Assembly (NCBI GenBank): GCA_030148165.1
Contig: JASBTZ010000003.1
Coordinates: 1,426,001-1,490,000 of the forward strand
Source: Bacteroidota bacterium
GTDB taxonomy: Bacteria > Bacteroidota > Bacteroidia > Flavobacteriales_D > Crocinitomicaceae
Direction of reading: 5' to 3'
Length of the DNA: 64,000 bases
Below, in pieces: positions 1-64,000 of this stretch (positions within the stretch are counted from its first letter, which is position 1; each line of letters opens with the position of its first letter). The position numbers and the translations under genes are program-made. The notes below the pieces were generated by a model. The model saw only the letters and a program-made list of their open reading frames with translations. It was not told the DNA's origin and ran no database searches.

Positions 1-2
1 CA

Positions 3-503
3 GCTTCAGACGCACATGCCATCAAAGCATTTCGGTATGCGGCAATTGATTATTTATTGAAACCAATCGACCCGGATGAGCTACAAAATGCGTTGAACAA
101 GTTCAGAAATTCAGGAATCAACGAAAATGAAAAGTATCGCTTTCTAAATGAACGGCTTAAGAACTTTAATAAGCCCAACGAGCGATTGGCGCTACACTCA
201 CAGGATAAAATCCAGATTGTGGAAATACAGTCGATCCTTCGATGCGAAAGCAGTGTGAATTACACGACCTTTTTCTTTAATAATGGAGACCAGGTTGTGG
301 TGACAAAAACACTCAAAGAATTCGAGGACCTGCTTTCAGATCAGGGGTTTTTCCGAGTACATCAATCTCATCTCATCAACACGAAATATATACGGGAATA
401 TGTCAAAACAGATGGTGGGCATTTAATGCTCTCAGATGATACCATGATACCCGTTTCTGTGCGTAAAAGACCGATTGTCATGAAGATGCTGGAGAACATA
501 TAG
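3..503 (+). CDS. LytTR-family response regulator, 5'-truncated by the window edge
   Basis: The reading frame is open from base 3 and enters from upstream. The first visible residues (ASDAHAIKAF, then AIDYLLKPID) are the end of a CheY-like receiver domain, including the conserved Lys-Pro before the last helix. A linker follows, then a LytTR DNA-binding domain (about residues 65-166) with the typical core VVVTKTLKEFEDLL and FFRVHQSHLIN. The phosphoacceptor Asp lies outside the window. By family it should bind direct repeats upstream of target promoters under control of a LytS-type histidine kinase, which would have to lie upstream. It resembles the complete regulator at 20936-21712. The stop is at 501-503. 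Confidence 0.93.
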   Translation, partial: ASDAHAIKAFRYAAIDYLLKPIDPDELQNALNKFRNSGINENEKYRFLNERLKNFNKPNERLALHSQDKIQIVEIQSILRCESSVNYTTFFFNNGDQVVVTKTLKEFEDLLSDQGFFRVHQSHLINTKYIREYVKTDGGHLMLSDDTMIPVSVRKRPIVMKMLENI

Positions 504-529
504 GAGAAGAGAACAAGTCCTCCTCTCCT
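502..529. terminator. weak hairpin between convergent genes
   Basis: AGGAGA at 502-507 pairs with TCTCCT at 524-529, extended by a mismatch and three more pairs around an 8-nt loop. There is no T-run on either side. It lies between the convergent ends of the LytTR regulator and the macroglobulin gene, so a bidirectional, perhaps weak, terminator is the likeliest role. Confidence 0.35.
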
Positions 530-538
530 AAAATCAAT

Positions 539-3500
539 CTACTTTACGGTTATCCACTTACCTGGAATTCTTGCGTGTATCGCGTGATCATACATCGCTT
601 CCGAGTACAACGTTGGATGATAGTAATGGCCCTTGTATGTGGCACTCAAAATCACCCGAATTGTTTTAGATTGTCCCGGTCGTAAGTTGTAGTAAGACAA
701 TACACGATCATCCCGAATATCCTGATACCGTGCGTCGTTCACGACTCCTTTATTTCCAAACAAGCGTGTATTATGAATCTCCCAGCCACTTGGAAATATC
801 TGATTCAAAGCCATTTGTTCATAGTACTCATCCTTCGAAGTGTTGGTCAATTGCACTTCAGCAATAAACTCCGTCCCTTGCTCAATGGTGGTAATATCAA
901 TCCTGTTACCTTCCAAATCAGTGTAGTTTAAAGACATGTTCAGCTTAGAGAATTCCTTTTTCTCCTTTTGCTTGAAAGGCACTTTTTCCGTTGTAACAGT
1001 TATAAATAAAGGACTTATTCCTTTATTAGTGATGGAAACAGATCTGTTTTTAACACCACCCTTCTCAGAGATTCTAACCGTTCGCATCTTTGATCCTATC
1101 GTACCTGACTTGTGACTTCCTCCATCAATGCTGTATTGATAAGATACCGATTTCGATTCGTCACCAAGCTGGCAATATTTCGCAATGGCTAGCAGACAAT
1201 AGGATGTTTCCTGCGTGCTCATCCATCTCTTCGATCGCATTTGTTGCGCTATGTATTTCATCGTCTGAAGACCATCATTCTTCTGATTCAATATGCCCTG
1301 TACTTCAAGGATTATTGCTTTATCACGTAAACCTGAACCAAATGATCTGGATAGCTCCTTGTAATAACTTACATCGGTTGTTGCACTCTTCATTAGTTTC
1401 TCGGCTGCTTCTGCCTGTCCAATGATAGCATAGGCACTTGCCAATCTCCATTTTGCGACATTCGATAAATTACGTTGTTCCCTGAGTCTGTTCATTGCAC
1501 CAATTTCCTGATTGTTGCAAAGTGCCAGTAGATACAAACGGTATGCCTGTGTTAGCTGGTCTGACGAACTCTCTCTGCCTCTTACGCTCGTCGACAAGGT
1601 CCAGTTTCGCGCCTTTTCCCGTTGATGAGCAATCCATTTGTTTTTCATCCCTGAAGGAAGTCGGTAGCCGCGCAATTCAGCTTCCAGTAAAAAATGTCCT
1701 GCATAATTTGTACCCCAGTCGGTGGTATAGTTTTCCCCTGGCCAATAAGCAAATCCTCCATCGCTGGTCTGGAACAATTGCAGTCTGTCAATTCCAGCAC
1801 GTATATTATGGTCTATTTGTTTCTTCTCTTTATCTGTTAGAATAAGCATGGAACTCAAATAAAGCTGCGGAAAGACTGCACTGGTAGTTTGTTCGACGCA
1901 TCCGTGCGGATAGTGAACGAGGTAGTTCAAGCGCTTTTCCAGATTGATCGCCGGGAGTGTTGAAAATTCGATGGTTCCCGAATTCGTTCCTCGTAAGCCA
2001 TCCATAATCAACTTTGCTGAAATAGTTGAACCTGCAGCTAATTCGAACTCCTGTACTTCGTACACTTCAGGGTTAGATGGACGCACGTCTACTTCTATCT
2101 CCTGAATGGCTTCTTCCGTGCCGGATCGCGCTATGATCTTAATTTTTGCGACTCCAAGAGCTTCTTTCGTCTTCACTTTGAAGTTCACTACCTCATCTCC
2201 TTCCTTGCTGAATTGAATTGCTTTCTGTCTGCTATCCACCAATTCGAGCATACCGTTCGTTTCAATTTGAATATTGACGTTCTTAACGTGCTTTTCCATA
2301 GCGAAGACATCCACCGGAAGGGAAAATTCTTCACCTGGTCCGAGCACTCTCGGAACCGTTGCCAGGAGCATCAATGGCTTCTTGACAGTCACCGTTTTTT
2401 CAGCATTTCCATACGCTTCACGATCTCTTGCAACAACCATTACTCTGACTGAGCCAACATAGTTCGGAATATCGATCCAGTGCTTTTTAGATGCTCCCGC
2501 AGGTAGTTCGAAGGGACCAATAAATCGTACCATCGGCTTAAATCTGTTAGCTTTCGGACCATCTCCCACAACTGCTGAACCATCTCCACCAATACTTAAC
2601 AAATGCTCGAGCTTACCTGCATATGCACCTATGACATCTTCATACATATCCCAGGTTTTTACCCCTAATGCTTCCTTCGCATAGAAGGTGTTCCAGGGGT
2701 TAGGTGTTCTAAAATGGGTCAGATCCAATAAGCCTTCATCTACAATAGCCAATGTATAGGTCATTTTTTTACCCTCTTTTTCCTTAATGGTGATGGCTGC
2801 TTTCGATTCCGGTCTGATCTTGTCTTTCATAGTTATAATCGGACTCAAATGAGTTGCCGGATCATCTACCATTATTGGCATTACGCCGTACATACGGATC
2901 GGGAGATCGTTCTTTGTCGCATGGTGTGGCTGTATAAGGGTTACATGAATAAATGCGTTGGGAGCCATCGCGGCAGTGGTTGTAAATTCGTGCGTAGTTT
3001 CACCTTTAACCGTTTCAATCCAGAATTTATCAAGCACTTTTTCGCTGGTTTCGATAGATACCAGGGCTCTCCCTTTCGAAGGTGACGGGAAACTCAATTT
3101 CACCTTTTCACCCCGCGTATAACTTTTCTTGTCGGTGGAGAATGTAAGCATTGCCGCATGTTCGTTCTCGCTTCTGTTTACGCGACTCCAATACGGCCAA
3201 TCGAAATGCACAACCTTGCCCGTTTGATGTCTTCCATGCTGATCGGTGGCAATAATGAGATATTTCCCATATTCGTTATCTGTAGTCTTCAAATAGAATG
3301 ACGCCTTGCCGTTAACCGTGTTTACCAATGTGTCTTTATAAAGAACTGCTGCATTTCGAGCTGTGAAAGATGTGAAGTCCTCATCCCCGTCGTACCACCA
3401 ATTCCAGCTCAATTTATAGACACTCACCTTCACCTTCTTACCCTTAACGAGTTTCCCTTTTTGGTTGACCGTAACAATTTCAAAACGGTGCTGCTTATTC

Positions 3501-6064
3501 GTTTCGAGTGTACGGTCATAAATAGATCCCTTAGGAGATGCTATTCCCACATAGGTGCTGAATGGCGAGTACGATGATATCGTTCTATCAATACTAAATT
3601 CACCACCTTTCTCAAAAACCTTCGTAGTATAAAATGCCTGAAGCATTCCGGATGCTTCCTTCATTCCAGTCAGCTGTGTCTTGAATTTAGCCTTTCCTTC
3701 TTCATCCAAAAGCCCGTTAAATACTACTCGATTATCTGCTCTTCCATTTCGCACGGGAGAATCAAAAATGAAGTCTTTAAACTCCTTAAACTGCGTTCGC
3801 ATCGGTGATAGTCGTACCTGAACCTCAGCTTTGAGATCCTTCGCACTAGCCCCATGTAGCCATTTGGATTCGAGATAACAAGAATCGCTGTGGCTCGCAT
3901 GTTTAACATCCAGATAGATCTTTAATCGATTTGGCTTGATCGTCTCTACCCGGAGTGATTTGGTATATGTCTTATTACCAACTTTTATATGAGCTCGATA
4001 CGTTCCTGTTCGGGCATCTGCCGAAGTAGCGCATCTAAAATCATAAACACCATTGACATGTTTGGTCTTACTTTCTTCCTGGAGTACATTACCATTCGGA
4101 TCGATAAATTTGAAGCTCACCGGATGACCCAACGGTAGCGTTTTGTTCTTATCCTGCAACATGAAATTTACGAACAAGGAGTCACCGGGTCTCCAAACTC
4201 CCCGATCTGCATAAATGAATCCCTTTACTCCTTTTTGCACCACGGTTCCATCTACATCAAACTTGCTCATTGAATTAACTTTTCCGTCAGTCAGTTTCAG
4301 GTATCCCCGCTGCTGACCTTTCTTAGCAATCATTAGAAAAGGCTTCTTTTTTAACCTAACGGAAGCCATTCCCCGTTCATCGGTACTGACCTTTGCGATA
4401 AGTTGTTTGGTATAATCGTAGAACGAAATGGAAGCGCCTTGAATCGGCTGAGTTGAAACCATGTCAGACAGTATAATATGCGACTTCTTGTTTTCATCCA
4501 GCTTAAAGACGATTCCAATATTGGAGGCAAGAATATTTCGCTTCACTGCTCTTCCATAATAGTATGAATCTTCACAAGGATCATTGTCATCATAACCATA
4601 ATTCCACGTGCTGTATCCATTAAATCCATAGCGATGCCAGAATCGTTCATTCCAATCAGCAACATCTGAGCTATGGTCAGTTTCCCCTTGTTCTTCATCT
4701 TCAAACGCACAATCGCAAACGGCATCTTCTTTATCATACTTGATTGCCACTTCGTATATCGCACCGGGTTCTGCCTTGATTAACTTCCCAAGGTCGATAA
4801 TGTGCGTATTCCATTGTTTGAGGTTTTTCTTTTTACCCTTCTGAAGATCTATTTTTTCTTCAGCGACTATTGTTCCGAAGCGAGTTAGCTCGCTGTTATC
4901 ATCCAGGTCATTCACTTGAAGAAAGTGATGAACGTTGTTTTCGTGAATACGGATCACGCGCACATCAACTGACTTTAAGGCAATTGCCTCGAATGGAAAG
5001 ATCAATCCCTGGGAATTTGGAAGTATCGATCCTTCACCCAACAATCTCACATGTGGATTTGGTTCTCTAAAGCGAAGCTGACGCGTATACGTCTCGTTCA
5101 TTCTGTAACCAGCTATGTTCTTAACGCCGGTTCTTACTTTTAGCTCTTTATAACCAAGGTATCGATTAGGCAGGTATATCTGTAACACATTGAAGTCGAT
5201 CTTGTAAGTCAGGTCTTCAATCCCATCGATGGTTACAATTCCCTTCAGGTTTTGTCTTGCCTTAAGTGGCTCCGAGAAACGAAGCTCTACCCGCTGATCT
5301 TCTTCATCAATCACTTTTGCCTGACTTACGGTGAAATCACCAAGCGAGGTAACCGTTATTTCCTTCTGACCTTTTGAAAAAGAATGAATGTTCACGCCGT
5401 CCCATGACACCAGTAACTTTTGCTCCCGATCAAGACGTTTTATACTATCCACAGTAAAGTTCAATCGATTTCCATAATTACGCGCCTTAAACTTCACCGG
5501 AAGATTTTTACCATCTATACTTACGTTGAGCGTTTTCTTCAGCTCGGTCGTGTCCTCATAATCAGAGGTAGATATCGTTCCGGTTAACTTCTGATATTCG
5601 ATCTGATAACGGTTGTAGCTACTCAATCCATCAACGTCGACATCTATCTTCTGGTCGAATGTGGCAAACTGAAAGACAAATTCCTCGAATCCAGACTCAA
5701 CGTTAGTGATACTTTGAAGATTAAAATGCACGGTATAAAATTGACTAACCGGTAGGGGTTCTGCAGGCACGAATTCAATGAGCCGATCACTTATGGCGAT
5801 AGCTTTTCCTTCTACTGCAGGTTCAATTTCAAACAACTCATTGAGCTCTTCCTGAGAATAATCTACCAAGCTTTTTGATTCCTCAACCAGCTCTATACGT
5901 ATGGCGTCCTTTCTTTCCACCATACCGGAGGTATAACCTGAGATGTATTCATTAAAGCCCGGATCGATATACACGAGTTCGGGATTGGTTGGACCGCATG
6001 CATTAATCGTAATGATCACCACAAGGATCACTAGTGACTGGATAAGGATTTGGAATTTTTTCAT
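539..6064 (-). CDS. Alpha-2-macroglobulin family lipoprotein with thioester motif
   Basis: An 1841-residue bacterial alpha-2-macroglobulin. The N-terminus is a lipoprotein signal (hydrophobic stretch, lipobox INAC, Cys at about 23), so it should be anchored in an outer or inner membrane leaflet facing the periplasm. Macroglobulin (MG) beta-sandwich domains fill the first half. The signature VDEGLLDLT lies near residue 1105 in the bait/MG region. The thioester-domain motif GCVEQ has Cys1389 and Gln1392, followed by an alpha-toroid (LQLFQTSDGGFAYWPG). CxEQ with an intact Cys and Gln fits a working thioester, as in E. coli YfhM (CLEQ). Family role: trapping attacking proteases in the periplasm. 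The usual partner PBP1C is not adjacent. The gene is monocistronic in appearance. Confidence 0.93.
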   Translation of the reverse strand: MKKFQILIQSLVILVVIITINACGPTNPELVYIDPGFNEYISGYTSGMVERKDAIRIELVEESKSLVDYSQEELNELFEIEPAVEGKAIAISDRLIEFVPAEPLPVSQFYTVHFNLQSITNVESGFEEFVFQFATFDQKIDVDVDGLSSYNRYQIEYQKLTGTISTSDYEDTTELKKTLNVSIDGKNLPVKFKARNYGNRLNFTVDSIKRLDREQKLLVSWDGVNIHSFSKGQKEITVTSLGDFTVSQAKVIDEEDQRVELRFSEPLKARQNLKGIVTIDGIEDLTYKIDFNVLQIYLPNRYLGYKELKVRTGVKNIAGYRMNETYTRQLRFREPNPHVRLLGEGSILPNSQGLIFPFEAIALKSVDVRVIRIHENNVHHFLQVNDLDDNSELTRFGTIVAEEKIDLQKGKKKNLKQWNTHIIDLGKLIKAEPGAIYEVAIKYDKEDAVCDCAFEDEEQGETDHSSDVADWNERFWHRYGFNGYSTWNYGYDDNDPCEDSYYYGRAVKRNILASNIGIVFKLDENKKSHIILSDMVSTQPIQGASISFYDYTKQLIAKVSTDERGMASVRLKKKPFLMIAKKGQQRGYLKLTDGKVNSMSKFDVDGTVVQKGVKGFIYADRGVWRPGDSLFVNFMLQDKNKTLPLGHPVSFKFIDPNGNVLQEESKTKHVNGVYDFRCATSADARTGTYRAHIKVGNKTYTKSLRVETIKPNRLKIYLDVKHASHSDSCYLESKWLHGASAKDLKAEVQVRLSPMRTQFKEFKDFIFDSPVRNGRADNRVVFNGLLDEEGKAKFKTQLTGMKEASGMLQAFYTTKVFEKGGEFSIDRTISSYSPFSTYVGIASPKGSIYDRTLETNKQHRFEIVTVNQKGKLVKGKKVKVSVYKLSWNWWYDGDEDFTSFTARNAAVLYKDTLVNTVNGKASFYLKTTDNEYGKYLIIATDQHGRHQTGKVVHFDWPYWSRVNRSENEHAAMLTFSTDKKSYTRGEKVKLSFPSPSKGRALVSIETSEKVLDKFWIETVKGETTHEFTTTAAMAPNAFIHVTLIQPHHATKNDLPIRMYGVMPIMVDDPATHLSPIITMKDKIRPESKAAITIKEKEGKKMTYTLAIVDEGLLDLTHFRTPNPWNTFYAKEALGVKTWDMYEDVIGAYAGKLEHLLSIGGDGSAVVGDGPKANRFKPMVRFIGPFELPAGASKKHWIDIPNYVGSVRVMVVARDREAYGNAEKTVTVKKPLMLLATVPRVLGPGEEFSLPVDVFAMEKHVKNVNIQIETNGMLELVDSRQKAIQFSKEGDEVVNFKVKTKEALGVAKIKIIARSGTEEAIQEIEVDVRPSNPEVYEVQEFELAAGSTISAKLIMDGLRGTNSGTIEFSTLPAINLEKRLNYLVHYPHGCVEQTTSAVFPQLYLSSMLILTDKEKKQIDHNIRAGIDRLQLFQTSDGGFAYWPGENYTTDWGTNYAGHFLLEAELRGYRLPSGMKNKWIAHQREKARNWTLSTSVRGRESSSDQLTQAYRLYLLALCNNQEIGAMNRLREQRNLSNVAKWRLASAYAIIGQAEAAEKLMKSATTDVSYYKELSRSFGSGLRDKAIILEVQGILNQKNDGLQTMKYIAQQMRSKRWMSTQETSYCLLAIAKYCQLGDESKSVSYQYSIDGGSHKSGTIGSKMRTVRISEKGGVKNRSVSITNKGISPLFITVTTEKVPFKQKEKKEFSKLNMSLNYTDLEGNRIDITTIEQGTEFIAEVQLTNTSKDEYYEQMALNQIFPSGWEIHNTRLFGNKGVVNDARYQDIRDDRVLSYYNLRPGQSKTIRVILSATYKGHYYHPTLYSEAMYDHAIHARIPGKWITVK

Positions 6065-6313
6065 GGCGTCTATTTTTATCCAAATATCCAGAACTGGGTC
6101 TACTTATATAATATAGTTCTCTTAGACGCTAAGATCGATTTATTAAGTGTTTGGAATTTGTAATTATTCGATTCGGGGGTATCCTTTAACATTGGGCATC
6201 ATTTGATATAATATGTGGTGGTCTTTATATAATGGGAGAAGACTATCCAATGGAATTCCCAGGAGCAATAGCACTAACGCATACCCTCCAGTAGCAAGCT
6301 TTATAGTACCTCT

Positions 6314-7363
6314 TTACTCCTCCTGCTCAAAGAGAATAGCAAATGCGCTGAAATCCGACGAATGATTTAATAATATTCGAATCGTAGCAATTATTGGAAC
6401 GGCGATAATCATTGCCAAAACACCTCCTAAGGCTCCCAGGATGACCATACCTATGATAATAGCAAGCGGATTTAAATTAATTGACGTACCAACAATTGCC
6501 GGTGTGATATAGTTTGCTTCCAGAAACTGAACAAATGTATAGAGACTTAGTACGGCTACCGGATACCAAATGGACCCCAACGTAATGAAGGCTATAGCCG
6601 CTGGCACAATAGAACCAATTAAGACTCCTATGTACGGGATCACCATTAAAATAGCTGTCGCAGTACCAAAGAATATCGGATGACCAATGCCTATAAAATA
6701 GAGGCCAACGGAATTTAATATCGCTACGATGACAATCACGATAAATAAGCCATTCACATATCGCCTGAGCATTTCGATTAACTCTTCGACCACCTTTTGT
6801 CCATCAGCCAGATTATCCGCCTTCAATGCACGGTTTAAAAACTTACTGAAAACAGTCCGGTATGACAGCATAAAGAAAATGTAAATCGGTACCAGAGAGA
6901 AGAATACAACTGTTGATTGAACTCCGGAAAACAATGAACGAATAATCTTGCCTGAAGAAGATAATATCGATTCAGATATTGAGTTAATCGGCTCTTGCAT
7001 TGCAGGCCCGGAAAGCCCAAGTTTATATCTTAAGTTTTCAATAAGTGAACCCATCATATCCATTGTTTTAGATCCGGACATAGAATTCAGCTCGCTTGTA
7101 ATCTGGTACCCTTCTATGGTCAGAAATAAAATGACCGCGACAAATATCAAACTTAGAAATAAGGTGATGAGGAAAGCCGAAACAAAGCGGTTAAGACCAA
7201 ATTTATCTAGCCGATTAGCTATGCTTGATAGTCCAAGTGCCACAAATGCTGCAAAAAAGATTGGAAAGAATATGTGACCCGCGAAGTACAGTAATACCAC
7301 CAGCAGGGACAGTAATATGATCGCTTTAAAGTTTCGATCGAATTTATTCGTGTGTAATGTCAT
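6314..7363 (-). CDS. AI-2E/PerM family permease (UPF0118)
   Basis: A 349-residue integral membrane protein with about eight hydrophobic segments, including a pair at residues 14-65, a large loop between residues 90 and 150, and a C-terminal block. The family signature region IGHPIFFGTATAILMVIPYIGVLIGS and NPLAIIIGMVILGALGGVLAMIIAVP is present. Members export small molecules or act as sodium/proton antiporters; the substrate here is unknown and an AI-2 role should not be assumed. The ATG at 7363 is supported by a -7 promoter box (TAACTTTG) ending 5 nt before it. After the TAA stop the same frame stays open for 49 more codons (see findings). Confidence 0.88.
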   Translation of the reverse strand: MTLHTNKFDRNFKAIILLSLLVVLLYFAGHIFFPIFFAAFVALGLSSIANRLDKFGLNRFVSAFLITLFLSLIFVAVILFLTIEGYQITSELNSMSGSKTMDMMGSLIENLRYKLGLSGPAMQEPINSISESILSSSGKIIRSLFSGVQSTVVFFSLVPIYIFFMLSYRTVFSKFLNRALKADNLADGQKVVEELIEMLRRYVNGLFIVIVIVAILNSVGLYFIGIGHPIFFGTATAILMVIPYIGVLIGSIVPAAIAFITLGSIWYPVAVLSLYTFVQFLEANYITPAIVGTSINLNPLAIIIGMVILGALGGVLAMIIAVPIIATIRILLNHSSDFSAFAILFEQEE

Positions 7364-7368
7364 TGTTT

Positions 7369-7376
7369 CAAAGTTA
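7369..7376 (-). promoter_or_regulatory. -7 promoter box (TAnnTTTG) of the permease gene
   Basis: TAACTTTG on the minus strand matches the Bacteroidota -7 consensus and ends 5 nt before the ATG at 7363. A TTG lies 16 nt upstream (7393-7395). The mRNA would be leaderless or nearly so. Confidence 0.45.
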
Positions 7377-7589
7377 CTATAATTCGTTAAGACAACTCTC
7401 TATTACAAATTCAACTATTCATTTTGCAGCTTCGATGTACTTTCATTGTCAAACTATGTAAGCTTTGTCCGTTTTTGTTAACTTACAACTACAAATAATT
7501 ACTCTTCGATATAGCAAGTATCAGTTTGTAATCGAATTGAACATGTCCAAATGGTATTAAACAATAAACCTGTATCCTAACATTTAATA

Positions 7590-7925
7590 ATGACAGATTT
7601 AATTGATGAAAATTTAGATGACATTGGTAGAGACGATCAGCAACCTGCTGAGAAAATAGCTCACTACAATGATAACAGTGTTTTTGTCAAAGGACTTATT
7701 GGGATGATCTTATGTATTGCACCTGCGGCCATTATCGGATTAATCCTGATCAAACTATCACTGGATGATGCAAAAAAAGCTCGTACGGATATCAAGGACA
7801 GCCCCAATAAATACCTCTCCTCTTCAATTAAAAAGATAAACAGTGGTCGAATCATGGCATATATAGGTTTATTTCTCTTTATCGGTGAAATAGTAACACT
7901 TGTAGCCATTATGAGCATGCACTAA
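7590..7925 (+). CDS. Small two-helix membrane protein, unknown function
   Basis: 111 residues. An acidic N-terminus (residues 1-28) is followed by a transmembrane helix (about 31-52, [20 protein letters not shown]), a Lys/Asp-rich connector and a second helix (about 88-108). The pattern resembles the small DUF4190-like or 'CCC-motif' membrane proteins common in Bacteroidota, but I cannot assign a family firmly. It sits 11 bp before the VOC gene on the same strand and may be co-transcribed with it. No function is proposed. Confidence 0.7.
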
Positions 7926-7936
7926 CAGGACTTATC

Positions 7937-8359
7937 ATGATAACACCATTCCATTTAGCCATACCAGTAAGGGATCTGAACAAATGCCGCCGATTCTACG
8001 AGGAGGTTTTAAATTGCGCAGTAGGCAGAACTGACGAAAAGTGGGTAGATCTTAATTTGTTCGGACATCAATTAGTACTTCATGAAAAAGCTTCAGAATC
8101 CCAGATGGAAGAAGCCATTTCGAATCCGGTGGACGGAAAGGATGTACCCGTACCTCATTTTGGGGTTGTGCTGGAATGGGATGACTGGCATGCACTAGCA
8201 GAAAACCTTGAGTCAAAACAAATTAAATTTGTGATAGAACCCTACATCCGTTTTAAAGGTCAGGTTGGCGAACAGGCGACTATGTTCTTTTATGATCCGG
8301 AAGGCAATGCGCTGGAATTCAAATCATTTAAGGACCTAAATCAGCTTTTCGCTAAATGA
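7937..8359 (+). CDS. VOC superfamily (glyoxalase/dioxygenase-like) protein
   Basis: 140 residues, the size of a single-chain VOC protein with two beta-alpha-beta-beta-beta modules. Residues 1-20 ([20 protein letters not shown]) are the classic first module, with His6 as a likely metal ligand. The second module contains HFGVVLEW and ends in [16 protein letters not shown], where the Glu of ALEFK is the usual last metal ligand. Metal-binding side chains are therefore present, but substrates in this superfamily range from methylglyoxal adducts to catechols and cannot be predicted. It follows the small membrane protein by 11 bp. Confidence 0.9.
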
Positions 8360-8530
8360 GCTTCGACATCAAACACCAATCAAACAACCGGTCCAGCTAA
8401 TTGCGAAAGCTTCAAGTTAATTAACCTTGTTTCTTTTAGTTGCGAAAAATTTATTTTGTAAGGATCAATCGTGTTATTCGTCGAATTGATTTTAAAAGTT
8501 TATTTTAGTTCAAACCAAAAATTAATCAAA

Positions 8531-8851
8531 ATGAAAAAGGAATTATTAAAAGTTGGATTTATGCTAATGTTAGCATTAGTTACGACAGTATCGCTTAACA
8601 GCTGTTCTGAAGGTGGAGAAGCTGAAGGAGACAACGTAGAAGCAGATGCAGAAGAAGGAAAATGCGAAGAAGGTAAGTGCGAAGAAGGAAAGTGTGAAGA
8701 CGGAGAAGATAAATGTGAAGAAGGGAAATGTGAAGAAGGAAAGTGCGAAGGAGATCACAAATGTGAAGAAGGGAAATGTGGACATGGAGATGAAGGAGAA
8801 ATGAAGTGCGAAGAAGGAAAATGTGAAGACGGCAAAGACGCAGAAATGTAA
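8531..8851 (+). CDS. Cys-rich lipoprotein of EGKC repeats (HvfA/bufferin-like low-complexity protein)
   Basis: 106 residues from the ATG at 8531, preferred over an in-frame start at 8471 because a clean lipoprotein signal begins there (MKKELLKVGF, hydrophobic core, lipobox SLNSC). The mature part has no folded-domain look. It carries seven EEGKC units and three further KC pairs spread between acidic spacers (EDGED, EGDH, GHGDEGEM), giving ten Cys after the lipid-modified one. EGKC repeats are the hallmark of HvfA/bufferin-2-type precursors, in which MNIO (DUF692) enzymes convert Cys to copper-binding heterocycles. No DUF692, DUF2063 or DoxX gene is nearby. Codons for repeated KC vary (aaatgc, aagtgc, aagtgt), so the repeat is kept at protein level. 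Unmodified metal binding is an alternative. Confidence 0.85.
   Translation: MKKELLKVGFMLMLALVTTVSLNSCSEGGEAEGDNVEADAEEGKCEEGKCEEGKCEDGEDKCEEGKCEEGKCEGDHKCEEGKCGHGDEGEMKCEEGKCEDGKDAEM
8650..8838 (+). repeat. Coding repeat, EEGKC units in tandem
   Basis: A degenerate 15-bp unit (gaagaaggaaaatgc and variants) occurs seven times inside the lipoprotein gene, partly in direct tandem and partly separated by short acidic spacers. Third positions differ between copies. Confidence 0.8.
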
Positions 8852-8874
8852 AATCCTCTTCCTAAAGGAATACC

Positions 8875-8904
8875 GAGCCGTTTTTTATAAACGGCTCTTT
8901 TTTT
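8875..8904 (+). terminator. Rho-independent terminator after the EGKC lipoprotein gene
   Basis: GAGCCGTTT (8875-8883) pairs with AAACGGCTC (8889-8897) around a 5-nt loop and is followed by seven T. It ends only 8 nt before the GTG start of the next gene. Confidence 0.85.
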
Positions 8905-8912
8905 CTTAAAAC

Positions 8913-9503
8913 GTGAAAGACCAGGACTGGAACATATCGAGAAAGAACTTTGTCAGGACAATGTTATTGGGCGGATTGGCCCTTCAATTACCCTGGCTTC
9001 AGAGCTGCACTGATGAACATGGCTTTCCTATTCCAGCCAATCTTGACCCACTTACGAAAGACCAATTTGTTACACTTCAGCATTTGTTACTGATTCTGTT
9101 TCCCGATGACGGCAACGGACCTTCAGCGATCGATATTCATGCTGATCAATACATTCTATGGGTGTTAAATGACCCTGAGCTTGACCCGAACGAGAACAAC
9201 TTTATCATAGAGAAACTGGACTTGTTTCAAGAAAAGTGTGCCGAATCCTTATCAATGGATTTCAAGTCATTATCTATCGCTGAACAACAAGATTTCGTTT
9301 CAACAATTTCCAGGGAAAAGTGGGGCAAGAGATGGATGTCCCGTTTGCTAACACTCATCTTTGAAGCATTGCTACTTGACCCATCATACGGAGGTAATTC
9401 CGAAGAAGTTGGATGGAACTGGCTTGCTCATAATCCAGGTTACCCGAGACCACATGATAAAATTAGATACCCCAACATTCTAAGCCTCAAACATGAAGTA
9501 TGA
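8913..9503 (+). CDS. Gluconate 2-dehydrogenase subunit 3 family protein
   Basis: 196 residues with a GTG start. The N-terminus reads ISRKNFVRTMLLGGLALQLPWLQSC: a Tat-like signal with RK in place of the twin arginine, ending in a possible lipobox. The body (LTKDQFVTLQHLLLILFPDD, then GWNWLAHNPGYPRPHD near the end) matches the small (gamma) subunit family that accompanies membrane-bound GMC dehydrogenases and helps to export them. It overlaps the GMC gene by 11 bp, so the two are translated from one message and very probably form a complex at the periplasmic face of the membrane. No Shine-Dalgarno sequence is seen, and a strong terminator lies directly upstream, leaving little room for a separate promoter. 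Confidence 0.9.
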   Translation: MKDQDWNISRKNFVRTMLLGGLALQLPWLQSCTDEHGFPIPANLDPLTKDQFVTLQHLLLILFPDDGNGPSAIDIHADQYILWVLNDPELDPNENNFIIEKLDLFQEKCAESLSMDFKSLSIAEQQDFVSTISREKWGKRWMSRLLTLIFEALLLDPSYGGNSEEVGWNWLAHNPGYPRPHDKIRYPNILSLKHEV

Positions 9504-11178
9504 TGTCTGTGTCATAGGAAGTGGTGCGGGAGCAGGACCTGTCATTTATGAGCTGTCTAAAGAAGGCTACAAGGTCGTGGTTCTTGAAAAAGGTCCCTGG
9601 TTTAAAACGGAAGATTTTGCGAAAGACGAAATGGTCGCAACCAGACGGAGTGTTTATACTCCCAATTTGCGAGATGAGCGTCATGTGCTTGTTAAAAAAG
9701 AAAAGGACGGTAAATACTGGAGCAAATCTACTTATTCCAGCGGAAAGGATTTTTGGAATGGAAGTGCTATAGGTGGATCGTCCAATTTCATGAGCGCTTA
9801 TTTTCATCGGCTCAAACCGGTCGATTTTAAACTGCTAAGTGAATTTGGACCCATTGAGGGCGCTAATGTCACTGATTGGCCGATTTCCTATGAAGAGCTG
9901 GAACCTTATTATGCAAAAACAGAAAAGATCGTTGGGGTATCCGGGACTGTTAGTAAACACTCATTTCTAGAGCCTCGATCAACTCCTGACTTTCCCTATC
10001 CCCCTTTAGCAGAAAATATTTTTGCAAAATGGTTGGATAAGGGCGCCGAAAGGCTCAATTACGAGCTCTTCCCCACTCCGAGAGGAATCATTTCGAAACA
10101 GAAAGATGAAAGGCAATCGTGCTTCTATTCAAACTACTGTGGTAGTTATGGGTGCTCTTCTGATGCAAAGAGTAGTTCACGCGTCGCCCTGATCAATGAT
10201 GCTCTCGCAACTGGTAATTGCACGGTCTTACCTAATAGTAAGGTTTACCATCTGGAAACTGATGGTAAAGGAAGAATCGTCAAAGCCAACTATTACGACC
10301 ACGATGGCACCAGACAGGCCATAGAGGCACGTATCTTTGTCGTTGCTGCTCAGGCTGTAGAAACATCCCGATTACTCCTAATGAGTAAGAATGAAGAGTT
10401 TCCGAATGGTCTAGCCAATAATGCTGGTCAGGTTGGTAAGAATATCGTTTTCTCAGGTGGAGGAGTTGGGTCAGGACAGCTTTTCTTTGATGATCTCAGT
10501 GAAGAGGATGCCAGTCAATTGAACACACCCGGGTTATTCATCAATCGGGCATCACAACAATGGTATGTAATCGATGACCCGGATTTCGGGCCACGAATGA
10601 AAGGTGGAACGATAGATTTTGTTTCTGAACATGCAAATGGTGTAACCAAAGCCATTCGACAGAAATATGACGGCTCAGGCAATCTTGTGTTCGGCTCCGA
10701 TTTAAAGTCTAAACTCAAAGCATATTTTACAGAGCAGCGTAAGCTGAAGTATGAGATCTTTGTTGATTGGCTGCCAAATGATAAGTGCTTTGTAGAATTG
10801 GATGATGAGGTAACCGATAAATGGGGAGACCCCGTTGCTAAAGTATGGTTGGGTTATCACGAACACGACCTGAAAGTAGGAAGATACATCGCAGAAAAAG
10901 CAGAGGCCCTGTTTAAAGAGATAGGAATGAAACATGTTTCCACAGGTATCAGTGGATCTGTTTCACCTAATTTACAAGCAGGGGGGTGTCGATTTGGCAA
11001 TGACCCACAAACTTCGGTTCTGGATAAAAATTGTCGCGCACACGAGGTCGACAACCTCTACGTGACTGACGGAAGTTTTATGCCTACAGGTGGAAGCGTT
11101 ACCTACACTTTTACCATCTATGCTAATTCATTCAGAGTAGCTGAATCGATCATCGCTTCCCTCAAATCTCAAGCATAA
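9493..11178 (+). CDS. GMC family oxidoreductase, large subunit of a gluconate-dehydrogenase-like enzyme
   Basis: 561 residues. The Rossmann FAD motif GSGAGAGP is at residues 9-16, followed by VVVLEKGPW. The middle holds the GMC signature GGSSNFMSAYFHR and a Cys cluster (CFYSNYCGSYGC, about 213-224). The C-terminus has the GMC_oxred_C pattern (GGCRFGNDPQTSVLD, then NLYVTDGSFMPTGGSVTYTFTI). No signal peptide of its own is visible, which fits export together with the signal-bearing small subunit. The family oxidises alcohols or sugars and passes electrons to a cytochrome or quinone; no cytochrome c gene follows. The catalytic His-Asn positions look non-canonical (see findings). Substrate unknown. 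Confidence 0.92.
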   Translation: MKYDVCVIGSGAGAGPVIYELSKEGYKVVVLEKGPWFKTEDFAKDEMVATRRSVYTPNLRDERHVLVKKEKDGKYWSKSTYSSGKDFWNGSAIGGSSNFMSAYFHRLKPVDFKLLSEFGPIEGANVTDWPISYEELEPYYAKTEKIVGVSGTVSKHSFLEPRSTPDFPYPPLAENIFAKWLDKGAERLNYELFPTPRGIISKQKDERQSCFYSNYCGSYGCSSDAKSSSRVALINDALATGNCTVLPNSKVYHLETDGKGRIVKANYYDHDGTRQAIEARIFVVAAQAVETSRLLLMSKNEEFPNGLANNAGQVGKNIVFSGGGVGSGQLFFDDLSEEDASQLNTPGLFINRASQQWYVIDDPDFGPRMKGGTIDFVSEHANGVTKAIRQKYDGSGNLVFGSDLKSKLKAYFTEQRKLKYEIFVDWLPNDKCFVELDDEVTDKWGDPVAKVWLGYHEHDLKVGRYIAEKAEALFKEIGMKHVSTGISGSVSPNLQAGGCRFGNDPQTSVLDKNCRAHEVDNLYVTDGSFMPTGGSVTYTFTIYANSFRVAESIIASLKSQA

Positions 11179-11207
11179 AAAAAGCCCTCTTTCGAAGGCT
11201 TTTTTTT
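11178..11207. terminator. Bidirectional terminator between GMC gene and subtilase gene
   Basis: An A-run plus AGCC (to 11186) pairs with GGCT plus a T-run (11197-11207). A T-run follows on both strands, suiting the two convergent genes that end at 11178 and 11223. Confidence 0.8.
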
Positions 11208-11222
11208 AGGAATTAATATTCG

Positions 11223-14200
11223 CTATCTCTTTATAAATCGATGTGTAGCATTATTCTCATCAACAGATAAGAAATATACTCCACGAGCAAAAGCATCTAA
11301 CTTGATGTTCGTTACATTGTTCTTGATCGTTCCTTCTTTAAGGATCTTACCAGTCACATCACGAATCACAAATCCTTTACCTAACTGTGAATCATCTACA
11401 GTAACGTTGATGTATTCATTAGCAGGGTTTGGATACAAGCTCACGAATGAACCATTAAGCTCTTCGATTCCGATCCCTGAGATATTGACAACATCTGTTA
11501 TCGTATCACTTCCACAACCATTCGATACGATCAACGTTACCGTGAAGGTACCATTTGTCGTATACGTATAGACTGGATTTTCCAGAGTAGAGGATCCAAT
11601 ACCATCACCGAAATCCCATGACCACGAAGTTGCATCCACCGATGTACTTGTGAACGTGTAATCGTAATTGACATTTGATTGGTTAAAAGATGCTGTCGGA
11701 GGTCCTCCTAGAACTGTAATAGCCAATGTGCTCGGCGCACTTAATCCACAAATGTTTTCAGCCTGCACCTCAATTGTTCCCGATGTACCGTCATTGGTAA
11801 CCGTAATCGAATTGGTTGTGCTTGATCCGGTCCAACCTGCTGGAATAGTCCATACATAGAATACAGAAGGATCATTTACTACTGAGTAAGCTGATGTTGC
11901 ACTGTCACACACAGATGTCAATCCAGAAATCGCACTAGGTTGAGCTGCGGGAGCAACTGCCGTTACGTAACTAGGTTTCGTCAATGTTGTTTGTGAAGTA
12001 CCATCACTAACTGTAAGCGTTACGTCGTAAACTCCAGGTGCAGCATACTGTATAGTCGGATTCTGTGCTGTTGATGTCGCTGGCGTTCCTCCAGGGAATG
12101 ACCATGTCCATGAAGTTGGTGTACCACCAGTAGTCAAGTCTGTAAAGTCAACATTCGTGTTAGTACAAACATTTAGTGGACTAGCCGAGAAATCACAAAC
12201 CAAAGAAGAGGAGAGATCGTTCCACTTCCACATACCTTCACTTGAAGCACTCGCGTTAAACCATCCTGACCATCCAACTGAAGGGTTAGTAAATTCAACA
12301 TACAAGTGCTGCTCTGTATCGATAAGTGTCCATGTTGTGCCACCATCTGTACTGTACGACGATCCTGTCAATCCTGTACTGAATGCTGTATTTGTTCCTT
12401 CAATGAAACAAAGGCCATTGGTGAATACGGAACCAACTGTTGTCAGCTGAGTCCAGTTAGCACCACTGTCATAAGTTGCGTAAACGTTTCCGTTGTTATC
12501 GATGATCAATCCGTCTGTCGCGTTAGCGAATGAAATGTTTGCAGAGCTACCTGATGTGATGGCTCCACCGAAATCAGGAACTGGTGTGTTGTACACGGTC
12601 CATGTATTACCCTGGTCCGTCGAATGATATAGTCTACCCAAACTGGTAGTATACCACACACTGTTTCCAACAACTTCAATTTGACGGGTATACCCGAATT
12701 CGTTTCCATTCTGCGGGTTAGGAATATTTCCTCCCGGAACCGGAACCCAGGTCGTTCCTCCATTTGTTGTTGTATAAAGCTCAAATTCTCCACTGATCGG
12801 GTCACCCTGACAGAATCCGGTGTTCGCATCCCAGAAGTAAACAACATTCGTAAACGAAGCTGCATTGTTATACAGCGCTGTATTTTGTCTGTTCCAGGTT
12901 GTTCCACCGTTAGTCGTTTTCCAGATACCACCAACCTGACCGGCTCCCGTAGGATATACAGCAGCCCAGGCTGTATTAGCATCAACTGCATGTACATGTG
13001 AAATTCCCAAATTCGGATTACCAACACTTACGTTACCCGGTGTCCAGGTAAATCCTCCATCCGTTGTCTTAGTAAATTCCTGCACGTTTGCTCCACCACC
13101 GGAACCATCGTAAGCAGTTGCCCACACAATATTTGGATCAACAATAGAGATGTAATTAATTCCTCTGGTAGCTGTTGTAAATCCTGAAGCTTGCTCCAGC
13201 CATTCTCCATATGGAGGCACACTAACAGTGATATACCCCGGCTGAGTTAAGGTCTGTGTACTCTGGCTGTTTGTTACCTGAAGTGTCACATCATAAGATC
13301 CCGCCGTATTATACTGAATTGGCGGAGGTGTCTGACCGGTAAATGAACCAGGTGTTCCACCCGGGAATGTCCACTGCCAGTTTGTAATTGGGTTTCCACC
13401 GTCAGCAGAAAGATCTGTGAAAGTAACGAAGTCACCTTCTGTGATCTGCGTTGGTGTTCCTGTAAAGTACGGTAGTGGATCTCCTGTTAATGTACTCTGA
13501 ACACATTGAAGTGCTGCTAATGCATCAATTCTTGGTCCTATATTCTGGTTGATCACAACCCCTGATGACAATAGACATGCTTCTACCTGTGCCGGTGTCA
13601 TTGTTGGGTTCATACTCAACATTAGTCCAACTAAACCTGCAGCAAATGGAGTTGCCATAGAAGTACCTCCCATTTGTGCGTAGTTGTTTCCACCTGTTGT
13701 ATAAACCGTACTGTAAAGACCACCGTAAGAATAGCCTCCCGGCGATGCAATATCAACAAATTGCGTTGCTCCATTGTAATTAGAGAAGCTTGATTTTGTA
13801 TCGTTTGAGTTAACCGATCCTACACAGATCACGTTGTTATATCCACCCGGATATTGAACTGTTGTGCTGTTGTCATTGCCTGCTGCAGCAAGGAATACAA
13901 TAGAAGGATATGCATTAATTAAATTCTGCATTGAATTACTGAAGCTTGTTGATCCGTAAGACATACTCACTACGTTCGCTCCATTCTGGCAAGCCCATTG
14001 AACCCCCGAGTAGCTATACCAAATACTTCCTGAGCTCGTTGCACTGTTAGGCGTAGCCTTTACTCCTATCAATTCAACATTTGCTCCTAAACCAACCATT
14101 CCAATACTGTTATTGATATCCGCAGTTGCAAGACCGCCACAGTGTGTACCGTGCGACCAACCGAAATCCTGACTGGCAGTTAGCGGTGGTGTTGCGTCAT

Positions 14201-14771
14201 TATCGTTGTCGGCAACATCTCTTTCCGAGAAAGTTGTCAAATCCTGATGACCTCCGAAAACTGCGTTATCAACGATAGCAACCTTGATCGAGTTACTACC
14301 CTGGCTAATATCCCAGGCTGCCTCAGAACCAACTAATGTATGGTACCATTTTGAAGTTCCTGTATGCAGTGGATCGTTCGGTACAAAGTCAAATGTATAG
14401 ATCGGTTCTTTTTCCGCATACTCAACATTTGCAATCTCAGATAATTCACGAACTAGTTCATCAATTTTATCAAATTCCTGAAACTCGATACGGAAGATGG
14501 TCATTAATCCATCCTTTCCTGTAAAATAACTTGGCTTTTCGAATTTTGTCACCGTTAGACCATCAAATAAAGTCTCTATATCCGGATAATCCGAAAGGTT
14601 CATTTGAAGACTGTAGTCATTTTTGTCTAGTTGAACAGGGTTAACGTGTTGAACCTGATCACTATTTAGTTTGAACATGATCGTACCATCCAAGAATTCC
14701 GGATTGTAAGTCTGTCCAAATGCTAGTTGGCTAACTAACAAAATTGAAAAAATACGTAGAAGTGTTTTCAT
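11223..14771 (-). CDS. Secreted S8 (subtilisin) protease with PKD domains and T9SS sorting domain
   Basis: 1182 residues. A signal peptide (1-19) is followed by a propeptide-like region and a subtilase domain with the full triad: Asp168 (VAIVDNA), His207 (SHGTHCGG) and Ser371 (GGTSMATP), plus the oxyanion Asn in AAAGND. PKD domains follow at about 430-515, 860-940 and 1030-1100 (SWSWDFGDG). Between the first two lies a BNR/Ycf48-like propeller region rich in TTNGGTTW, and a PKD-like module lies at about 945-1030. The last 75 residues (SLYPNPANEYINV ... GVYFLSV ... KR) are a type A T9SS C-terminal domain. It is therefore exported by Sec, carried over the outer membrane by the T9SS, and probably surface-attached or released to digest protein. 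Confidence 0.95.
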   Translation of the reverse strand: MKTLLRIFSILLVSQLAFGQTYNPEFLDGTIMFKLNSDQVQHVNPVQLDKNDYSLQMNLSDYPDIETLFDGLTVTKFEKPSYFTGKDGLMTIFRIEFQEFDKIDELVRELSEIANVEYAEKEPIYTFDFVPNDPLHTGTSKWYHTLVGSEAAWDISQGSNSIKVAIVDNAVFGGHQDLTTFSERDVADNDNDATPPLTASQDFGWSHGTHCGGLATADINNSIGMVGLGANVELIGVKATPNSATSSGSIWYSYSGVQWACQNGANVVSMSYGSTSFSNSMQNLINAYPSIVFLAAAGNDNSTTVQYPGGYNNVICVGSVNSNDTKSSFSNYNGATQFVDIASPGGYSYGGLYSTVYTTGGNNYAQMGGTSMATPFAAGLVGLMLSMNPTMTPAQVEACLLSSGVVINQNIGPRIDALAALQCVQSTLTGDPLPYFTGTPTQITEGDFVTFTDLSADGGNPITNWQWTFPGGTPGSFTGQTPPPIQYNTAGSYDVTLQVTNSQSTQTLTQPGYITVSVPPYGEWLEQASGFTTATRGINYISIVDPNIVWATAYDGSGGGANVQEFTKTTDGGFTWTPGNVSVGNPNLGISHVHAVDANTAWAAVYPTGAGQVGGIWKTTNGGTTWNRQNTALYNNAASFTNVVYFWDANTGFCQGDPISGEFELYTTTNGGTTWVPVPGGNIPNPQNGNEFGYTRQIEVVGNSVWYTTSLGRLYHSTDQGNTWTVYNTPVPDFGGAITSGSSANISFANATDGLIIDNNGNVYATYDSGANWTQLTTVGSVFTNGLCFIEGTNTAFSTGLTGSSYSTDGGTTWTLIDTEQHLYVEFTNPSVGWSGWFNASASSEGMWKWNDLSSSLVCDFSASPLNVCTNTNVDFTDLTTGGTPTSWTWSFPGGTPATSTAQNPTIQYAAPGVYDVTLTVSDGTSQTTLTKPSYVTAVAPAAQPSAISGLTSVCDSATSAYSVVNDPSVFYVWTIPAGWTGSSTTNSITVTNDGTSGTIEVQAENICGLSAPSTLAITVLGGPPTASFNQSNVNYDYTFTSTSVDATSWSWDFGDGIGSSTLENPVYTYTTNGTFTVTLIVSNGCGSDTITDVVNISGIGIEELNGSFVSLYPNPANEYINVTVDDSQLGKGFVIRDVTGKILKEGTIKNNVTNIKLDAFARGVYFLSVDENNATHRFIKR

Positions 14772-14841
14772 TTTAGGGGTTTTATAATTTTAAGCAAAGC
14801 AAGATACGAAAATTAATCTGAAAATCAGAATGATAAAATTG

Positions 14842-14849
14842 TAGTTTTG
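14842..14849 (+). promoter_or_regulatory. -7 promoter box (TAnnTTTG) of thiL
   Basis: TAGTTTTG ends 9 nt before the first ATG of thiL at 14859. No clear -33 TTTG was found. Confidence 0.4.
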
Positions 14850-14858
14850 CAGTAACGA

Positions 14859-15902
14859 ATGCCCATGGATAACAAACGTACAGAGCTCGATAAATTAGGT
14901 GAATTTGGTCTCATTGATCACCTCACTGAAAAATTCAAACTAAAAAACAAATCAAGTGTTTTAGGTGTAGGTGATGATGCTGCAATCATCGAAGCAAACG
15001 ATAAGGAGTACTTCCTGATTAGCACGGATACTTTATTGGAAGGAATTCACTTTGACTTGATGTATATGCCGTTGAAGCATCTTGGATACAAGGCTGTAGC
15101 TGTTAATGTATCTGATATTTGCGCAATGAATGGAAAAGCCGAGCAGATTACAGTTTCAATAGCTGTGTCAAATCGCTTTCCTGTGGAAGCACTGGAAGAA
15201 TTATACGATGGTATTAAAGTCGCGTGTGAAAACTTTCAGGTTGACCTCGTGGGTGGTGATACAAGCTCTTCTCTTTCCGGTCTAGCTATTTCGATCACTG
15301 TGGTTGGTCGCGTAGAAAAGGACAAAGTAGTAAAGCGATCGGGCGCCAAAGAGAATGACCTGGTGGTAGTAAGCGGCGATCTCGGAGGTGCTTATGTTGG
15401 GCTACAGGTGCTGGAACGCGAAAAAGCCGTGTACAAAGCAAACCCTGATATTCAGCCCGACCTATCAGGTCATGATTACATCGTAGGACGTCAATTAAAA
15501 CCAGAAGCACGTGTAGACATTATTAAGTTTCTCGATGAACTTGGTGTGGTGCCGACTGCGATGATAGACGTCTCTGACGGATTGGCCTCAGAAGTGCTAC
15601 ATATTTGTAAATCGAGCGAGGTGGGTTGTCACATATACGACGAAAAAGTCCCGATTGACGGAGCAACGTCAATGACGGCAATCGATTTCAATCTGGACCC
15701 AAACACCTGTGCTTTAAACGGTGGTGAAGATTACGAGCTTCTGTTTACAATAGATCAGAAAGATTACGACAAAATAAAAGGGAACCCACATATGACTGTG
15801 ATCGGTCACATTACAGACAAGAATGATGGGAGATATTACGTGGATAAAAATGGTTCAGCTATCGAGCTGAGAGCTCAGGGTTGGAATCATTTCGAGGATT
15901 AA
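14859..15902 (+). CDS. thiL: Thiamine-monophosphate kinase
   Basis: 347 residues, family-typical length. ThiL phosphorylates thiamine monophosphate with ATP to give thiamine diphosphate. The N-terminal landmarks are FGLIDHLTEKF and GVGDDAA; the AIRS-fold motifs STDTLLEGIHFDL, KAVAVNVSDICAMNG, LVGGDTSSS and DVSDGLASE are all present with their Mg/ATP-binding Asp residues. Two ATGs (14859 and 14865) lie in frame; the first is used because the family often has a short polar N-terminus, but the second is possible. Other thiamine genes are not nearby, and no TPP riboswitch fits in the very short leader. The stop overlaps that of the convergent gene by 4 bp. Confidence 0.96.
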   Translation: MPMDNKRTELDKLGEFGLIDHLTEKFKLKNKSSVLGVGDDAAIIEANDKEYFLISTDTLLEGIHFDLMYMPLKHLGYKAVAVNVSDICAMNGKAEQITVSIAVSNRFPVEALEELYDGIKVACENFQVDLVGGDTSSSLSGLAISITVVGRVEKDKVVKRSGAKENDLVVVSGDLGGAYVGLQVLEREKAVYKANPDIQPDLSGHDYIVGRQLKPEARVDIIKFLDELGVVPTAMIDVSDGLASEVLHICKSSEVGCHIYDEKVPIDGATSMTAIDFNLDPNTCALNGGEDYELLFTIDQKDYDKIKGNPHMTVIGHITDKNDGRYYVDKNGSAIELRAQGWNHFED

Positions 15903-17458
15903 CTCGCTTGCCTCATCTGATTATACTTCTCTTTTACCACTAATTCAAACGCTTTCTCTCTGCATTTTGACTCTGCCCAGGATTGAAAATCGAAATATTC
16001 CAGTGCAGCTGCTTCCAATTCATTGTTTAGCAGGATTACTTCTAATTCACGATTGAAATTCTCCCATAGGGTCTTTTCTTCAAAGACATCTTTACTCTTG
16101 ATCAATTTCGAAGTAAAATGAAGAAAGGCCTTTTCGAATTCATACATACGACCTCGAGTTTTGAAGAAGCGTTGTGTGCTTTTTAAGCTATACGGCAGAA
16201 GGTCACCATTATTCAGTTCAATATGAATAAGTAGATCCAGTAGCTGTGAAAAACCGATAATGTCCTCCGTTTTATCAACTTCGCTATCATTCAGCACCCT
16301 GTTGATCCATTTTAAGGCCATATTGAAGTCCTTGTTTCCGATATAAACAACGGCGATCTTATATGCAAGAAATGCCCTTCTCATCGGGTTCAATTTAGAC
16401 TTGAATCGCTCCAGGTTTTTCTCGAGCTCATCCACAAATGCAAGAGAGTCATTGAATGCACCCATTCGAATCTTAAGGTTTAACTCAATACTTGATATAC
16501 TTGAAAATAGTTTGATTTCCAGATCTTCATTCATTTCAACCGACTTGGTGAATTTCTTTAATTGCGCTAGGTATTGAATTGCCAATTTGTGATTGCCCAA
16601 ACGATCAGCCATATAGATAGCATTTGTCATCACTGAAATGTGCTTGTTTGGTTCAATATTTAATACATGATCGGGGTTTGATAACAGGCCCAGATTTACC
16701 TGGAGTTCTTTAAGGGAACTATCCAATTTTCTGATAGCAAAATAATAAGCACTCAGAATATGATGATACAAGTATCTCGCTTCCCCTGTTAAATCCTTAT
16801 CCTCGAATCCCTCCAGGATCGTTTGACAGATATTATCATATTCAAGTATTTCACGTTCGCATCTGGCAACTCCCTTTTTTGCAAGTCTTTCAAATAATCG
16901 ACTTTTTATCAGCCACAACTTATTAAAGCTGTTGAGTGAGTCCAGGCTTTTACTGTATTGTTCTTCGATCAAATCGATTTCTTCTGCGTCTACGTTGAGA
17001 TAGCCACCTGTTTCGATCAGCTTTCTTCTTAAGGCATAGACCTGGATAAGTAATTCTTCTAATTGGTTCTTTTCGCAGAGTTTCTCCGCACTATTCAGTA
17101 ATCTTCTGCATTGATCATAAAGTGACTTCTCAAACAAAATCTCTGCTCCGTGAAGCATTTTATATAATTGGGCATTGACAGAAGCGTTGGAATGATAGGA
17201 GTCTAATGCACTTAAGATGTGATCGTATAGTCGTTTCTTAGTAATTGAAAATCGGTTGATGAAGCTTTCTCCTTTAAAATCTTCGAACAGCTTATCCTCA
17301 TCGTATGTATCCTGTTTATCCAGATAATCAAATAATCGAACGTAATTATTTTCGTCGCCAATGGTATGGCGAGCAGAAACGAGTTTAAAGTACCGTTTCT
17401 CCGATTTCGACATTGATTGGATCAGATCGTAAAGTGCATTTTTTACTTTCCCTGACAT
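15899..17458 (-). CDS. Large helical (TPR-like) cytoplasmic protein, unknown function
   Basis: 519 residues, no signal peptide and no membrane segment. The sequence is almost entirely alpha-helical, with TPR-like alternation of bulky hydrophobic and charged residues (for example the stretches beginning SLYDQCRRLLNSAEKL and HKLAIQYLAQLKKF). The N-terminus MSGKVKNALYDLIQSMSKSEKRYFKL looks like a family signature that I recognise only as a conserved hypothetical protein of Bacteroidota. It stands alone, convergent with thiL with overlapping stops. A scaffold role is plausible from the fold, but no function can be claimed. Confidence 0.8.
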   Translation of the reverse strand: MSGKVKNALYDLIQSMSKSEKRYFKLVSARHTIGDENNYVRLFDYLDKQDTYDEDKLFEDFKGESFINRFSITKKRLYDHILSALDSYHSNASVNAQLYKMLHGAEILFEKSLYDQCRRLLNSAEKLCEKNQLEELLIQVYALRRKLIETGGYLNVDAEEIDLIEEQYSKSLDSLNSFNKLWLIKSRLFERLAKKGVARCEREILEYDNICQTILEGFEDKDLTGEARYLYHHILSAYYFAIRKLDSSLKELQVNLGLLSNPDHVLNIEPNKHISVMTNAIYMADRLGNHKLAIQYLAQLKKFTKSVEMNEDLEIKLFSSISSIELNLKIRMGAFNDSLAFVDELEKNLERFKSKLNPMRRAFLAYKIAVVYIGNKDFNMALKWINRVLNDSEVDKTEDIIGFSQLLDLLIHIELNNGDLLPYSLKSTQRFFKTRGRMYEFEKAFLHFTSKLIKSKDVFEEKTLWENFNRELEVILLNNELEAAALEYFDFQSWAESKCREKAFELVVKEKYNQMRQAS

Positions 17459-17563
17459 AATTCACACATTTTCATTAGTAGCAACTTCAATTTACCAATA
17501 ATGATTATTGGATTTTTAATAAAACCTTGAACTGTATGAATCGTTTACTGAATGGTTATAAAT

Positions 17564-17591
17564 AAAAAAGCCCCCTGATATTCAGGGGGCT
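17564..17591 (-). terminator. Rho-independent terminator of the Gly/Glu-rich lipoprotein gene
   Basis: A perfect 10-bp stem, AGCCCCCTGA (17569-17578) with TCAGGGGGCT (17582-17591), 3-nt loop, followed on the minus strand by six T (17564-17569). Confidence 0.9.
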
Positions 17592-17613
17592 AACTTTATA
17601 TATAAAATTTTAA

Positions 17614-17961
17614 TTATTTATTTCCTTTACCTTTTCCGCTTCCGTCCGGATCTTCGTTTGGATCAGTGATCCCTCCGTTTTCTCCTGCAACCGGTGGGTC
17701 TTCATTTCCACCTGAACCGGCTCCGTTTTCTTCGCCTCCACCTTCCGGACCTTCACCCGCTCCTTCTTCAGAAGCACCACGTGCGTTCGATTGACCCGTT
17801 TGGATGAATTCCTGCGAATCATTTAAACCCATCCGATCTGATCCATCATCCCAAGTAGGAGCGATCATCTCATCCGAGCTTACCGGTGTAATGTCTTGCT
17901 TTTGGCACGATACGAATAACACGCCAAAAACTAAAACTGATATGTAGATTAACTTATTCAT
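17614..17961 (-). CDS. Small low-complexity lipoprotein, unknown function
   Basis: 115 residues with a lipoprotein signal (MNKLIYISVLVFGVLFVSC, Cys19). The mature part begins with a polar stretch and from about residue 66 turns into Gly/Glu/Asn/Pro low complexity (EEGAGEGPEGGGEENG) ending in Lys/Gly. It has its own strong terminator and a candidate promoter box, and lies 35 bp after the histidine kinase gene on the same strand, so it may also be read from that operon. No domain is recognised. Confidence 0.75.
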   Translation of the reverse strand: MNKLIYISVLVFGVLFVSCQKQDITPVSSDEMIAPTWDDGSDRMGLNDSQEFIQTGQSNARGASEEGAGEGPEGGGEENGAGSGGNEDPPVAGENGGITDPNEDPDGSGKGKGNK

Positions 17962-17977
17962 AGCTAACGCACTATAT

Positions 17978-18009
17978 CAAAAATAGGCTAAACGTCTTAA
18001 TTTTCCAAA
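17978..18009 (-). promoter_or_regulatory. Candidate promoter of the small lipoprotein gene
   Basis: On the minus strand, TTTG (18009-18006), a 20-nt spacer, then TATTTTTG (17985-17978), 16 nt before the ATG. It overlaps the 3' end of the kinase gene. Confidence 0.35.
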
Positions 18010-20936
18010 TAAGAAGTGGTTATTTTGATTAAAACGCGTGTTCCATTGATTAAACCGTTTTCATCAACTATTTCAATGGGACCAATCAGTTCAATATGAT
18101 TATCCGATATTTTCTCGATTAATTCAATCCGTTTGGAGGTTATTTCCATCCCCTGAGACTTGTGATCACCTTCCATTGTGGTTTTGCCTTTGAGTGACTG
18201 GTTGACACCAATACCGTTATCTTCGATCAAGATATTAAGTTCGCGTCCTTCCTGATAAATTTTAATCGTAATATGTCCCATTTTGCTCTCATTTGGTAAA
18301 ATTCCATGAATAATGGAGTTTTCCACAAAAGGCTGCATGATCATGGCCGGAATTAGTATGGCCTCGGTATCTACCTTGTCAACATCGATGGTGTAATCAA
18401 ATCGATCCTTAAAACGCATGGACTCAAGTGACAAATACAAGCGAATACGCGAAAGTTCTTCTTCCAGTGTAATGGTGTTTTCATTTGCATTTGCTGCATC
18501 CAGGTTTTTTCGAATGAGCTGAGCAAAATTAGTGAGGTACTTATTCGCTGAGAGTTTATCCTGTGTATTGATAAAATACTGAATCGAATTAAGGGCGTTA
18601 AAGATGAAGTGCCTGTTCATACTGGCGTTTACGGACTTTTGTTCCAATGCTAGTAAGCGCGTTTTATATTCCAGCTTTTCCTTCTCATTCATTTCATTGA
18701 TCCTGCGAACTCTGAATTTAAAAAATGACCAAATGATGAGCGCCGTTATCAAGACCATCAGACTTATAAACCACCAGGTCTTGTAATACACCGGCTTGAT
18801 CTCGAATGGAAAAGTTACCACTTCCGACATTCGTCCATCCAGATCAACTGAGCGCATTTTCAAATTATACTCACCTGCCGGAAGGCTGGTAAAGGTAATG
18901 GTGGAGATGTCAACTAGTGGAGACCAATCTTCATTCATCCCTTCCAATAAGAATTGGTATCTCAATCCACGATGATGGACGAGAGAAATCCCGTCCAGTT
19001 CAAATATCAGATTGTTCTTAGAATAGGGTAAAACAAGTTTAGTCGGCAACCCAGCCGGTGTTAATTCATCCGCATATTTATTATAATCAAAAGGCTGATA
19101 ATTAAGGAGAATTGATTTTAAGATAAGTGCCGGAGGGGATGCCGGAATTCCACCTACATCTATATGATAGCAAATGAGTCCTGAAGCCGTTCCAAACCAG
19201 AAATTACCCTCATTGTCAAAAAATCCCGAATTAAGATTCGTTTCGAGATCAATAATCCCGTCTCCTCTACCGTAGCGTTTAACCTTCGGTTTATCTTTAT
19301 CCAGGTCTGTCAATACAAATAACCCGTTATTCGTCCCGACAAACAACATATTATTCCTAAAATTCAGGAAGTTGACAATATTTGAAGCCGGATCATCCAG
19401 CAGGTCTATCCTTTTTATCACTCCCTGATCGATGCTGAATAAACCTTCTTCCGTTCCGCACCACAACTTATCATTATTGTCTTTCTCCAGATTGTAAACA
19501 ACTTGATTTAGATTGTGAACAATTTCGAAATTCTTGGTTCTTAGGACAAAAACACCCAGGTTGGTTACACAGTATAGTGAGTCATCTAAAACCGCAAAAT
19601 CTCTGACGGTTCCGATATACCTGGATTCCTCAGATCCCAATCTTTGGAATTTATTTCCATCATAGTAGGAAGCACCTTCACTTCCTCCGAGATACATTTT
19701 GTCGTTGTCAATCCTGTAAAAAGCTGTGATCTTCTGACCCGGAAGACCATCATCGAAACCATAGGACTTTATATCACCGCGGTCATCAACCGAGTAAAGA
19801 CCTGATTGGGTTCCAAACCAATCCATGTTGTTAATATTTTTTATGGCAGCCCAAATCGGGTAATCATCAATGTTTAGCCTGGTTATCGTTCCATCTGGAT
19901 CTTTTTGAATAACGCCCATATCGAAAGTTCCAAAGAAATAGGAGCCGTCATTCTTCTGAAAACCGCACACGAAAAGATCGGAAGGTAATCCGGTGCTTTG
20001 ATCGTAAAATTTAAACTGTTCTCCGGTATACCGGAATAAGCCTTTTCCCTGAGATCCTATCCAGAGGTTTTGGTCCTTATCCTCAAAGATACAACTGATC
20101 ATGTTAACCGGAAGGCCATTCTTCTCATTCAGAAAATCGATCTCACCTTCCTTACTCACTCTGACGATACCTTCTTGTGCATTCAGCCAGATCGTGTTAT
20201 TCATATCGACGAAGCAACCTTTAATTGTCTGCTCCAGTTTATCTGAGCTGTACTGCTTAATTTTACCGGTTTTTAAATTTTTTACATAAACACCATCTGA
20301 CCAGGTCGCAAATACCATCACATCTTCGTTTCCTGTAATTCCCGAATAGTTGTTAGAATCGAGGTCTCGAGATAATTGAAAATCCTTGCCATTTCTGGTA
20401 GTTAATATCCCTCCGCGGGTTGCCAAGTACATCTGATCATCGTACGAATAAATTCCTCTTACGCGATCATAATCCGCATTTCCCAGTGGAATATTTTTGA
20501 GTTTGTTACCGATCACTTTAAATAATCCGCCGCCATTGGTGCACACGAATAGTTCCTCCCTAAATCTTATGATACCTGATACTTTACGGGATTTATCTGT
20601 TCCATCAAAGGGAATCTGATCAACCTTTTTATCCTTAATAAAGGAAATGCCTCCATCGTGACCTATCCAAAGGGTGTTTTCAAAAAAATTAAGCGTTGTG
20701 ATTCGATTATTTACGAGCCCTTGATTCGTGGAATACGTTTCAAATTTCTCGCCATTGAATTTAGCCAGACCTCCGAGCGTACCCACCCACAGATAACCTT
20801 CAGCATCCTGCGAAATAGCAGTCACCTGAGTTTGAGGCAATCCTTCTTCCGTACTATACGTAACGAAGGAATATTTCTGAGATAAAGCTTGAAATGATCC
20901 CAAAAGGATCAGCAGTACCGCGAAGATCTTGTTCAT
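17997..20936 (-). CDS. Propeller-type sensor histidine kinase (Reg_prop, Y_Y_Y, LytS-type kinase)
   Basis: 979 residues. A signal peptide (1-19) leads to a periplasmic sensor built of two-component regulator propeller repeats (about 25-610, units such as LWVGTLGGLAKFNGE, LWIGSQGKGLFRY, LWCGTEEGLFSI). A Y_Y_Y domain follows (about 633-700), then one transmembrane helix (about 717-738), a coiled linker and a His_kinase domain of LytS type. The phosphorylated His is His776 in NRHFIFNALNSIQ. An HATPase region with NSIIHGI and DNGIG follows. The start overlaps the stop of the LytTR regulator by one base (TAATG), so sensor and regulator are translationally coupled. Ligand unknown; in Bacteroidota such sensors often respond to polysaccharides, but this kinase lacks the hybrid (HTCS) layout. 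Confidence 0.94.
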   Translation of the reverse strand: MNKIFAVLLILLGSFQALSQKYSFVTYSTEEGLPQTQVTAISQDAEGYLWVGTLGGLAKFNGEKFETYSTNQGLVNNRITTLNFFENTLWIGHDGGISFIKDKKVDQIPFDGTDKSRKVSGIIRFREELFVCTNGGGLFKVIGNKLKNIPLGNADYDRVRGIYSYDDQMYLATRGGILTTRNGKDFQLSRDLDSNNYSGITGNEDVMVFATWSDGVYVKNLKTGKIKQYSSDKLEQTIKGCFVDMNNTIWLNAQEGIVRVSKEGEIDFLNEKNGLPVNMISCIFEDKDQNLWIGSQGKGLFRYTGEQFKFYDQSTGLPSDLFVCGFQKNDGSYFFGTFDMGVIQKDPDGTITRLNIDDYPIWAAIKNINNMDWFGTQSGLYSVDDRGDIKSYGFDDGLPGQKITAFYRIDNDKMYLGGSEGASYYDGNKFQRLGSEESRYIGTVRDFAVLDDSLYCVTNLGVFVLRTKNFEIVHNLNQVVYNLEKDNNDKLWCGTEEGLFSIDQGVIKRIDLLDDPASNIVNFLNFRNNMLFVGTNNGLFVLTDLDKDKPKVKRYGRGDGIIDLETNLNSGFFDNEGNFWFGTASGLICYHIDVGGIPASPPALILKSILLNYQPFDYNKYADELTPAGLPTKLVLPYSKNNLIFELDGISLVHHRGLRYQFLLEGMNEDWSPLVDISTITFTSLPAGEYNLKMRSVDLDGRMSEVVTFPFEIKPVYYKTWWFISLMVLITALIIWSFFKFRVRRINEMNEKEKLEYKTRLLALEQKSVNASMNRHFIFNALNSIQYFINTQDKLSANKYLTNFAQLIRKNLDAANANENTITLEEELSRIRLYLSLESMRFKDRFDYTIDVDKVDTEAILIPAMIMQPFVENSIIHGILPNESKMGHITIKIYQEGRELNILIEDNGIGVNQSLKGKTTMEGDHKSQGMEITSKRIELIEKISDNHIELIGPIEIVDENGLINGTRVLIKITTSYLEN

Positions 20937-21712
20937 TAAGACTCTTTAAGCATTTTTACAAATTCGGATACCCTGTTTCTGGCAACGGGAACACGGATAT
21001 CACCATCCAATAATACGAAATGCCCATCTTCATTCAAATATTCTTTTAATCTATCTAGATTTATTATATGCGACTTGTGTACCCGACAGAACTTTGCCGG
21101 ATTCAAAAGATTCTCGTAAACCTTGAGCGTTCTGGTATCCAAATACCTTGTTCCATCTTCAAAGTATAGCACCGTACAGTTTCCACTCGCTTCGAGATGA
21201 GTAATGGTGTCGTCATCAATTATTTTCAACCCTTTGGTATGACTAATAGCGATACGATTACTCTGCTTATTATTCAACAAGTTCTGAGATAGATCCTGGA
21301 GTGATTGAAAGTATGTATTGTAGTTTTCAGGATTGTTAGCGTACAATTCCTTTGTTTCAATCAATCTTTCTACCGCATTACGGAGTTCTTCAATATCCAC
21401 CGGCTTCAGTAAATAATAAACAGCGCTTGCATTAAAAGCGCGAATCGCGTAATCCTTAAATGCTGTTACGAATACGACTAAAAAATCTTTGTTTTCGATT
21501 TCATCCAGTAATTCGAATCCTTCAGCTCCGGAAGGCATGCGAATATCCAGAAATACTACATCTGGATTTGATGATTCTATAATAGCTTTCGCCTGATCTT
21601 TGCCCGATGATTCACCGATCACTTCAACTTCCGGACAATACTCTTCCAGGAGCATGCATAGATTCTTCCTTGCAAACTCTTCATCATCAACAACAATCGC
21701 TCGTAACTTCAT
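20936..21712 (-). CDS. LytTR-family response regulator, partner of the propeller kinase
   Basis: 258 residues. The receiver domain (1-125) has the acidic pair at residues 9-10, phosphoacceptor Asp56 (VVFLDIRMP) and the Lys of YLLKPVDIEEL. The LytTR domain (about 150-258) contains LEASGNCTVLYFEDGTRYLDTRTL and FCRVHKSHIINLDRL. It is the first gene of a two-gene operon with the histidine kinase. It should bind paired direct repeats and control nearby or distant promoters. The C-terminal half is clearly related to the truncated regulator at the start of the window. Confidence 0.95.
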   Translation of the reverse strand: MKLRAIVVDDEEFARKNLCMLLEEYCPEVEVIGESSGKDQAKAIIESSNPDVVFLDIRMPSGAEGFELLDEIENKDFLVVFVTAFKDYAIRAFNASAVYYLLKPVDIEELRNAVERLIETKELYANNPENYNTYFQSLQDLSQNLLNNKQSNRIAISHTKGLKIIDDDTITHLEASGNCTVLYFEDGTRYLDTRTLKVYENLLNPAKFCRVHKSHIINLDRLKEYLNEDGHFVLLDGDIRVPVARNRVSEFVKMLKES

Positions 21713-21927
21713 AGATTTGGGTTTTAGTAGTTGGACAATATCTAATATACAATAAAATCAAAGAGCGAAACGTGAGATTTACACCGAAAATCGCACCCTG
21801 ATATCACATCAAATGAAAAGGATTACACTTCGCTAAATCTAAGCTACCGTTTAAGTTTTTTATTTGAAACAACTTGAGAATACGCTGTATATTAGAAGTG
21901 TTGCTAATCCTTTAAACCTTATTTATT

Positions 21928-21990
21928 ATGAATTCAAATTTACTTTCTACCCGCCAGTTTATCTGGATATTCAATGATAACGGAAACTAG
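21928..21990 (+). CDS. Possible 20-residue small protein
   Basis: An ATG preceded by an AT-rich leader (cttatttattATG, typical of Bacteroidota starts) opens a 20-codon frame beginning MNSNLLSTRQFIWIFNDN. It ends inside the 5' arm of a terminator hairpin. The orphan terminator on the plus strand is the main reason to think something is transcribed here. A TATATTAG box at about 21890 could serve as promoter. No homologue is recognised; an untranslated small RNA is equally possible. Confidence 0.3.
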   Translation: MNSNLLSTRQFIWIFNDNGN

Positions 21991-22010
21991 TTTAGTTTCC
22001 GTTTTCTTTT
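21979..22010 (+). terminator. Plus-strand terminator overlapping the end of the convergent hydrolase gene
   Basis: AACGGAAACT (21979-21988) pairs perfectly with AGTTTCCGTT (21994-22003), loop AGTTT, then TTCTTTT. Only the plus strand has the T-rich tail. The hydrolase gene on the minus strand stops within it. Confidence 0.65.
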
Positions 22011-22735
22011 GAAAGGAATTCCGCTAAGCATCTTTTGGTTTCATCCGTTGTTTCGAAGAGAGACATGTGGGCTGATTCCAGTTCGCATACTTCACATCTC
22101 ATTCCGGAAGTTCTTTCACGCATCAATTCCAAAGGAACTATTTGATCGTGCTTACCCTGTATTATCAATAGTTTGTCTCCCAGCGAATCGGCGAATTCAG
22201 AATTATCTTCTCTATTCATAATAGCAAATGATGCATCGCCAATATTTGCCGGACTCATCTTCTTTGCATCAGCAATGAGGTTTTTTATCAGTGAATCATG
22301 TTTCTCCGGATCCATAAATAGATTAGGAATAGCTTCAATTATGAAGTGATCCTTTCGACTCTTCACCAACTTGGCTACTCGCTGACGATCCAACTTTTTT
22401 TGTGGACTATCCTCCCAGAAATTTGAATTGAGAAGGACGACACGATTACAATTCGAGTCTATTTTTACCAATTCGAGTGCGGCATAACCTCCCATCGAGT
22501 GCCCAACGAGGTCATACTTTCCGAGACTGAGTGAGTTAAGTGTCTGAAGAAGTATCGCGGCCATTTCAGCGATACTTATACAGCTGACTTCTTTTGAAGA
22601 ACCGTGGCCGGGTAAGTCAATGGTGATTTTCTCAAATCCGTCCAGGTTAATCTGTTCCCAAATAACAGAACTTTCCAGAAATCCGTGGAGGTATACGACG
22701 GGGCTTCCTGACCCTTCCCTTAGGTATGCAAGCAT
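21992..22735 (-). CDS. Alpha/beta-hydrolase fold protein
   Basis: 247 residues. Family landmarks in order: VVYLHGFLES (oxyanion HG), DLPGHGSS, the nucleophile elbow GHSMGG with the catalytic Ser, the acid Asp in IQGKHDQIV, and the His in ESAHMSLFE. The size and the PGHGSS motif fit the MenH/BioH/esterase branch. No neighbouring pathway identifies the substrate. The start lies 2 bp after the stop of aminopeptidase P, so the two form an operon. Confidence 0.92.
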   Translation of the reverse strand: MLAYLREGSGSPVVYLHGFLESSVIWEQINLDGFEKITIDLPGHGSSKEVSCISIAEMAAILLQTLNSLSLGKYDLVGHSMGGYAALELVKIDSNCNRVVLLNSNFWEDSPQKKLDRQRVAKLVKSRKDHFIIEAIPNLFMDPEKHDSLIKNLIADAKKMSPANIGDASFAIMNREDNSEFADSLGDKLLIIQGKHDQIVPLELMRERTSGMRCEVCELESAHMSLFETTDETKRCLAEFLSKENGN

Positions 22736-22737
22736 GA

Positions 22738-24030
22738 TTAGCTGTTCATCAAATCTTCGATATGATCGGCTTCTATCGGAATATCACGCATCAAATTAAA
22801 TGGCTTACCTTTTTTCTGGACAACCAGATCATCTTCGATCCGAATACCTAAATTTTCTGAAGGAATATATATTCCTGGTTCGCAGGTAAAGACCATATTC
22901 TCTTTGATCGGTTGATCGTAAAATCCAAGATCATGTGTGTCCAGCCCTATGTAATGTGATGTGCCATGCATGAAGTACTTTTTGTATGCCGGCCAGCTGG
23001 GGTCCTGATTTTTAATATCGGTCTTATCAATGAGTTTCAACTTGAGCAGCTGACTTTCCATGATCTTGCCTACTTCTTTATGATAGTCGTTGAGGATAGT
23101 GCCAGGCACCAATAGTTTTTCTGCTTCTTTCTTCACATGTAGAACGGCATTATATACTTCTTTCTGACGCTTCGTGAACTTGCCATTAATGGGAACACAT
23201 CGAGTTAGATCAGAAGAATAGTTAGCATATTCAGCACCCACATCCATTAGTAACACGTCACCTGATTTAGTCTGAGCATTATTCTGTATATAGTGCAGAA
23301 CACAGGCATTTGCTCCAGATGCTATAATCGGTGTATAGGCGAAGCCCTTCGATCTGTTACGAAGAAATTCATGTATAAGTTCTGCTTCAATTTCATATTC
23401 CCAGACTCCAGGTTTGATAAATCCCAGCACACGTTCGAATCCCGCTTTTGTAATGTTACATGCCTGCTGCATTAAATCTAGTTCAATTTTATCTTTCACT
23501 GATCTGAGCTTGTGCATGATCGGAGCGCTCTTTCTTACTTGATGAGCCGGATACTGTTTCAATACGCCTTCTATAAAACGATCTTCTCTTGTTTGAACCG
23601 TCGTGTCAGCACGAAGGTGTTCATTCGTGTTCAGATAAATATTTTCACTTTCCGCCATAACCTGCTTGAAAATAGTTTCGAACTGATCTAACCAATAAAC
23701 AGTTTGAACACCTGAGACTTCTGTTGCGCTCTCTTTATCCAGTTTCTCACCTTCCCAAACTGCAATGTGCTCATTTGTTTCACGTACGAATAGAATCTCC
23801 TTATGATGAGGATTTGCAGAATCAGGGGCAAGAACGAGGATGCTCTCTTCCTGGTCCACTCCACTGAGAAAGAAAATATCGCGATGTTGCTGAAATGGTA
23901 TCGTGCTATCTGCACTTATTGGATAAATATCATTGGAGTTAAAAACTGCAACCGATGATTTAGCCATTTGCTTCATGAAGTTCTTTCGGTTCTTGACAAA
24001 TAGTTTGTTCTTGATTCTATCGTATTTCAT
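22738..24030 (-). CDS. pepP: Aminopeptidase P family protein (Xaa-Pro aminopeptidase)
   Basis: 430 residues, the length of E. coli PepP. The N-terminal creatinase-like domain (QQHRDIFFLSGVDQEES) precedes a pita-bread metallopeptidase domain. The dinuclear metal ligands are visible: Asp in LLMDVGAEY and SSDLTR, His in GTSHYIGLDTHD, Glu in FTCEPGIYI and Glu in GIRIEDD. It cleaves an N-terminal residue preceding proline in the cytoplasm. Transcribed with the downstream hydrolase gene. Confidence 0.94.
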   Translation of the reverse strand: MKYDRIKNKLFVKNRKNFMKQMAKSSVAVFNSNDIYPISADSTIPFQQHRDIFFLSGVDQEESILVLAPDSANPHHKEILFVRETNEHIAVWEGEKLDKESATEVSGVQTVYWLDQFETIFKQVMAESENIYLNTNEHLRADTTVQTREDRFIEGVLKQYPAHQVRKSAPIMHKLRSVKDKIELDLMQQACNITKAGFERVLGFIKPGVWEYEIEAELIHEFLRNRSKGFAYTPIIASGANACVLHYIQNNAQTKSGDVLLMDVGAEYANYSSDLTRCVPINGKFTKRQKEVYNAVLHVKKEAEKLLVPGTILNDYHKEVGKIMESQLLKLKLIDKTDIKNQDPSWPAYKKYFMHGTSHYIGLDTHDLGFYDQPIKENMVFTCEPGIYIPSENLGIRIEDDLVVQKKGKPFNLMRDIPIEADHIEDLMNS

Positions 24031-24138
24031 TCGGAATTATTTGAGCTGAAAATTAGCGTTTATGATTGGATTAAGGAAGAAAGACTTGATACTTTTTTAG
24101 ATCGTAAATACTTTACGTTCTTCTTTCTGATCTTTGGT

Positions 24139-24480
24139 ATGAACATTAAAAATTATGGCATGAATAACACAGGTAAAACAGTTGAATTAGGAGCGATCAT
24201 TTTCGAGTCGAATGATCCGGAAGTTTTGGTTAAAGGGGCCGTTAGAGATGGGGTTTTCAGTTACATTACTGAATATATAATTAACCACACACAATTGAAT
24301 AAGTTAATTAATCAGATCCAGAAATTAAATGATGATACAGATGTCAACAAATTAATTCAGCGCGAGGACCTCTATAATGGCAATATCCTGTATTCTGCTG
24401 ATCTTTCAATACTTAAAAATAAGAGTCTTAATCTTGGTGAATTGTTCAACTTGACAGCATTGAAGAAAATTCGCGCTTAA
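24139..24480 (+). CDS. Conserved-looking small protein, unknown function
   Basis: 113 residues from the ATG at 24139; a second ATG at 24160 is possible. No signal or membrane segment. The sequence is mixed alpha/beta, with AIIFESNDPEVLVKGAVRDGVFSYITEYI and a helical INHTQLNKLINQIQKLNDD. I do not recognise a family. It stands between the divergent aminopeptidase gene and the next lipoprotein gene. Codon use looks like that of neighbouring genes, which supports a real gene. Confidence 0.6.
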   Translation: MNIKNYGMNNTGKTVELGAIIFESNDPEVLVKGAVRDGVFSYITEYIINHTQLNKLINQIQKLNDDTDVNKLIQREDLYNGNILYSADLSILKNKSLNLGELFNLTALKKIRA

Positions 24481-24590
24481 TTCGTCTAAAAAACCCAACC
24501 AATAGGCAACCATTAACGTTTTTTTGCGTAACTTAGATGATATGTTATGCTTTGCATATTTGTAAGGCACTAACAGTAAACTGCTGAATT

Positions 24591-25235
24591 ATGATGAAAA
24601 AAGGGATATTTATACTAGGAGTTATTGGTTTGGTGATCAGTTCTTGTATCAAGCACGAGGTCATTCCGGCACCAGTACCTAAGGTTGATCTATATTGCCA
24701 TTTTGCTGGTAATATTCAGGGGGATTCTACTGAATTAACTCAGAACGTTGATTTCTACGATGGTGTTGCAGGGATGAACTATGAAGAATACTTTGGTACG
24801 GCTTCGGCTAAATACTATTTCAATATGCAATCGACCACTGAAACTGAGGCTATCGGTGTAATGCTTGGTAGTATCACATGGAGTATTGCTTCCGGAAATA
24901 CGGCTCCGAATCTTGGTACATTTAACGAATTCTGTCTTAATAACGACATGCCTCCTTACACCATGGATGCAAACAATGGATTTATGGTGATGTATACAGA
25001 TGCAAATGGTATTCTTTGGAATTCTGTTGATACGGTACCTTCAAATCAGGATGTGAAGTTCACTGACATCGTTCAGGAATCTGACGAATGGGGAGATTAC
25101 TCGAAGTTTACTTGTAACTTCAACACTAAGGTCTATAGAAAATGGTGGGATCCTACCATACTTCCAAATGGAGCATGGTTATACGATTCACTTTCTATTA
25201 CAAACGCTGAACTAAAAGGTTGGTTCCAACGATAA
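24591..25235 (+). CDS. Lipoprotein of unknown function
   Basis: 214 residues with a lipoprotein signal (MMKKGIFILGVIGLVISSC). The mature protein is rich in Tyr, Asn, Trp and Asp (YEEYFGTASAKYYFNMQ, GVMLGSITWSIASGNTAPN, YRKWWDPTILPNGAWLYDS) and looks like a beta-sandwich. No domain is recognised. The pattern is common among outer-membrane lipoproteins of Bacteroidota. The next gene follows after 31 bp and may be co-transcribed. Confidence 0.8.
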   Translation: MMKKGIFILGVIGLVISSCIKHEVIPAPVPKVDLYCHFAGNIQGDSTELTQNVDFYDGVAGMNYEEYFGTASAKYYFNMQSTTETEAIGVMLGSITWSIASGNTAPNLGTFNEFCLNNDMPPYTMDANNGFMVMYTDANGILWNSVDTVPSNQDVKFTDIVQESDEWGDYSKFTCNFNTKVYRKWWDPTILPNGAWLYDSLSITNAELKGWFQR

Positions 25236-25266
25236 GAGCTTACCAATTTCAGCTGAAGATTCAAAC

Positions 25267-25965
25267 ATGAGTCAAAGCTTGAAAATAGCGATTATTGGAG
25301 ATTATAACTTTACTTATAATTCCCATCACGCAACGAATTTAGCCCTGGATCATTCAGGGCATTTTCTTGATATAGACTTAAGTTATTATTGGGTAAAACT
25401 CAATGAAGCTATTAAGCTCAAACCACAGAACTTTGAAGAATATGATGGGATTTGGATAGCTCCGGGACCCATCAATAACGAGTTCTTCTTGCATGGTATC
25501 ATCAAAACAATTCTAAGTAAAAAGACACCTGTACTTATTACCGGTGAAGCTTATAGAATCTATTTGGAAGTGCTGGTTAATACGTATCAGCTAAATAAGA
25601 GCAAGGAAAAACTAATCTCTGACAATCTTGTAGAAGGAGACCACTTTGAAAAAATTGAAGTGCTTCCTCAATCCGATGAGTTTATCAAACTTTACGCAAA
25701 CCATTCGAAGGTCGAGCTTACCTCTTCCAGATACAGTCTTTATCCCAAACTCATTACCGCGCTTCAAAACGACATTGCCGATGTTGAAGCTTATAATCAA
25801 TTCGAAGATCCGGAAATTGTAAGTTTGAAATCACACCCATTCTTTGTTGCCTGTGGTTTTTGTCCTCAAATTTCTTCGACGAGGGAAATTCCACATCCAC
25901 TTATCTATACCTTTCTAAAGGCATGCGCCGCTCAAGAAGAAATCCAAATGAAAAAATTTGGCTAA
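25267..25965 (+). CDS. CTP-synthase-like class I amidotransferase domain, catalytically dead
   Basis: 232 residues. The start (KIAIIGDYNFTYNSHHATNLALDHS), the middle (YDGIWIAPGPINNEFF) and the end (FFVACGFCPQISSTREIPHPLIYTFLKA) align along their length with the glutaminase domain of CTP synthase and its stand-alone relatives. All three catalytic positions are changed. The nucleophile motif GxCxGxQ is replaced by TGEAYRIYL, and the His-Pro-Glu of the triad reads Cys-Pro-Gln. It therefore cannot hydrolyse glutamine by the usual mechanism; a binding or regulatory role is likelier. It ends 4 bp into the convergent rnhA gene. Confidence 0.8.
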   Translation: MSQSLKIAIIGDYNFTYNSHHATNLALDHSGHFLDIDLSYYWVKLNEAIKLKPQNFEEYDGIWIAPGPINNEFFLHGIIKTILSKKTPVLITGEAYRIYLEVLVNTYQLNKSKEKLISDNLVEGDHFEKIEVLPQSDEFIKLYANHSKVELTSSRYSLYPKLITALQNDIADVEAYNQFEDPEIVSLKSHPFFVACGFCPQISSTREIPHPLIYTFLKACAAQEEIQMKKFG

Positions 25966-26444
25966 TCGAATAAGGACTGATCTTCTTTATTGTTGTGTAT
26001 ATCTTCAAAGACCTGGTCTATCTTTTTGTCAGGACCATCTGCCGCTTCTACAGCAAGTGTATCACATCGTTCATTTTCAGGATGTCCCGCATGACCCTTT
26101 ACCCAGTGATAACTTACATTGAACTTCGGATGAATTTTGAGATACCTTTTCCAAAGATCACTGTTCTTTTTTCCCTTAAAGTTCTTTCGTTCCCACTGAA
26201 AAACCCATCCCTTTGAGATGGCCTCGACAACGTATTTAGAATCTGAATAAATCTCGACCGGATATTTATTCGTTTTTAATGCTTCTAACGCCACAATCAC
26301 GGCCAATAATTCCATCCGATTGTTAGTCGTTAATCGAAATCCCTGAGACAATTCCTTTTCTTTTCCGTTGAACTTCATTACAACGCCATACCCCCCCGGA
26401 CCGGGATTTCCTTTGGAAGAACCATCTGTAAAGATTCTGATCAT
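25962..26444 (-). CDS. rnhA: Ribonuclease HI
   Basis: 160 residues from the ATG at 26444; an upstream in-frame start at 26468 would add eight residues not seen in the family. RNase HI cuts the RNA strand of RNA-DNA hybrids. All four carboxylates are present: Asp7 in FTDGSS, Glu in NNRMELLAV, Asp in IYSDSKYV and Asp in ENERCDTLA. The basic handle region (WERKNFKGKKNSDLWKRY) is also present. It is divergent from the TetR gene and convergent with the amidotransferase-like gene. Confidence 0.96.
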   Translation of the reverse strand: MIRIFTDGSSKGNPGPGGYGVVMKFNGKEKELSQGFRLTTNNRMELLAVIVALEALKTNKYPVEIYSDSKYVVEAISKGWVFQWERKNFKGKKNSDLWKRYLKIHPKFNVSYHWVKGHAGHPENERCDTLAVEAADGPDKKIDQVFEDIHNNKEDQSLFD

Positions 26445-26487
26445 ATGCGCTAAGATAACTGAATTCAAATAACACTAAAATATACTT

Positions 26488-26517
26488 TGGAAACTTTTTT
26501 TACTTTTTTAGTTTCCA
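26488..26517. promoter_or_regulatory. Candidate TetR operator (30-bp inverted repeat)
   Basis: TGGAAACT (26488-26495) and AGTTTCCA (26510-26517) form an 8-bp perfect inverted repeat separated by a T-rich 14-bp spacer. It lies just upstream of the TetR gene, and its right arm overlaps the candidate -33 element. By family habit this is where the repressor would bind to control itself and the efflux operon. Confidence 0.5.
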
Positions 26518-26541
26518 TTGTGTATTTCTTTTATAAATTTG
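26512..26541 (+). promoter_or_regulatory. Candidate promoter of the TetR-efflux operon
   Basis: TTTC (26512-26515), an 18-nt spacer and TAAATTTG (26534-26541). The -7 box matches the consensus exactly and ends 5 nt before the ATG at 26547, so the leader would be almost absent. Confidence 0.5.
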
Positions 26542-26546
26542 CCGAC

Positions 26547-27161
26547 ATGGATGAAAAAAGATTGGAAATTTTAGAACGTGCTTCCGCCGTGTATATGAAA
26601 TACGGAATCAAGAGCGTGACGATGGATGATCTTGCCAGAGAGCTCGGAATCTCAAAGAAAACGATCTATGTTCACTTCAAAGACAAAAACGAGCTGGTAA
26701 GGTCGATCATTCAGCTAAAGATTGAAATGGATAAGGCTATTTGCATTAATTGCGTACAGCAATCCGAAAATGCCATTGACGACCTGATTCAAACAGGCAG
26801 ACTCGTGGCTGACCATATTGGAAATGTAAACCCAAGTGTATTTTATGACCTTAAGAAATATCATCAGGATGCATGGCAACTTATGGAAAATCATAAATGG
26901 GATTTTGTCCTGACTATGATCCGCGACAACATCAAGCGAGGGATAGAAGAAGGGATCTACAGAGCTGATATTGACATAGAAGTTGTTGCACGATTATACG
27001 TTGGAAGCACCGATCTGATATTGGGTGGAGATGCATTCCCCTGGCCTGAGTTTACATTCGAGCGGCTGTTTAAGGAAATGGTTCGGCTACATATCATGGG
27101 CATGGCGAATGAAAAAGGAACTAATTATCTCAATAAAAAATTAGGAAATGAAAATGCTTAA
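26547..27161 (+). CDS. TetR/AcrR family transcriptional regulator
   Basis: 204 residues from the ATG at 26547. A TTG at 26487 would start translation inside a palindrome upstream of the promoter box, so it is rejected. The N-terminal helix-turn-helix (about residues 1-50) reads MKYGIKSVTMDDLARELGISKKTIYVHFKDKNEL, a textbook TetR reading head. The C-terminal ligand domain is variable. It is the first gene of an operon with TolC, adaptor and RND pump genes, overlapping tolC by 14 bp, and is the probable local repressor of that pump. Confidence 0.95.
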   Translation: MDEKRLEILERASAVYMKYGIKSVTMDDLARELGISKKTIYVHFKDKNELVRSIIQLKIEMDKAICINCVQQSENAIDDLIQTGRLVADHIGNVNPSVFYDLKKYHQDAWQLMENHKWDFVLTMIRDNIKRGIEEGIYRADIDIEVVARLYVGSTDLILGGDAFPWPEFTFERLFKEMVRLHIMGMANEKGTNYLNKKLGNENA

Positions 27162-28494
27162 GAAACTATTCGTCATTTCGATTGTGTTCAGCGGTTTCTC
27201 ACAAACACTACTTGCACAGGATGATAAATCATTCACGCTGGAAGAAGCAAAAGCATATGCACTGGAACATCATTATAACATTATCAATGCGGACAACGAA
27301 GTCTTAATTGCCAGACAAAAAGTGAATGAAACGATCGGAATGGGTCTTCCTCAGGTTAGCTTTACTGGAAACTTCAGCAACTATCTGAATTTACCTGTTC
27401 AGGTAGTGGATGCCTCATTTATTAATCCAAATGCCCAGCCCGGTGAAACGATTTCATTTCAGGCGGGGACCGATTACACCGTAAGCGGAATGCTTCAGGT
27501 GAACCAGCTAGTATTCAATGGCAGCTATCTCATCGGTATGCAGGCAGCAAAGTATTATGCTAATTTCCAGGAATCTGTTTCTCAGCTGACAAAAGAAGAG
27601 GTCGTGTTCAATGCGATTCAATCCTATCAGTTAGCAGCAATCGCCAAAGAAAATAAAGCTTTCGCAGATTCAATTGTAGTCCTGACACAAAAAGTGGTTG
27701 ATCAACAATCGAATTACTTTGAGCTCGGACTGATGCTTCAGGAAGACATGGATCAACTCTTGTTCTCACTTCTTACAGCTAAAGATGCTGCTGTTACTGC
27801 GCAACTTCAACTGGATAATGCAATCAATTTATTTAAGCTTTCTATCGGATATCCCATTAATGAAGAAGTGATTATTGAAGAAAGTCCCGAAGACCTGAAA
27901 GATAAAAGCGCAATAGCTAAAGGCGACTTTCATCAAAATCTGCAATTTGAAATCGCCTCAAAACAAGTTGTTTTGTCAGAGTATAACCTAAAGAATAATC
28001 GCATGGCTAACGTGCCGACGTTAAATGCATTTTTTCAGCACGGTTATAACGCTTATACTAATGAGTTCAATTTCCACAAAGACAATTGGTTCGATCAGAC
28101 TTTTTGGGGTTTACAACTTAATGTGCCAATCTTTTCCGGCTATCAACGAAAGAACCGAATCGCACAGGCTAATGTTCGCCTAATGAAAGATCAAAATAAG
28201 CTGGATCAACTGGAACAGACCTTACAATTCCAGGAGGTCCAGGCTCAAAACAACCTTCTTGGAGCAAAAAACAAGCACGAGCTTCAACTGGAGAACATAA
28301 AACTGGCAAGATCAATCTACAATAACACCCTGACAAAAGAACAAATAGGGAAAGGAAACAGTATCAATGTAACGCAGAAACACAACCAGCTAATGATGGC
28401 ACAGGCGCAGTATCTTGGATCTCTCGTAGATCTGTTACAGGCACAGTTAGCATTGGATAAACTTTATAATAACATCATATCAAACGAGAAATAA
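27148..28494 (+). CDS. TolC-family outer-membrane efflux protein
   Basis: 448 residues, with a signal peptide (ends near TLLAQ, residue 24). Two repeated coiled-coil/strand halves are visible, beginning SFTLEEAKAYALEHHYNI and LNVPIFSGYQRKNRIAQANVRL. The LNVPIFSGYQRKNRI motif is typical of the outer-membrane factor family. It should form the trimeric exit duct for the RND pump encoded next. Its stop overlaps the adaptor start by one base (TAATG). Confidence 0.94.
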   Translation: MKMLKKLFVISIVFSGFSQTLLAQDDKSFTLEEAKAYALEHHYNIINADNEVLIARQKVNETIGMGLPQVSFTGNFSNYLNLPVQVVDASFINPNAQPGETISFQAGTDYTVSGMLQVNQLVFNGSYLIGMQAAKYYANFQESVSQLTKEEVVFNAIQSYQLAAIAKENKAFADSIVVLTQKVVDQQSNYFELGLMLQEDMDQLLFSLLTAKDAAVTAQLQLDNAINLFKLSIGYPINEEVIIEESPEDLKDKSAIAKGDFHQNLQFEIASKQVVLSEYNLKNNRMANVPTLNAFFQHGYNAYTNEFNFHKDNWFDQTFWGLQLNVPIFSGYQRKNRIAQANVRLMKDQNKLDQLEQTLQFQEVQAQNNLLGAKNKHELQLENIKLARSIYNNTLTKEQIGKGNSINVTQKHNQLMMAQAQYLGSLVDLLQAQLALDKLYNNIISNEK

Positions 28495-29546
28495 TGAAAC
28501 TCAATTCAACTACCATTTTTATCCTCATCGCATCAGCGAGTATTTTGACCGCATGCTCAAATGATGAAGAGAAAAAAGAAGAAAAATCTCATGAGTTCGT
28601 AACCCTCCAGGATGCAGAACGAAAAACATTTGTTCACAAAATTATGGCGCAGGGAAATGTAGAAACTGAACAGGATGTATTGCTCAGCGCCGAGCTTGGT
28701 GGTGTGATTACCGCCGTGGATGTACATGAGGGTCAAAAAGTTTCTAAAGGGCAAGTCATAGCTCAAATCGATGCATCCGTACTAGCATCCAATTTGGCTG
28801 AACTACAGACACAGCTAGAGCACGCTTCTTACATGCTTAATAAACAGAAAGAGCTCAATGACCGAGGAGTCGGATCAGAAATGGAACTTGAATCTGCAAA
28901 AACACAGGTCGAAGCTTTACAGGCGAGCATTAAGTCACTTAGCACTCAAAAAGGGAAGGCAACTATTACCGCACCTTTTTCCGGAGTTATCGACCAGGTT
29001 TTTGCTAAGAAGGGTCAAATGACGGGTCCTGGCACTCCAATAGCACGACTGGTAAATAACGATGCCATTGATATAGTTGCGAGTATTTCAGAAAAGCACT
29101 ACGCAAATATTAAAATTGGCACAGACATTATCGTTTCGTTTCCGAATTATTCTGACACCACGATCAAATTAAAGGTTGATCATATTGGAAATTATATCGA
29201 ACCAACGAATAGAACATTTAGAATCATTTCCAGAGTAGAAGAAAATGATTACTTCCTCCCAAATATGCTGGCAGAAGTCAGTATCACAGATATGATGGTG
29301 GACAGCGCTTTGGTTATACCTGCTACCGCCATACTTCGAGACCAGGAGAATAATGATTTCGTATATGTAGCTACGGAACAAGACAGTGCCTATAAGGTTA
29401 AGAAAACCATTGTCAATGTTATTCAACGATATAAGGGCGACGCATACATTGAAAATCAGGATAAAATTAAGGCCGGGACAAAACTAGTTGTTGGTGGAGC
29501 GCGCGGAATATATGAAGGCGCTTTAGTTAAAGAATTAAGTAAATAA
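28494..29546 (+). CDS. RND efflux periplasmic adaptor (membrane fusion protein), lipoprotein
   Basis: 350 residues. The lipobox ILTAC places the lipidated Cys at about residue 21. The order is: lipoyl half (LLSAELGGVITAVDVHEGQKVSKGQVIAQID), an alpha-hairpin (LAELQTQLEHASYMLNKQKEL), the second lipoyl half (KATITAPFSGVIDQVFAKKGQ), then the beta-barrel and membrane-proximal domains. It bridges the RND pump and TolC in the periplasm. The gap to the RND gene is 10 bp. Confidence 0.95.
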   Translation: MKLNSTTIFILIASASILTACSNDEEKKEEKSHEFVTLQDAERKTFVHKIMAQGNVETEQDVLLSAELGGVITAVDVHEGQKVSKGQVIAQIDASVLASNLAELQTQLEHASYMLNKQKELNDRGVGSEMELESAKTQVEALQASIKSLSTQKGKATITAPFSGVIDQVFAKKGQMTGPGTPIARLVNNDAIDIVASISEKHYANIKIGTDIIVSFPNYSDTTIKLKVDHIGNYIEPTNRTFRIISRVEENDYFLPNMLAEVSITDMMVDSALVIPATAILRDQENNDFVYVATEQDSAYKVKKTIVNVIQRYKGDAYIENQDKIKAGTKLVVGGARGIYEGALVKELSK

Positions 29547-29556
29547 AGACTTAATA

Positions 29557-32500
29557 ATGAAACAAGAAAAAAAAGGATTTGGTCTGTCAACATTAGCCGT
29601 TAATAATCGCAAGACGGTATTTTTGATTGGTCTTATAATAATTTTGGGAGGAGTTATGGCATATACATCAATGCCAAAAGAAAACTTCCCTGAACTCCAA
29701 ATACCGGAAATATATATTGGTATTGCTAAACCGGGATCATCTCCGGAATACATGTCGGAAAAGATTGCCCGGGCTATCGAAAAAGAAATTGGCGGCATCA
29801 AGCTAGTTGATGAGATCAATACGAATTCCGTTCACGGTTATACAACAATTCGGGTTAAGTTCGATTTTAAAATTAACGTCGACAAAGCGCTTCAAAAAGT
29901 GAAGGACGCTGTCGACGATGCGCGAACGAACAGTGATTTCCCGGATCTCCCCGTCGAGCCGAATATTTTCGAAATGGATCCGGCGGATATGCCAATAATG
30001 AATATCAACTTACGAGGCGATAACGCAGCTTTATTGAAGGAAATTGCCGAAGAACTGGAAGATAGAATTGAGGACCTTCCCGAGATAAGCGAAGTTGATA
30101 CGCGCGGTGTTCAGGAGCAGGAGATGCGAATTGAAGTAGATCCGCTCAAAGCCCAGGCAGTTAATGTAACCATCGATGATATCGAGAGTGCAGTCAATGC
30201 AGAACATCAAACCATTCCCGGCGGAGAAGTATTAATGGACGGAATCCGTAAAACCATTCGAATCGAGGGTGAATTCAAAGATGCAGATGAACTAAAGAAA
30301 ATTATCGTCAAGCAAGACGACTTCTTACCAGTAGCCTTGGAGGATGTTGCAAAAGTTAGCTTCGGCAATGGAGATACAACATCATACGCACGAGAATTTG
30401 GGGAACCCGTTGTGATGCTTGATGTCAAAAAACAAGGTGGAGAAAACCTGTTAGTCGCTTCGGAGAAAATCAATGAGCTGATTAAAGAAGCCAAAGCTGA
30501 GCGGTTAATCCCTGGAAGTGTGGCGGTCTCGATCACGAATGATCAGTCAAACATGACCCGGGATATGGTTTCCAATCTTTTGAATTCAATCGTATTCGGA
30601 ATCATTTTGGTAGTAGGAGTTCTTTTATTCTTCCTCGGATTGAGAAATGCCCTATTCGTAGGAGTCGCAATTCCGCTTTCTATGCTCATGTCATTCCTGG
30701 TATTAAATGCTATGGGCGTTACCCTAAATGTAATGGTACTATTCTCGTTAGTACTCGCATTAGGTATGCTGGTTGACAATGGTATTGTAACAGTCGAGAA
30801 CATATATCGTCACATGGCTGAAGGCAAATCTGCTTTGAATGCTGTAATCGAGGGTGTGGGAGAAATTGCTATGCCTATTATTGCTTCTACTGCGACTACC
30901 CTTGCAGCATTTATACCACTCGCTATCTGGCCTGGAATCATGGGAGAATTCATGAAATTCCTTCCGATTACCCTGATGATTGTACTCGGGTCTTCTCTGT
31001 TTGTAGCGCTCGTTATCAACCCGGTGCTCGCAGTAACTTATATGAAGATAGCAAGCAACAAACCAAATCGTAAGAAAGCAATTAGAACGTCGATCATTCT
31101 CACCGGCATCGGGATCGTATTTACCATTTTAGGTGCAATCACCTTTGGAAATCTACTGATCGTCATAGCGATACTCGGAATAGTCAACCTCTTCATACTG
31201 TATCCGGGGACTGTCAAATTTCAGAACGGTTTTTTACCCAAACTAGAAACTGCATATGAGAAGTTCTTGACGTATGCGTTGGAGGGTAAAAGACCAAGGC
31301 GGTTCTTCTTCGGAACGGTTGGTTTATTCTTTCTATCCTTTGCGCTAATGATCGTTATTCCACCTAAGATTGATTTCTTCCCGGTAAATCAACCTAAGTA
31401 TTCTAACATATTCATCTCTCATCCTATCGGTACGGATATCAGTATAACTAATGAGACAACATTGGAAGTTGAAGAACGATTGAATGCTATTCTGGCAGAA
31501 TACATGGATGAAGATGATACTACCGGAATTCCGCAGGATAAGCAGATCATATCATCTATAATATCACAGGTTGGTGAAGGTACCAGCGATCCATCTCGCG
31601 GAGTAGCAATGGGAAACACACCTCACAAGGCGCGTATTACTGTGAACTTTACAGAATTCCAACATCGTCGTGGGATTAAAACCTCCGAGATTTTAAAGAA
31701 AATCCAGGATGGGCTTCGCGATAAGTTTACAGCGGATATAGATGTTTCTGCTTCGAAGGATGAACAGGGCCCGCCTCAGGGAGCTCCCGTGAACATAGAA
31801 GTTACCGGTAAAGGTGAGTATCGCGACCTTATCACGGAGGCGACCAAGATTAAAGGTTACCTGGACACGCTTGACATAAAGGGAGTTGAAGAATTGACGC
31901 TGAACGTTGAAGCCAATCGTCCTGAAATTCCAATACGCGTGGATCGCGATCAGGTAAGAAAACTGAATGCTTCAACTTATCAGGTAGGGATGGCCATTCG
32001 TAAAGCTTTGTTAGGTCAGGATATTACTACCTACACAAAGGATGATGAGTCATATGATATTGTTGTCCAGTTTGATAAACCCAACAGAGAAAGCCTCGAT
32101 GCCTTGTTGGATCAAAGGTTGATCTTCAGAAACAACACAGGTAAAATGATGAATATACCTGTGCGATCTGTTATTGAAGACCCAGTCGAACAGTCTTCAT
32201 TTACTGCGGTCGTTCGAAAAGACCAAATTCCGTTGGTGACCATTTCCTCTAATATTACTGAAGGTGAAAATGCGAATGAAGTAGTTGCCAAAGTGAAAGA
32301 AGAAATGGAGAAGTACGTAGTGTCAAATGGGCTAAAAGAAGGAATTAATTATAAGTTCACAGGACAGCAGGAGGAACAACAAAAAGAAATGGCATTCTTA
32401 AGTAGTGCACTTTTGATCGCTGTGTTTCTGATCCTTGTAATTATCGTTGCACAATTCAATTCTTATTCAATGCCTTCTGTTATAATGATAACCGTGTTGT

Positions 32501-33024
32501 TATCACTCATCGGAGTATTATTGGGATTAGTTATATCCAGACAGAACTTCGTGATTATGATGACCATGATCGGAGTTATATCACTCGCGGGAGTGGTGGT
32601 TAATAATGCAATCGTACTCATTGATTATACGAATCAAATAAGGAAACGTAAACGGGCAGAACTTGGGTTAGGTGAATATGATCAGCTCCCTTACAAAGAG
32701 ATCGTGGCTTCTGCAATTGAAGGAGGAAAAACAAGATTGCGACCGGTACTATTAACCGCAATCACGACCATTCTGGGATTGATCCCGTTGGCCATCGGTT
32801 TCAATATTGATTTCTTCACACTATTATCGGAATATGATCCAAACATTTTCTTAGGTGGTGATAACAATATTTTCTTTGCTCCACTTTCATGGGCGATCAT
32901 ATACGGTCTCACCTTTGCAACATTCCTCACGCTGGTAATCATTCCAGCTCTCTATTTATTAATGTACCAGCTAAAGGTATGGATCTACGCTAAATTTAAT
33001 TGGCAAATAAGGAGCAATATTTAA
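29557..33024 (+). CDS. RND family efflux permease (HAE1/AcrB-like)
   Basis: 1155 residues, about 100 more than AcrB. TM1 follows NNRKTVFLIGLIIILGGVMAY; the porter domain precedes TM2-TM6 with the motif LGMLVDNGIVTVENIYRHM. The AcrB proton-relay pair Asp-Asp therefore reads Asp-Asn, and the TM10 Lys position lies in GVVVNNAIVLIDY, features shared by many non-enterobacterial RND pumps. The extra length comes mainly from two additional hydrophobic helices after TM6 (about 505-555) and a short insert before the last helices. It is the proton-driven pump of the operon; substrates cannot be told. Confidence 0.94.
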   Translation: MKQEKKGFGLSTLAVNNRKTVFLIGLIIILGGVMAYTSMPKENFPELQIPEIYIGIAKPGSSPEYMSEKIARAIEKEIGGIKLVDEINTNSVHGYTTIRVKFDFKINVDKALQKVKDAVDDARTNSDFPDLPVEPNIFEMDPADMPIMNINLRGDNAALLKEIAEELEDRIEDLPEISEVDTRGVQEQEMRIEVDPLKAQAVNVTIDDIESAVNAEHQTIPGGEVLMDGIRKTIRIEGEFKDADELKKIIVKQDDFLPVALEDVAKVSFGNGDTTSYAREFGEPVVMLDVKKQGGENLLVASEKINELIKEAKAERLIPGSVAVSITNDQSNMTRDMVSNLLNSIVFGIILVVGVLLFFLGLRNALFVGVAIPLSMLMSFLVLNAMGVTLNVMVLFSLVLALGMLVDNGIVTVENIYRHMAEGKSALNAVIEGVGEIAMPIIASTATTLAAFIPLAIWPGIMGEFMKFLPITLMIVLGSSLFVALVINPVLAVTYMKIASNKPNRKKAIRTSIILTGIGIVFTILGAITFGNLLIVIAILGIVNLFILYPGTVKFQNGFLPKLETAYEKFLTYALEGKRPRRFFFGTVGLFFLSFALMIVIPPKIDFFPVNQPKYSNIFISHPIGTDISITNETTLEVEERLNAILAEYMDEDDTTGIPQDKQIISSIISQVGEGTSDPSRGVAMGNTPHKARITVNFTEFQHRRGIKTSEILKKIQDGLRDKFTADIDVSASKDEQGPPQGAPVNIEVTGKGEYRDLITEATKIKGYLDTLDIKGVEELTLNVEANRPEIPIRVDRDQVRKLNASTYQVGMAIRKALLGQDITTYTKDDESYDIVVQFDKPNRESLDALLDQRLIFRNNTGKMMNIPVRSVIEDPVEQSSFTAVVRKDQIPLVTISSNITEGENANEVVAKVKEEMEKYVVSNGLKEGINYKFTGQQEEQQKEMAFLSSALLIAVFLILVIIVAQFNSYSMPSVIMITVLLSLIGVLLGLVISRQNFVIMMTMIGVISLAGVVVNNAIVLIDYTNQIRKRKRAELGLGEYDQLPYKEIVASAIEGGKTRLRPVLLTAITTILGLIPLAIGFNIDFFTLLSEYDPNIFLGGDNNIFFAPLSWAIIYGLTFATFLTLVIIPALYLLMYQLKVWIYAKFNWQIRSNI

Positions 33025-33045
33025 AAATCGCTCCGGATAACTTAA

Positions 33046-33074
33046 GGGTGAAGCAGTTTGTTTCACCCTTTTTT
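33046..33074 (+). terminator. Rho-independent terminator of the efflux operon
   Basis: GGGTGAA (33046-33052) pairs with TTCACCC (33062-33068), 9-nt loop, followed by six T. Confidence 0.85.
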
Positions 33075-33326
33075 ATACCCTATTATGTAGCTTGAAATAT
33101 CAAGACAGCGGATTGATTAAGTAGATTTTTTGTCGATACATTAGGGAGTTTGGTCGAAAAGATGGAATCTTTGCGAATTTTAGGATTCCAAGAGTTGAAA
33201 AGCGTGATTTTCGTTGAATGGCTAAATTTTTACTATGAACTATACGTATTTATCCGCGTACGAATAAATCTATATTAACTATGCACACATAAGTTTGTAG
33301 AATGGGTTAAATCTGGATTTTTTTTC
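33075..33326. other. Intergenic stretch without a recognised gene
   Basis: Between the efflux-operon terminator and the small-RNA promoter candidate. It holds a 7-bp inverted repeat (TGGAATC at 33163, GATTCCA at 33183), a 38-codon frame at 33162-33278 without any family resemblance, and an isolated TAAGTTTG box at 33290. None is convincing by itself. Confidence 0.4.
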
Positions 33327-33357
33327 TTTCAGGATCTGTATGTCGTCCTTACATTTG
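33327..33357 (+). promoter_or_regulatory. Candidate promoter for an orphan transcript
   Basis: TTTC (33327-33330), 19-nt spacer, TACATTTG (33350-33357). It reads toward a strong plus-strand terminator 80 bp away with no gene between. Confidence 0.4.
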
Positions 33358-33362
33358 TAGTG

Positions 33363-33475
33363 TAAAGATTGATTTTAGTAATTGATATTCAATCAAACTA
33401 GAAGTCTTTTTCAGTGAATAGTGGTTAGGTTAGGTTATAAGTAAAGCAGCTCGCCCGAGCTGCTTTACTTTTTTT
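33363..33475 (+). ncRNA. Candidate small RNA ending in a strong terminator
   Basis: About 113 nt from the expected start after the TACATTTG box to the terminator T-run. The 5' half can fold as a long imperfect hairpin: AAAGA (33364-33368) with TCTTT (33405-33409), TTTTAG (33373-33378) with CTAGAA (33398-33403), and ATTGA with TCAAT around a 3-nt loop. The 3' end is a near-perfect intrinsic terminator. No open frame of note lies inside. The length and the hairpin recall 6S-like RNAs of Flavobacteriia, but the identity is not established. Confidence 0.5.
33439..33475 (+). terminator. Strong intrinsic terminator of the orphan transcript
   Basis: A 15-bp perfect stem, AAGTAAAGCAGCTCG (33439-33453) and CGAGCTGCTTTACTT (33456-33470), 2-nt loop region, then a T-run to 33475. 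The T-run is on the plus strand, so it does not primarily serve metH on the minus strand. Confidence 0.85.
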
Positions 33476-33477
33476 AT

Positions 33478-36144
33478 CTAGTTTATATTCGGCGATAACC
33501 ACTTCGCCATTTCATCTACATTTAAGTTCTTTCGATCAGCTAAGGATTTTACCTGATCCATATCGATTTTTCCGACGCCAAAATACTTGCTTGATGGATT
33601 CGCAAAATACCATCCTGATACACTTGCTGTAGGATACATGGCAAGACTTTCTGTTAGTGATACGCCTGTTCGCTTTTCGGCGTCAAGCAATTTAAACAAG
33701 GTAATCTTTTCGGTATGATCCGGACAAGCAGGATATCCAGGAGCAGGACGAATTCCTACATATTTCTCTTTAATCAGATCGTCGTTATTTAAGTGTTCCT
33801 TTTTTGAATAACCCCAAAACTCTTTTCTTACACGCTCGTGAAGGTATTCCGCAAAGGCTTCAGCCAAACGATCCGCCAATGCCTTCAATAATATCGAATG
33901 ATAATCATCATGCTCAGCTTCAAACTGCTTTATTTTCTTTTCTATCCCAATACCGGAGGTCACCACAAAGGCGCCGATATAATCCTGTATGCCCGTTGTT
34001 TTCGGTGCAATGAAATCCGCCAATGCGATATTAGGAACGGACGCTGCCTTCTTTCCCTGTTGACGAATAGTATGTTGAATACCAACAAGTCTATCGGGAT
34101 CCTCAGGGTCGTAAATCTCAATGTCATCTCCTATCGCAGATGCCGGGAACAAACCTACAACTCCTCTATGTTCAAGCCAATGTTCTGAGCCAATTTGCGC
34201 CAGCATTTTCTTAGCATCGGCGAACAACTTCGTCGCTTCTACTCCTACAACATTATCATTTAAAATGTCAGGATACTTTCCATGTAATTCCCATGTTCTG
34301 AAAAAGGGAGTCCAGTCGATATATGGAATCAAATCATCGGTAGACGGTGTAACTGTATGTATCCCCAGCTGCTCGGGACGAACGATCTCGTCTTCGTTAA
34401 AGTCTATCTTCAGTGAGTTAGCACATGCAGCCTCATACGATAAGAGCGGTTTCGCCTGACGATGTTTTTCGTGATGTTCCCTAAGCTTTTTATAATCATC
34501 CTTGAGGTTTGCAACAAAGTCCTGCTTTTTACTCCCTAATAATTGCTCCACAACCGTAACTGATCTGGAAGCATCAAGTACGTGAATGGTTTGATCCCTG
34601 GTGTAATGCTCTTCGATTTTTACCGCTGTATGAACTCTGGATGTAGTCGCTCCTCCTATTAATAATGGAATATTCAGGTTTGCTCGTTCCATCTCTTTCG
34701 CAACAGTCACCATTTCATCCAATGACGGAGTTATTAATCCACTGAGCCCGATCACGTCAACTTCTTGTTTGATAGCCTCATCAATGATCCTTTCATGTGG
34801 AACCATCACGCCCATATCAATTACTTCGTAATTATTGCAACCGAGTACAACTCCAACTATGTTTTTACCGATATCGTGAACATCACCCTTAACAGTTGCC
34901 AATAGAATTTTTCCTGCACTTGAGCTGACTCCATCCTTCTCCTCTTCGATGTATGGTAACAGGTAGGCAACGGCTTTCTTCATAACCCGCGCAGATTTAA
35001 CAACCTGCGGTAAAAACATTTTACCACTTCCAAAGAGGTCTCCAACCACGTTCATTCCATCCATCAATGGACCTTCAATAACTTCAATTGGTCGATCGTG
35101 TTGCAGTCTGCTTTCTTCCACATCTTCCTCGATATAATCAGTTATGCCTTTGACTAATGCATGCTTTAATCGTTCGTTGACATTATTTTCACGCCAACTA
35201 AGGTCAACCACGCGAACCTTCCCTTCACCTTTTACTGTTTCAGCATATTCCAATAAACGCTCGGTAGCATCGGACCTTCGATTTAAAAGAACATCTTCTA
35301 CATATTGAAGCAGTTCTTTATCCACATCATCGTATACTTCCAACATAGATGGATTCACAATTCCCATATCCATACCATGCTGAATGCCATGATATAAAAA
35401 TGCAGCATGCATTGCTTCGCGAACTACGTTATTACCTCGAAATGAGAAAGACACATTGGATACACCACCGCTAACATGTGCTCCCGGTAAATTCTCCTTG
35501 ATCCACTTAGTCGCACGGAAAAAATCGAGCGCATTATCATTGTGTTCTTCCATACCGGTCGCTACCGGAAAAATATTCGGATCGAAAATGATGTCCTCCT
35601 TGGCAAATCCAACGACATCAACTAAAATCCTATACGAACGTTCACATATTTCTATTCTTCGCTCATAACTGTCTGCCTGACCGTCCTCATCAAACGCCAT
35701 AACGATGACAGCTGCACCATAACGCTTAATCTTTTTTGCTTGCTCGATAAAGATATCCTCGCCTTCTTTAAGTGAAATGGAATTCACTACTCCCTTACCC
35801 TGCACACATTGAAGCCCTGCCTCGATGATCTCCCATTTTGAGCTATCAATCATTACGGGGACTCTGGAAATATCCGGTTCAGAAGCAATCAAATTCAAGA
35901 ACTTGACCATCGATTCCTTCCCGTCTATCATCCCTTCATCCATGTTGATATCGATGATTTGAGCCCCTCCTTCAACCTGATCTCGCGCAACACTCAAGGC
36001 TTCTTCAAAATCTCCTTCTTTAATAAGTCGAAGGAACTTTCTTGATCCAGTAACATTCGTTCGTTCACCAACATTGACAAAATTGCTTTCGCTTGTCACG
36101 ATCAATGGCTCAAGTCCCGATAATTTCAAGGTAACTATGCTCAT
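33478..36144 (-). CDS. metH: Methionine synthase, folate/B12/activation part (split MetH)
   Basis: 888 residues, equal to MetH without its first module. The pterin-binding domain (about 15-280) starts at [17 protein letters not shown]. The B12 domain has the DxHxxG motif with His423 ([12 protein letters not shown]) as lower cobalt ligand, and the cap domain precedes it. The C-terminal AdoMet-activation domain (about 600-888) ends with [15 protein letters not shown]. Together with the gene upstream it transfers the methyl group from methyltetrahydrofolate via cobalamin to homocysteine. Its ATG overlaps the stop of the upstream half by 4 bp, so equal production is likely. Under SAM-riboswitch control. 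Confidence 0.97.
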
Positions 36145-37139
36145 AACACTGCAATCTTTCTAGGTGAATATTCCTTAGTTAATTCTGTAATTGCCTTGAT
36201 ATGATCCGGTGTGGTACCGCAACATCCTCCGATGATATTGACAAGTCCTTCATCCAGAAAGGATTTGATCTGCTCTGCCATCATTTCCGGTGTCTCATCA
36301 TATTCGCCAAATTCATTTGGCAATCCGGCATTTGGATGGGCACTTACAGCAAAACTAGATTTCTTGTCTAACACCTGAAGATAAGGTCTCATCATCGAAG
36401 CGCCTAAAGCACAATTCAATCCTACTGAAAGCAGGTCCATATGTGAAACCGATATTAAAAATGCCTCTGTCGTCTGACCGGTCAGTGTTCGGCCACTTTG
36501 ATCCGTAATCGTCCCTGAAACCATCACCGGAATTTTGAGACCTCTTTCCTCCAGGATTTCATCAATTGCAAACAAAGCAGCTTTAGCATTGAGTGTGTCA
36601 AATACTGTCTCAACTAATAGTAAGTCCACACCTCCATCCAGCAAGCCATTAACCTGTTCCTTATAAGCATCCACTAATTCCTGAAAGGTAATCGCCCGAA
36701 ACCCCGGGTCATTTACATCCGGAGAAATGGAAGCTGTTCTGTTCGTAGGACCAATCGATCCTGCTACGAAACGCGGTTTTGATTGATCTTTGGAAGTGAA
36801 TTCATCTGCAACCTCTCTGGCTATTTTAGCACTGTGATAGTTAATGTCGTAGACGTATTTCTCAAGTCCGTAATCAGCCTGTGCTATAGATGTGCCGGAA
36901 AATGTATTGGTCTCAGCAATATCGGCCCCAGCTTCAAAATATGCAGCGTGTATTTCCCTTATTACATCTGGTCGGGTAAGCGACAATAGATCATTATTCC
37001 CCTGCAAAGGATGGTGATGCTCTTCAAACCAACCCTTTCTGAAATCTTCCTCTTCCAGCTTGTATCGCTGGATCATGGTGCCCATCGCTCCATCCAGGAC
37101 TAAGATTCTCTTTTCTAATTCTGATTTAATATCCTTCAT
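36141..37139 (-). CDS. metH: Methionine synthase, homocysteine-binding part (split MetH)
   Basis: 332 residues covering only the homocysteine S-methyltransferase module. Landmarks are [26 protein letters not shown], the first zinc Cys in [13 protein letters not shown] and the Cys pair in [14 protein letters not shown]. It lacks the cobalamin-binding part, which the next gene supplies, so the two polypeptides must assemble. The start ATG at 37139 lies about 40 nt after the riboswitch. A box TATATTTG ends 7 nt before it and could allow initiation independent of the riboswitch. Confidence 0.96.
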
Positions 37140-37178
37140 TCATCTGCAAATATAAAACCATGAAGTAAAGGATGAGTA

Positions 37179-37281
37179 ACTTATCTTTTCTGTATTAAAC
37201 AGATCGGAATTGGCACCTTTTTCAGTCTGAATAGGTTGCCAAGGTTTCACAGGGCCTTTCCCTCCACCTTTCTTCATAAGT
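37179..37281 (-). promoter_or_regulatory. SAM-I riboswitch (S-box) controlling split metH
   Basis: The minus strand carries the S-box core almost unchanged: AAAGGTGGAGGG, GGCCC, GTGAAACC, GGCAACC and AAAGGTGCCAATTCC, in order and with correct spacing. P1 is ACTTAT (37281-37276) with ATAAGT (37184-37179). P4 is the hairpin TCTGT-TTAAT-ACAGA (37203-37189). No T-rich terminator follows, so control is probably at translation start (see findings). The aptamer binds S-adenosylmethionine and should switch off methionine synthesis when it is plentiful. Confidence 0.95.
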
Positions 37282-37299
37282 CTATTTGAAAGAACACTA

Positions 37300-37329
37300 C
37301 AAAGTTAAGTGATTATTGTTTTAATCAAA
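37300..37329 (-). promoter_or_regulatory. Promoter of the riboswitch-metH transcript
   Basis: On the minus strand TTTG (37329-37326), an 18-nt spacer, TAACTTTG (37307-37300). Both elements match the Bacteroidota -33/-7 consensus exactly. The start point would lie near 37293, some 12 nt before the aptamer. Confidence 0.7.
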
Positions 37330-37367
37330 GGAATTCAACGGGTATTCCAAGTCCGTAATCAATTTAT

Positions 37368-37375
37368 TATATTTG
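37368..37375 (+). promoter_or_regulatory. -7 promoter box of the TPR-GAF-SpoIIE gene
   Basis: TATATTTG ends 19 nt before the ATG at 37395. The upstream half-site is not clear. Confidence 0.4.
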
Positions 37376-37394
37376 ATTGCGAACCTCAGCTACT

Positions 37395-40355
37395 ATGAAA
37401 GTCGTCAATGAAAATAACACTGATGTAATTGATCAGCAGAATCTGCAAAATTGGAAGGATGTCCGTAATGACCCCGCCGGCGTTCTTGAATCCGCTACGG
37501 AAATATTGAAGCAGGCTCAGGAAATTAATTATAGCAAAGGAGTTGCCTGGGCTGAAGGCAATGTTGGAGCGGCGAACATCTGGTTATCCAATTATGAACA
37601 GGCACTTGATCATTCCACAAGAGCACGGGATTTACTTCATGCAGCAGGTGAATTAGAACATGAGGTCGATATCATCTATAATCTTTGCGCAATATTTCAC
37701 TTCTTAAGCGACCACGAGAAACAATTAGAATATTCAAAAGATTCGCTTGAGTTGGCCAAACAGATCGGATATCTTTCTGGTCAGGCGAGTGCTTACAATG
37801 GAATCGGTATTGTTTATTACAGCACGGGGCAACACGAAGAAGCAATTGAAGCACTGGAACAGGGAAAAAAAATTGCTGAAAAGATTGGGGATAAGCATAT
37901 TCTTATGCGCATAGTTGATGGAATAGGGCAGGCAAATTTGAATCTAGGCAGGTATGACGAAGCCCTCAGACATAAAATGGAATGCCTGGAAATGGCCCGG
38001 GAATTAGGTGAAAAAGTAGTACAGGCCTTCGCTATGGATGGAATTGGCGAGATCTACTACAATAAACAAGACTACACGAACGCACGAAAGTATTGTCTTC
38101 AATCATTAGAACTTCGGCAAGAACTTGGTTTTAAATCAGGTGAAGCCGAGTCCACATTGCATTACGGTCAGATCGAACTTGCTTCAGGTAATGTTCAAGA
38201 AGCCAATAAACAATTACTTGAAGCTATTCGTATTGCTGATGAGATCAAAAATTATGAGATAGTTGCTAAAGCTCATAAGTCCTTATCAGATCATTTTGAG
38301 AAAACCGGTGAGGTCGAATCTTTTATAGACCATTTCAAAGCCTATCACGCAGCAAGAGATAAATTCAAGCAGGAATCAGAATCCAAAAAGTTGAAAACCT
38401 TTGAGTTGAAAGGAAGGCTTGAACAAATGGAAGAAGAGCGGGTTCAACTTCAAAAGAAAAATGAAGAACTAAAAAGTTATTTCGAAGATGTGGAGATCTT
38501 AAGCAAGATCGGTAATGAAATCACAACAAATCTTTCTGTCAATGCTATTAACTCGCTCGTTTATGAGAATGTCAACAAGCTTATGCCTACTGATGGATTT
38601 GGAATCGGGGTGTATGAAGCTGAAAGCAATGAGCTCATTTTCCCTGGCTATATTGAAAAAGGAAAGGTATACGAATCTGCCGTTTACGACTTAAACGATA
38701 ATGATCGGCTAGCGAGCGTTTGCTTTAATAAGGATCAAGAAATTCTCATCAACAACTTTGAAAAGGAACACGCCAAATATGTCCCTCAAATGATGACCCC
38801 AAAGATTGGAGAATCTGTCCAATCATTAATTTATTTGCCACTTAAAATCAAAGAAAAAAAGATCGGTGTAGTTACCATTCAATGCTTCACAAAAGATGCC
38901 TATTCTGAATATCACCTGAATATCATCCGAAACCTGGCAATTTATATTTCAATAGCCCTTGAAAATGCACGATTGTACGAAAACATGGAAGACCAGGTAG
39001 ATAAACGAACGAAAGAACTCGAGCAGAACCACAAGAACATGGAGCTCTTGAACAAGATCGGACAGGATCTGATATCCACGCTTGATTTTGAAAATGTGAT
39101 CGAACGACTCTACAAAAATGTCAACAAGCTCATGCCTGCAACGATCTTTGGGGTTCGCCTGCTAAATGAAGAGGATAATACAATTGAATACAAATATGAC
39201 TATGAAAATTTCAATCGGCATGAAGAAATTGTAGTATCCATGGAGGATGACAATAACTACTCCGTTTGGTGCATTAAAAATAATGCGGAAATCTTCATTA
39301 ATGACAATGAAAATGAATATTCACGATATGTTGAAGAGGTTAAAGTTGTAGCCGGAGAATATCCCCAATCCCTGATTTTTTACCCACTGCGTAGAAACGG
39401 GAAAGCCTTTGGTCTTATTACCGTTCAGTCACTCGAGAAAAACGTTTATACGAACTATCATCTGAACATTCTGAAAACACTTGCTCATTATTCTGCTATC
39501 GGTCTTGAAAATGCAAGGCATTACGAGATCATGGAAGCGGAAGTGAAAAAACGCACCAAAGAACTCTATGAAGCTAACGCGACCATCCGCAAGAAGAATC
39601 AAGATATTACCGACAGCATTAACTATGCAAAAAGAATTCAGTCAGCTTTAATGCCTGACGATACAGAAATTACCAGATCCTTTGATTCATTCTTTTACTT
39701 ATACAAACCAAAGGACATAGTAAGTGGAGACTTCTACTGGTTCCATGACTTCGGAAACATCGTTGTAGCTGCCGTAGGAGATTGCACCGGGCACGGTGTT
39801 CCCGGGGCATTGATGTCGGTTATTTGTGTGACCCAAATCAATAAACATGTGAAATCAGACTCGGTTCTGTCTCCAGCACGTGCCTTAAAGCTGATAAATG
39901 ACGGAATTGTAGAAACCTTGAAACAACATGCGGTCAATGTAAATTCTTATGATGGAATGGACATCGCCATGTGTGCATACAATAAAGAGAGTGGTATTCT
40001 CGATTACGCCGGAGCATATCGTCCTCTGATTGTGATCAATAATAAAAAGCTGACCGAATATGAGTCAAATCGATTCTCCTTAGGAGGCGACATCATTGAT
40101 CAGGAGAACTTTAAGCAACATCAAATCCAATTGCTTCCGAATGATCACGTCTATATGTTTACGGATGGTTATCCGGATCAATTTGGTGGACCAAATAATA
40201 AAAAGTATTTATCGAAACGCTTTAAAGAAATGTTGGTTGATATCAGTCATCATTCATTTGATAAGCAACGTGAAATTCTAGAAAAGAACTTTAATGAGTG
40301 GCGAAAAGATAACGAACAGGTCGATGACATCCTGGTCATGGGATTCAAGGTTTAA
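37395..40355 (+). CDS. TPR-GAF-GAF-SpoIIE phosphatase signalling protein
   Basis: 986 residues from the ATG at 37395 (a TTG 18 nt upstream falls right behind the promoter box). Order: tetratricopeptide repeats (about 30-300, units such as SAYNGIGIVYYSTGQHEEAIEALEQ); a coiled coil; GAF-like domain 1 (about 366-530); GAF-like domain 2 (about 549-711), related to the first (NVNKLMPxxxFGxxx in both); a coiled coil; and a SpoIIE-type PP2C phosphatase (about 740-986) with metal-binding Asp in IVSGDFYW, VGDCTGHGVPGALMS and DDILVMGF. By family it dephosphorylates an anti-anti-sigma factor in partner-switching signalling; no such partner is adjacent. No signal peptide, so cytoplasmic. Confidence 0.93.
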   Translation: MKVVNENNTDVIDQQNLQNWKDVRNDPAGVLESATEILKQAQEINYSKGVAWAEGNVGAANIWLSNYEQALDHSTRARDLLHAAGELEHEVDIIYNLCAIFHFLSDHEKQLEYSKDSLELAKQIGYLSGQASAYNGIGIVYYSTGQHEEAIEALEQGKKIAEKIGDKHILMRIVDGIGQANLNLGRYDEALRHKMECLEMARELGEKVVQAFAMDGIGEIYYNKQDYTNARKYCLQSLELRQELGFKSGEAESTLHYGQIELASGNVQEANKQLLEAIRIADEIKNYEIVAKAHKSLSDHFEKTGEVESFIDHFKAYHAARDKFKQESESKKLKTFELKGRLEQMEEERVQLQKKNEELKSYFEDVEILSKIGNEITTNLSVNAINSLVYENVNKLMPTDGFGIGVYEAESNELIFPGYIEKGKVYESAVYDLNDNDRLASVCFNKDQEILINNFEKEHAKYVPQMMTPKIGESVQSLIYLPLKIKEKKIGVVTIQCFTKDAYSEYHLNIIRNLAIYISIALENARLYENMEDQVDKRTKELEQNHKNMELLNKIGQDLISTLDFENVIERLYKNVNKLMPATIFGVRLLNEEDNTIEYKYDYENFNRHEEIVVSMEDDNNYSVWCIKNNAEIFINDNENEYSRYVEEVKVVAGEYPQSLIFYPLRRNGKAFGLITVQSLEKNVYTNYHLNILKTLAHYSAIGLENARHYEIMEAEVKKRTKELYEANATIRKKNQDITDSINYAKRIQSALMPDDTEITRSFDSFFYLYKPKDIVSGDFYWFHDFGNIVVAAVGDCTGHGVPGALMSVICVTQINKHVKSDSVLSPARALKLINDGIVETLKQHAVNVNSYDGMDIAMCAYNKESGILDYAGAYRPLIVINNKKLTEYESNRFSLGGDIIDQENFKQHQIQLLPNDHVYMFTDGYPDQFGGPNNKKYLSKRFKEMLVDISHHSFDKQREILEKNFNEWRKDNEQVDDILVMGFKV

Positions 40356-40441
40356 TTCCTTACTCTGAGCATAATTAACTAGTCGGAGGATAAATTTTCT
40401 TGGCGTATATTTCTGATAGTTGTCGTATATTGTAATGCCTT

Positions 40442-42055
40442 ATGAAGCTAGGTATAATCATATTATACTTGCTGGCTGCAAAGTTCAGCTTCGGTCAATC
40501 TTTTACAAGTTCTGACCTCCCAATTGTATTAATCAACACACAGGGAGGAGTGCCAATCGTTGATGATCCAAGAGTTGTTGCTAATATGGCTGTAATTGAT
40601 AATGGCCCGGGCAACATGAACTACGTAACTGATCCTCCAACGAATTATGACGGTCGCATTGAGATTGAAATCAGAGGATCCACTTCACAACAATACCCAA
40701 AAAAGAATTACGGTTTCGAAACGCAAGACTCAATGGGATTGAATTTGAACGTAGCCTTACTTGGCATGCCCATAGAAAATGACTGGATTCTTTATGGACC
40801 ATACCCGGATAAGACTTGCATTCGGAATGTACTTACGTTTCATTTAGCGAGAGAGATGGGACATTATGCCTCAAACACCCGTTATTGTGAACTGGTAGTC
40901 AATGGAGATTACAGAGGACTTTATGTCATGATGGAACGCATAAAAAGAGATCTGAACCGAGTAAACATACTAGATATTCATGATCCACTATTCAATGATA
41001 CCATAACAGGTGGTTATATCATGAAGGTTGATAAGTTAACGGGGGAAGTTGGATTTTCCTGGGCATCAGACTATGATAATGAGGTATTGTTTCAGTTTCA
41101 CGACCCTGAATACGACGAAATATATACCCCTCAGACCAGCTATATGGTCAACTATGTCAAGGAGTTTGAGGATGCCATTAACGGACCGAATTTTGCCGAT
41201 CCGAATGTAGGTTGGCCTTACTATATCGACATGACTTCGTTTCATGACTTCTTTATACTTCAGGAATTAGGACGCACAGTTGATGGGTACCGCTCGAGTT
41301 CATTTTTCTACAAGGACAAAAATTCATTGACTTGGAATTCCAAAATTGTAGCTGGCCCCATGTGGGATTTTAATCTTTCTTATGGGAATGCAGATTATTG
41401 CAACGCTTATTTAACAACTGGTTGGCAGTATGATTTCGACAACGTCTGTAACTTTAGTACAGCTATTCCATTTTGGTGGGAGAAACTCTTGCAAGACCCA
41501 AATTACGCTAATGCGCTTAGATGCAGGTGGGAAGAATTGAGGCAGGGTCCACTAAAGACGGAGTACATGCATCAGTTCATTGACAGTGTCGCACTTAAAA
41601 TTCAGAGCGCGCGAATCAGAAATTTCCAGAAATGGCCAATCATTGGCGTCTATGTGAATTGGAATGGCTTTGTCGGTCAAACGTATCAGGAAGACCTTGA
41701 TTATTTTAAGAACTATATAGAACAGCGGGCACTTTGGCTGGATGCTAACATTCCGGGCAATTGTAATCTATCTGTTGGCGAGGAAACATTTGTTCCGGAA
41801 TATCACAAATGTTGGCCGAATCCTTCAAATGATCAGGTCAATATCGGTTATAGCTTATTTACATATAGTGATCGTGTATTAATTGAGGTGTATGATCAAA
41901 GTGGAAAGCTGATCTATCAATCGGAAGTGTTGAATCAATCCCCAGGAACCCATGTGCACGAATTTTCTGTAAGCACTTTCGATCAGGGCTCATACTTTTA
42001 TCATGTAAGCGACCAAAATGGCACGCTATACCATGGAAAACTCATCAAGTATTAA
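40442..42055 (+). CDS. CotH-family kinase-like protein with T9SS sorting domain
   Basis: 537 residues. A signal peptide (about 1-18) is followed by a CotH domain: IEIEIRGSTSQQYPKKNYGFE, then VVNGDYRGLYVMMERIKRD, then GPMWDFNLSYGNADY with the metal-binding Asp. CotH is an atypical protein kinase in spore-formers; in Bacteroidota it occurs on secreted proteins. The final about 80 residues (CWPNPSNDQVNIGYSLF to GSYFYHV to GKLIKY) are a T9SS type A sorting domain, so it is exported to or beyond the cell surface. Target unknown. The gene stands alone. Confidence 0.92.
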   Translation: MKLGIIILYLLAAKFSFGQSFTSSDLPIVLINTQGGVPIVDDPRVVANMAVIDNGPGNMNYVTDPPTNYDGRIEIEIRGSTSQQYPKKNYGFETQDSMGLNLNVALLGMPIENDWILYGPYPDKTCIRNVLTFHLAREMGHYASNTRYCELVVNGDYRGLYVMMERIKRDLNRVNILDIHDPLFNDTITGGYIMKVDKLTGEVGFSWASDYDNEVLFQFHDPEYDEIYTPQTSYMVNYVKEFEDAINGPNFADPNVGWPYYIDMTSFHDFFILQELGRTVDGYRSSSFFYKDKNSLTWNSKIVAGPMWDFNLSYGNADYCNAYLTTGWQYDFDNVCNFSTAIPFWWEKLLQDPNYANALRCRWEELRQGPLKTEYMHQFIDSVALKIQSARIRNFQKWPIIGVYVNWNGFVGQTYQEDLDYFKNYIEQRALWLDANIPGNCNLSVGEETFVPEYHKCWPNPSNDQVNIGYSLFTYSDRVLIEVYDQSGKLIYQSEVLNQSPGTHVHEFSVSTFDQGSYFYHVSDQNGTLYHGKLIKY

Positions 42056-42060
42056 TCACG

Positions 42061-42082
42061 AAATGAATTTTTTAATTCATTT
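42061..42082 (+). terminator. AT-rich hairpin after the CotH gene
   Basis: AAATGAATT (42061-42069) and AATTCATTT (42074-42082), a 9-bp perfect stem with loop TTTT. It has no T-tail, so termination is uncertain. Confidence 0.35.
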
Positions 42083-42150
42083 AACAAGAATTGATCAAAA
42101 TCAGTTTATATCGATATATTATTAGCTAGTTTAGCTTGTATTTGGATGCT

Positions 42151-42954
42151 ATGTTTCAAGGTAAAGTTGTTCTAATAACAGGTTCTGCACAGGGGATTGG
42201 CGCAAAGACTGCCGAGTTATTTGCACAAAAAGGTGCCAAAGTAGTGATCAACGATATTGTTCCGGAAAAAGTCGATGATAAGGTCAATGAGATGGAAAAC
42301 CTGGGATATGAAGTGATGGGGGTGGTCGCCAATGTCGCGAATTACGGATCCTGTTTACACATGCGTCTGGAAATCATTAGAAAGTGGGGGCGAATTGATG
42401 TTTTAATTAATAACGCCGGAATTTCATCACAAGGTTATATGGAAGATTCTTCGCCTGTTGTTTATGAACAATCCTTCCGTATTAATACGCTTGGCAGTTT
42501 GTTTCCGACCATGGTCATGTTGGATGAATTAAAGAAGACCAAAGGTTCCATTCTATTTATTTCATCATTAGCAGGCATCCTCGGTTTACCAGGGTTTTCT
42601 GCTTATTCAGGAACGAAGCGTGCAATTGTTGGTATTGCCGAAAGTCTTAAAAATGAACTCGTTGATTATGGAATTTTCGTAGGTGTCAACTATCCCGGAT
42701 TCACGCAAAACGACAAGGACAAGAAAATTGTGGGACCAAGTGGAAAAGCTTCAACACTGGCTGCTCGTACCAATGTAAAAGTAATACCTGTCGAAGTAAC
42801 TGCTTCACGCATTATTCGACAAATCGAAAAACGTAAATTCAGATCTTTCTCGTCAATGAAAGGTTATTGGATCTATACGACATATCGCTTATTCCCGGCG
42901 TTGTCACTCTGGATTCTTAAGATTAATCGACAAAAAATAAAAAAGAACTTCTAG
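42151..42954 (+). CDS. Short-chain dehydrogenase/reductase
   Basis: 267 residues from the ATG at 42151; an upstream TTG at 42136 would add five residues before the usual beta-1 strand. Classical SDR: cofactor motif TGSAQGIG (near residue 11), NNAG, catalytic Ser in FISSLAG and the YSGTK motif with Tyr and Lys four residues apart. The C-terminal tail (TTYRLFPALSLWILKINRQKIKKNF) is basic and hydrophobic and might touch the membrane, as in 3-ketosphinganine-reductase-like SDRs. The substrate cannot be told. It converges with the DUF4833 gene, 12 bp away. Confidence 0.93.
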   Translation: MFQGKVVLITGSAQGIGAKTAELFAQKGAKVVINDIVPEKVDDKVNEMENLGYEVMGVVANVANYGSCLHMRLEIIRKWGRIDVLINNAGISSQGYMEDSSPVVYEQSFRINTLGSLFPTMVMLDELKKTKGSILFISSLAGILGLPGFSAYSGTKRAIVGIAESLKNELVDYGIFVGVNYPGFTQNDKDKKIVGPSGKASTLAARTNVKVIPVEVTASRIIRQIEKRKFRSFSSMKGYWIYTTYRLFPALSLWILKINRQKIKKNF

Positions 42955-42966
42955 GGCTTATTCGGA

Positions 42967-43506
42967 TCAAATGTAAATGCGTTTGCTACTCTCCTTACCG
43001 TTAGAATCAGAGAGGTATTTAATGTCTATGTGCGATACTTTCGGCATGTCTAACAAGGAATCTCCGTTCTTGGTGACATTCAAATGAATGTTCCGAACAA
43101 TAACATAATCATCTCCTATTTTGGTGTAAACGCGATAGTTACCAGCTTTATCTTTTTTCAAATAGAAGTTCCTTTTATTATAAGACACGAATTGAAACAT
43201 ATATGTACCCTTTTCTTTTTTGATGTACTTCAGTCCGTACGCAAATTTGCGCTGAATACCGTTTAACTCTTTTGCAATCCCTCCTTTGGAATTTCGAATC
43301 CAATAGGGATGTATCGGGTCTGAAAAATCTAACTTTCCCTCCTTATCCAGGTTTAAGTCATAATTCAACAAGTCATCATCCAGATTTCGGGTAATATTGA
43401 ATAAAGTAACATCCTCATCACTATGCGAAAGAAAATACAAGCTAAGGCTTGGTACAACTAACACCAAGAACATAACCACAGCTATTCTCCTTTGATTACG
43501 TTTCAT
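42967..43506 (-). CDS. DUF4833 domain protein
   Basis: 179 residues from the ATG at 43506; an upstream GTG at 43536 would add ten polar residues. A membrane anchor or uncleaved signal (about 8-27, VVMFLVLVVPSLSLYFL) precedes a domain with the DUF4833 pattern: YDLNLDKEGKLDFSDPIHPYWIR, then LNGIQRKFAYGLKYIKKEKG and a series of beta strands. Function unknown for the family. It lies downstream of tRNA-Phe on the same strand; a terminator sits between them. Confidence 0.8.
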   Translation of the reverse strand: MKRNQRRIAVVMFLVLVVPSLSLYFLSHSDEDVTLFNITRNLDDDLLNYDLNLDKEGKLDFSDPIHPYWIRNSKGGIAKELNGIQRKFAYGLKYIKKEKGTYMFQFVSYNKRNFYLKKDKAGNYRVYTKIGDDYVIVRNIHLNVTKNGDSLLDMPKVSHIDIKYLSDSNGKESSKRIYI

Positions 43507-43549
43507 TCCTTTTTCCTGCCCAGCGAAGTGATTCACAGATTGAAAGAAA

Positions 43550-43576
43550 CAAAAAAGGTCCCAATTAGGGACCTTT
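43550..43576 (-). terminator. Terminator of tRNA-Phe
   Basis: AAAGGTCCC (43554-43562) and GGGACCTTT (43568-43576), 5-nt loop, with a T-run on the minus strand (43551-43556). Confidence 0.85.
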
Positions 43577-43579
43577 CAG

Positions 43580-43652
43580 TGGTGATGGACAGAATCGAAC
43601 TGCCGACACATGGATTTTCAGTCCATTGCTCTACCAACTGAGCTACATCACC
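43580..43652 (-). tRNA. tRNA-Phe (GAA)
   Basis: Minus-strand cloverleaf: acceptor GGTGATG with CATCACC, D-arm GCTC-AGTTGGTA-GAGC, anticodon stem ATGGA/TCCAT with loop CTGAAAA (anticodon GAA), T-arm with GTTCGATTC, discriminator A. The CCA end is not encoded; CTG follows the discriminator. A -7 box (TAAATTTG) lies 16 nt upstream and a terminator directly downstream. Confidence 0.97.
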
Positions 43653-43668
43653 GCCATTATTGGTGCGG

Positions 43669-43676
43669 CAAATTTA
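43669..43676 (-). promoter_or_regulatory. -7 promoter box of tRNA-Phe
   Basis: TAAATTTG on the minus strand, 16 nt before the mature tRNA 5' end. It matches the consensus exactly; no clear -33 TTTG. Confidence 0.5.
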
Positions 43677-43748
43677 ATAACTTCTTTAAAATTTCCTTTA
43701 CTTTGTTCCGATTTTTTTTGTGAATCAAAAGAGGCTAATATAAGATCT

Positions 43749-44921
43749 ATGCGAATAGAAGAAGTCAAGACAAAAACAGATATTCGAAAGTTCCATAAAC
43801 TTCCTTTTCGGATCTATAAAAATGATCCGCATTGGATTCCACACCTAAAACAGGATGTGGAAAAAGTATTTGATCCCGAAAAAAACAAACTGTGGAGACA
43901 TGGAGAAGCTAAACGATGGCTCCTTTACAATGATAACAACGAGGTTATAGGTCGCATAGGTGCCTGGGTCAATCGTAAAAATAACGAGCATCCTGCAGGA
44001 TGTGGTTTTTTTGAGTGCATAGATGACGAGAAAGCAGCTTTCAAACTTTTCGATACTGCTAAAGAATTCATTGAATCTAAGGGTGGAACCCAAATGGACG
44101 GACCTACCAATTTTGGTGAAAATCATCAATATTGGGGACTTATAACGAAGAACTTTGAAGAGCCCCCATATTATTTGCAAGGGTACAATCCCGAATACTA
44201 CGTGAAGTTCTTCGAAAATTATGGCTTCCAGGTTTATTATAATCAGGTTATTTTCTATCGTGACATGTATGACCCGTTACAAGAAAAATTCAAGGATCGG
44301 GCAGATGTACTTCGCGCTGACCCAAGGTTCAAGGTAGAAAGTATGGACAAGAGCCGATACCTGGATTATGCGGAAGAATTTCGAACAGTTTATAACAATG
44401 CCTGGGCAAATAGACAAGCCGGTTTTTCAAAGATGTCTTCCATTCAAGCCAAAGCATTGTTTAGCAGTTTAAAACCTATTGTAGATCCATCAATCATCTA
44501 TTTTGCTTATTACGACAATAAACCGATCGGAATGTATTTACAGCTTCCAGAAGTGAACCAGGCGTTCAAATACGTTAAAGGCAATTTAAACCTGATAGGT
44601 AAAATCAAGTTTTTATTCCATAAAAAAAGAGGTGCAATAACACGTTGCTTCGGAATGGTCTTTGGAATTGATCCCGAATTTCAGGGTCGGGGCGTTGAAG
44701 GAATCATCTTCAAATTTATGGAAGACACAACCGTAAAAGAAGGGAAATACAAAGATTTGATTATCACCTGGATTGGCGACTTCAATCCAAAGATGATCGC
44801 AATTGTTAAAAATCTGGGTGCTAACAAAATTAGGGAAATGGCTACGTATCGCTATTTATTTGATCGAAATGCTGAATTCAAGCGGAAACCGATCGCTGGA
44901 ACTAAATTGAATCGAGAATAG
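43749..44921 (+). CDS. GNAT-like acyltransferase family protein
   Basis: 390 residues from the ATG at 43749. The open frame extends upstream through the tRNA gene, which rules out earlier starts. The N-terminal part (FHKLPFRIYKNDPHWIPHL, DGPTNFGENHQYWGL) and the C-terminal part (FGMVFGIDPEFQGRGVEGIIFKFMED) give a two-lobed GNAT layout. The second lobe carries the Q-x-x-G-x-G/A-like acetyl-CoA loop as QGRGVE. This is a conserved family in Bacteroidota of unknown substrate. coaX follows after 14 bp and may be co-transcribed. Confidence 0.8.
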   Translation: MRIEEVKTKTDIRKFHKLPFRIYKNDPHWIPHLKQDVEKVFDPEKNKLWRHGEAKRWLLYNDNNEVIGRIGAWVNRKNNEHPAGCGFFECIDDEKAAFKLFDTAKEFIESKGGTQMDGPTNFGENHQYWGLITKNFEEPPYYLQGYNPEYYVKFFENYGFQVYYNQVIFYRDMYDPLQEKFKDRADVLRADPRFKVESMDKSRYLDYAEEFRTVYNNAWANRQAGFSKMSSIQAKALFSSLKPIVDPSIIYFAYYDNKPIGMYLQLPEVNQAFKYVKGNLNLIGKIKFLFHKKRGAITRCFGMVFGIDPEFQGRGVEGIIFKFMEDTTVKEGKYKDLIITWIGDFNPKMIAIVKNLGANKIREMATYRYLFDRNAEFKRKPIAGTKLNRE

Positions 44922-44935
44922 ATTTCTCAAAAAAA

Positions 44936-45655
44936 ATGACGGTTCTAGCCATAGATATTGGAAATACGTTGATCAAGGTCGGAGAATTTGACAATGATAA
45001 GCTTCGCGATGTCCATAAACTCAACGAATCAGAATTGAAAGACGCTATTGGATCTGGTCGCATTACTGACGCGGATGTATCAATTATTTCTTCTGTCGTT
45101 CACCCAGCAAAATTGAAGGAGATTTCGAACCTCTTTAAGAATACCATTATTATCGATTCAAATACTTCACTGCCATTTAACAATCACTACCAAAGTCCGG
45201 AAACACTTGGTATAGACCGCATATGCAATGCAAGCTACGCCTTTGCTCACATGAATACGGAATATGCAGTTGTTATCGATCTGGGAACCTGCCTAAAGTT
45301 CGATCTGATTTCAAAATCTGAAGGTTATCTGGGCGGGTCAATATCTCCGGGCATCGATCTGCGATACAAATCGTTAAATGAACACACGGGTAATTTACCG
45401 CTCGTTTCCAATAAATCACATATAAATCACGTTGGTACTACCACTGAAGAAAGTATTCATTCAGGCGTGATTAATGGAATACAGGCTGAAATAAGGGGTC
45501 TTATGGACGACTATTCGCGGGATTACAAGGACTTAACTTTTTTTGTGACCGGCGGAGATCTTTCAAACTTTGATTTAGGCTCAAAAAATGACATCTTTGC
45601 AGACGAAAATCTTACCCTTAAAGGATTATATGAAATTTACAAGTCGAATTCTTAA
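44936..45655 (+). CDS. coaX: Type III pantothenate kinase
   Basis: 239 residues. CoaX performs the first step of coenzyme A synthesis and is insensitive to CoA feedback. The ASKHA-fold motifs are in order: IDIGNTLIKVG (phosphate 1), GIDRICNASYAF, VIDLGTCLKFDLI (normally GTATTFD, here Cys-Leu-Lys) and YLGGSISPGIDLRYKSL, with TGGD near the C-terminus. It overlaps the outer-membrane protein gene by 26 bp, heading a run toward lptC seen in related genomes. Confidence 0.93.
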   Translation: MTVLAIDIGNTLIKVGEFDNDKLRDVHKLNESELKDAIGSGRITDADVSIISSVVHPAKLKEISNLFKNTIIIDSNTSLPFNNHYQSPETLGIDRICNASYAFAHMNTEYAVVIDLGTCLKFDLISKSEGYLGGSISPGIDLRYKSLNEHTGNLPLVSNKSHINHVGTTTEESIHSGVINGIQAEIRGLMDDYSRDYKDLTFFVTGGDLSNFDLGSKNDIFADENLTLKGLYEIYKSNS

Positions 45656-46988
45656 ACTGCTTCTGCTGCTGGCAATAACCTTACCTGTGGAAGCACAGAC
45701 CACTGTAAATTCAGTTAATTCGCCCTATAGTAGCTTTGGTCTTGGAGAAATGGGAACACTTGATCATCCGGTTTACGTTGGGATTGGCGGAAACAATATT
45801 ACCTGGTGCGACTCCACTGTTCTGAATTTCTATAACCCTGGGTCATATTCTTTTCTGGCAAAGGGAACTCCGTTATTCTCAACCGGGATAAGCTCGAGAC
45901 TTTCAATTTTTTCAGAAAATGGTAATCGCTACTTCTCTAACATAGCCTCTGTAAATCACTTTGCCATGGCATTTCCGATTTCATCGCGTTTTGGTTTTGC
46001 ATTTGGTTTGAAACCATTTTCGCGTAGAGGGTATGACTTTGTATCGGGCGATAGAATTGATGAAGATTCGATTATTTATGTTTATCAGGGTAATGGTGGT
46101 GTTAATGAAATATTCTTCGGTTTTGCAGGAAACATCATCAATACAAATAAACTGAAACTTTCTCTCGGGGGTAATTTTGGCTATCTGTTTGGAGAATCAA
46201 GCAATATTCGAAGAGCTGCCTTATATAAATCAGCAGGGGTGCTATCGGGCTATGTAAATGAAAAAATTACCGATGTCAATTCAATACACTATGAGTTCGG
46301 GACCAACTTAGTTTATAAGGTAAATGAAAAGCATCAGTTGTCGTTGTCATTGGTAATGGATCCGCAGCAATCCTTGAATAGCAAGTTTCAAGAGCGACTG
46401 TATTATTCACCGAAAATTTATGACATTGATGAAACCAGTCAACTTATGACATCAAGTGATTCTGTTGACCGAATTCTTACAGCACCCGAAATGACAGTTG
46501 GTTTTAACTACAATCTATCATTTCCGGCGAACAAGAATGACCGAAAGTTGAGCTCAGAATGGGCGTTTCACGGATCGTATACAACAACCGACTGGGAATC
46601 ATACAGTAATCCATTTGACTCGATTGCATTGCTTAGTTCTTCAAGAATAGCATTCGGAATTCAGTTTACCCCTGAAGTGAGGGCTATTGAACAAAAGGAA
46701 CTTACCAAGACTTACCAGCTAATGAAGTATCGAATAGGTGCCTACCAATATAGCCTGCCATACTCGATCGGTTCAGAACAAGTGACTGATCGCGGAATAA
46801 CGTTTGGGTTGGGTATTCCTATCCTAATTGAATCCTCCTTATCGTCTGTAAATCTGGGATTTGCAATCGGCAACAGAGGTGTAGGAGCCGAAGATGTCCT
46901 CAATGAGAGCTATTATAGCCTCAATCTTGGCATAACTATTGCTCCTGGAAAACTACGTAAATGGTTCCGTAAACCTAAATTGAACTAA
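45630..46988 (+). CDS. Outer-membrane beta-barrel protein, unknown function
   Basis: 452 residues from the ATG at 45630, chosen over 45588 because a clean signal peptide (MKFTSRILKLLLLLAITLPVEAQ) begins there. The rest alternates in amphipathic strands with aromatic girdles (SRFGFAFGLKPFSRRGYDFV, SEWAFHGSYTTTDWESY) and ends in SLNLGITIAPGKLRKWF. The opening SPYSSFGLGEMG is typical of a FadL-like or porin-like family next to coaX in Bacteroidota. Transport role likely, substrate unknown. Confidence 0.8.
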   Translation: MKFTSRILKLLLLLAITLPVEAQTTVNSVNSPYSSFGLGEMGTLDHPVYVGIGGNNITWCDSTVLNFYNPGSYSFLAKGTPLFSTGISSRLSIFSENGNRYFSNIASVNHFAMAFPISSRFGFAFGLKPFSRRGYDFVSGDRIDEDSIIYVYQGNGGVNEIFFGFAGNIINTNKLKLSLGGNFGYLFGESSNIRRAALYKSAGVLSGYVNEKITDVNSIHYEFGTNLVYKVNEKHQLSLSLVMDPQQSLNSKFQERLYYSPKIYDIDETSQLMTSSDSVDRILTAPEMTVGFNYNLSFPANKNDRKLSSEWAFHGSYTTTDWESYSNPFDSIALLSSSRIAFGIQFTPEVRAIEQKELTKTYQLMKYRIGAYQYSLPYSIGSEQVTDRGITFGLGIPILIESSLSSVNLGFAIGNRGVGAEDVLNESYYSLNLGITIAPGKLRKWFRKPKLN

Positions 46989-46997
46989 TATAAATTG

Positions 46998-48272
46998 ATG
47001 AAAATGTATTTGAACAAGTTGTTATTTAGCGCTTTAGTACTGTTTGTTGGATTTTACACGGTAGCACAGGATGACGAAGATCGTGAATGTAAACGAATGA
47101 GATTTCTTGGATCTAAGGCGTTGGAAGTGGAGAATTATAAAGAAGCTGCAATTTATTACCTGAAAGGGGAAACGATTTGTGGCAATTTTGAAAAACAGCA
47201 GTACGACATCCTTGCTGGTTCACTAGGACAAGTAGTTAATAAGGAAAAGGATGAAGCAGCGAAGAAAGCTTATATGGATACAATTTGTGGTGTATTTGAC
47301 CGCATGAATGAAAAAGGATTTTACGATCAGAGCAATGACCTCATGTGGGCATACTACATATTGAATAGCTCGAATGTCGATAATGTAAAAGCTGATTCTT
47401 TATTTGTTAGAGGAATTAAAGCCGCAGGTAAAAATACGCCTGAAGCATTTATATCCTATTACTATTATAACCTGTACGTTTTGTGGAATGCGGCGAAAGA
47501 TGATAACAAAGCCAAGCTCAAAAAACGAATCATTACAGAGTACTTCCACATGTCTCAACTGATTTCTGAAGGAAATATGTCAGCGAGAACTCAAGAAACG
47601 ATCACTCAGTATTTCAACGTTGTTGTACAAAGCTGTGAGGATATTCTTCCTGAATTAGGTGAATTCATGAATTCATTCCCACAAGATCCGGAATTGAAGA
47701 AGAGTACGGTAATGAACTTTATCAGCTTGCTTGAGAAGAAAGAATGTGAAGATGCACCTGAGTACATTCAGTTAATCGATACATTAGTTTCTGTTGATCC
47801 AAATTCTTTTGAAGCTCAATATATGAAAGCAAAAGCCCTGGAAGCGAAAAACAACTACAGCGGTGCGATAGGAGCTTATAAAAAGGCCAAGGAAAATACA
47901 AATGAAGAAGCACAACAAGAATCAATCGATTATTCAATTGCTCGGTGTCAGTATAAAATGGGGTCATTCACTTCAGCCTACAATACAGCACTGTCTGTAA
48001 AAGGCGAAAACAGAGGTGAAGCTTTGGTTCTTGCCGGAAATGCAGTTGCAGCGAATGCTAATAATTGCGGAGCAAGTACCTTCCAAAGAAAGTGTAATTA
48101 CATTTACGCTGTTCAACTCCTCGAGCAAGGTGCAGCATTGGGTGCATCTACCGGTGGCGCAATAGGAAGATACAAAGCAAATTATCCTACCGAACAAGAG
48201 TGTTTCGAGAATGGTAATCCGTCATCTGTTACACTTGAATGCTACGGCGTGAGTGTTTCACCATGTAACTAA
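46998..48272 (+). CDS. Secreted TPR-repeat protein
   Basis: 424 residues. Starts at 46998 (ATG) or 47004 give nearly the same signal peptide (LLFSALVLFVGFYTVAQ). The mature part is helical, with TPR units such as YKEAAIYYLKGETICGN and NNYSGAIGAYKKAKENTNEEA. Several Cys near the C-terminus (NNCGASTFQRKCNYIY, LECYGVSVSPCN) may form disulfides. It lies between an outer-membrane protein and lptC, overlapping lptC by one base, which suggests a periplasmic envelope role. Confidence 0.85.
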   Translation: MKMYLNKLLFSALVLFVGFYTVAQDDEDRECKRMRFLGSKALEVENYKEAAIYYLKGETICGNFEKQQYDILAGSLGQVVNKEKDEAAKKAYMDTICGVFDRMNEKGFYDQSNDLMWAYYILNSSNVDNVKADSLFVRGIKAAGKNTPEAFISYYYYNLYVLWNAAKDDNKAKLKKRIITEYFHMSQLISEGNMSARTQETITQYFNVVVQSCEDILPELGEFMNSFPQDPELKKSTVMNFISLLEKKECEDAPEYIQLIDTLVSVDPNSFEAQYMKAKALEAKNNYSGAIGAYKKAKENTNEEAQQESIDYSIARCQYKMGSFTSAYNTALSVKGENRGEALVLAGNAVAANANNCGASTFQRKCNYIYAVQLLEQGAALGASTGGAIGRYKANYPTEQECFENGNPSSVTLECYGVSVSPCN

Positions 48273-48844
48273 TGAAGATATTTTCATCAATAGGTTTATT
48301 ACCGGGTATACCTGCTATTTTTATGGCAGGTATATTTTTATTGAGCTGTGAAAATGATCTGGATACCATTCAACAGGTAAGCTATGATCCAAATGCTCCG
48401 GATGAAGTCACACAAAACCTCAATGTTGTTTACAACGATTCTGGATACGCTCAGATTCAGATATTCGCCACATTAGCAGAAACCTATTCGAAGCCACAAC
48501 ACATAACAAAACTTAAAGAAGGACTCAAAGTTGATTTCTATTCCGGTGAAGGCGAAGTGGTATCCAGACTAACTGCTATCAATGGTGAACTCAATTTCAC
48601 GACCGGCAAGTTTACTGTTCGGGATTCCGTCGTTTTGCATAATTTGGAGAAAAATCAGTTTCTCGAAACAGAGGAATTACACTGGAATCAAATCGATTCA
48701 ACGATTTACACAGACAAACATGTAATCATTCGAACCAAGGGTAAAGGCATTACCGGGAGGGGTAAAGGATTAAGAACAACTCAGCTTTTCGACACATATA
48801 CCGTTCTGGAACCGGTTGGCTCATTAAATGTCGATGAAGATTAA
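48272..48844 (+). CDS. lptC: LPS export protein LptC, lipoprotein form
   Basis: 190 residues. LptC links the inner-membrane LptBFG exporter to the periplasmic LPS bridge. The N-terminus ends in a lipobox (LLSC), unlike the single-helix anchor of E. coli LptC. The mature domain has the beta-jellyroll pattern (LNVVYNDSGYAQIQIFATLAETY, LKVDFYSGEGEVVSRLTAINGEL, FTVRDSVVLHN, LETEELHWNQIDSTIYTDKHVII), with the TEELxW motif typical of LptC. Translationally coupled to the TPR gene (TAATG). Confidence 0.92.
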   Translation: MKIFSSIGLLPGIPAIFMAGIFLLSCENDLDTIQQVSYDPNAPDEVTQNLNVVYNDSGYAQIQIFATLAETYSKPQHITKLKEGLKVDFYSGEGEVVSRLTAINGELNFTTGKFTVRDSVVLHNLEKNQFLETEELHWNQIDSTIYTDKHVIIRTKGKGITGRGKGLRTTQLFDTYTVLEPVGSLNVDED

Positions 48845-48868
48845 TTATCTTTACACCAAATTCCTTTT

Positions 48869-49096
48869 ATGCGGTTATACAATAAAGTAATGCTTTTCGT
48901 GTGGTTGGCAGCAGCCTTGTTGTCCTTCCTGGCCATCACCTATATGGGCATCACGGAAGGGTTTAGAACCTGGGTTTATTACTATGTCATTTCACTGGTC
49001 TGTGCAGGAATGTATTTCTTCAGAAAATTGATGATAAGAAGAATGGAAAAACACATGGAGTTTCTCGAAAACCAAAAGAAAGAGGAAAATAAATAA
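48869..49096 (+). CDS. Small two-helix membrane protein
   Basis: 75 residues, 24 bp after lptC and probably in the same transcript. Two hydrophobic helices (about 8-28 and 36-52) are followed by a charged cytoplasmic tail (RRMEKHMEFLENQKKEENK). No family recognised. A role with the Lpt or envelope genes is only suggested by position. Confidence 0.7.
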   Translation: MRLYNKVMLFVWLAAALLSFLAITYMGITEGFRTWVYYYVISLVCAGMYFFRKLMIRRMEKHMEFLENQKKEENK

Positions 49097-49227
49097 CCGC
49101 TTATCCCTTCTGACGATAACTCATCGAGGACATAGCTGTCTAATCATATTTTATTATCGTTTCCTTCAATTTATAAAGTAACTTTATGAGGTTGTAACAT
49201 TTTCAATGTTAAACTGTATTAATACTG

Positions 49228-51738
49228 ATGTTTGCAAGGTATACCATATTGCTAAGTTGTCTTGTTTTGTCGGTTTTTGCCTTTGGTCAATTCCAGGTCA
49301 AAGGAACAATCACCGACGAACGCGGTGTTCCCATTCCTTCAGCAAAGATCTACGTAAAGAATGCAGCCGACCTGCGTACCGTAGCAGATATTGACGGAAA
49401 TTACGAGATGTTACTTTATCCGGATGAATACTTTTTGGTCGTTTCAGCTGCCGGCTACGAAGATCGTGAAGCTTACCTGACCGTAAGCGATGGACCTGTT
49501 GTCAAGGATATAAGTTTGTTCCCGATTCAAATACAGGATATCGAAAACGTAAGTGTGTCCGCGAAAAAATCAAATCCGGGAAGAGAGATCATGCTTGAAG
49601 TGGTTAAAAGAAGAGATAGCTTCAATCTATGGAACTATCCTCATTCAGTGGAGGCCTATATCAAAGCAACGGAGAAGATTGATCGTGACGAAGAAAAAGA
49701 TGATCGCAAGAAGCGACGTGACGAAGAGGAAAACACGGACCCTAATGGAATTGAAGATCCATTTGCAGAACAACGCAAAGCAAACGAAGAGTTCGCCAGT
49801 AATATGAATCTGATCGAAGTTGATTTGATCAGACACTATGGTGGACCGGGCAAAGTCAAAGAAATAAGAAACGGATTCGAGCAGCGCGGTGAAAAAAGAA
49901 ATCACCTGTATTATACAACTACGGTTAAATCCAATTTCAATTTCTTTGAAAACCTGTTGCACCTGAATGACCTTCATCAGACACCCGTTAGCTCACCTAT
50001 TTCGGGCCCCGGAATTTTATCCTATAAGTATCGGCTTGAAGACCAATACGAAGAAAATGGTATGCTGATCGACAAGATTAAGATCATTGCACGAAATACA
50101 GCAACAACCACATTAAGCGGATATGTCTATGTGATTGATTCACTCTGGTTAATTCAAAAAATTGATCTGAGTATGGAGAAAGGTAATCTGCTCATTTATG
50201 ATTACTTCCAGATCTATCAGGAATATGACCACCCGGGAGATTCGTTGTGTGTTTTGACCCATCAGAAACTAACATATGGTGTAAAGTACAAAGAATCAGA
50301 GCACACTTGCAGCACCATTACTAACTTCAATAATTACAATTTCAATCCGGTCTTTCCCAAGCGCTTTTTCAACAACGAGCTCTCTTCTACGGAGGTCGAA
50401 GCGTATGATAAGGATAGTTTGTACTGGAAAGAAAAACGGAATGTTGAACTGACACCGGAAGAAATTAAGTTCATTATAATAAAGGACAGTATAGCAGATT
50501 ATCACAATAGAAAAGAATATCAGGATTCGGTTGATGCGATATTCAATAAAGTAACTGCGCTAAAAATTCTGTGGTGGGGAGTTGATCACCGAAATCGAGA
50601 AAAACAAATGCAGTGGACAATCAACTCTTTGGCTGGATTAATAAGACCCGTTTATATTGCCGGTCCACGCGTATCGCCCGGATTCTTTTTCTTTAAAAAA
50701 TGGGAGGATGAACGTGCGATAGATTCTTACACTGAAACTTCGTATGGATTCTTAAACTCAGATATTAAAGGCCGTACGAACTGGGATTTCCGTTATGCTC
50801 CATTCCACTTTGGAACGATAAGCGCCGGGTTCTCGCATGACTTCGATGTCATACGTGGGTACGATGCGATAACTCAGATCTATAAGAGAGATAACTTCAT
50901 CGAAAAAACAGAAATTGACGTTGGTCACGACTATGAGCTATTCAATGGCTTTTTCCTCGAGACCACTTTAAGTTTTGCAGAACGTCGAAGTCTTAAGGAC
51001 TATAGATTCCTGGGCGATGTTTTGGAAGGAGCTGATAGCATTCTACCCAACAACGACCCAACAGAATTTGAATCCTATCAGGCCTTGATCTTCGATGGAT
51101 TGATTAAATATACACCCGGTCAGAAATATATGCGAGAAGCATATCGAAAAGTAATACTGGGATCCAAGTGGCCGACGTTCTATTTTGGTTATGAGAAAGG
51201 AATCGAAGGACCATTTGGCAGTGACGTTAACCACGATTATATCCGGGCTGGTATTATGCAAACATTTAAGATTGGAACAATCGGTACTTCAAATTACCAC
51301 ATCAAAATCGGGCAATTCATCAATACGAAAAAGGTGTACGATGCGGACCGTAAATTCCAGCGACGAAGCGACCCTATTTGGTTCTCGAACCCGCTGTATT
51401 CCTTCCAGGGCCTGGATTCAACACTTGCTACAAATGGAGCTGTATTCGAAGCTCACTTTGTACATCACGATAATGGGGCTATCATCAATAAGATTCCCTT
51501 CATGAAAAAAGCACGAATCGGTCTCGTGTTCGGTGCCGGTTATCTGAACGTGCCGGAGCATAATTGGCAGCACTGGGAAGTAGTTGGCGGTATCGAAAGG
51601 AACTTTAAACTTTCCAGAAGAAGACTTAGAATCGGCTTCTACGGAGTGCTCTCTGATGGAAATCATATCAACCCTACACCGGACTGGAAAATTTCGCTGG
51701 CGATCTTGAATAATCGTAGCATGAAGTGGAATTTCTAA
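49228..51738 (+). CDS. DUF5686/carboxypeptidase-regulatory-like outer-membrane protein
   Basis: 836 residues with a signal peptide (1-20). A CarboxypepD_reg-like domain (about 22-100: VKGTITDERGVPIPSAKIYVKN, GNYEMLLYPDEYFLVVSAAGYE) is followed by the DUF5686 region (about 110-836) with VEAYIKATEKI, a plug-like part and a long C-terminal run of amphipathic beta strands ending in WKISLAILNNRSMKWNF, the typical aromatic end of a barrel. A strongly charged insert (about 150-175, DEEKDDRKKRRDEEEN) lies in the N-terminal half. A TonB-dependent-like function is inferred only from the layout. It has no clear operon partner. Confidence 0.88.
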   Translation: MFARYTILLSCLVLSVFAFGQFQVKGTITDERGVPIPSAKIYVKNAADLRTVADIDGNYEMLLYPDEYFLVVSAAGYEDREAYLTVSDGPVVKDISLFPIQIQDIENVSVSAKKSNPGREIMLEVVKRRDSFNLWNYPHSVEAYIKATEKIDRDEEKDDRKKRRDEEENTDPNGIEDPFAEQRKANEEFASNMNLIEVDLIRHYGGPGKVKEIRNGFEQRGEKRNHLYYTTTVKSNFNFFENLLHLNDLHQTPVSSPISGPGILSYKYRLEDQYEENGMLIDKIKIIARNTATTTLSGYVYVIDSLWLIQKIDLSMEKGNLLIYDYFQIYQEYDHPGDSLCVLTHQKLTYGVKYKESEHTCSTITNFNNYNFNPVFPKRFFNNELSSTEVEAYDKDSLYWKEKRNVELTPEEIKFIIIKDSIADYHNRKEYQDSVDAIFNKVTALKILWWGVDHRNREKQMQWTINSLAGLIRPVYIAGPRVSPGFFFFKKWEDERAIDSYTETSYGFLNSDIKGRTNWDFRYAPFHFGTISAGFSHDFDVIRGYDAITQIYKRDNFIEKTEIDVGHDYELFNGFFLETTLSFAERRSLKDYRFLGDVLEGADSILPNNDPTEFESYQALIFDGLIKYTPGQKYMREAYRKVILGSKWPTFYFGYEKGIEGPFGSDVNHDYIRAGIMQTFKIGTIGTSNYHIKIGQFINTKKVYDADRKFQRRSDPIWFSNPLYSFQGLDSTLATNGAVFEAHFVHHDNGAIINKIPFMKKARIGLVFGAGYLNVPEHNWQHWEVVGGIERNFKLSRRRLRIGFYGVLSDGNHINPTPDWKISLAILNNRSMKWNF

Positions 51739-51801
51739 TATTCTTTCTTCAATCCCCTTGATGTTTTTATTTTTATAGCAACTAATTCAAAACAGGAAGT
51801 T

Positions 51802-52992
51802 ATGTATGGAAAACTCAAGGATCACCTTCAGGCAGAATTAAAAGCGATTGATGAAGCTGGAATCTATAAGCGTGAAAGAATAATTACCACACCACAAGGC
51901 GCAAATGTATCGGTGAACACAGGTGATGACGTGATCATCATGTGTGCGAATAATTACCTTGGACTTTCCTCCCACCCTGATGTAATTCAGGCGGCTAAAG
52001 ACACTCTCGACACCCATGGTTATGGAATGTCGTCTGTAAGATTTATCTGCGGAACACAGGACATCCACAAAGAATTAGAACGTAAGATCGCGGAGTTCTA
52101 TGGAACAGAAGATACCATACTTTATGCTGCCGCATTTGACGCTAATGGAGGTGTATTCGAACCCTTATTTACCGATGAAGATGCAATCATTTCAGATGAA
52201 TTGAATCATGCATCAATCATTGACGGTGTACGTCTTTGTAAAGCACAGCGTTATCGTTACAAGCATTCCGACATGGCTGACCTCGAAGAGCAGTTAAAAG
52301 CAGCTCAGGCACAACGCTTCAGAATCATTGTTACCGATGGTGTTTTCTCGATGGATGGTGACCTGGCTAAAATGGATGAGATATGCGCTCTTGCAGATAA
52401 GTACGATGCTTTGGTGATGACAGATGAATGTCACTCAGCTGGTTTCATTGGAAAAACCGGACGTGGGGTACCTGAACATTTCGGCGTGATGGACCGAGTT
52501 GATATTGTTACCGGAACACTGGGAAAAGCACTCGGTGGCGCTATGGGAGGATATACAACAGGACCCAAAGAAATCATTGACATGCTGCGTCAGAAATCAC
52601 GACCATATTTGTTTTCCAACTCACTTGCTCCAGCAATTGTTGGGGCATCCATAAAGGTGTTTGACTTATTGAGTTCTACGACAGAGCTAAGAGATAAATT
52701 AGAAGACAATACGAAGTATTTCAAAGAGAAGATCATGGCAGCTGGATTTGATATCAAGCCCGGTGATTCTCCTATCGTGCCCATCATGCTTTATGATGCG
52801 GCTCTTTCTCAGAAGTTTGCAGATCGATTGCTTGAAGAGGGCATCTATGCAATAGGTTTCTTCTATCCGGTAGTGGCAAAAGGTCAGGCAAGAATTCGAA
52901 CACAGATTTCAGCTGCACATTCAATAGAAGATCTTGACAAGGCTGCCGCTGCGTTTATTAAAGTAGGTAAGGAACTCGGCGTTATCGAATAA
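51802..52992 (+). CDS. kbl: Glycine C-acetyltransferase (2-amino-3-ketobutyrate CoA ligase)
   Basis: 396 residues, same length as E. coli Kbl. The PLP enzyme of alpha-oxoamine synthase type acts with threonine dehydrogenase to break threonine to glycine and acetyl-CoA. Landmarks are [31 protein letters not shown] (family signature), [26 protein letters not shown] and the Schiff-base Lys242 in GTLGKALGG. Threonine dehydrogenase is not nearby. The stop overlaps the AlkD-like start by one base. Confidence 0.96.
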
Positions 52993-53648
52993 TGTCATCA
53001 ACAGATATAGATCTTGCGATGGAGTCCCTGGACGCTGAGATGATTCGACACAAAATTGATTCGAAAGCTATTAATATGGCTAAGTATCTCAAGAATCATT
53101 TTGCCTGTTATGGTATCAAATCTCCGGTTCGAAATGAAATCCAGCGCAAATGGTTTACGGAACTGAAGAAATATGATCTCGACCCCTGGGATATTGTTTA
53201 TAATCTTTGGGCAAAAGATCAGCGTGAATATCAATACATCGCAATTGATTACATGAGGAGGATCCCGAAGAAGTCAATTGATAAAGATGATTACAGAAAA
53301 TTGGAAGAACTTATCACAACGAAATCCTGGTGGGATTCAGTGGATGGATTGGCGACAAATCTGGTTGGCCGTTATTTTGAGAAGTTTCCGGAAATGAAGG
53401 AACAGGTTATCGAAAAGTGGCGACATAGTGATGACATGTGGTTGAACCGAACCTGTCTGATCTTTCAGATGAAATACAAAAACGATGTCGACTTTAAGCT
53501 CTTAAAAGATCTGATCCGACAATACCAGCCGGTCAAAGAGTTCTTTATTCAAAAAGCCATTGGCTGGAGCTTACGGCAATATTCAAAATTTAATCCTAAG
53601 GGTGTGAAAGACTTTGTTGAAGAAGTCAATCTGCAAGGTCTGCTCTAA
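52992..53648 (+). CDS. AlkD-like DNA alkylation repair protein
   Basis: 218 residues of HEAT-like helices. AlkD excises alkylated bases without a base-flipping pocket. The active-site segments are present: GIKSPVRNEIQRKWF near the N-terminus, TKSWWDSVDGLATNLVG with the Trp and Asp that contact the lesion and the sugar, and WLNRTCLIFQMKY with the Arg. It is translationally coupled to kbl and followed 24 bp later by the carbonic anhydrase gene. The combination has no obvious pathway logic. Confidence 0.92.
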   Translation: MSSTDIDLAMESLDAEMIRHKIDSKAINMAKYLKNHFACYGIKSPVRNEIQRKWFTELKKYDLDPWDIVYNLWAKDQREYQYIAIDYMRRIPKKSIDKDDYRKLEELITTKSWWDSVDGLATNLVGRYFEKFPEMKEQVIEKWRHSDDMWLNRTCLIFQMKYKNDVDFKLLKDLIRQYQPVKEFFIQKAIGWSLRQYSKFNPKGVKDFVEEVNLQGLL

Positions 53649-53672
53649 GAGAAGCAACTAAATACATATAAC

Positions 53673-54194
53673 ATGGCGCTAATTAAAAATTGTCTTGACA
53701 AAGAACCTAAATGGGGTGTTGACTGCTGGTTTGCCGAGAACGCAACCATTGTTGGAGACGTAACAATGGGTGATCACTGTTCCGTCTGGTTCAATGCTGT
53801 CATCCGCGGAGATGTCAACTCCATTCGAATGGGAAATAAAGTAAATGTGCAGGATGGTGCCGTGATCCACTGCACCTATCAGAAAGCAGCAACCACCATA
53901 GGAAATAATGTTTCCATTGGCCATAATGCCCTGGTTCATGGTTGTACAATAGAAGACAATGTACTCATAGGTATGGGTTCAATCGTCATGGATGATTGTT
54001 ATATCGAATCGGGAAGTATCATCGCCGCTGGTGCTGTTCTTCTGGAAGGAACGCGTGTTGAAAGTGGAAGTGTTTATGCCGGTGTTCCGGCTAAGAAAGT
54101 GAAAGAAATTTCACCCGAATTGTTCGAAGGTGAAGTGATGCGTATTGCGAATAACTACTTGAAATATTCCGGTTGGTTTAAAGAAGATCAATGA
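53673..54194 (+). CDS. Gamma-carbonic-anhydrase-like hexapeptide-repeat protein
   Basis: 173 residues forming a left-handed beta-helix (repeats such as VGDVTMGDHCSVWFNAVIRGDV and IGNNVSIGHNALVHGCTIEDNVLIGMG). The zinc His positions are visible in GAVIHCTY and SIGHNALVHG. A C-terminal helix (LFEGEVMRIANNYLKYSGWF) completes the trimer. Carbonic anhydrase activity is typical for the family but not universal. It converges with murI with a 7-bp overlap. Confidence 0.92.
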   Translation: MALIKNCLDKEPKWGVDCWFAENATIVGDVTMGDHCSVWFNAVIRGDVNSIRMGNKVNVQDGAVIHCTYQKAATTIGNNVSIGHNALVHGCTIEDNVLIGMGSIVMDDCYIESGSIIAAGAVLLEGTRVESGSVYAGVPAKKVKEISPELFEGEVMRIANNYLKYSGWFKEDQ

Positions 54195-55009
54195 TTCAGT
54201 GATATATGCATTGACTCCACCTTCTCCCCGAAATAATCACTTGCATTTCGGTCAAATTCTTCCTTGCTTTCCGTCGTTAGAAAAGTAACCGTTCCATTCT
54301 TGGTACATTTGGCATCCATCCATGGATGTCGCCTTAGATAATCGGCTATACCATTAGCAACGATTTTCCCCTGAGAAATTACTTTCACATGATCCGGCAC
54401 TAGTGATTCAATATACTCTTTAAGGACCGGGTAATGTGTACACGCGAGTAAGATCGTGTCAATCTGATCGCATTCCTCTAATAATGCCTGGACGTCCTTA
54501 GAAATAAATTCTCGTCCCGCATGCGTATGGTGTTCATTATTTTCAATCAAAGGCACCCATAAGGGACAAGCCTGCTGATGCACCTCACATTGAGGCGCAA
54601 ATTTACCAATCTCAATTACGTAAGACTGCGAATTAACCGTTCCTTCTGTGGCAAGAATACCAATATGATTAGACTTGGTAAATTGGCTTATGATCTCTGT
54701 GGTAGGTCTTAATACACCCAAAACTCGTTTGTCCGGGTCGATGTGGGGTAGATCCTTTTGCTGGATTGTGCGAAGCGCCTTCGCAGATGAGGTATTACAC
54801 GCGAGAATAACCAATTCACAGCCCCTATCAAATAATTCCTTTACCGCTTCAAGTGTAAACTCATAGACGACATCAAATGATCTGGTTCCATAAGGGGCTC
54901 TTGCATTGTCTCCCAGGTACAAATAATCATACTGAGGTAAACGCTCCCGAATGTCAGAAAGGATCGTTAAGCCTCCATATCCTGAATCGAAAATTCCAAT
55001 TGGTCCCAT
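54188..55009 (-). CDS. murI: Glutamate racemase
   Basis: 273 residues. MurI makes D-glutamate for peptidoglycan. Motifs: IGIFDSGYGGLTIL (Asp-Ser), YLGDNARAPYGTRS, the first catalytic Cys in LVILACNTSSAKALR and the second in ILLACTHYPVLKEYI. The start ATG at 55009 has a -7 box ending 5 nt before it, so it is probably expressed apart from the upstream skp genes, whose terminator stands between. Confidence 0.97.
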   Translation of the reverse strand: MGPIGIFDSGYGGLTILSDIRERLPQYDYLYLGDNARAPYGTRSFDVVYEFTLEAVKELFDRGCELVILACNTSSAKALRTIQQKDLPHIDPDKRVLGVLRPTTEIISQFTKSNHIGILATEGTVNSQSYVIEIGKFAPQCEVHQQACPLWVPLIENNEHHTHAGREFISKDVQALLEECDQIDTILLACTHYPVLKEYIESLVPDHVKVISQGKIVANGIADYLRRHPWMDAKCTKNGTVTFLTTESKEEFDRNASDYFGEKVESMHISLNH

Positions 55010-55014
55010 CGACT

Positions 55015-55022
55015 CAAAGCTA
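55015..55022 (-). promoter_or_regulatory. -7 promoter box of murI
   Basis: TAGCTTTG on the minus strand ends 5 nt before the murI ATG. The upstream -33 position would fall in the terminator of the skp genes and has no TTTG. Confidence 0.4.
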
Positions 55023-55023
55023 A

Positions 55024-55056
55024 CAAAAAAAGGCTGTCAGATATCCGACAGCCTTT
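55024..55056 (-). terminator. Terminator of the bamA-skp operon
   Basis: AAAGGCTGTC (55029-55038) pairs with GACAGCCTTT (55047-55056) around an 8-nt loop, with a T-run on the minus strand toward 55025. Confidence 0.88.
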
Positions 55057-55076
55057 CCAACAAATCTTAAATATTT

Positions 55077-55604
55077 TTATGGAGCTACATCCAACTTAAG
55101 CAACTCTGTGATCACTTCGTCCGTGATATCCTCTCCACCTTCAGAATAAAGTAAAATGGATTCATCTACTACGTAGGTAAGTTTCCTTCTATCCGCAACC
55201 GTTTTAATTGCTTTTTGTACAATTTTCAGAATCGGATCGTTTAACTCCTGTGAATAAGCCTGCATCTCAACGCTTAGAGATTGCTCTCTTTCCTGTAACG
55301 CCTGTTCCTTTTTCATGATTTTCTCTTGTTCGATTTTCATGATAACCGGCGACATATTCGGCTGATCTTTCTGATAGGTAGCGTATGCTTTATTTAAATC
55401 AGCTTCCATCTCCTTCAACTCCTGTATCCCCGCCGCTTCAAACTCCTGAAGTTTTTTCAGCGCTGACTTTCTCGATGGCATTGTATCCAACAATGCTTGC
55501 GAATTAACGTGTCCCATTCTTGCCTGGGCCATCAATGTTCCCGTACTAAAAACTAAAACAAGTGCTAATAATATACTTTTCATTTTTCTTTTTTGTTTAT
55601 TCAT
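55077..55604 (-). CDS. OmpH/Skp-family periplasmic chaperone, second copy
   Basis: 175 residues, with a signal peptide (cleavage after TLMAQ). The mature start MGHVNSQALLDTMPSRKSALKKLQEF is the Skp opening strand, followed by a long coiled coil rich in Glu/Lys/Gln (QEREQSLSVEMQAYSQEL) and a closing strand (LTYVVDESILLY). An alternative start at 55583 would shorten the basic N-region. It begins immediately after the stop of the first copy and ends the operon. Skp traps outer-membrane proteins on their way to BamA. Confidence 0.93.
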   Translation of the reverse strand: MNKQKRKMKSILLALVLVFSTGTLMAQARMGHVNSQALLDTMPSRKSALKKLQEFEAAGIQELKEMEADLNKAYATYQKDQPNMSPVIMKIEQEKIMKKEQALQEREQSLSVEMQAYSQELNDPILKIVQKAIKTVADRRKLTYVVDESILLYSEGGEDITDEVITELLKLDVAP

Positions 55605-56120
55605 CTATCTCACCGTGATGCCGAGTTCTTTTAACACGCTATCACTGATATCATACTTACCGTCTGCATAAACCAGATTACTCTGATTTGCTTTATCGAA
55701 GACGAAGCTGTAATTACGCTTCTTTGCTACTGCTGCCATCGCATCATAAACCTTGTCTTGTATTGGTTTTATCAGCTCCTGACGCTTGTTGAAGTAGTCT
55801 CCTTTAACACCAAATCTGGCTTTTTGCATCTGCATGGCTTCTGTCTCCAGTTGATCAATCTCCTCTTTTCTTTTCTTCTTCTCTTCTGCAGGAAGCAATA
55901 CTTCTTCTCTTGCAAAATTATCCTTCTTCATTCGAATTACGTCGTAACGCTTTTCAATTTCTTTCGTCCATCGGTCGGCTAACTTATCGAGCTTCTCTTT
56001 GGCCTCACTATATTCAGGCATGTTATCCAGAATGTAGTCAGAATCGATATACGCATACTTCTGACTCAAGGCAATTCCTGTGCCAAAAAGAAGTGTGAGG
56101 GCTAATACAATTGCTTTCAT
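55605..56120 (-). CDS. OmpH/Skp-family periplasmic chaperone, first copy
   Basis: 171 residues with a signal peptide ending near ALSQ. Skp opening strand KYAYIDSDYILDNMPEYSEAKEKL, a coiled coil with basic patches (EEKKKRKEEIDQLETEAMQMQ) and the closing strand YSFVFDKANQSNLVYADG. It differs widely in sequence from the second copy, so the duplication is old. It lies 58 bp after bamA on the same strand. Confidence 0.93.
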   Translation of the reverse strand: MKAIVLALTLLFGTGIALSQKYAYIDSDYILDNMPEYSEAKEKLDKLADRWTKEIEKRYDVIRMKKDNFAREEVLLPAEEKKKRKEEIDQLETEAMQMQKARFGVKGDYFNKRQELIKPIQDKVYDAMAAVAKKRNYSFVFDKANQSNLVYADGKYDISDSVLKELGITVR

Positions 56121-56178
56121 ATTTCACATTTTATAAAGCCGAACGGCGAAAATAACACTTTTATTGTCAACTAAATCA

Positions 56179-58761
56179 CTATAACTCACCTAGATTCATG
56201 CCAATTGTGAAATTCAGCTTGAAGTGATATCCCTTTTGCTGAATATCTAAATTGTGATGTTGAATTTGCGTATCATTCCAACTCCTATAACCATCTGCCC
56301 ATTGATCCAACTTATCAAAGCCCCAACCTGCATCCAGTCCAAGCATACCGAACATTGGAAGGAAAACACGAATACCAACACCGGCAGAACGCTTCACATT
56401 GAAAGGATCAAATTTCTTGAAGGATGGGAAAGCATTACCTGCCTCCACAAATGCAAGTGTATAGAATGTCGCCGATGGATTCAACGAAATCGGGTACCTC
56501 AACTCAAGTGTATATTTGCTTATCAACGGATCTCCACCTGAAGAGCTGACCGCATTGTCTTCATAGCCTCTCAGTGCAATGATCTCTCGACCTCCTATCT
56601 GGTTTACCCCGGTAAGACCACTACCTCCAAGCGTGAATCTTTCAAATGGTGTAAGACCTTTATTGTAGTTATAAGCACCCATGAGTCCAAACCCAATCCG
56701 TGGCATTAATACGAGTTTCTTATTATTCGTAAGCGGGAAGTACCATTCTGCTGTAAACTTCAACTTGTAATATTCCAGAAATTTATATCGCTCCTGATCC
56801 GTAAATCCTGAATAGTCTTCAACTCCATCAAAGTATGAATAAGGGACGGTGGACTGCGCAGAGAACTTCAGATTGGATCCTTCCGTCGGATAGATCGGTG
56901 AGCTGATCGAATTTCGCTGTAGAACATACTTCAATGAAATGTCATTCGCATAACCATTCTGAAAAATGAGGAATCGAGGATCATCCTTAACTGCATAGTA
57001 CGAATAACTTAGTTCATAGTATGCCTGGAACCAGTCATCCGGAAACTTCTTTCTACGACCAAATCCTGTACCCACACTTGTAATCCCGATCCCGTTGTAG
57101 TTTTCATTACCAGGTAGATATCCATTACCCAAAGCCGTGTGATTGATCCAGAATGATAATGAATTAGGCTTCTTACCACCAAGCCATGGCTCCGTAAAAG
57201 ATAAATTATACCCCTGGTAAAATCGTCCGTTTGTTTGGGCGCGAATCTGCAGTCGTTGACCATCTCCCGATGGTAATGGCGACCACGCTTCTTTCTTAAA
57301 GAATTTACGCGTACTGAAGTTATTGAAAGTTAAGCCAAGCGTTCCTATAATTCGACCTCTCCCATCTACTCCAGTTCCACCATAACCTCCTGATAATTCA
57401 ATCTGATCAGAAGACTTCTCCTCAACCACATATTCAATGTCAACGGTCCCGTCCTGCGGATTCGGCATTGGATTCACCTGGAATGCCTGTTCGTTGAAAT
57501 AGCCGAGCTGGGCCAGTTCACGTTGCGTTCGAATGATATCGTTTCGATTGAACAGGTCGCCGGGCTTTGTTCGTATTTCTCGTCGAATTACTGCTTCACT
57601 GGTTCTTGTATTTCCGGTGATAATAATACGTTTAATGCGAGCTTCTTTACCTTCAATAATTCGCATCTGATAACTGATGTGATTATCCACCACGCCCGTT
57701 TCAACCGGAATTAACTGAAAGAACAAATACCCCCTGTCCATATAAAGGGATGATATATCTCTTCCATCCTGACTCATAAAAAGTCGTGTTTCGAGCAGTT
57801 CTTTGTTGTAAAGATCTCCGTACTTAATCCCCAGTATAGTATCTAGAAAAGTTGAACGGAATTTGGTGTTACCTATCCACTCGATATTTCCGAAATAGTA
57901 TTTGTTTCCTTCATCTATATTGATGTCAATTCGAAGGTTTTTACTGTCTGCTAAATAAACGGTATCGTAAGAAATCTGTGCATCACGTAGTCCAATTTTA
58001 TTGAACTTTGAAATCATCGCTTCTTTATCTCTTTTGTATGCTGTCTGTGAAAATTTCGATCTTTTAAATAATCGCCAAAACGCCTTTTGTTTGGTGTCCT
58101 TCATGGCCATCCTCAACTTCCATGTCTTGATGGATTCATTTCCCTCGAAATTCAGTTCACCAATTTTTACCTTTTCGCCCTTCTCCACATTGATCACAAA
58201 GATCTCCGAGTTGTTGATCAGCGTATCTATAATGCTCTTGATGTTCACACTTACGTTGTAGTGACCCTTCTCTCTGAAATATCCTCTTATCCTATTTTCA
58301 GTTGAGAAAATCAGGTTTTCAGAAATTGTCTGACCTGAAAAAAGGCTGATCTCTTCTCTTATCTTATCCGCTTCACGACGATTAACGCCAACAAACTTAA
58401 ATCGAGACAGCTTTGGTCTTGGTTTCACTTTGATCACTAAATACAGCACTCCGGCAATTTCCTTTTCCGCAGCTATCTCCACATCAGAAAAGATTCCCTC
58501 GTTCCATAAATTGTTAATCGCTTTCGTGATTTGATCTCCGGGAACTGTTATCGTTTGACCTGACCTAAGACCTGCAATCAGTTTAATTGCATTATGATCA
58601 TAGTTATCTGCTCCCAACACTCGTATCGGACCTAGCTCATACTGCTGCGGTGTGACATAATTAATGTCAGGGCCTCCTAACTCCGTTACCTGAGAAGTGG
58701 CATTCAACGCCATGAAAGCGAAAGTTAATAGTGTTATGTATTTGAAATATCGCATGTTCAT
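56179..58761 (-). CDS. bamA: Outer-membrane protein assembly factor BamA
   Basis: 860 residues. A signal peptide (ends near NATSQ, about 24) is followed by five POTRA domains (for example KPRPKLSRFKFVGVNRREADKIREEI and GKEARIKRIIITGNTRTSEAVIRREIRTKPGDLF) and a 16-strand barrel. The essential loop-6 motif appears as ALRGYEDN. The C-terminus LNFTIGMNLGEL completes the barrel. The ATG at 58761 overlaps the stop of uppS by 4 bp; a second ATG six nt further on is possible. It inserts beta-barrel proteins into the outer membrane, served by the Skp proteins encoded next. Confidence 0.96.
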   Translation of the reverse strand: MNMRYFKYITLLTFAFMALNATSQVTELGGPDINYVTPQQYELGPIRVLGADNYDHNAIKLIAGLRSGQTITVPGDQITKAINNLWNEGIFSDVEIAAEKEIAGVLYLVIKVKPRPKLSRFKFVGVNRREADKIREEISLFSGQTISENLIFSTENRIRGYFREKGHYNVSVNIKSIIDTLINNSEIFVINVEKGEKVKIGELNFEGNESIKTWKLRMAMKDTKQKAFWRLFKRSKFSQTAYKRDKEAMISKFNKIGLRDAQISYDTVYLADSKNLRIDINIDEGNKYYFGNIEWIGNTKFRSTFLDTILGIKYGDLYNKELLETRLFMSQDGRDISSLYMDRGYLFFQLIPVETGVVDNHISYQMRIIEGKEARIKRIIITGNTRTSEAVIRREIRTKPGDLFNRNDIIRTQRELAQLGYFNEQAFQVNPMPNPQDGTVDIEYVVEEKSSDQIELSGGYGGTGVDGRGRIIGTLGLTFNNFSTRKFFKKEAWSPLPSGDGQRLQIRAQTNGRFYQGYNLSFTEPWLGGKKPNSLSFWINHTALGNGYLPGNENYNGIGITSVGTGFGRRKKFPDDWFQAYYELSYSYYAVKDDPRFLIFQNGYANDISLKYVLQRNSISSPIYPTEGSNLKFSAQSTVPYSYFDGVEDYSGFTDQERYKFLEYYKLKFTAEWYFPLTNNKKLVLMPRIGFGLMGAYNYNKGLTPFERFTLGGSGLTGVNQIGGREIIALRGYEDNAVSSSGGDPLISKYTLELRYPISLNPSATFYTLAFVEAGNAFPSFKKFDPFNVKRSAGVGIRVFLPMFGMLGLDAGWGFDKLDQWADGYRSWNDTQIQHHNLDIQQKGYHFKLNFTIGMNLGEL

Positions 58762-59501
58762 TTTGTTATTTGCGCTGATGTCATTCCGAATCTCCGCTCT
58801 CTTGATTGGTAGTCAAGTACGGCTTTGTAGAGATCTTCTCTTTTAAAGTCCGGCCAGAGAACCTCTGTAAAATGGAGTTCTGCATATGCGATTTGCCATA
58901 GAAGGAAATTACTTACCCTATGCTCACCACTGGTTCGTATTAATAACTCCGGATCGGGAATATCCTTTGTATTCAAATTGAGATCGATGGTTTCGTAGCC
59001 GATATCGTCAACCGACATGTTACCATCTTTGACATTTGCAGCAATCTTTTTGACAGCTTCCAGAATTTCCCACTTAGAGCTATAGTTCAATGCGAGAATA
59101 AGATTCACACCCGTATTATCCTTCGTGCGGTCGTATGCGTCCTGAAGTTCCTTTTGAGCTGAGTCCGGCAAACCGGAAGTTTCGCCGATTGTAGAAATAA
59201 CTACGTTACTTTCATTTAATTCATCAACTTCTTTTGCGATTGTTCGGATCAATAGATCCATCAGACCTTCGACCTCCGCTCTGGGACGATTCCAGTTTTC
59301 CGTAGAAAAGGCATACAAAGTCAAATACTTAACGCCGATTTCCTGGGCTCCCTTTAACGCTTCACGAACAGATTCAACACCGATATTATGGCCAAACAAC
59401 CTGTCCTGACCCTGTTTTTGGGCCCAACGACCATTTCCATCCATAATGATGGCTATGTGTTGTGGTGTTTCGTTTAGATTGATCTGTTCCAGAATATTCA
59501 T
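58758..59501 (-). CDS. uppS: Isoprenyl (undecaprenyl) diphosphate synthase
   Basis: 247 residues from the ATG at 59501; the longer frame from 59531 adds ten hydrophobic residues not seen in the family. Cis-prenyltransferase motifs: HIAIIMDGNGRWAQKQG with the catalytic Asp, LTLYAFSTENWNRP, LNYSSKWEI and DPELLIRTSGEHRVSNFLLWQIAYAEL. It makes the lipid carrier for peptidoglycan and O-antigen. A near-consensus -7 box (TATTTTCG) lies about 17 nt before the start. Confidence 0.96.
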   Translation of the reverse strand: MNILEQINLNETPQHIAIIMDGNGRWAQKQGQDRLFGHNIGVESVREALKGAQEIGVKYLTLYAFSTENWNRPRAEVEGLMDLLIRTIAKEVDELNESNVVISTIGETSGLPDSAQKELQDAYDRTKDNTGVNLILALNYSSKWEILEAVKKIAANVKDGNMSVDDIGYETIDLNLNTKDIPDPELLIRTSGEHRVSNFLLWQIAYAELHFTEVLWPDFKREDLYKAVLDYQSRERRFGMTSAQITK

Positions 59502-59580
59502 ATAACTCTGTAAAACAACGAAAATAAACAAAGAATCGTATCAATGCTCTATCTCCGATGTTTGCTTAACGTAGTTTAAC

Positions 59581-59612
59581 AAAAAAGAGGGCTGTTCTAA
59601 GTCCCTCTTTTT
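59581..59612 (-). terminator. Terminator of atpDC
   Basis: AAAGAGGG (59584-59591) pairs with CCCTCTTT (59603-59610), 11-nt loop, T-run on the minus strand at 59586-59581. Confidence 0.85.
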
Positions 59613-59635
59613 CAAATTTCTAGTTACTCCAATAA

Positions 59636-59920
59636 TTACTCAGCTAATACGATCACCTTGTTATTCTGCATTTCGATGACTCCGCCACGAATCGCAACAC
59701 GAATCACCTTCTTATTAGATGAGTCTACTACTACTGCTTCGTTGTCATCAAAAGACATTTCCTCAGTGAGATTAACTTTCACATCACCTTCCGCTAAAGC
59801 AGAGATGACAGGAGCGTGATTATTCAATACCTGAAAAGACCCATCAAGTCCCGGAAACTGAACTGCTTCAGCTTCTCCTTTGAATATTTCTTTTTCCGGT
59901 GTTATTATCTCTAATTGCAT
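59636..59920 (-). CDS. atpC: ATP synthase F1 epsilon subunit, short form
   Basis: 94 residues: only the N-terminal beta-sandwich domain (MQLEIITPEKEIFKGEAEAVQFPGLDGSFQVLNNHAPVISALAEGDV). The C-terminal helical hairpin that acts as a brake in many bacteria is absent, as is usual in Bacteroidota. It follows atpD after 10 bp. Confidence 0.94.
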   Translation of the reverse strand: MQLEIITPEKEIFKGEAEAVQFPGLDGSFQVLNNHAPVISALAEGDVKVNLTEEMSFDDNEAVVVDSSNKKVIRVAIRGGVIEMQNNKVIVLAE

Positions 59921-59930
59921 ACTAAGCTAA

Positions 59931-61451
<1,521 letters not shown>

Positions 61452-61470
61452 TTATTCTCAATTTTGGCTG

Positions 61471-61478
61471 CAAATATA
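61471..61478 (-). promoter_or_regulatory. -7 promoter box of atpDC
   Basis: TATATTTG followed by CAG on the minus strand, 34 nt before the atpD ATG. The same 11-mer (TATATTTGCAG) occurs before metH. Confidence 0.5.
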
Positions 61479-61521
61479 CTGGTTTTATCCAAACTAAAAG
61501 TTGCAAAAAGGGAAAAATCTT

Positions 61522-61555
61522 TTCACAATTCGACGGAAGTAATTCACAGTTCGAC
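61522..61555. repeat. 13-bp direct repeat upstream of the atpDC promoter
   Basis: TTCACAATTCGAC (61522-61534) and TTCACAGTTCGAC (61543-61555), 12 of 13 identical, period 21 bp, on the upstream side of the atpD promoter box. Confidence 0.6.
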
Positions 61556-61574
61556 ACGAATGGTCAGAAAGTAG

Positions 61575-62789
61575 CTAAAGGTTCTTTTTAATTAAGTATT
61601 TAACCGGTAAATACGAGAACAGGATACTGAGTGCTGCGACCAGTGTAAAAATCAATAATGCGTCTCCAAATGAAATGCTGATTGGAAAAGATTCGCCACC
61701 GGAATTTGGCATCTCGAGAAAAGAGAAATAGAGCTGAGCAAAACAGATCAAATAACCCAAAATAAAACCAAATAATACTCCCTTGCCTGAAATGAGCAAT
61801 CCTTCGATAAAAAAGATCTGAAAGATCGTCTTTCGCGGTGCTCCCATGCTGTTTAGCGTTTCTACATTAGCGCGTTTCTCTACGAATAGCATAGTAAGTG
61901 ACGCCACCAGATTGAAGGCCGCCAGTATGAAAATGAATAGAAGTATGATCAGAACGATAATTTTTTCAGACTTACTTGTCTTAAATATCAATTCATTCTT
62001 CTCAAAGTTTGTTTTGACAACAAAATCATTGCCTACACTTGACTTGATTAATTCTTTTAAGTGCTCATTACTAACCCCTGGCTTGGCATCTACATATATG
62101 GCTGAGATCTTATTTTCCAAACCCAGCATCTCCTTACTAAGCTCAATTGGAACGATATAACTACTTGAATTAACATCCCTGTTATAATTGACCCTGCCAG
62201 CCACGGGAACAACTCTCGAACTAAAAGGATTTCTACCTGGACGGATCTTTAGTTTTTTCTTCGGCACATAGCAAATCAATGTTTCTTGCATATCATCAGT
62301 GGTAACGTACGCATCTAACTGATCCAGTAACGACGCGCCTACCATACTAAAATACTGACCATCTCGATTTAGATAAACTTCTCCATCCAAATCCACAAGG
62401 TGATCATTCATTCGGGTAATCTCTAAAAAGCTCGAATCCACACCTATCATATTTGCGTGTACCCACTTTTCCTCATGCTTCAATAAAACGACTTCTTCAA
62501 TTGCCCGGGAAATATTTTCTACGCCATCTATATTATACAGCGCATCTATATCAATTCTGCTTTCTGTGAAGTGTTTGCCTTTTTCAACCCGGATCGTAAT
62601 ATCTGTATCGAACTCCGAATATAGTCGCTCAATCATTTGTTCAATACCGTTGAATGCCGACAACAATATGATCAGAGAAGCAGTGATAATGGTAATTCCT
62701 ACGACCGAAATCCTGGTGATCAGATTGATCACATTCTTTTTGCGTTTTGTTTTCAGGTAACGCCTGGCTATGTAATAAGCAAAATTAAT
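61575..62789 (-). CDS. LolC/LolE-FtsX family ABC permease with apparent AUU start
   Basis: 404 residues if it starts at the ATT at 62789-62787. The family's conserved N-terminus (FAYYIARRYL followed by a basic stretch and NVINLITRISVVGITI) lies upstream of the first possible GTG (62732), and the only initiator-like codon before it is ATT. The frame then holds TM1, a large periplasmic domain (about 50-265), and three helices (KIIVLIILLFIFILAAFNLVASLTM, GLLISGKGVLFGFILGYLICF, ALLIFTLVAALSILF). Family role: releasing lipoproteins from the inner membrane with a LolD ATPase, which is not in the window. The rbfA stop lies 6 nt upstream in the same frame. Confidence 0.85.
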   Translation of the reverse strand: MNFAYYIARRYLKTKRKKNVINLITRISVVGITIITASLIILLSAFNGIEQMIERLYSEFDTDITIRVEKGKHFTESRIDIDALYNIDGVENISRAIEEVVLLKHEEKWVHANMIGVDSSFLEITRMNDHLVDLDGEVYLNRDGQYFSMVGASLLDQLDAYVTTDDMQETLICYVPKKKLKIRPGRNPFSSRVVPVAGRVNYNRDVNSSSYIVPIELSKEMLGLENKISAIYVDAKPGVSNEHLKELIKSSVGNDFVVKTNFEKNELIFKTSKSEKIIVLIILLFIFILAAFNLVASLTMLFVEKRANVETLNSMGAPRKTIFQIFFIEGLLISGKGVLFGFILGYLICFAQLYFSFLEMPNSGGESFPISISFGDALLIFTLVAALSILFSYLPVKYLIKKNL

Positions 62790-62795
62790 GGCTCG

Positions 62796-63131
62796 CTACT
62801 TTTTAAGTAATTCGTCGATCTCGATCGCGTAGTCCAATGAATCGTCCAGAAAAAATAATAACTCCGGAATCTTCTTCATGTTTTTTAAGCGCCTTCCAAT
62901 TGTTCCGCGAATGGTACTTTTCCTTTCGCGAATGTTTTCCAGCACTTCATTTTTATCTGGACCTGCGAAAATACTTAAGTAGCATTTTGCGATCGATAGA
63001 TCTGGAGTGATGCGCACCACCGTAACACTGACCATTGCACCCAGGCAAACCTCACGTGCATTCTTTTGAAAAAAAACAGAAAGCTCCTCCTGGATCACAC
63101 TCTCTATTCTGTTCTGTCTGATTGAACTCAT
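62796..63131 (-). CDS. rbfA: Ribosome-binding factor A
   Basis: 111 residues, the usual length. KH-like fold: RQNRIESVIQEELSVFFQKN, VSVTVVRITPDLSIAKCYLSIF, IRGTIGRRLKNMKKIPELLFFLDDSLDYAIEIDELL. RbfA matures the 16S rRNA 5' end during 30S assembly. First gene of an operon with the LolC-like permease. A -7 box ends 4 nt before the ATG. Confidence 0.96.
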   Translation of the reverse strand: MSSIRQNRIESVIQEELSVFFQKNAREVCLGAMVSVTVVRITPDLSIAKCYLSIFAGPDKNEVLENIRERKSTIRGTIGRRLKNMKKIPELLFFLDDSLDYAIEIDELLKK

Positions 63132-63135
63132 TTAG

Positions 63136-63143
63136 CAAAAATA
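63136..63143 (-). promoter_or_regulatory. -7 promoter box of rbfA
   Basis: TATTTTTG on the minus strand ends 4 nt before the rbfA ATG. No -33 TTTG is visible. Confidence 0.4.
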
Positions 63144-63185
63144 ATAATAGTTAATCGCCGTTATACGCTCAGGAAAACAAAAACC

Positions 63186-63193
63186 TATCTTTG
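63186..63193 (+). promoter_or_regulatory. -7 promoter box of the ABC exporter gene
   Basis: TATCTTTG ends 7 nt before the ATG at 63201. It is divergent from the rbfA box 42 bp away. No -33 TTTG is visible. Confidence 0.4.
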
Positions 63194-63200
63194 TGCAAAG

Positions 63201-64000
63201 ATGAAGGACATATTAGAAGTATATCGATACACCTTTAAATACAAGTGGACTGCTATTACTGTTATACTTTGTAATCTTGGTTTTGTAATTTTCAACCTCG
63301 TTTCTCTTGCCTTATTTATTCCCTTTCTGCAGGTAATCTTTAAGCAGGGTGAAGCTTTGGAAGTAGTGAGTAAACCAGTTTACAGTGGTAACTTCTCAGG
63401 TTTTTTCAGCTATTGCGGCGATTGGTACAATTACAAAATGTATGAAATGTCATCCGCTGACCCGAAAGGCGCTCTTCTGTTTGTCTGCGTAACCGTTGCC
63501 ATCAGCTTCTTTATGAAAAACCTGTTTCGCTATGGAGCTATATGGTTTCAATCACAGCTTAGAATGGCTGTAGTAAGAGATATTCGCGACATGCTATTCG
63601 AAAAAGCGATGCGATTACCTTTATCTTATTATACAGATGAGCGTCGCGGTGATCTGATGGCAAGAATGCAAAGTGATGTCGGCCAGATTGAAAACGCCGT
63701 GATTGCCGTCCTCGAACTTATTTTCCGCGAACCGATTTCCATCTTATTGACAATAGCTGTGCTTTTTTACTGGAGTCCTAGTCTAACCATATTCGCGTTG
63801 CTTTTATTACCGCTTACCGGTTTGATAATAGCTGTAATAGGTAAAAGTTTAAAGCGCACCGCGAAGCAAGGACAGGAACAGATGGGTGTTTTGTATTCAG
63901 CAATGGACGAAGGTCTAGGTGGTATTCGAATTATTAAAGCATTTAATGCTATACCACAAGTATTGAGATCATTTAAGGCTGCAAATCTTAAGCATCAAAA
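63201..64000 (+). CDS. MsbA-like ABC exporter, N-terminal transmembrane part, truncated by the window edge
   Basis: The frame starts MKDILEVYRYTFKYKWTAIT at 63201 and stays open for 266 codons to the end of the window. It shows the ABC_membrane fold: TM1 (about 15-40), a periplasmic insert (50-85), TM2 (about 90-108), a basic cytoplasmic loop with the family motif YYTDERRGDLMARMQSDVGQIE, TM3-TM4 (VLELIFREPISILLTIAVLFYWSPSLTIFALLLLPLTGLII) and MDEGLGGIRIIKAF. The nucleotide-binding half lies beyond the window. Closest by pattern to lipid A/peptide half-transporters; substrate not certain. Confidence 0.9.
   Translation, partial: MKDILEVYRYTFKYKWTAITVILCNLGFVIFNLVSLALFIPFLQVIFKQGEALEVVSKPVYSGNFSGFFSYCGDWYNYKMYEMSSADPKGALLFVCVTVAISFFMKNLFRYGAIWFQSQLRMAVVRDIRDMLFEKAMRLPLSYYTDERRGDLMARMQSDVGQIENAVIAVLELIFREPISILLTIAVLFYWSPSLTIFALLLLPLTGLIIAVIGKSLKRTAKQGQEQMGVLYSAMDEGLGGIRIIKAFNAIPQVLRSFKAANLKHQ

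Follow-up and report, generated by a model that had tools for sequence, protein, structure and literature searches.

Translational control by a SAM-I riboswitch has been described for the met leader of Xanthomonas campestris, in which, according to the portion of that account drawn on here, an anti-AUG segment forms part of a sequestering hairpin that hides both the Shine-Dalgarno sequence and the AUG, and in which tRNA is sensed as well (PMC7270179). A ligand-controlled hairpin over the initiation region is likewise the hallmark of direct-occlusion (add-type) translational riboswitches, which, as far as the excerpted parts of PMC10907184 go, have other aptamers, possess a ribosome-binding site and hide it together with the AUG. 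Barrick and Breaker sorted riboswitch platforms into five categories, and the ribosome-binding site of SAM-I members can sit in the 3' side of P1, in the sections of their paper used here (PMC2258182). Within the phylum Bacteroidota, TPP riboswitches of Bacteroides, which respond to another ligand, reportedly work at the level of either transcription or translation (Costliow et al. 2019, a preprint, as cited in the available part of PMC7366714). Bacteroidetes mRNAs go without Shine-Dalgarno sequences and their initiation depends on A-3 and on the local structure of the start region, according to the excerpt of PMC6847099 that we used. A partial literature search, which covered published papers without preprints and extracts of PMC7366714, PMC12751083, PMC10907184, PMC13273304, PMC2864571 and PMC12121620, among others, yielded no worked-out SAM-I mechanism in Bacteroidota and little on how translational riboswitches act in a phylum without Shine-Dalgarno sequences in its mRNAs.

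The window, by which we mean the whole 64,000-nucleotide stretch of DNA analysed here, comes from a member of the Crocinitomicaceae (Flavobacteriales, Bacteroidota) and carries the following features around the start of metH:

37300..37329, minus strand: promoter-like TTTG-N18-TAACTTTG, a motif match only
37178..37282, minus strand: SAM-I (S-box) aptamer, RF00162, 87.7 bits, E 1.9e-19
37267..37277, minus strand: start-codon mimic AUGAAGAAAGG in the 5' side of the aptamer (end of P1, J1/2 and 5' strand of P2)
37160..37173, minus strand: switching strand AUCCUUUACUUCAU, 14 nt, able to pair with the aptamer or with the start
37131..37143, minus strand: AUGAAUGAAGGAU, an out-of-frame AUGA, the metH AUG (37139-37137) and codons 2-3; 3' arm of the predicted OFF hairpin
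36141..37139, minus strand: N-terminal part of metH, a separate ORF of 332 aa, homocysteine-binding half of methionine synthase
33478..36144, minus strand: remainder of metH, 888 aa, with a 4-nt overlap with the first ORF

The S-box aptamer that the initial annotation had recognized on the minus strand is clearly present: the match at 37282-37178 spans the full RF00162 model (model positions 1-108) with a score well above the gathering threshold of 44.4 bits, and in the RF00162 alignment P1 is formed by 37282-37276 and 37184-37178. The locus resembles other SAM-I members in aptamer sequence and structure, in its methionine synthase context, metH being a gene of methionine/SAM metabolism that lies directly downstream, and in its presumed OFF logic. 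It differs from them in the expression platform, which has neither a terminator nor Shine-Dalgarno sequestration, appears to target the AUG and the first codons, and uses the 5' side of the aptamer (P1/J1-2/P2) for its alternative helix. As had been claimed, no terminator follows the aptamer: a scan of 37050-37420 returned 0 terminator-like sites, so that the intrinsic terminator between aptamer and gene by which transcription-attenuating S-box leaders are known is missing, and a terminator was ruled out as the mechanism at this locus. Masking of a Shine-Dalgarno sequence was ruled out as well, in agreement with the initial annotation, since GGAGG, AGGAG, GGAG, GAGG and AGGA are all absent from the 20 nt before the AUG at 37139. 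The features of a start-codon-masking riboswitch, on the other hand, are found in the predicted folds and in co-variation within the genus, where the AUG hairpin excludes a helix that involves the aptamer. Sequestration of an AUG by a SAM-I riboswitch is not new as such, because the Xanthomonas switch hides its AUG; compared with what the consulted portion of PMC7270179 describes, the window leader has no Shine-Dalgarno sequence and employs one strand that can pair with either the aptamer or the AUG. We place the metH leader in SAM-I as a member with an apparently variant expression platform, and we infer its mechanism from sequence comparison and predicted folds.

The AUG at 37139, whose position is consistent with tblastn alignments of the metH of relatives, lies 38 nt from the 3' end of the aptamer (37178). 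The gene itself (37139-33478, minus strand) consists of two overlapping ORFs, the split falling where the homocysteine domain meets the remainder of the protein. The 332-aa ORF matches NCBIfam PRK09490 and TIGR02082 (profile positions 10-338 and 1-320) with scores below the whole-protein cut-offs of both, as expected for a part, and the 888-aa ORF scores 1519.2 bits against PRK09490 (cut-off 1497) over profile positions 343-1230. No sigma-70 type promoter match was seen for the metH leader. The upstream TTTG-N18-TAACTTTG corresponds to what we take to be the -33/-7 type promoter motif of Bacteroidota; this motif has 2 matches in the window with 3.09 expected by chance, and the candidate at 37329-37300 may be argued for by position and not by rarity, as only its place speaks for it. 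An internal promoter TATATTTG before metH was also considered and rejected, because among the 28 genus leaders TANNTTTG occurs in a single linker, that of the window.

Two helices can be formed by the linker, and they are mutually exclusive as both use the same nucleotides. The anti-aptamer helix joins CCUUUACUUCAU (37171-37160) to AUGAAGAAAGG (37277-37267) through 11 standard pairs with one bulged A, which reproduces the pairing of linker and aptamer 5' side given by the initial annotation. The start helix joins 37173-37160 to 37143-37131 through 13 pairs, with C37165 bulged and one G-U, and covers the whole AUG; the upstream out-of-frame AUGA (37143-37140) takes part in it alongside the true start. 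The earlier proposal for this second pairing, CUUCAU with AUGAAG (37139-37134), holds in that both segments are present, but its 6-pair register is not favoured over the 13-pair helix in another register. In the same way, the switching logic proposed with it, one shared strand and an OFF state when the aptamer is closed, agrees with the folding and with the co-variation in the genus, although the length of the helix, its register and the identity of the segments differ.

With the aptamer enforced, A37139, U37138 and G37137 are paired with predicted probabilities of 0.91, 0.95 and 0.99, as against 0.07, 0.25 and 0.32 with the anti-aptamer helix enforced, which is the contrast that the initial annotation had anticipated. 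Codons 2-3 (37135-37131) are still 0.58-0.91 paired in this ON fold, mainly with 37100-37096 of the modelled stretch. The unconstrained minimum of -41.9 kcal/mol contains P1 and the start hairpin, and a fold with the anti-aptamer helix enforced reaches -41.4 kcal/mol; enforcing all 30 Rfam consensus pairs gives -32.9 kcal/mol, a cost of 9 kcal/mol. When the aptamer and the switching strand are folded alone, the anti-aptamer helix forms (-31.9 kcal/mol, z -2.50, 4/200 shuffles as good), and the hairpin at 37178-37128 has -11.3 kcal/mol (z -2.51, equalled by 3/200 shuffles). Near-balance of the two window folds is plausible in these models but not firm, because the energy gap between the states varies with the construct (0.5 kcal/mol, vs 4.0 kcal/mol when the construct is shorter and its helix is derived from a duplex); the openness of the start is also construct-dependent, going from 0.04 to 0.64 in one model and from 0.32 to 0.67 in another.

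We consider it probable that this leader is a SAM-I riboswitch that shuts off metH translation at high SAM via sequestration of the start codon. Without SAM, the strand 37173-37160 would pair with AUGAAGAAAGG in the 5' side of the aptamer, thereby breaking P1/P2 and leaving the start codon of metH accessible. In the presence of SAM, closure of the aptamer would release the strand to pair with AUGAAUGAAGGAU, so that the AUG and the next codons would be buried in the 13-pair hairpin and the 30S subunit would be unable to start. This scheme presumes that SAM is bound, that the switch works in the OFF direction, and that control falls on translation as opposed to transcription or decay.

Neither pairing is more than mildly unusual for the window sequence taken by itself. 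Dinucleotide shuffling of the linker (29 nt as used for shuffling) gave aptamer pairing as strong in 119/5000, start pairing as strong in 374/5000 and both in 9/5000, and among 207 gene starts of the window's genome (a crude set, the first ATG of ORFs of at least 200 aa) five had a start duplex as strong and 11 a local hairpin as strong. These figures are suggestive, and one leader would not convince; it is the comparison among relatives that makes a convincing case for the pairings. Despite the weak single sequence, chance alone was rejected as their source by the genus permutations given below.

RF00162 is present in 100 of the 119 genomes of the relatives set (own genome included), in 30 of 34 genomes of the genus and in 216 of 240 of the family. 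From the fetched loci of the family, which included 60 of the 150 RF00162 places listed for it, 118 metH leaders were extracted, of which 112 were retained after duplicate removal, 28 of them from the window's genus; 23 low-scoring aptamer places of the 119-genome set, 25 fetched family loci without metH and one locus without a usable start (L091) were left out. Pairs per leader were counted by a script as the best helix and not from an alignment, because the linkers contain too many gaps for alignment; picking the best helix favours pairing, whereas the permutations do not. A metH riboswitch went undetected in 12 genomes, and 11 of these (several of the genomes are incomplete) are also without a metH match, so that joint loss of the switch and the gene seems likely; G053 is left as the one candidate for a negative control that has the gene and lacks the switch. 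The genus tree is poorly resolved, with 0 starred branches and long ends, and the window leader and L009 form a flagged long-branch pair.

The anti-aptamer pairing is widely retained among these relatives. Native linker-aptamer pairing exceeds the mean of the leader's own shuffled linkers in 28/28 genus leaders, so that the complementary aptamer segments expected in close relatives by the initial annotation are indeed there, and in 62/71 other leaders. This comparison covers 99 of 134 rows (28 from the genus and 71 others), the remaining rows belonging to other families or being duplicates, and the 71 include named relatives whose family membership was unchecked. Strand-aptamer pairing as good as native was obtained in 0/5000 permutations of the 28 genus leaders and in 0/5000 pooled within-genus permutations of 104 leaders (single-leader genera, 8/112 leaders, excluded). 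By single genus, this co-variation is clear only in g1, g2 and g22; in g18, g10 and g16 the aptamer end hardly varies, which leaves no room for such a signal. Across the family, the J1/2 variants UGAA, UAAA, UUAA, UACA and UUUA are matched by the linker. The leader's own variant is the best or tied in 90 of 110 leaders (79 alone, 11 tied; two of the 112 leaders, with variants occurring fewer than three times, were excluded), and 2000 label shuffles averaged 48.7 and never exceeded 63, though the UAAA group is weak, with its own variant best alone in 11/36. For example, ACUUAUAAAG occurs with CUUUAUAAGU-like linkers and, in g16, AACUUAUUAAGAAAG occurs with CUUUCUUAAU. The anti-start segment (UAUCCUUCA-like) and its anti-aptamer counterpart (CUUCAUAAGUC-like) adjoin each other in many relatives and are not identical.

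In six genera (12 leaders) the linker complements the P2b hairpin, as GGACCGG/CCGGUCC and GGAUCGG/CCGAUCC. These linkers (L010, L016, L061, L062, L087, L092, L094, L101, L104, L274, L276 and L277) carry the matching changes ACCGG/CCGGU and AUCGG/CCGAU in place of complementarity to the 5' end. A sub-group of the window's genus (L021, L054, L057, L063, L068 and L076) is distinguished by anti-aptamer helices of 9-15 contiguous pairs, a GUGA...UCAC linker hairpin and mostly weak start pairing, and another off-mechanism may act in it.

Pairing of the linker with the start also co-varies in the window's genus. A linker-start energy as good as native was found in 1/5000 permutations of the 28 genus leaders, and the result is again 1/5000 when the linker is set against codons 2-5 alone; the pooled within-genus permutation of the 104 leaders gave 2/5000. 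Compensatory pairs are seen in L081 (AUAUCCCUC/GAGGGAUAU), L051 (UGUUCCUCA/UGAGGGACA) and L025 (UGUCCUUCAU/AUGAAGGACA), and L009 has a wholly different one (CAUACUACU/AGUAGUAUG); the four sit on separate long branches of the weakly resolved tree. Co-variation of linker and start, which the initial annotation had suggested as a check in related leaders for the ATGAAG/CTTCAT pairs, is supported by the permutation and by these changes. Its expectation of start-complementary segments in close relatives fares less evenly: linker-start pairing exceeds the own shuffle mean in 24/28 genus leaders, but an ungapped start helix of at least 7 pairs is missing in 10/28, and in four of the 18 members that have one (L036, L038, L069 and L077) it lies downstream of the AUG.

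Outside the genus, g11, g18 and g14 (26 leaders) show complementarity between CAUAGUU in the linker and AACUAUG at the start. The trinucleotide [AG]CU precedes the AUG in 16/17 of their leaders with AUAGU and in 20/26 overall, as compared with 9 of the 207 crude starts in the window's genome, which belongs to another genus. The start pairing is conserved rather than variable in these three genera; in the case of L246, CUCGUAGUU pairs with AACUAUGAG. Taken singly, start co-variation is not significant in g18 (539 of 5000 permutations), g11 (300), g2 (1916), g22 (3933), g10 (1353) and g16 (4246).

Going to the anti-aptamer state raises the openness of the start by >0.1 in 75 of the 112 leaders and lowers it in 6, a comparison that the forced helix can bias. 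Blocking the anti-aptamer segment opens the start more, on average, than blocking other segments in g1, g18, g11 and g22, although its effect is larger than that of every control in only 3/8 leaders of g11, and it opens the start no more than other-segment blocking in g10, g16 and g12; the window leader, with a linker too short for a control segment, is excluded from this comparison. When the coding sequence is permuted and the linker and 5' context are kept, which is a weak control, the accessibility shift is as large in 10/30 permutations for g1, 2/40 for g18, 3/40 for g2, 1/40 for g22, 4/40 for g11 and 6/40 for g10. We regard a start-sequestering device as well supported in the window's lineage and as likely in g11/g18.

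A different account would make transcription the main target: SAM would expose a non-canonical terminator or a site for Rho loading within the leader, and the start hairpin would play a secondary part. Untranslated leaders can invite Rho, and in the other families of the order the same aptamer is followed by an intrinsic terminator in 13 of 33 metH leaders, so that the ancestral platform may be transcriptional. The proportion ranges from 2/2 (f2 and f5) to 0/8 (f9), as counted by a strict detector that misses imperfect stems and that covered only 90 nt in four of these leaders, which have no in-frame ATG. With the same detector the number falls to 1/112 in the family, the scanned stretch 37050-37420 contains no terminator-like site, and transcriptional control gives no role to the co-variation between the linker and codons 2-5 in the genus; we consider this account unlikely. 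The anti-aptamer pairing could alternatively be functional by itself, forming without ligand a fold that tunes the affinity for SAM or the order of folding, in which case the start complementarity would be a by-product of a U/C-rich linker meeting an A/G-rich start. Such a by-product would fit the better conservation of the anti-aptamer pairing relative to the anti-start pairing and the missing start effect in several genera. It is at odds with linker-start co-variation that includes coding positions in the window's genus, with the compensatory linker/start cases and with the excess of [AG]CU before the AUG in the AUAGU leaders of g11/g18/g14 over the crude starts, and we find it similarly improbable.

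We attach very little weight to coupling via a short frame that runs from the aptamer AUG (37277) to a UGA directly before the metH AUG. The window does contain this frame (37277-37140, minus strand, 45 codons), with its stop at -3 and the UGA abutting the metH AUG, but in relatives the stops are scattered (at -3 in two leaders and between -135 and +29 in the remainder), and the aptamer AUG is missing in leaders with AUAAAG, AUUAAG, AUUUAG or AUACAG. The frame was dismissed as not conserved in relatives.

Sequestration of the metH start codon at high SAM, the reading we prefer, is directly testable with few mutants, because the helices are specific and mutually exclusive and the compensatory changes reach into the coding sequence. 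On a broader scale, there may be a Crocinitomicaceae-wide SAM-I platform for ribosomes that do without Shine-Dalgarno sequences, and we would put the chances of this extension at about even. The 5' side of the aptamer would imitate the context of the start (AACUUAUGAAG vs AACUAUGAA in g11/g18, AUGAAGAAAGG vs AUGAAUGAAGGAU in the window), sensor and start would compete for one antisense strand, the device would replace the terminators of other families, and a second branch (g4, g5, g9, g12, g20 and g23) would have been rewired to the P2b hairpin. Neither GGAGG nor AGGAG occurs in the 20 nt that precede the start in any of the 112 family leaders. The metH leaders of the order would offer a natural series of platforms behind one aptamer and one gene, comprising terminators, start-codon sequestration and rewired anti-aptamer strands.

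The window's genome has a second SAM-I riboswitch (L002:1631-1747), located upstream of a metX-like gene, for which the best NCBIfam match is MetX, below cut-offs. Between this aptamer and the metX-like gene lies a short ORF ending in MCSCMCCCRC. A limited literature search found nothing similar to a Cys-rich leader ORF after SAM-I. In the family, a short ORF with at least three Cys follows the aptamer in 18 of 25 non-metH SAM-I loci (a count without a chance control), and in 12 of the 25 the Cys-rich ORF starts 7-10 nt after the aptamer, with runs such as CCCCCCCC and CCCMCCCCC; it may encode a cysteine-sensing leader peptide under SAM control.
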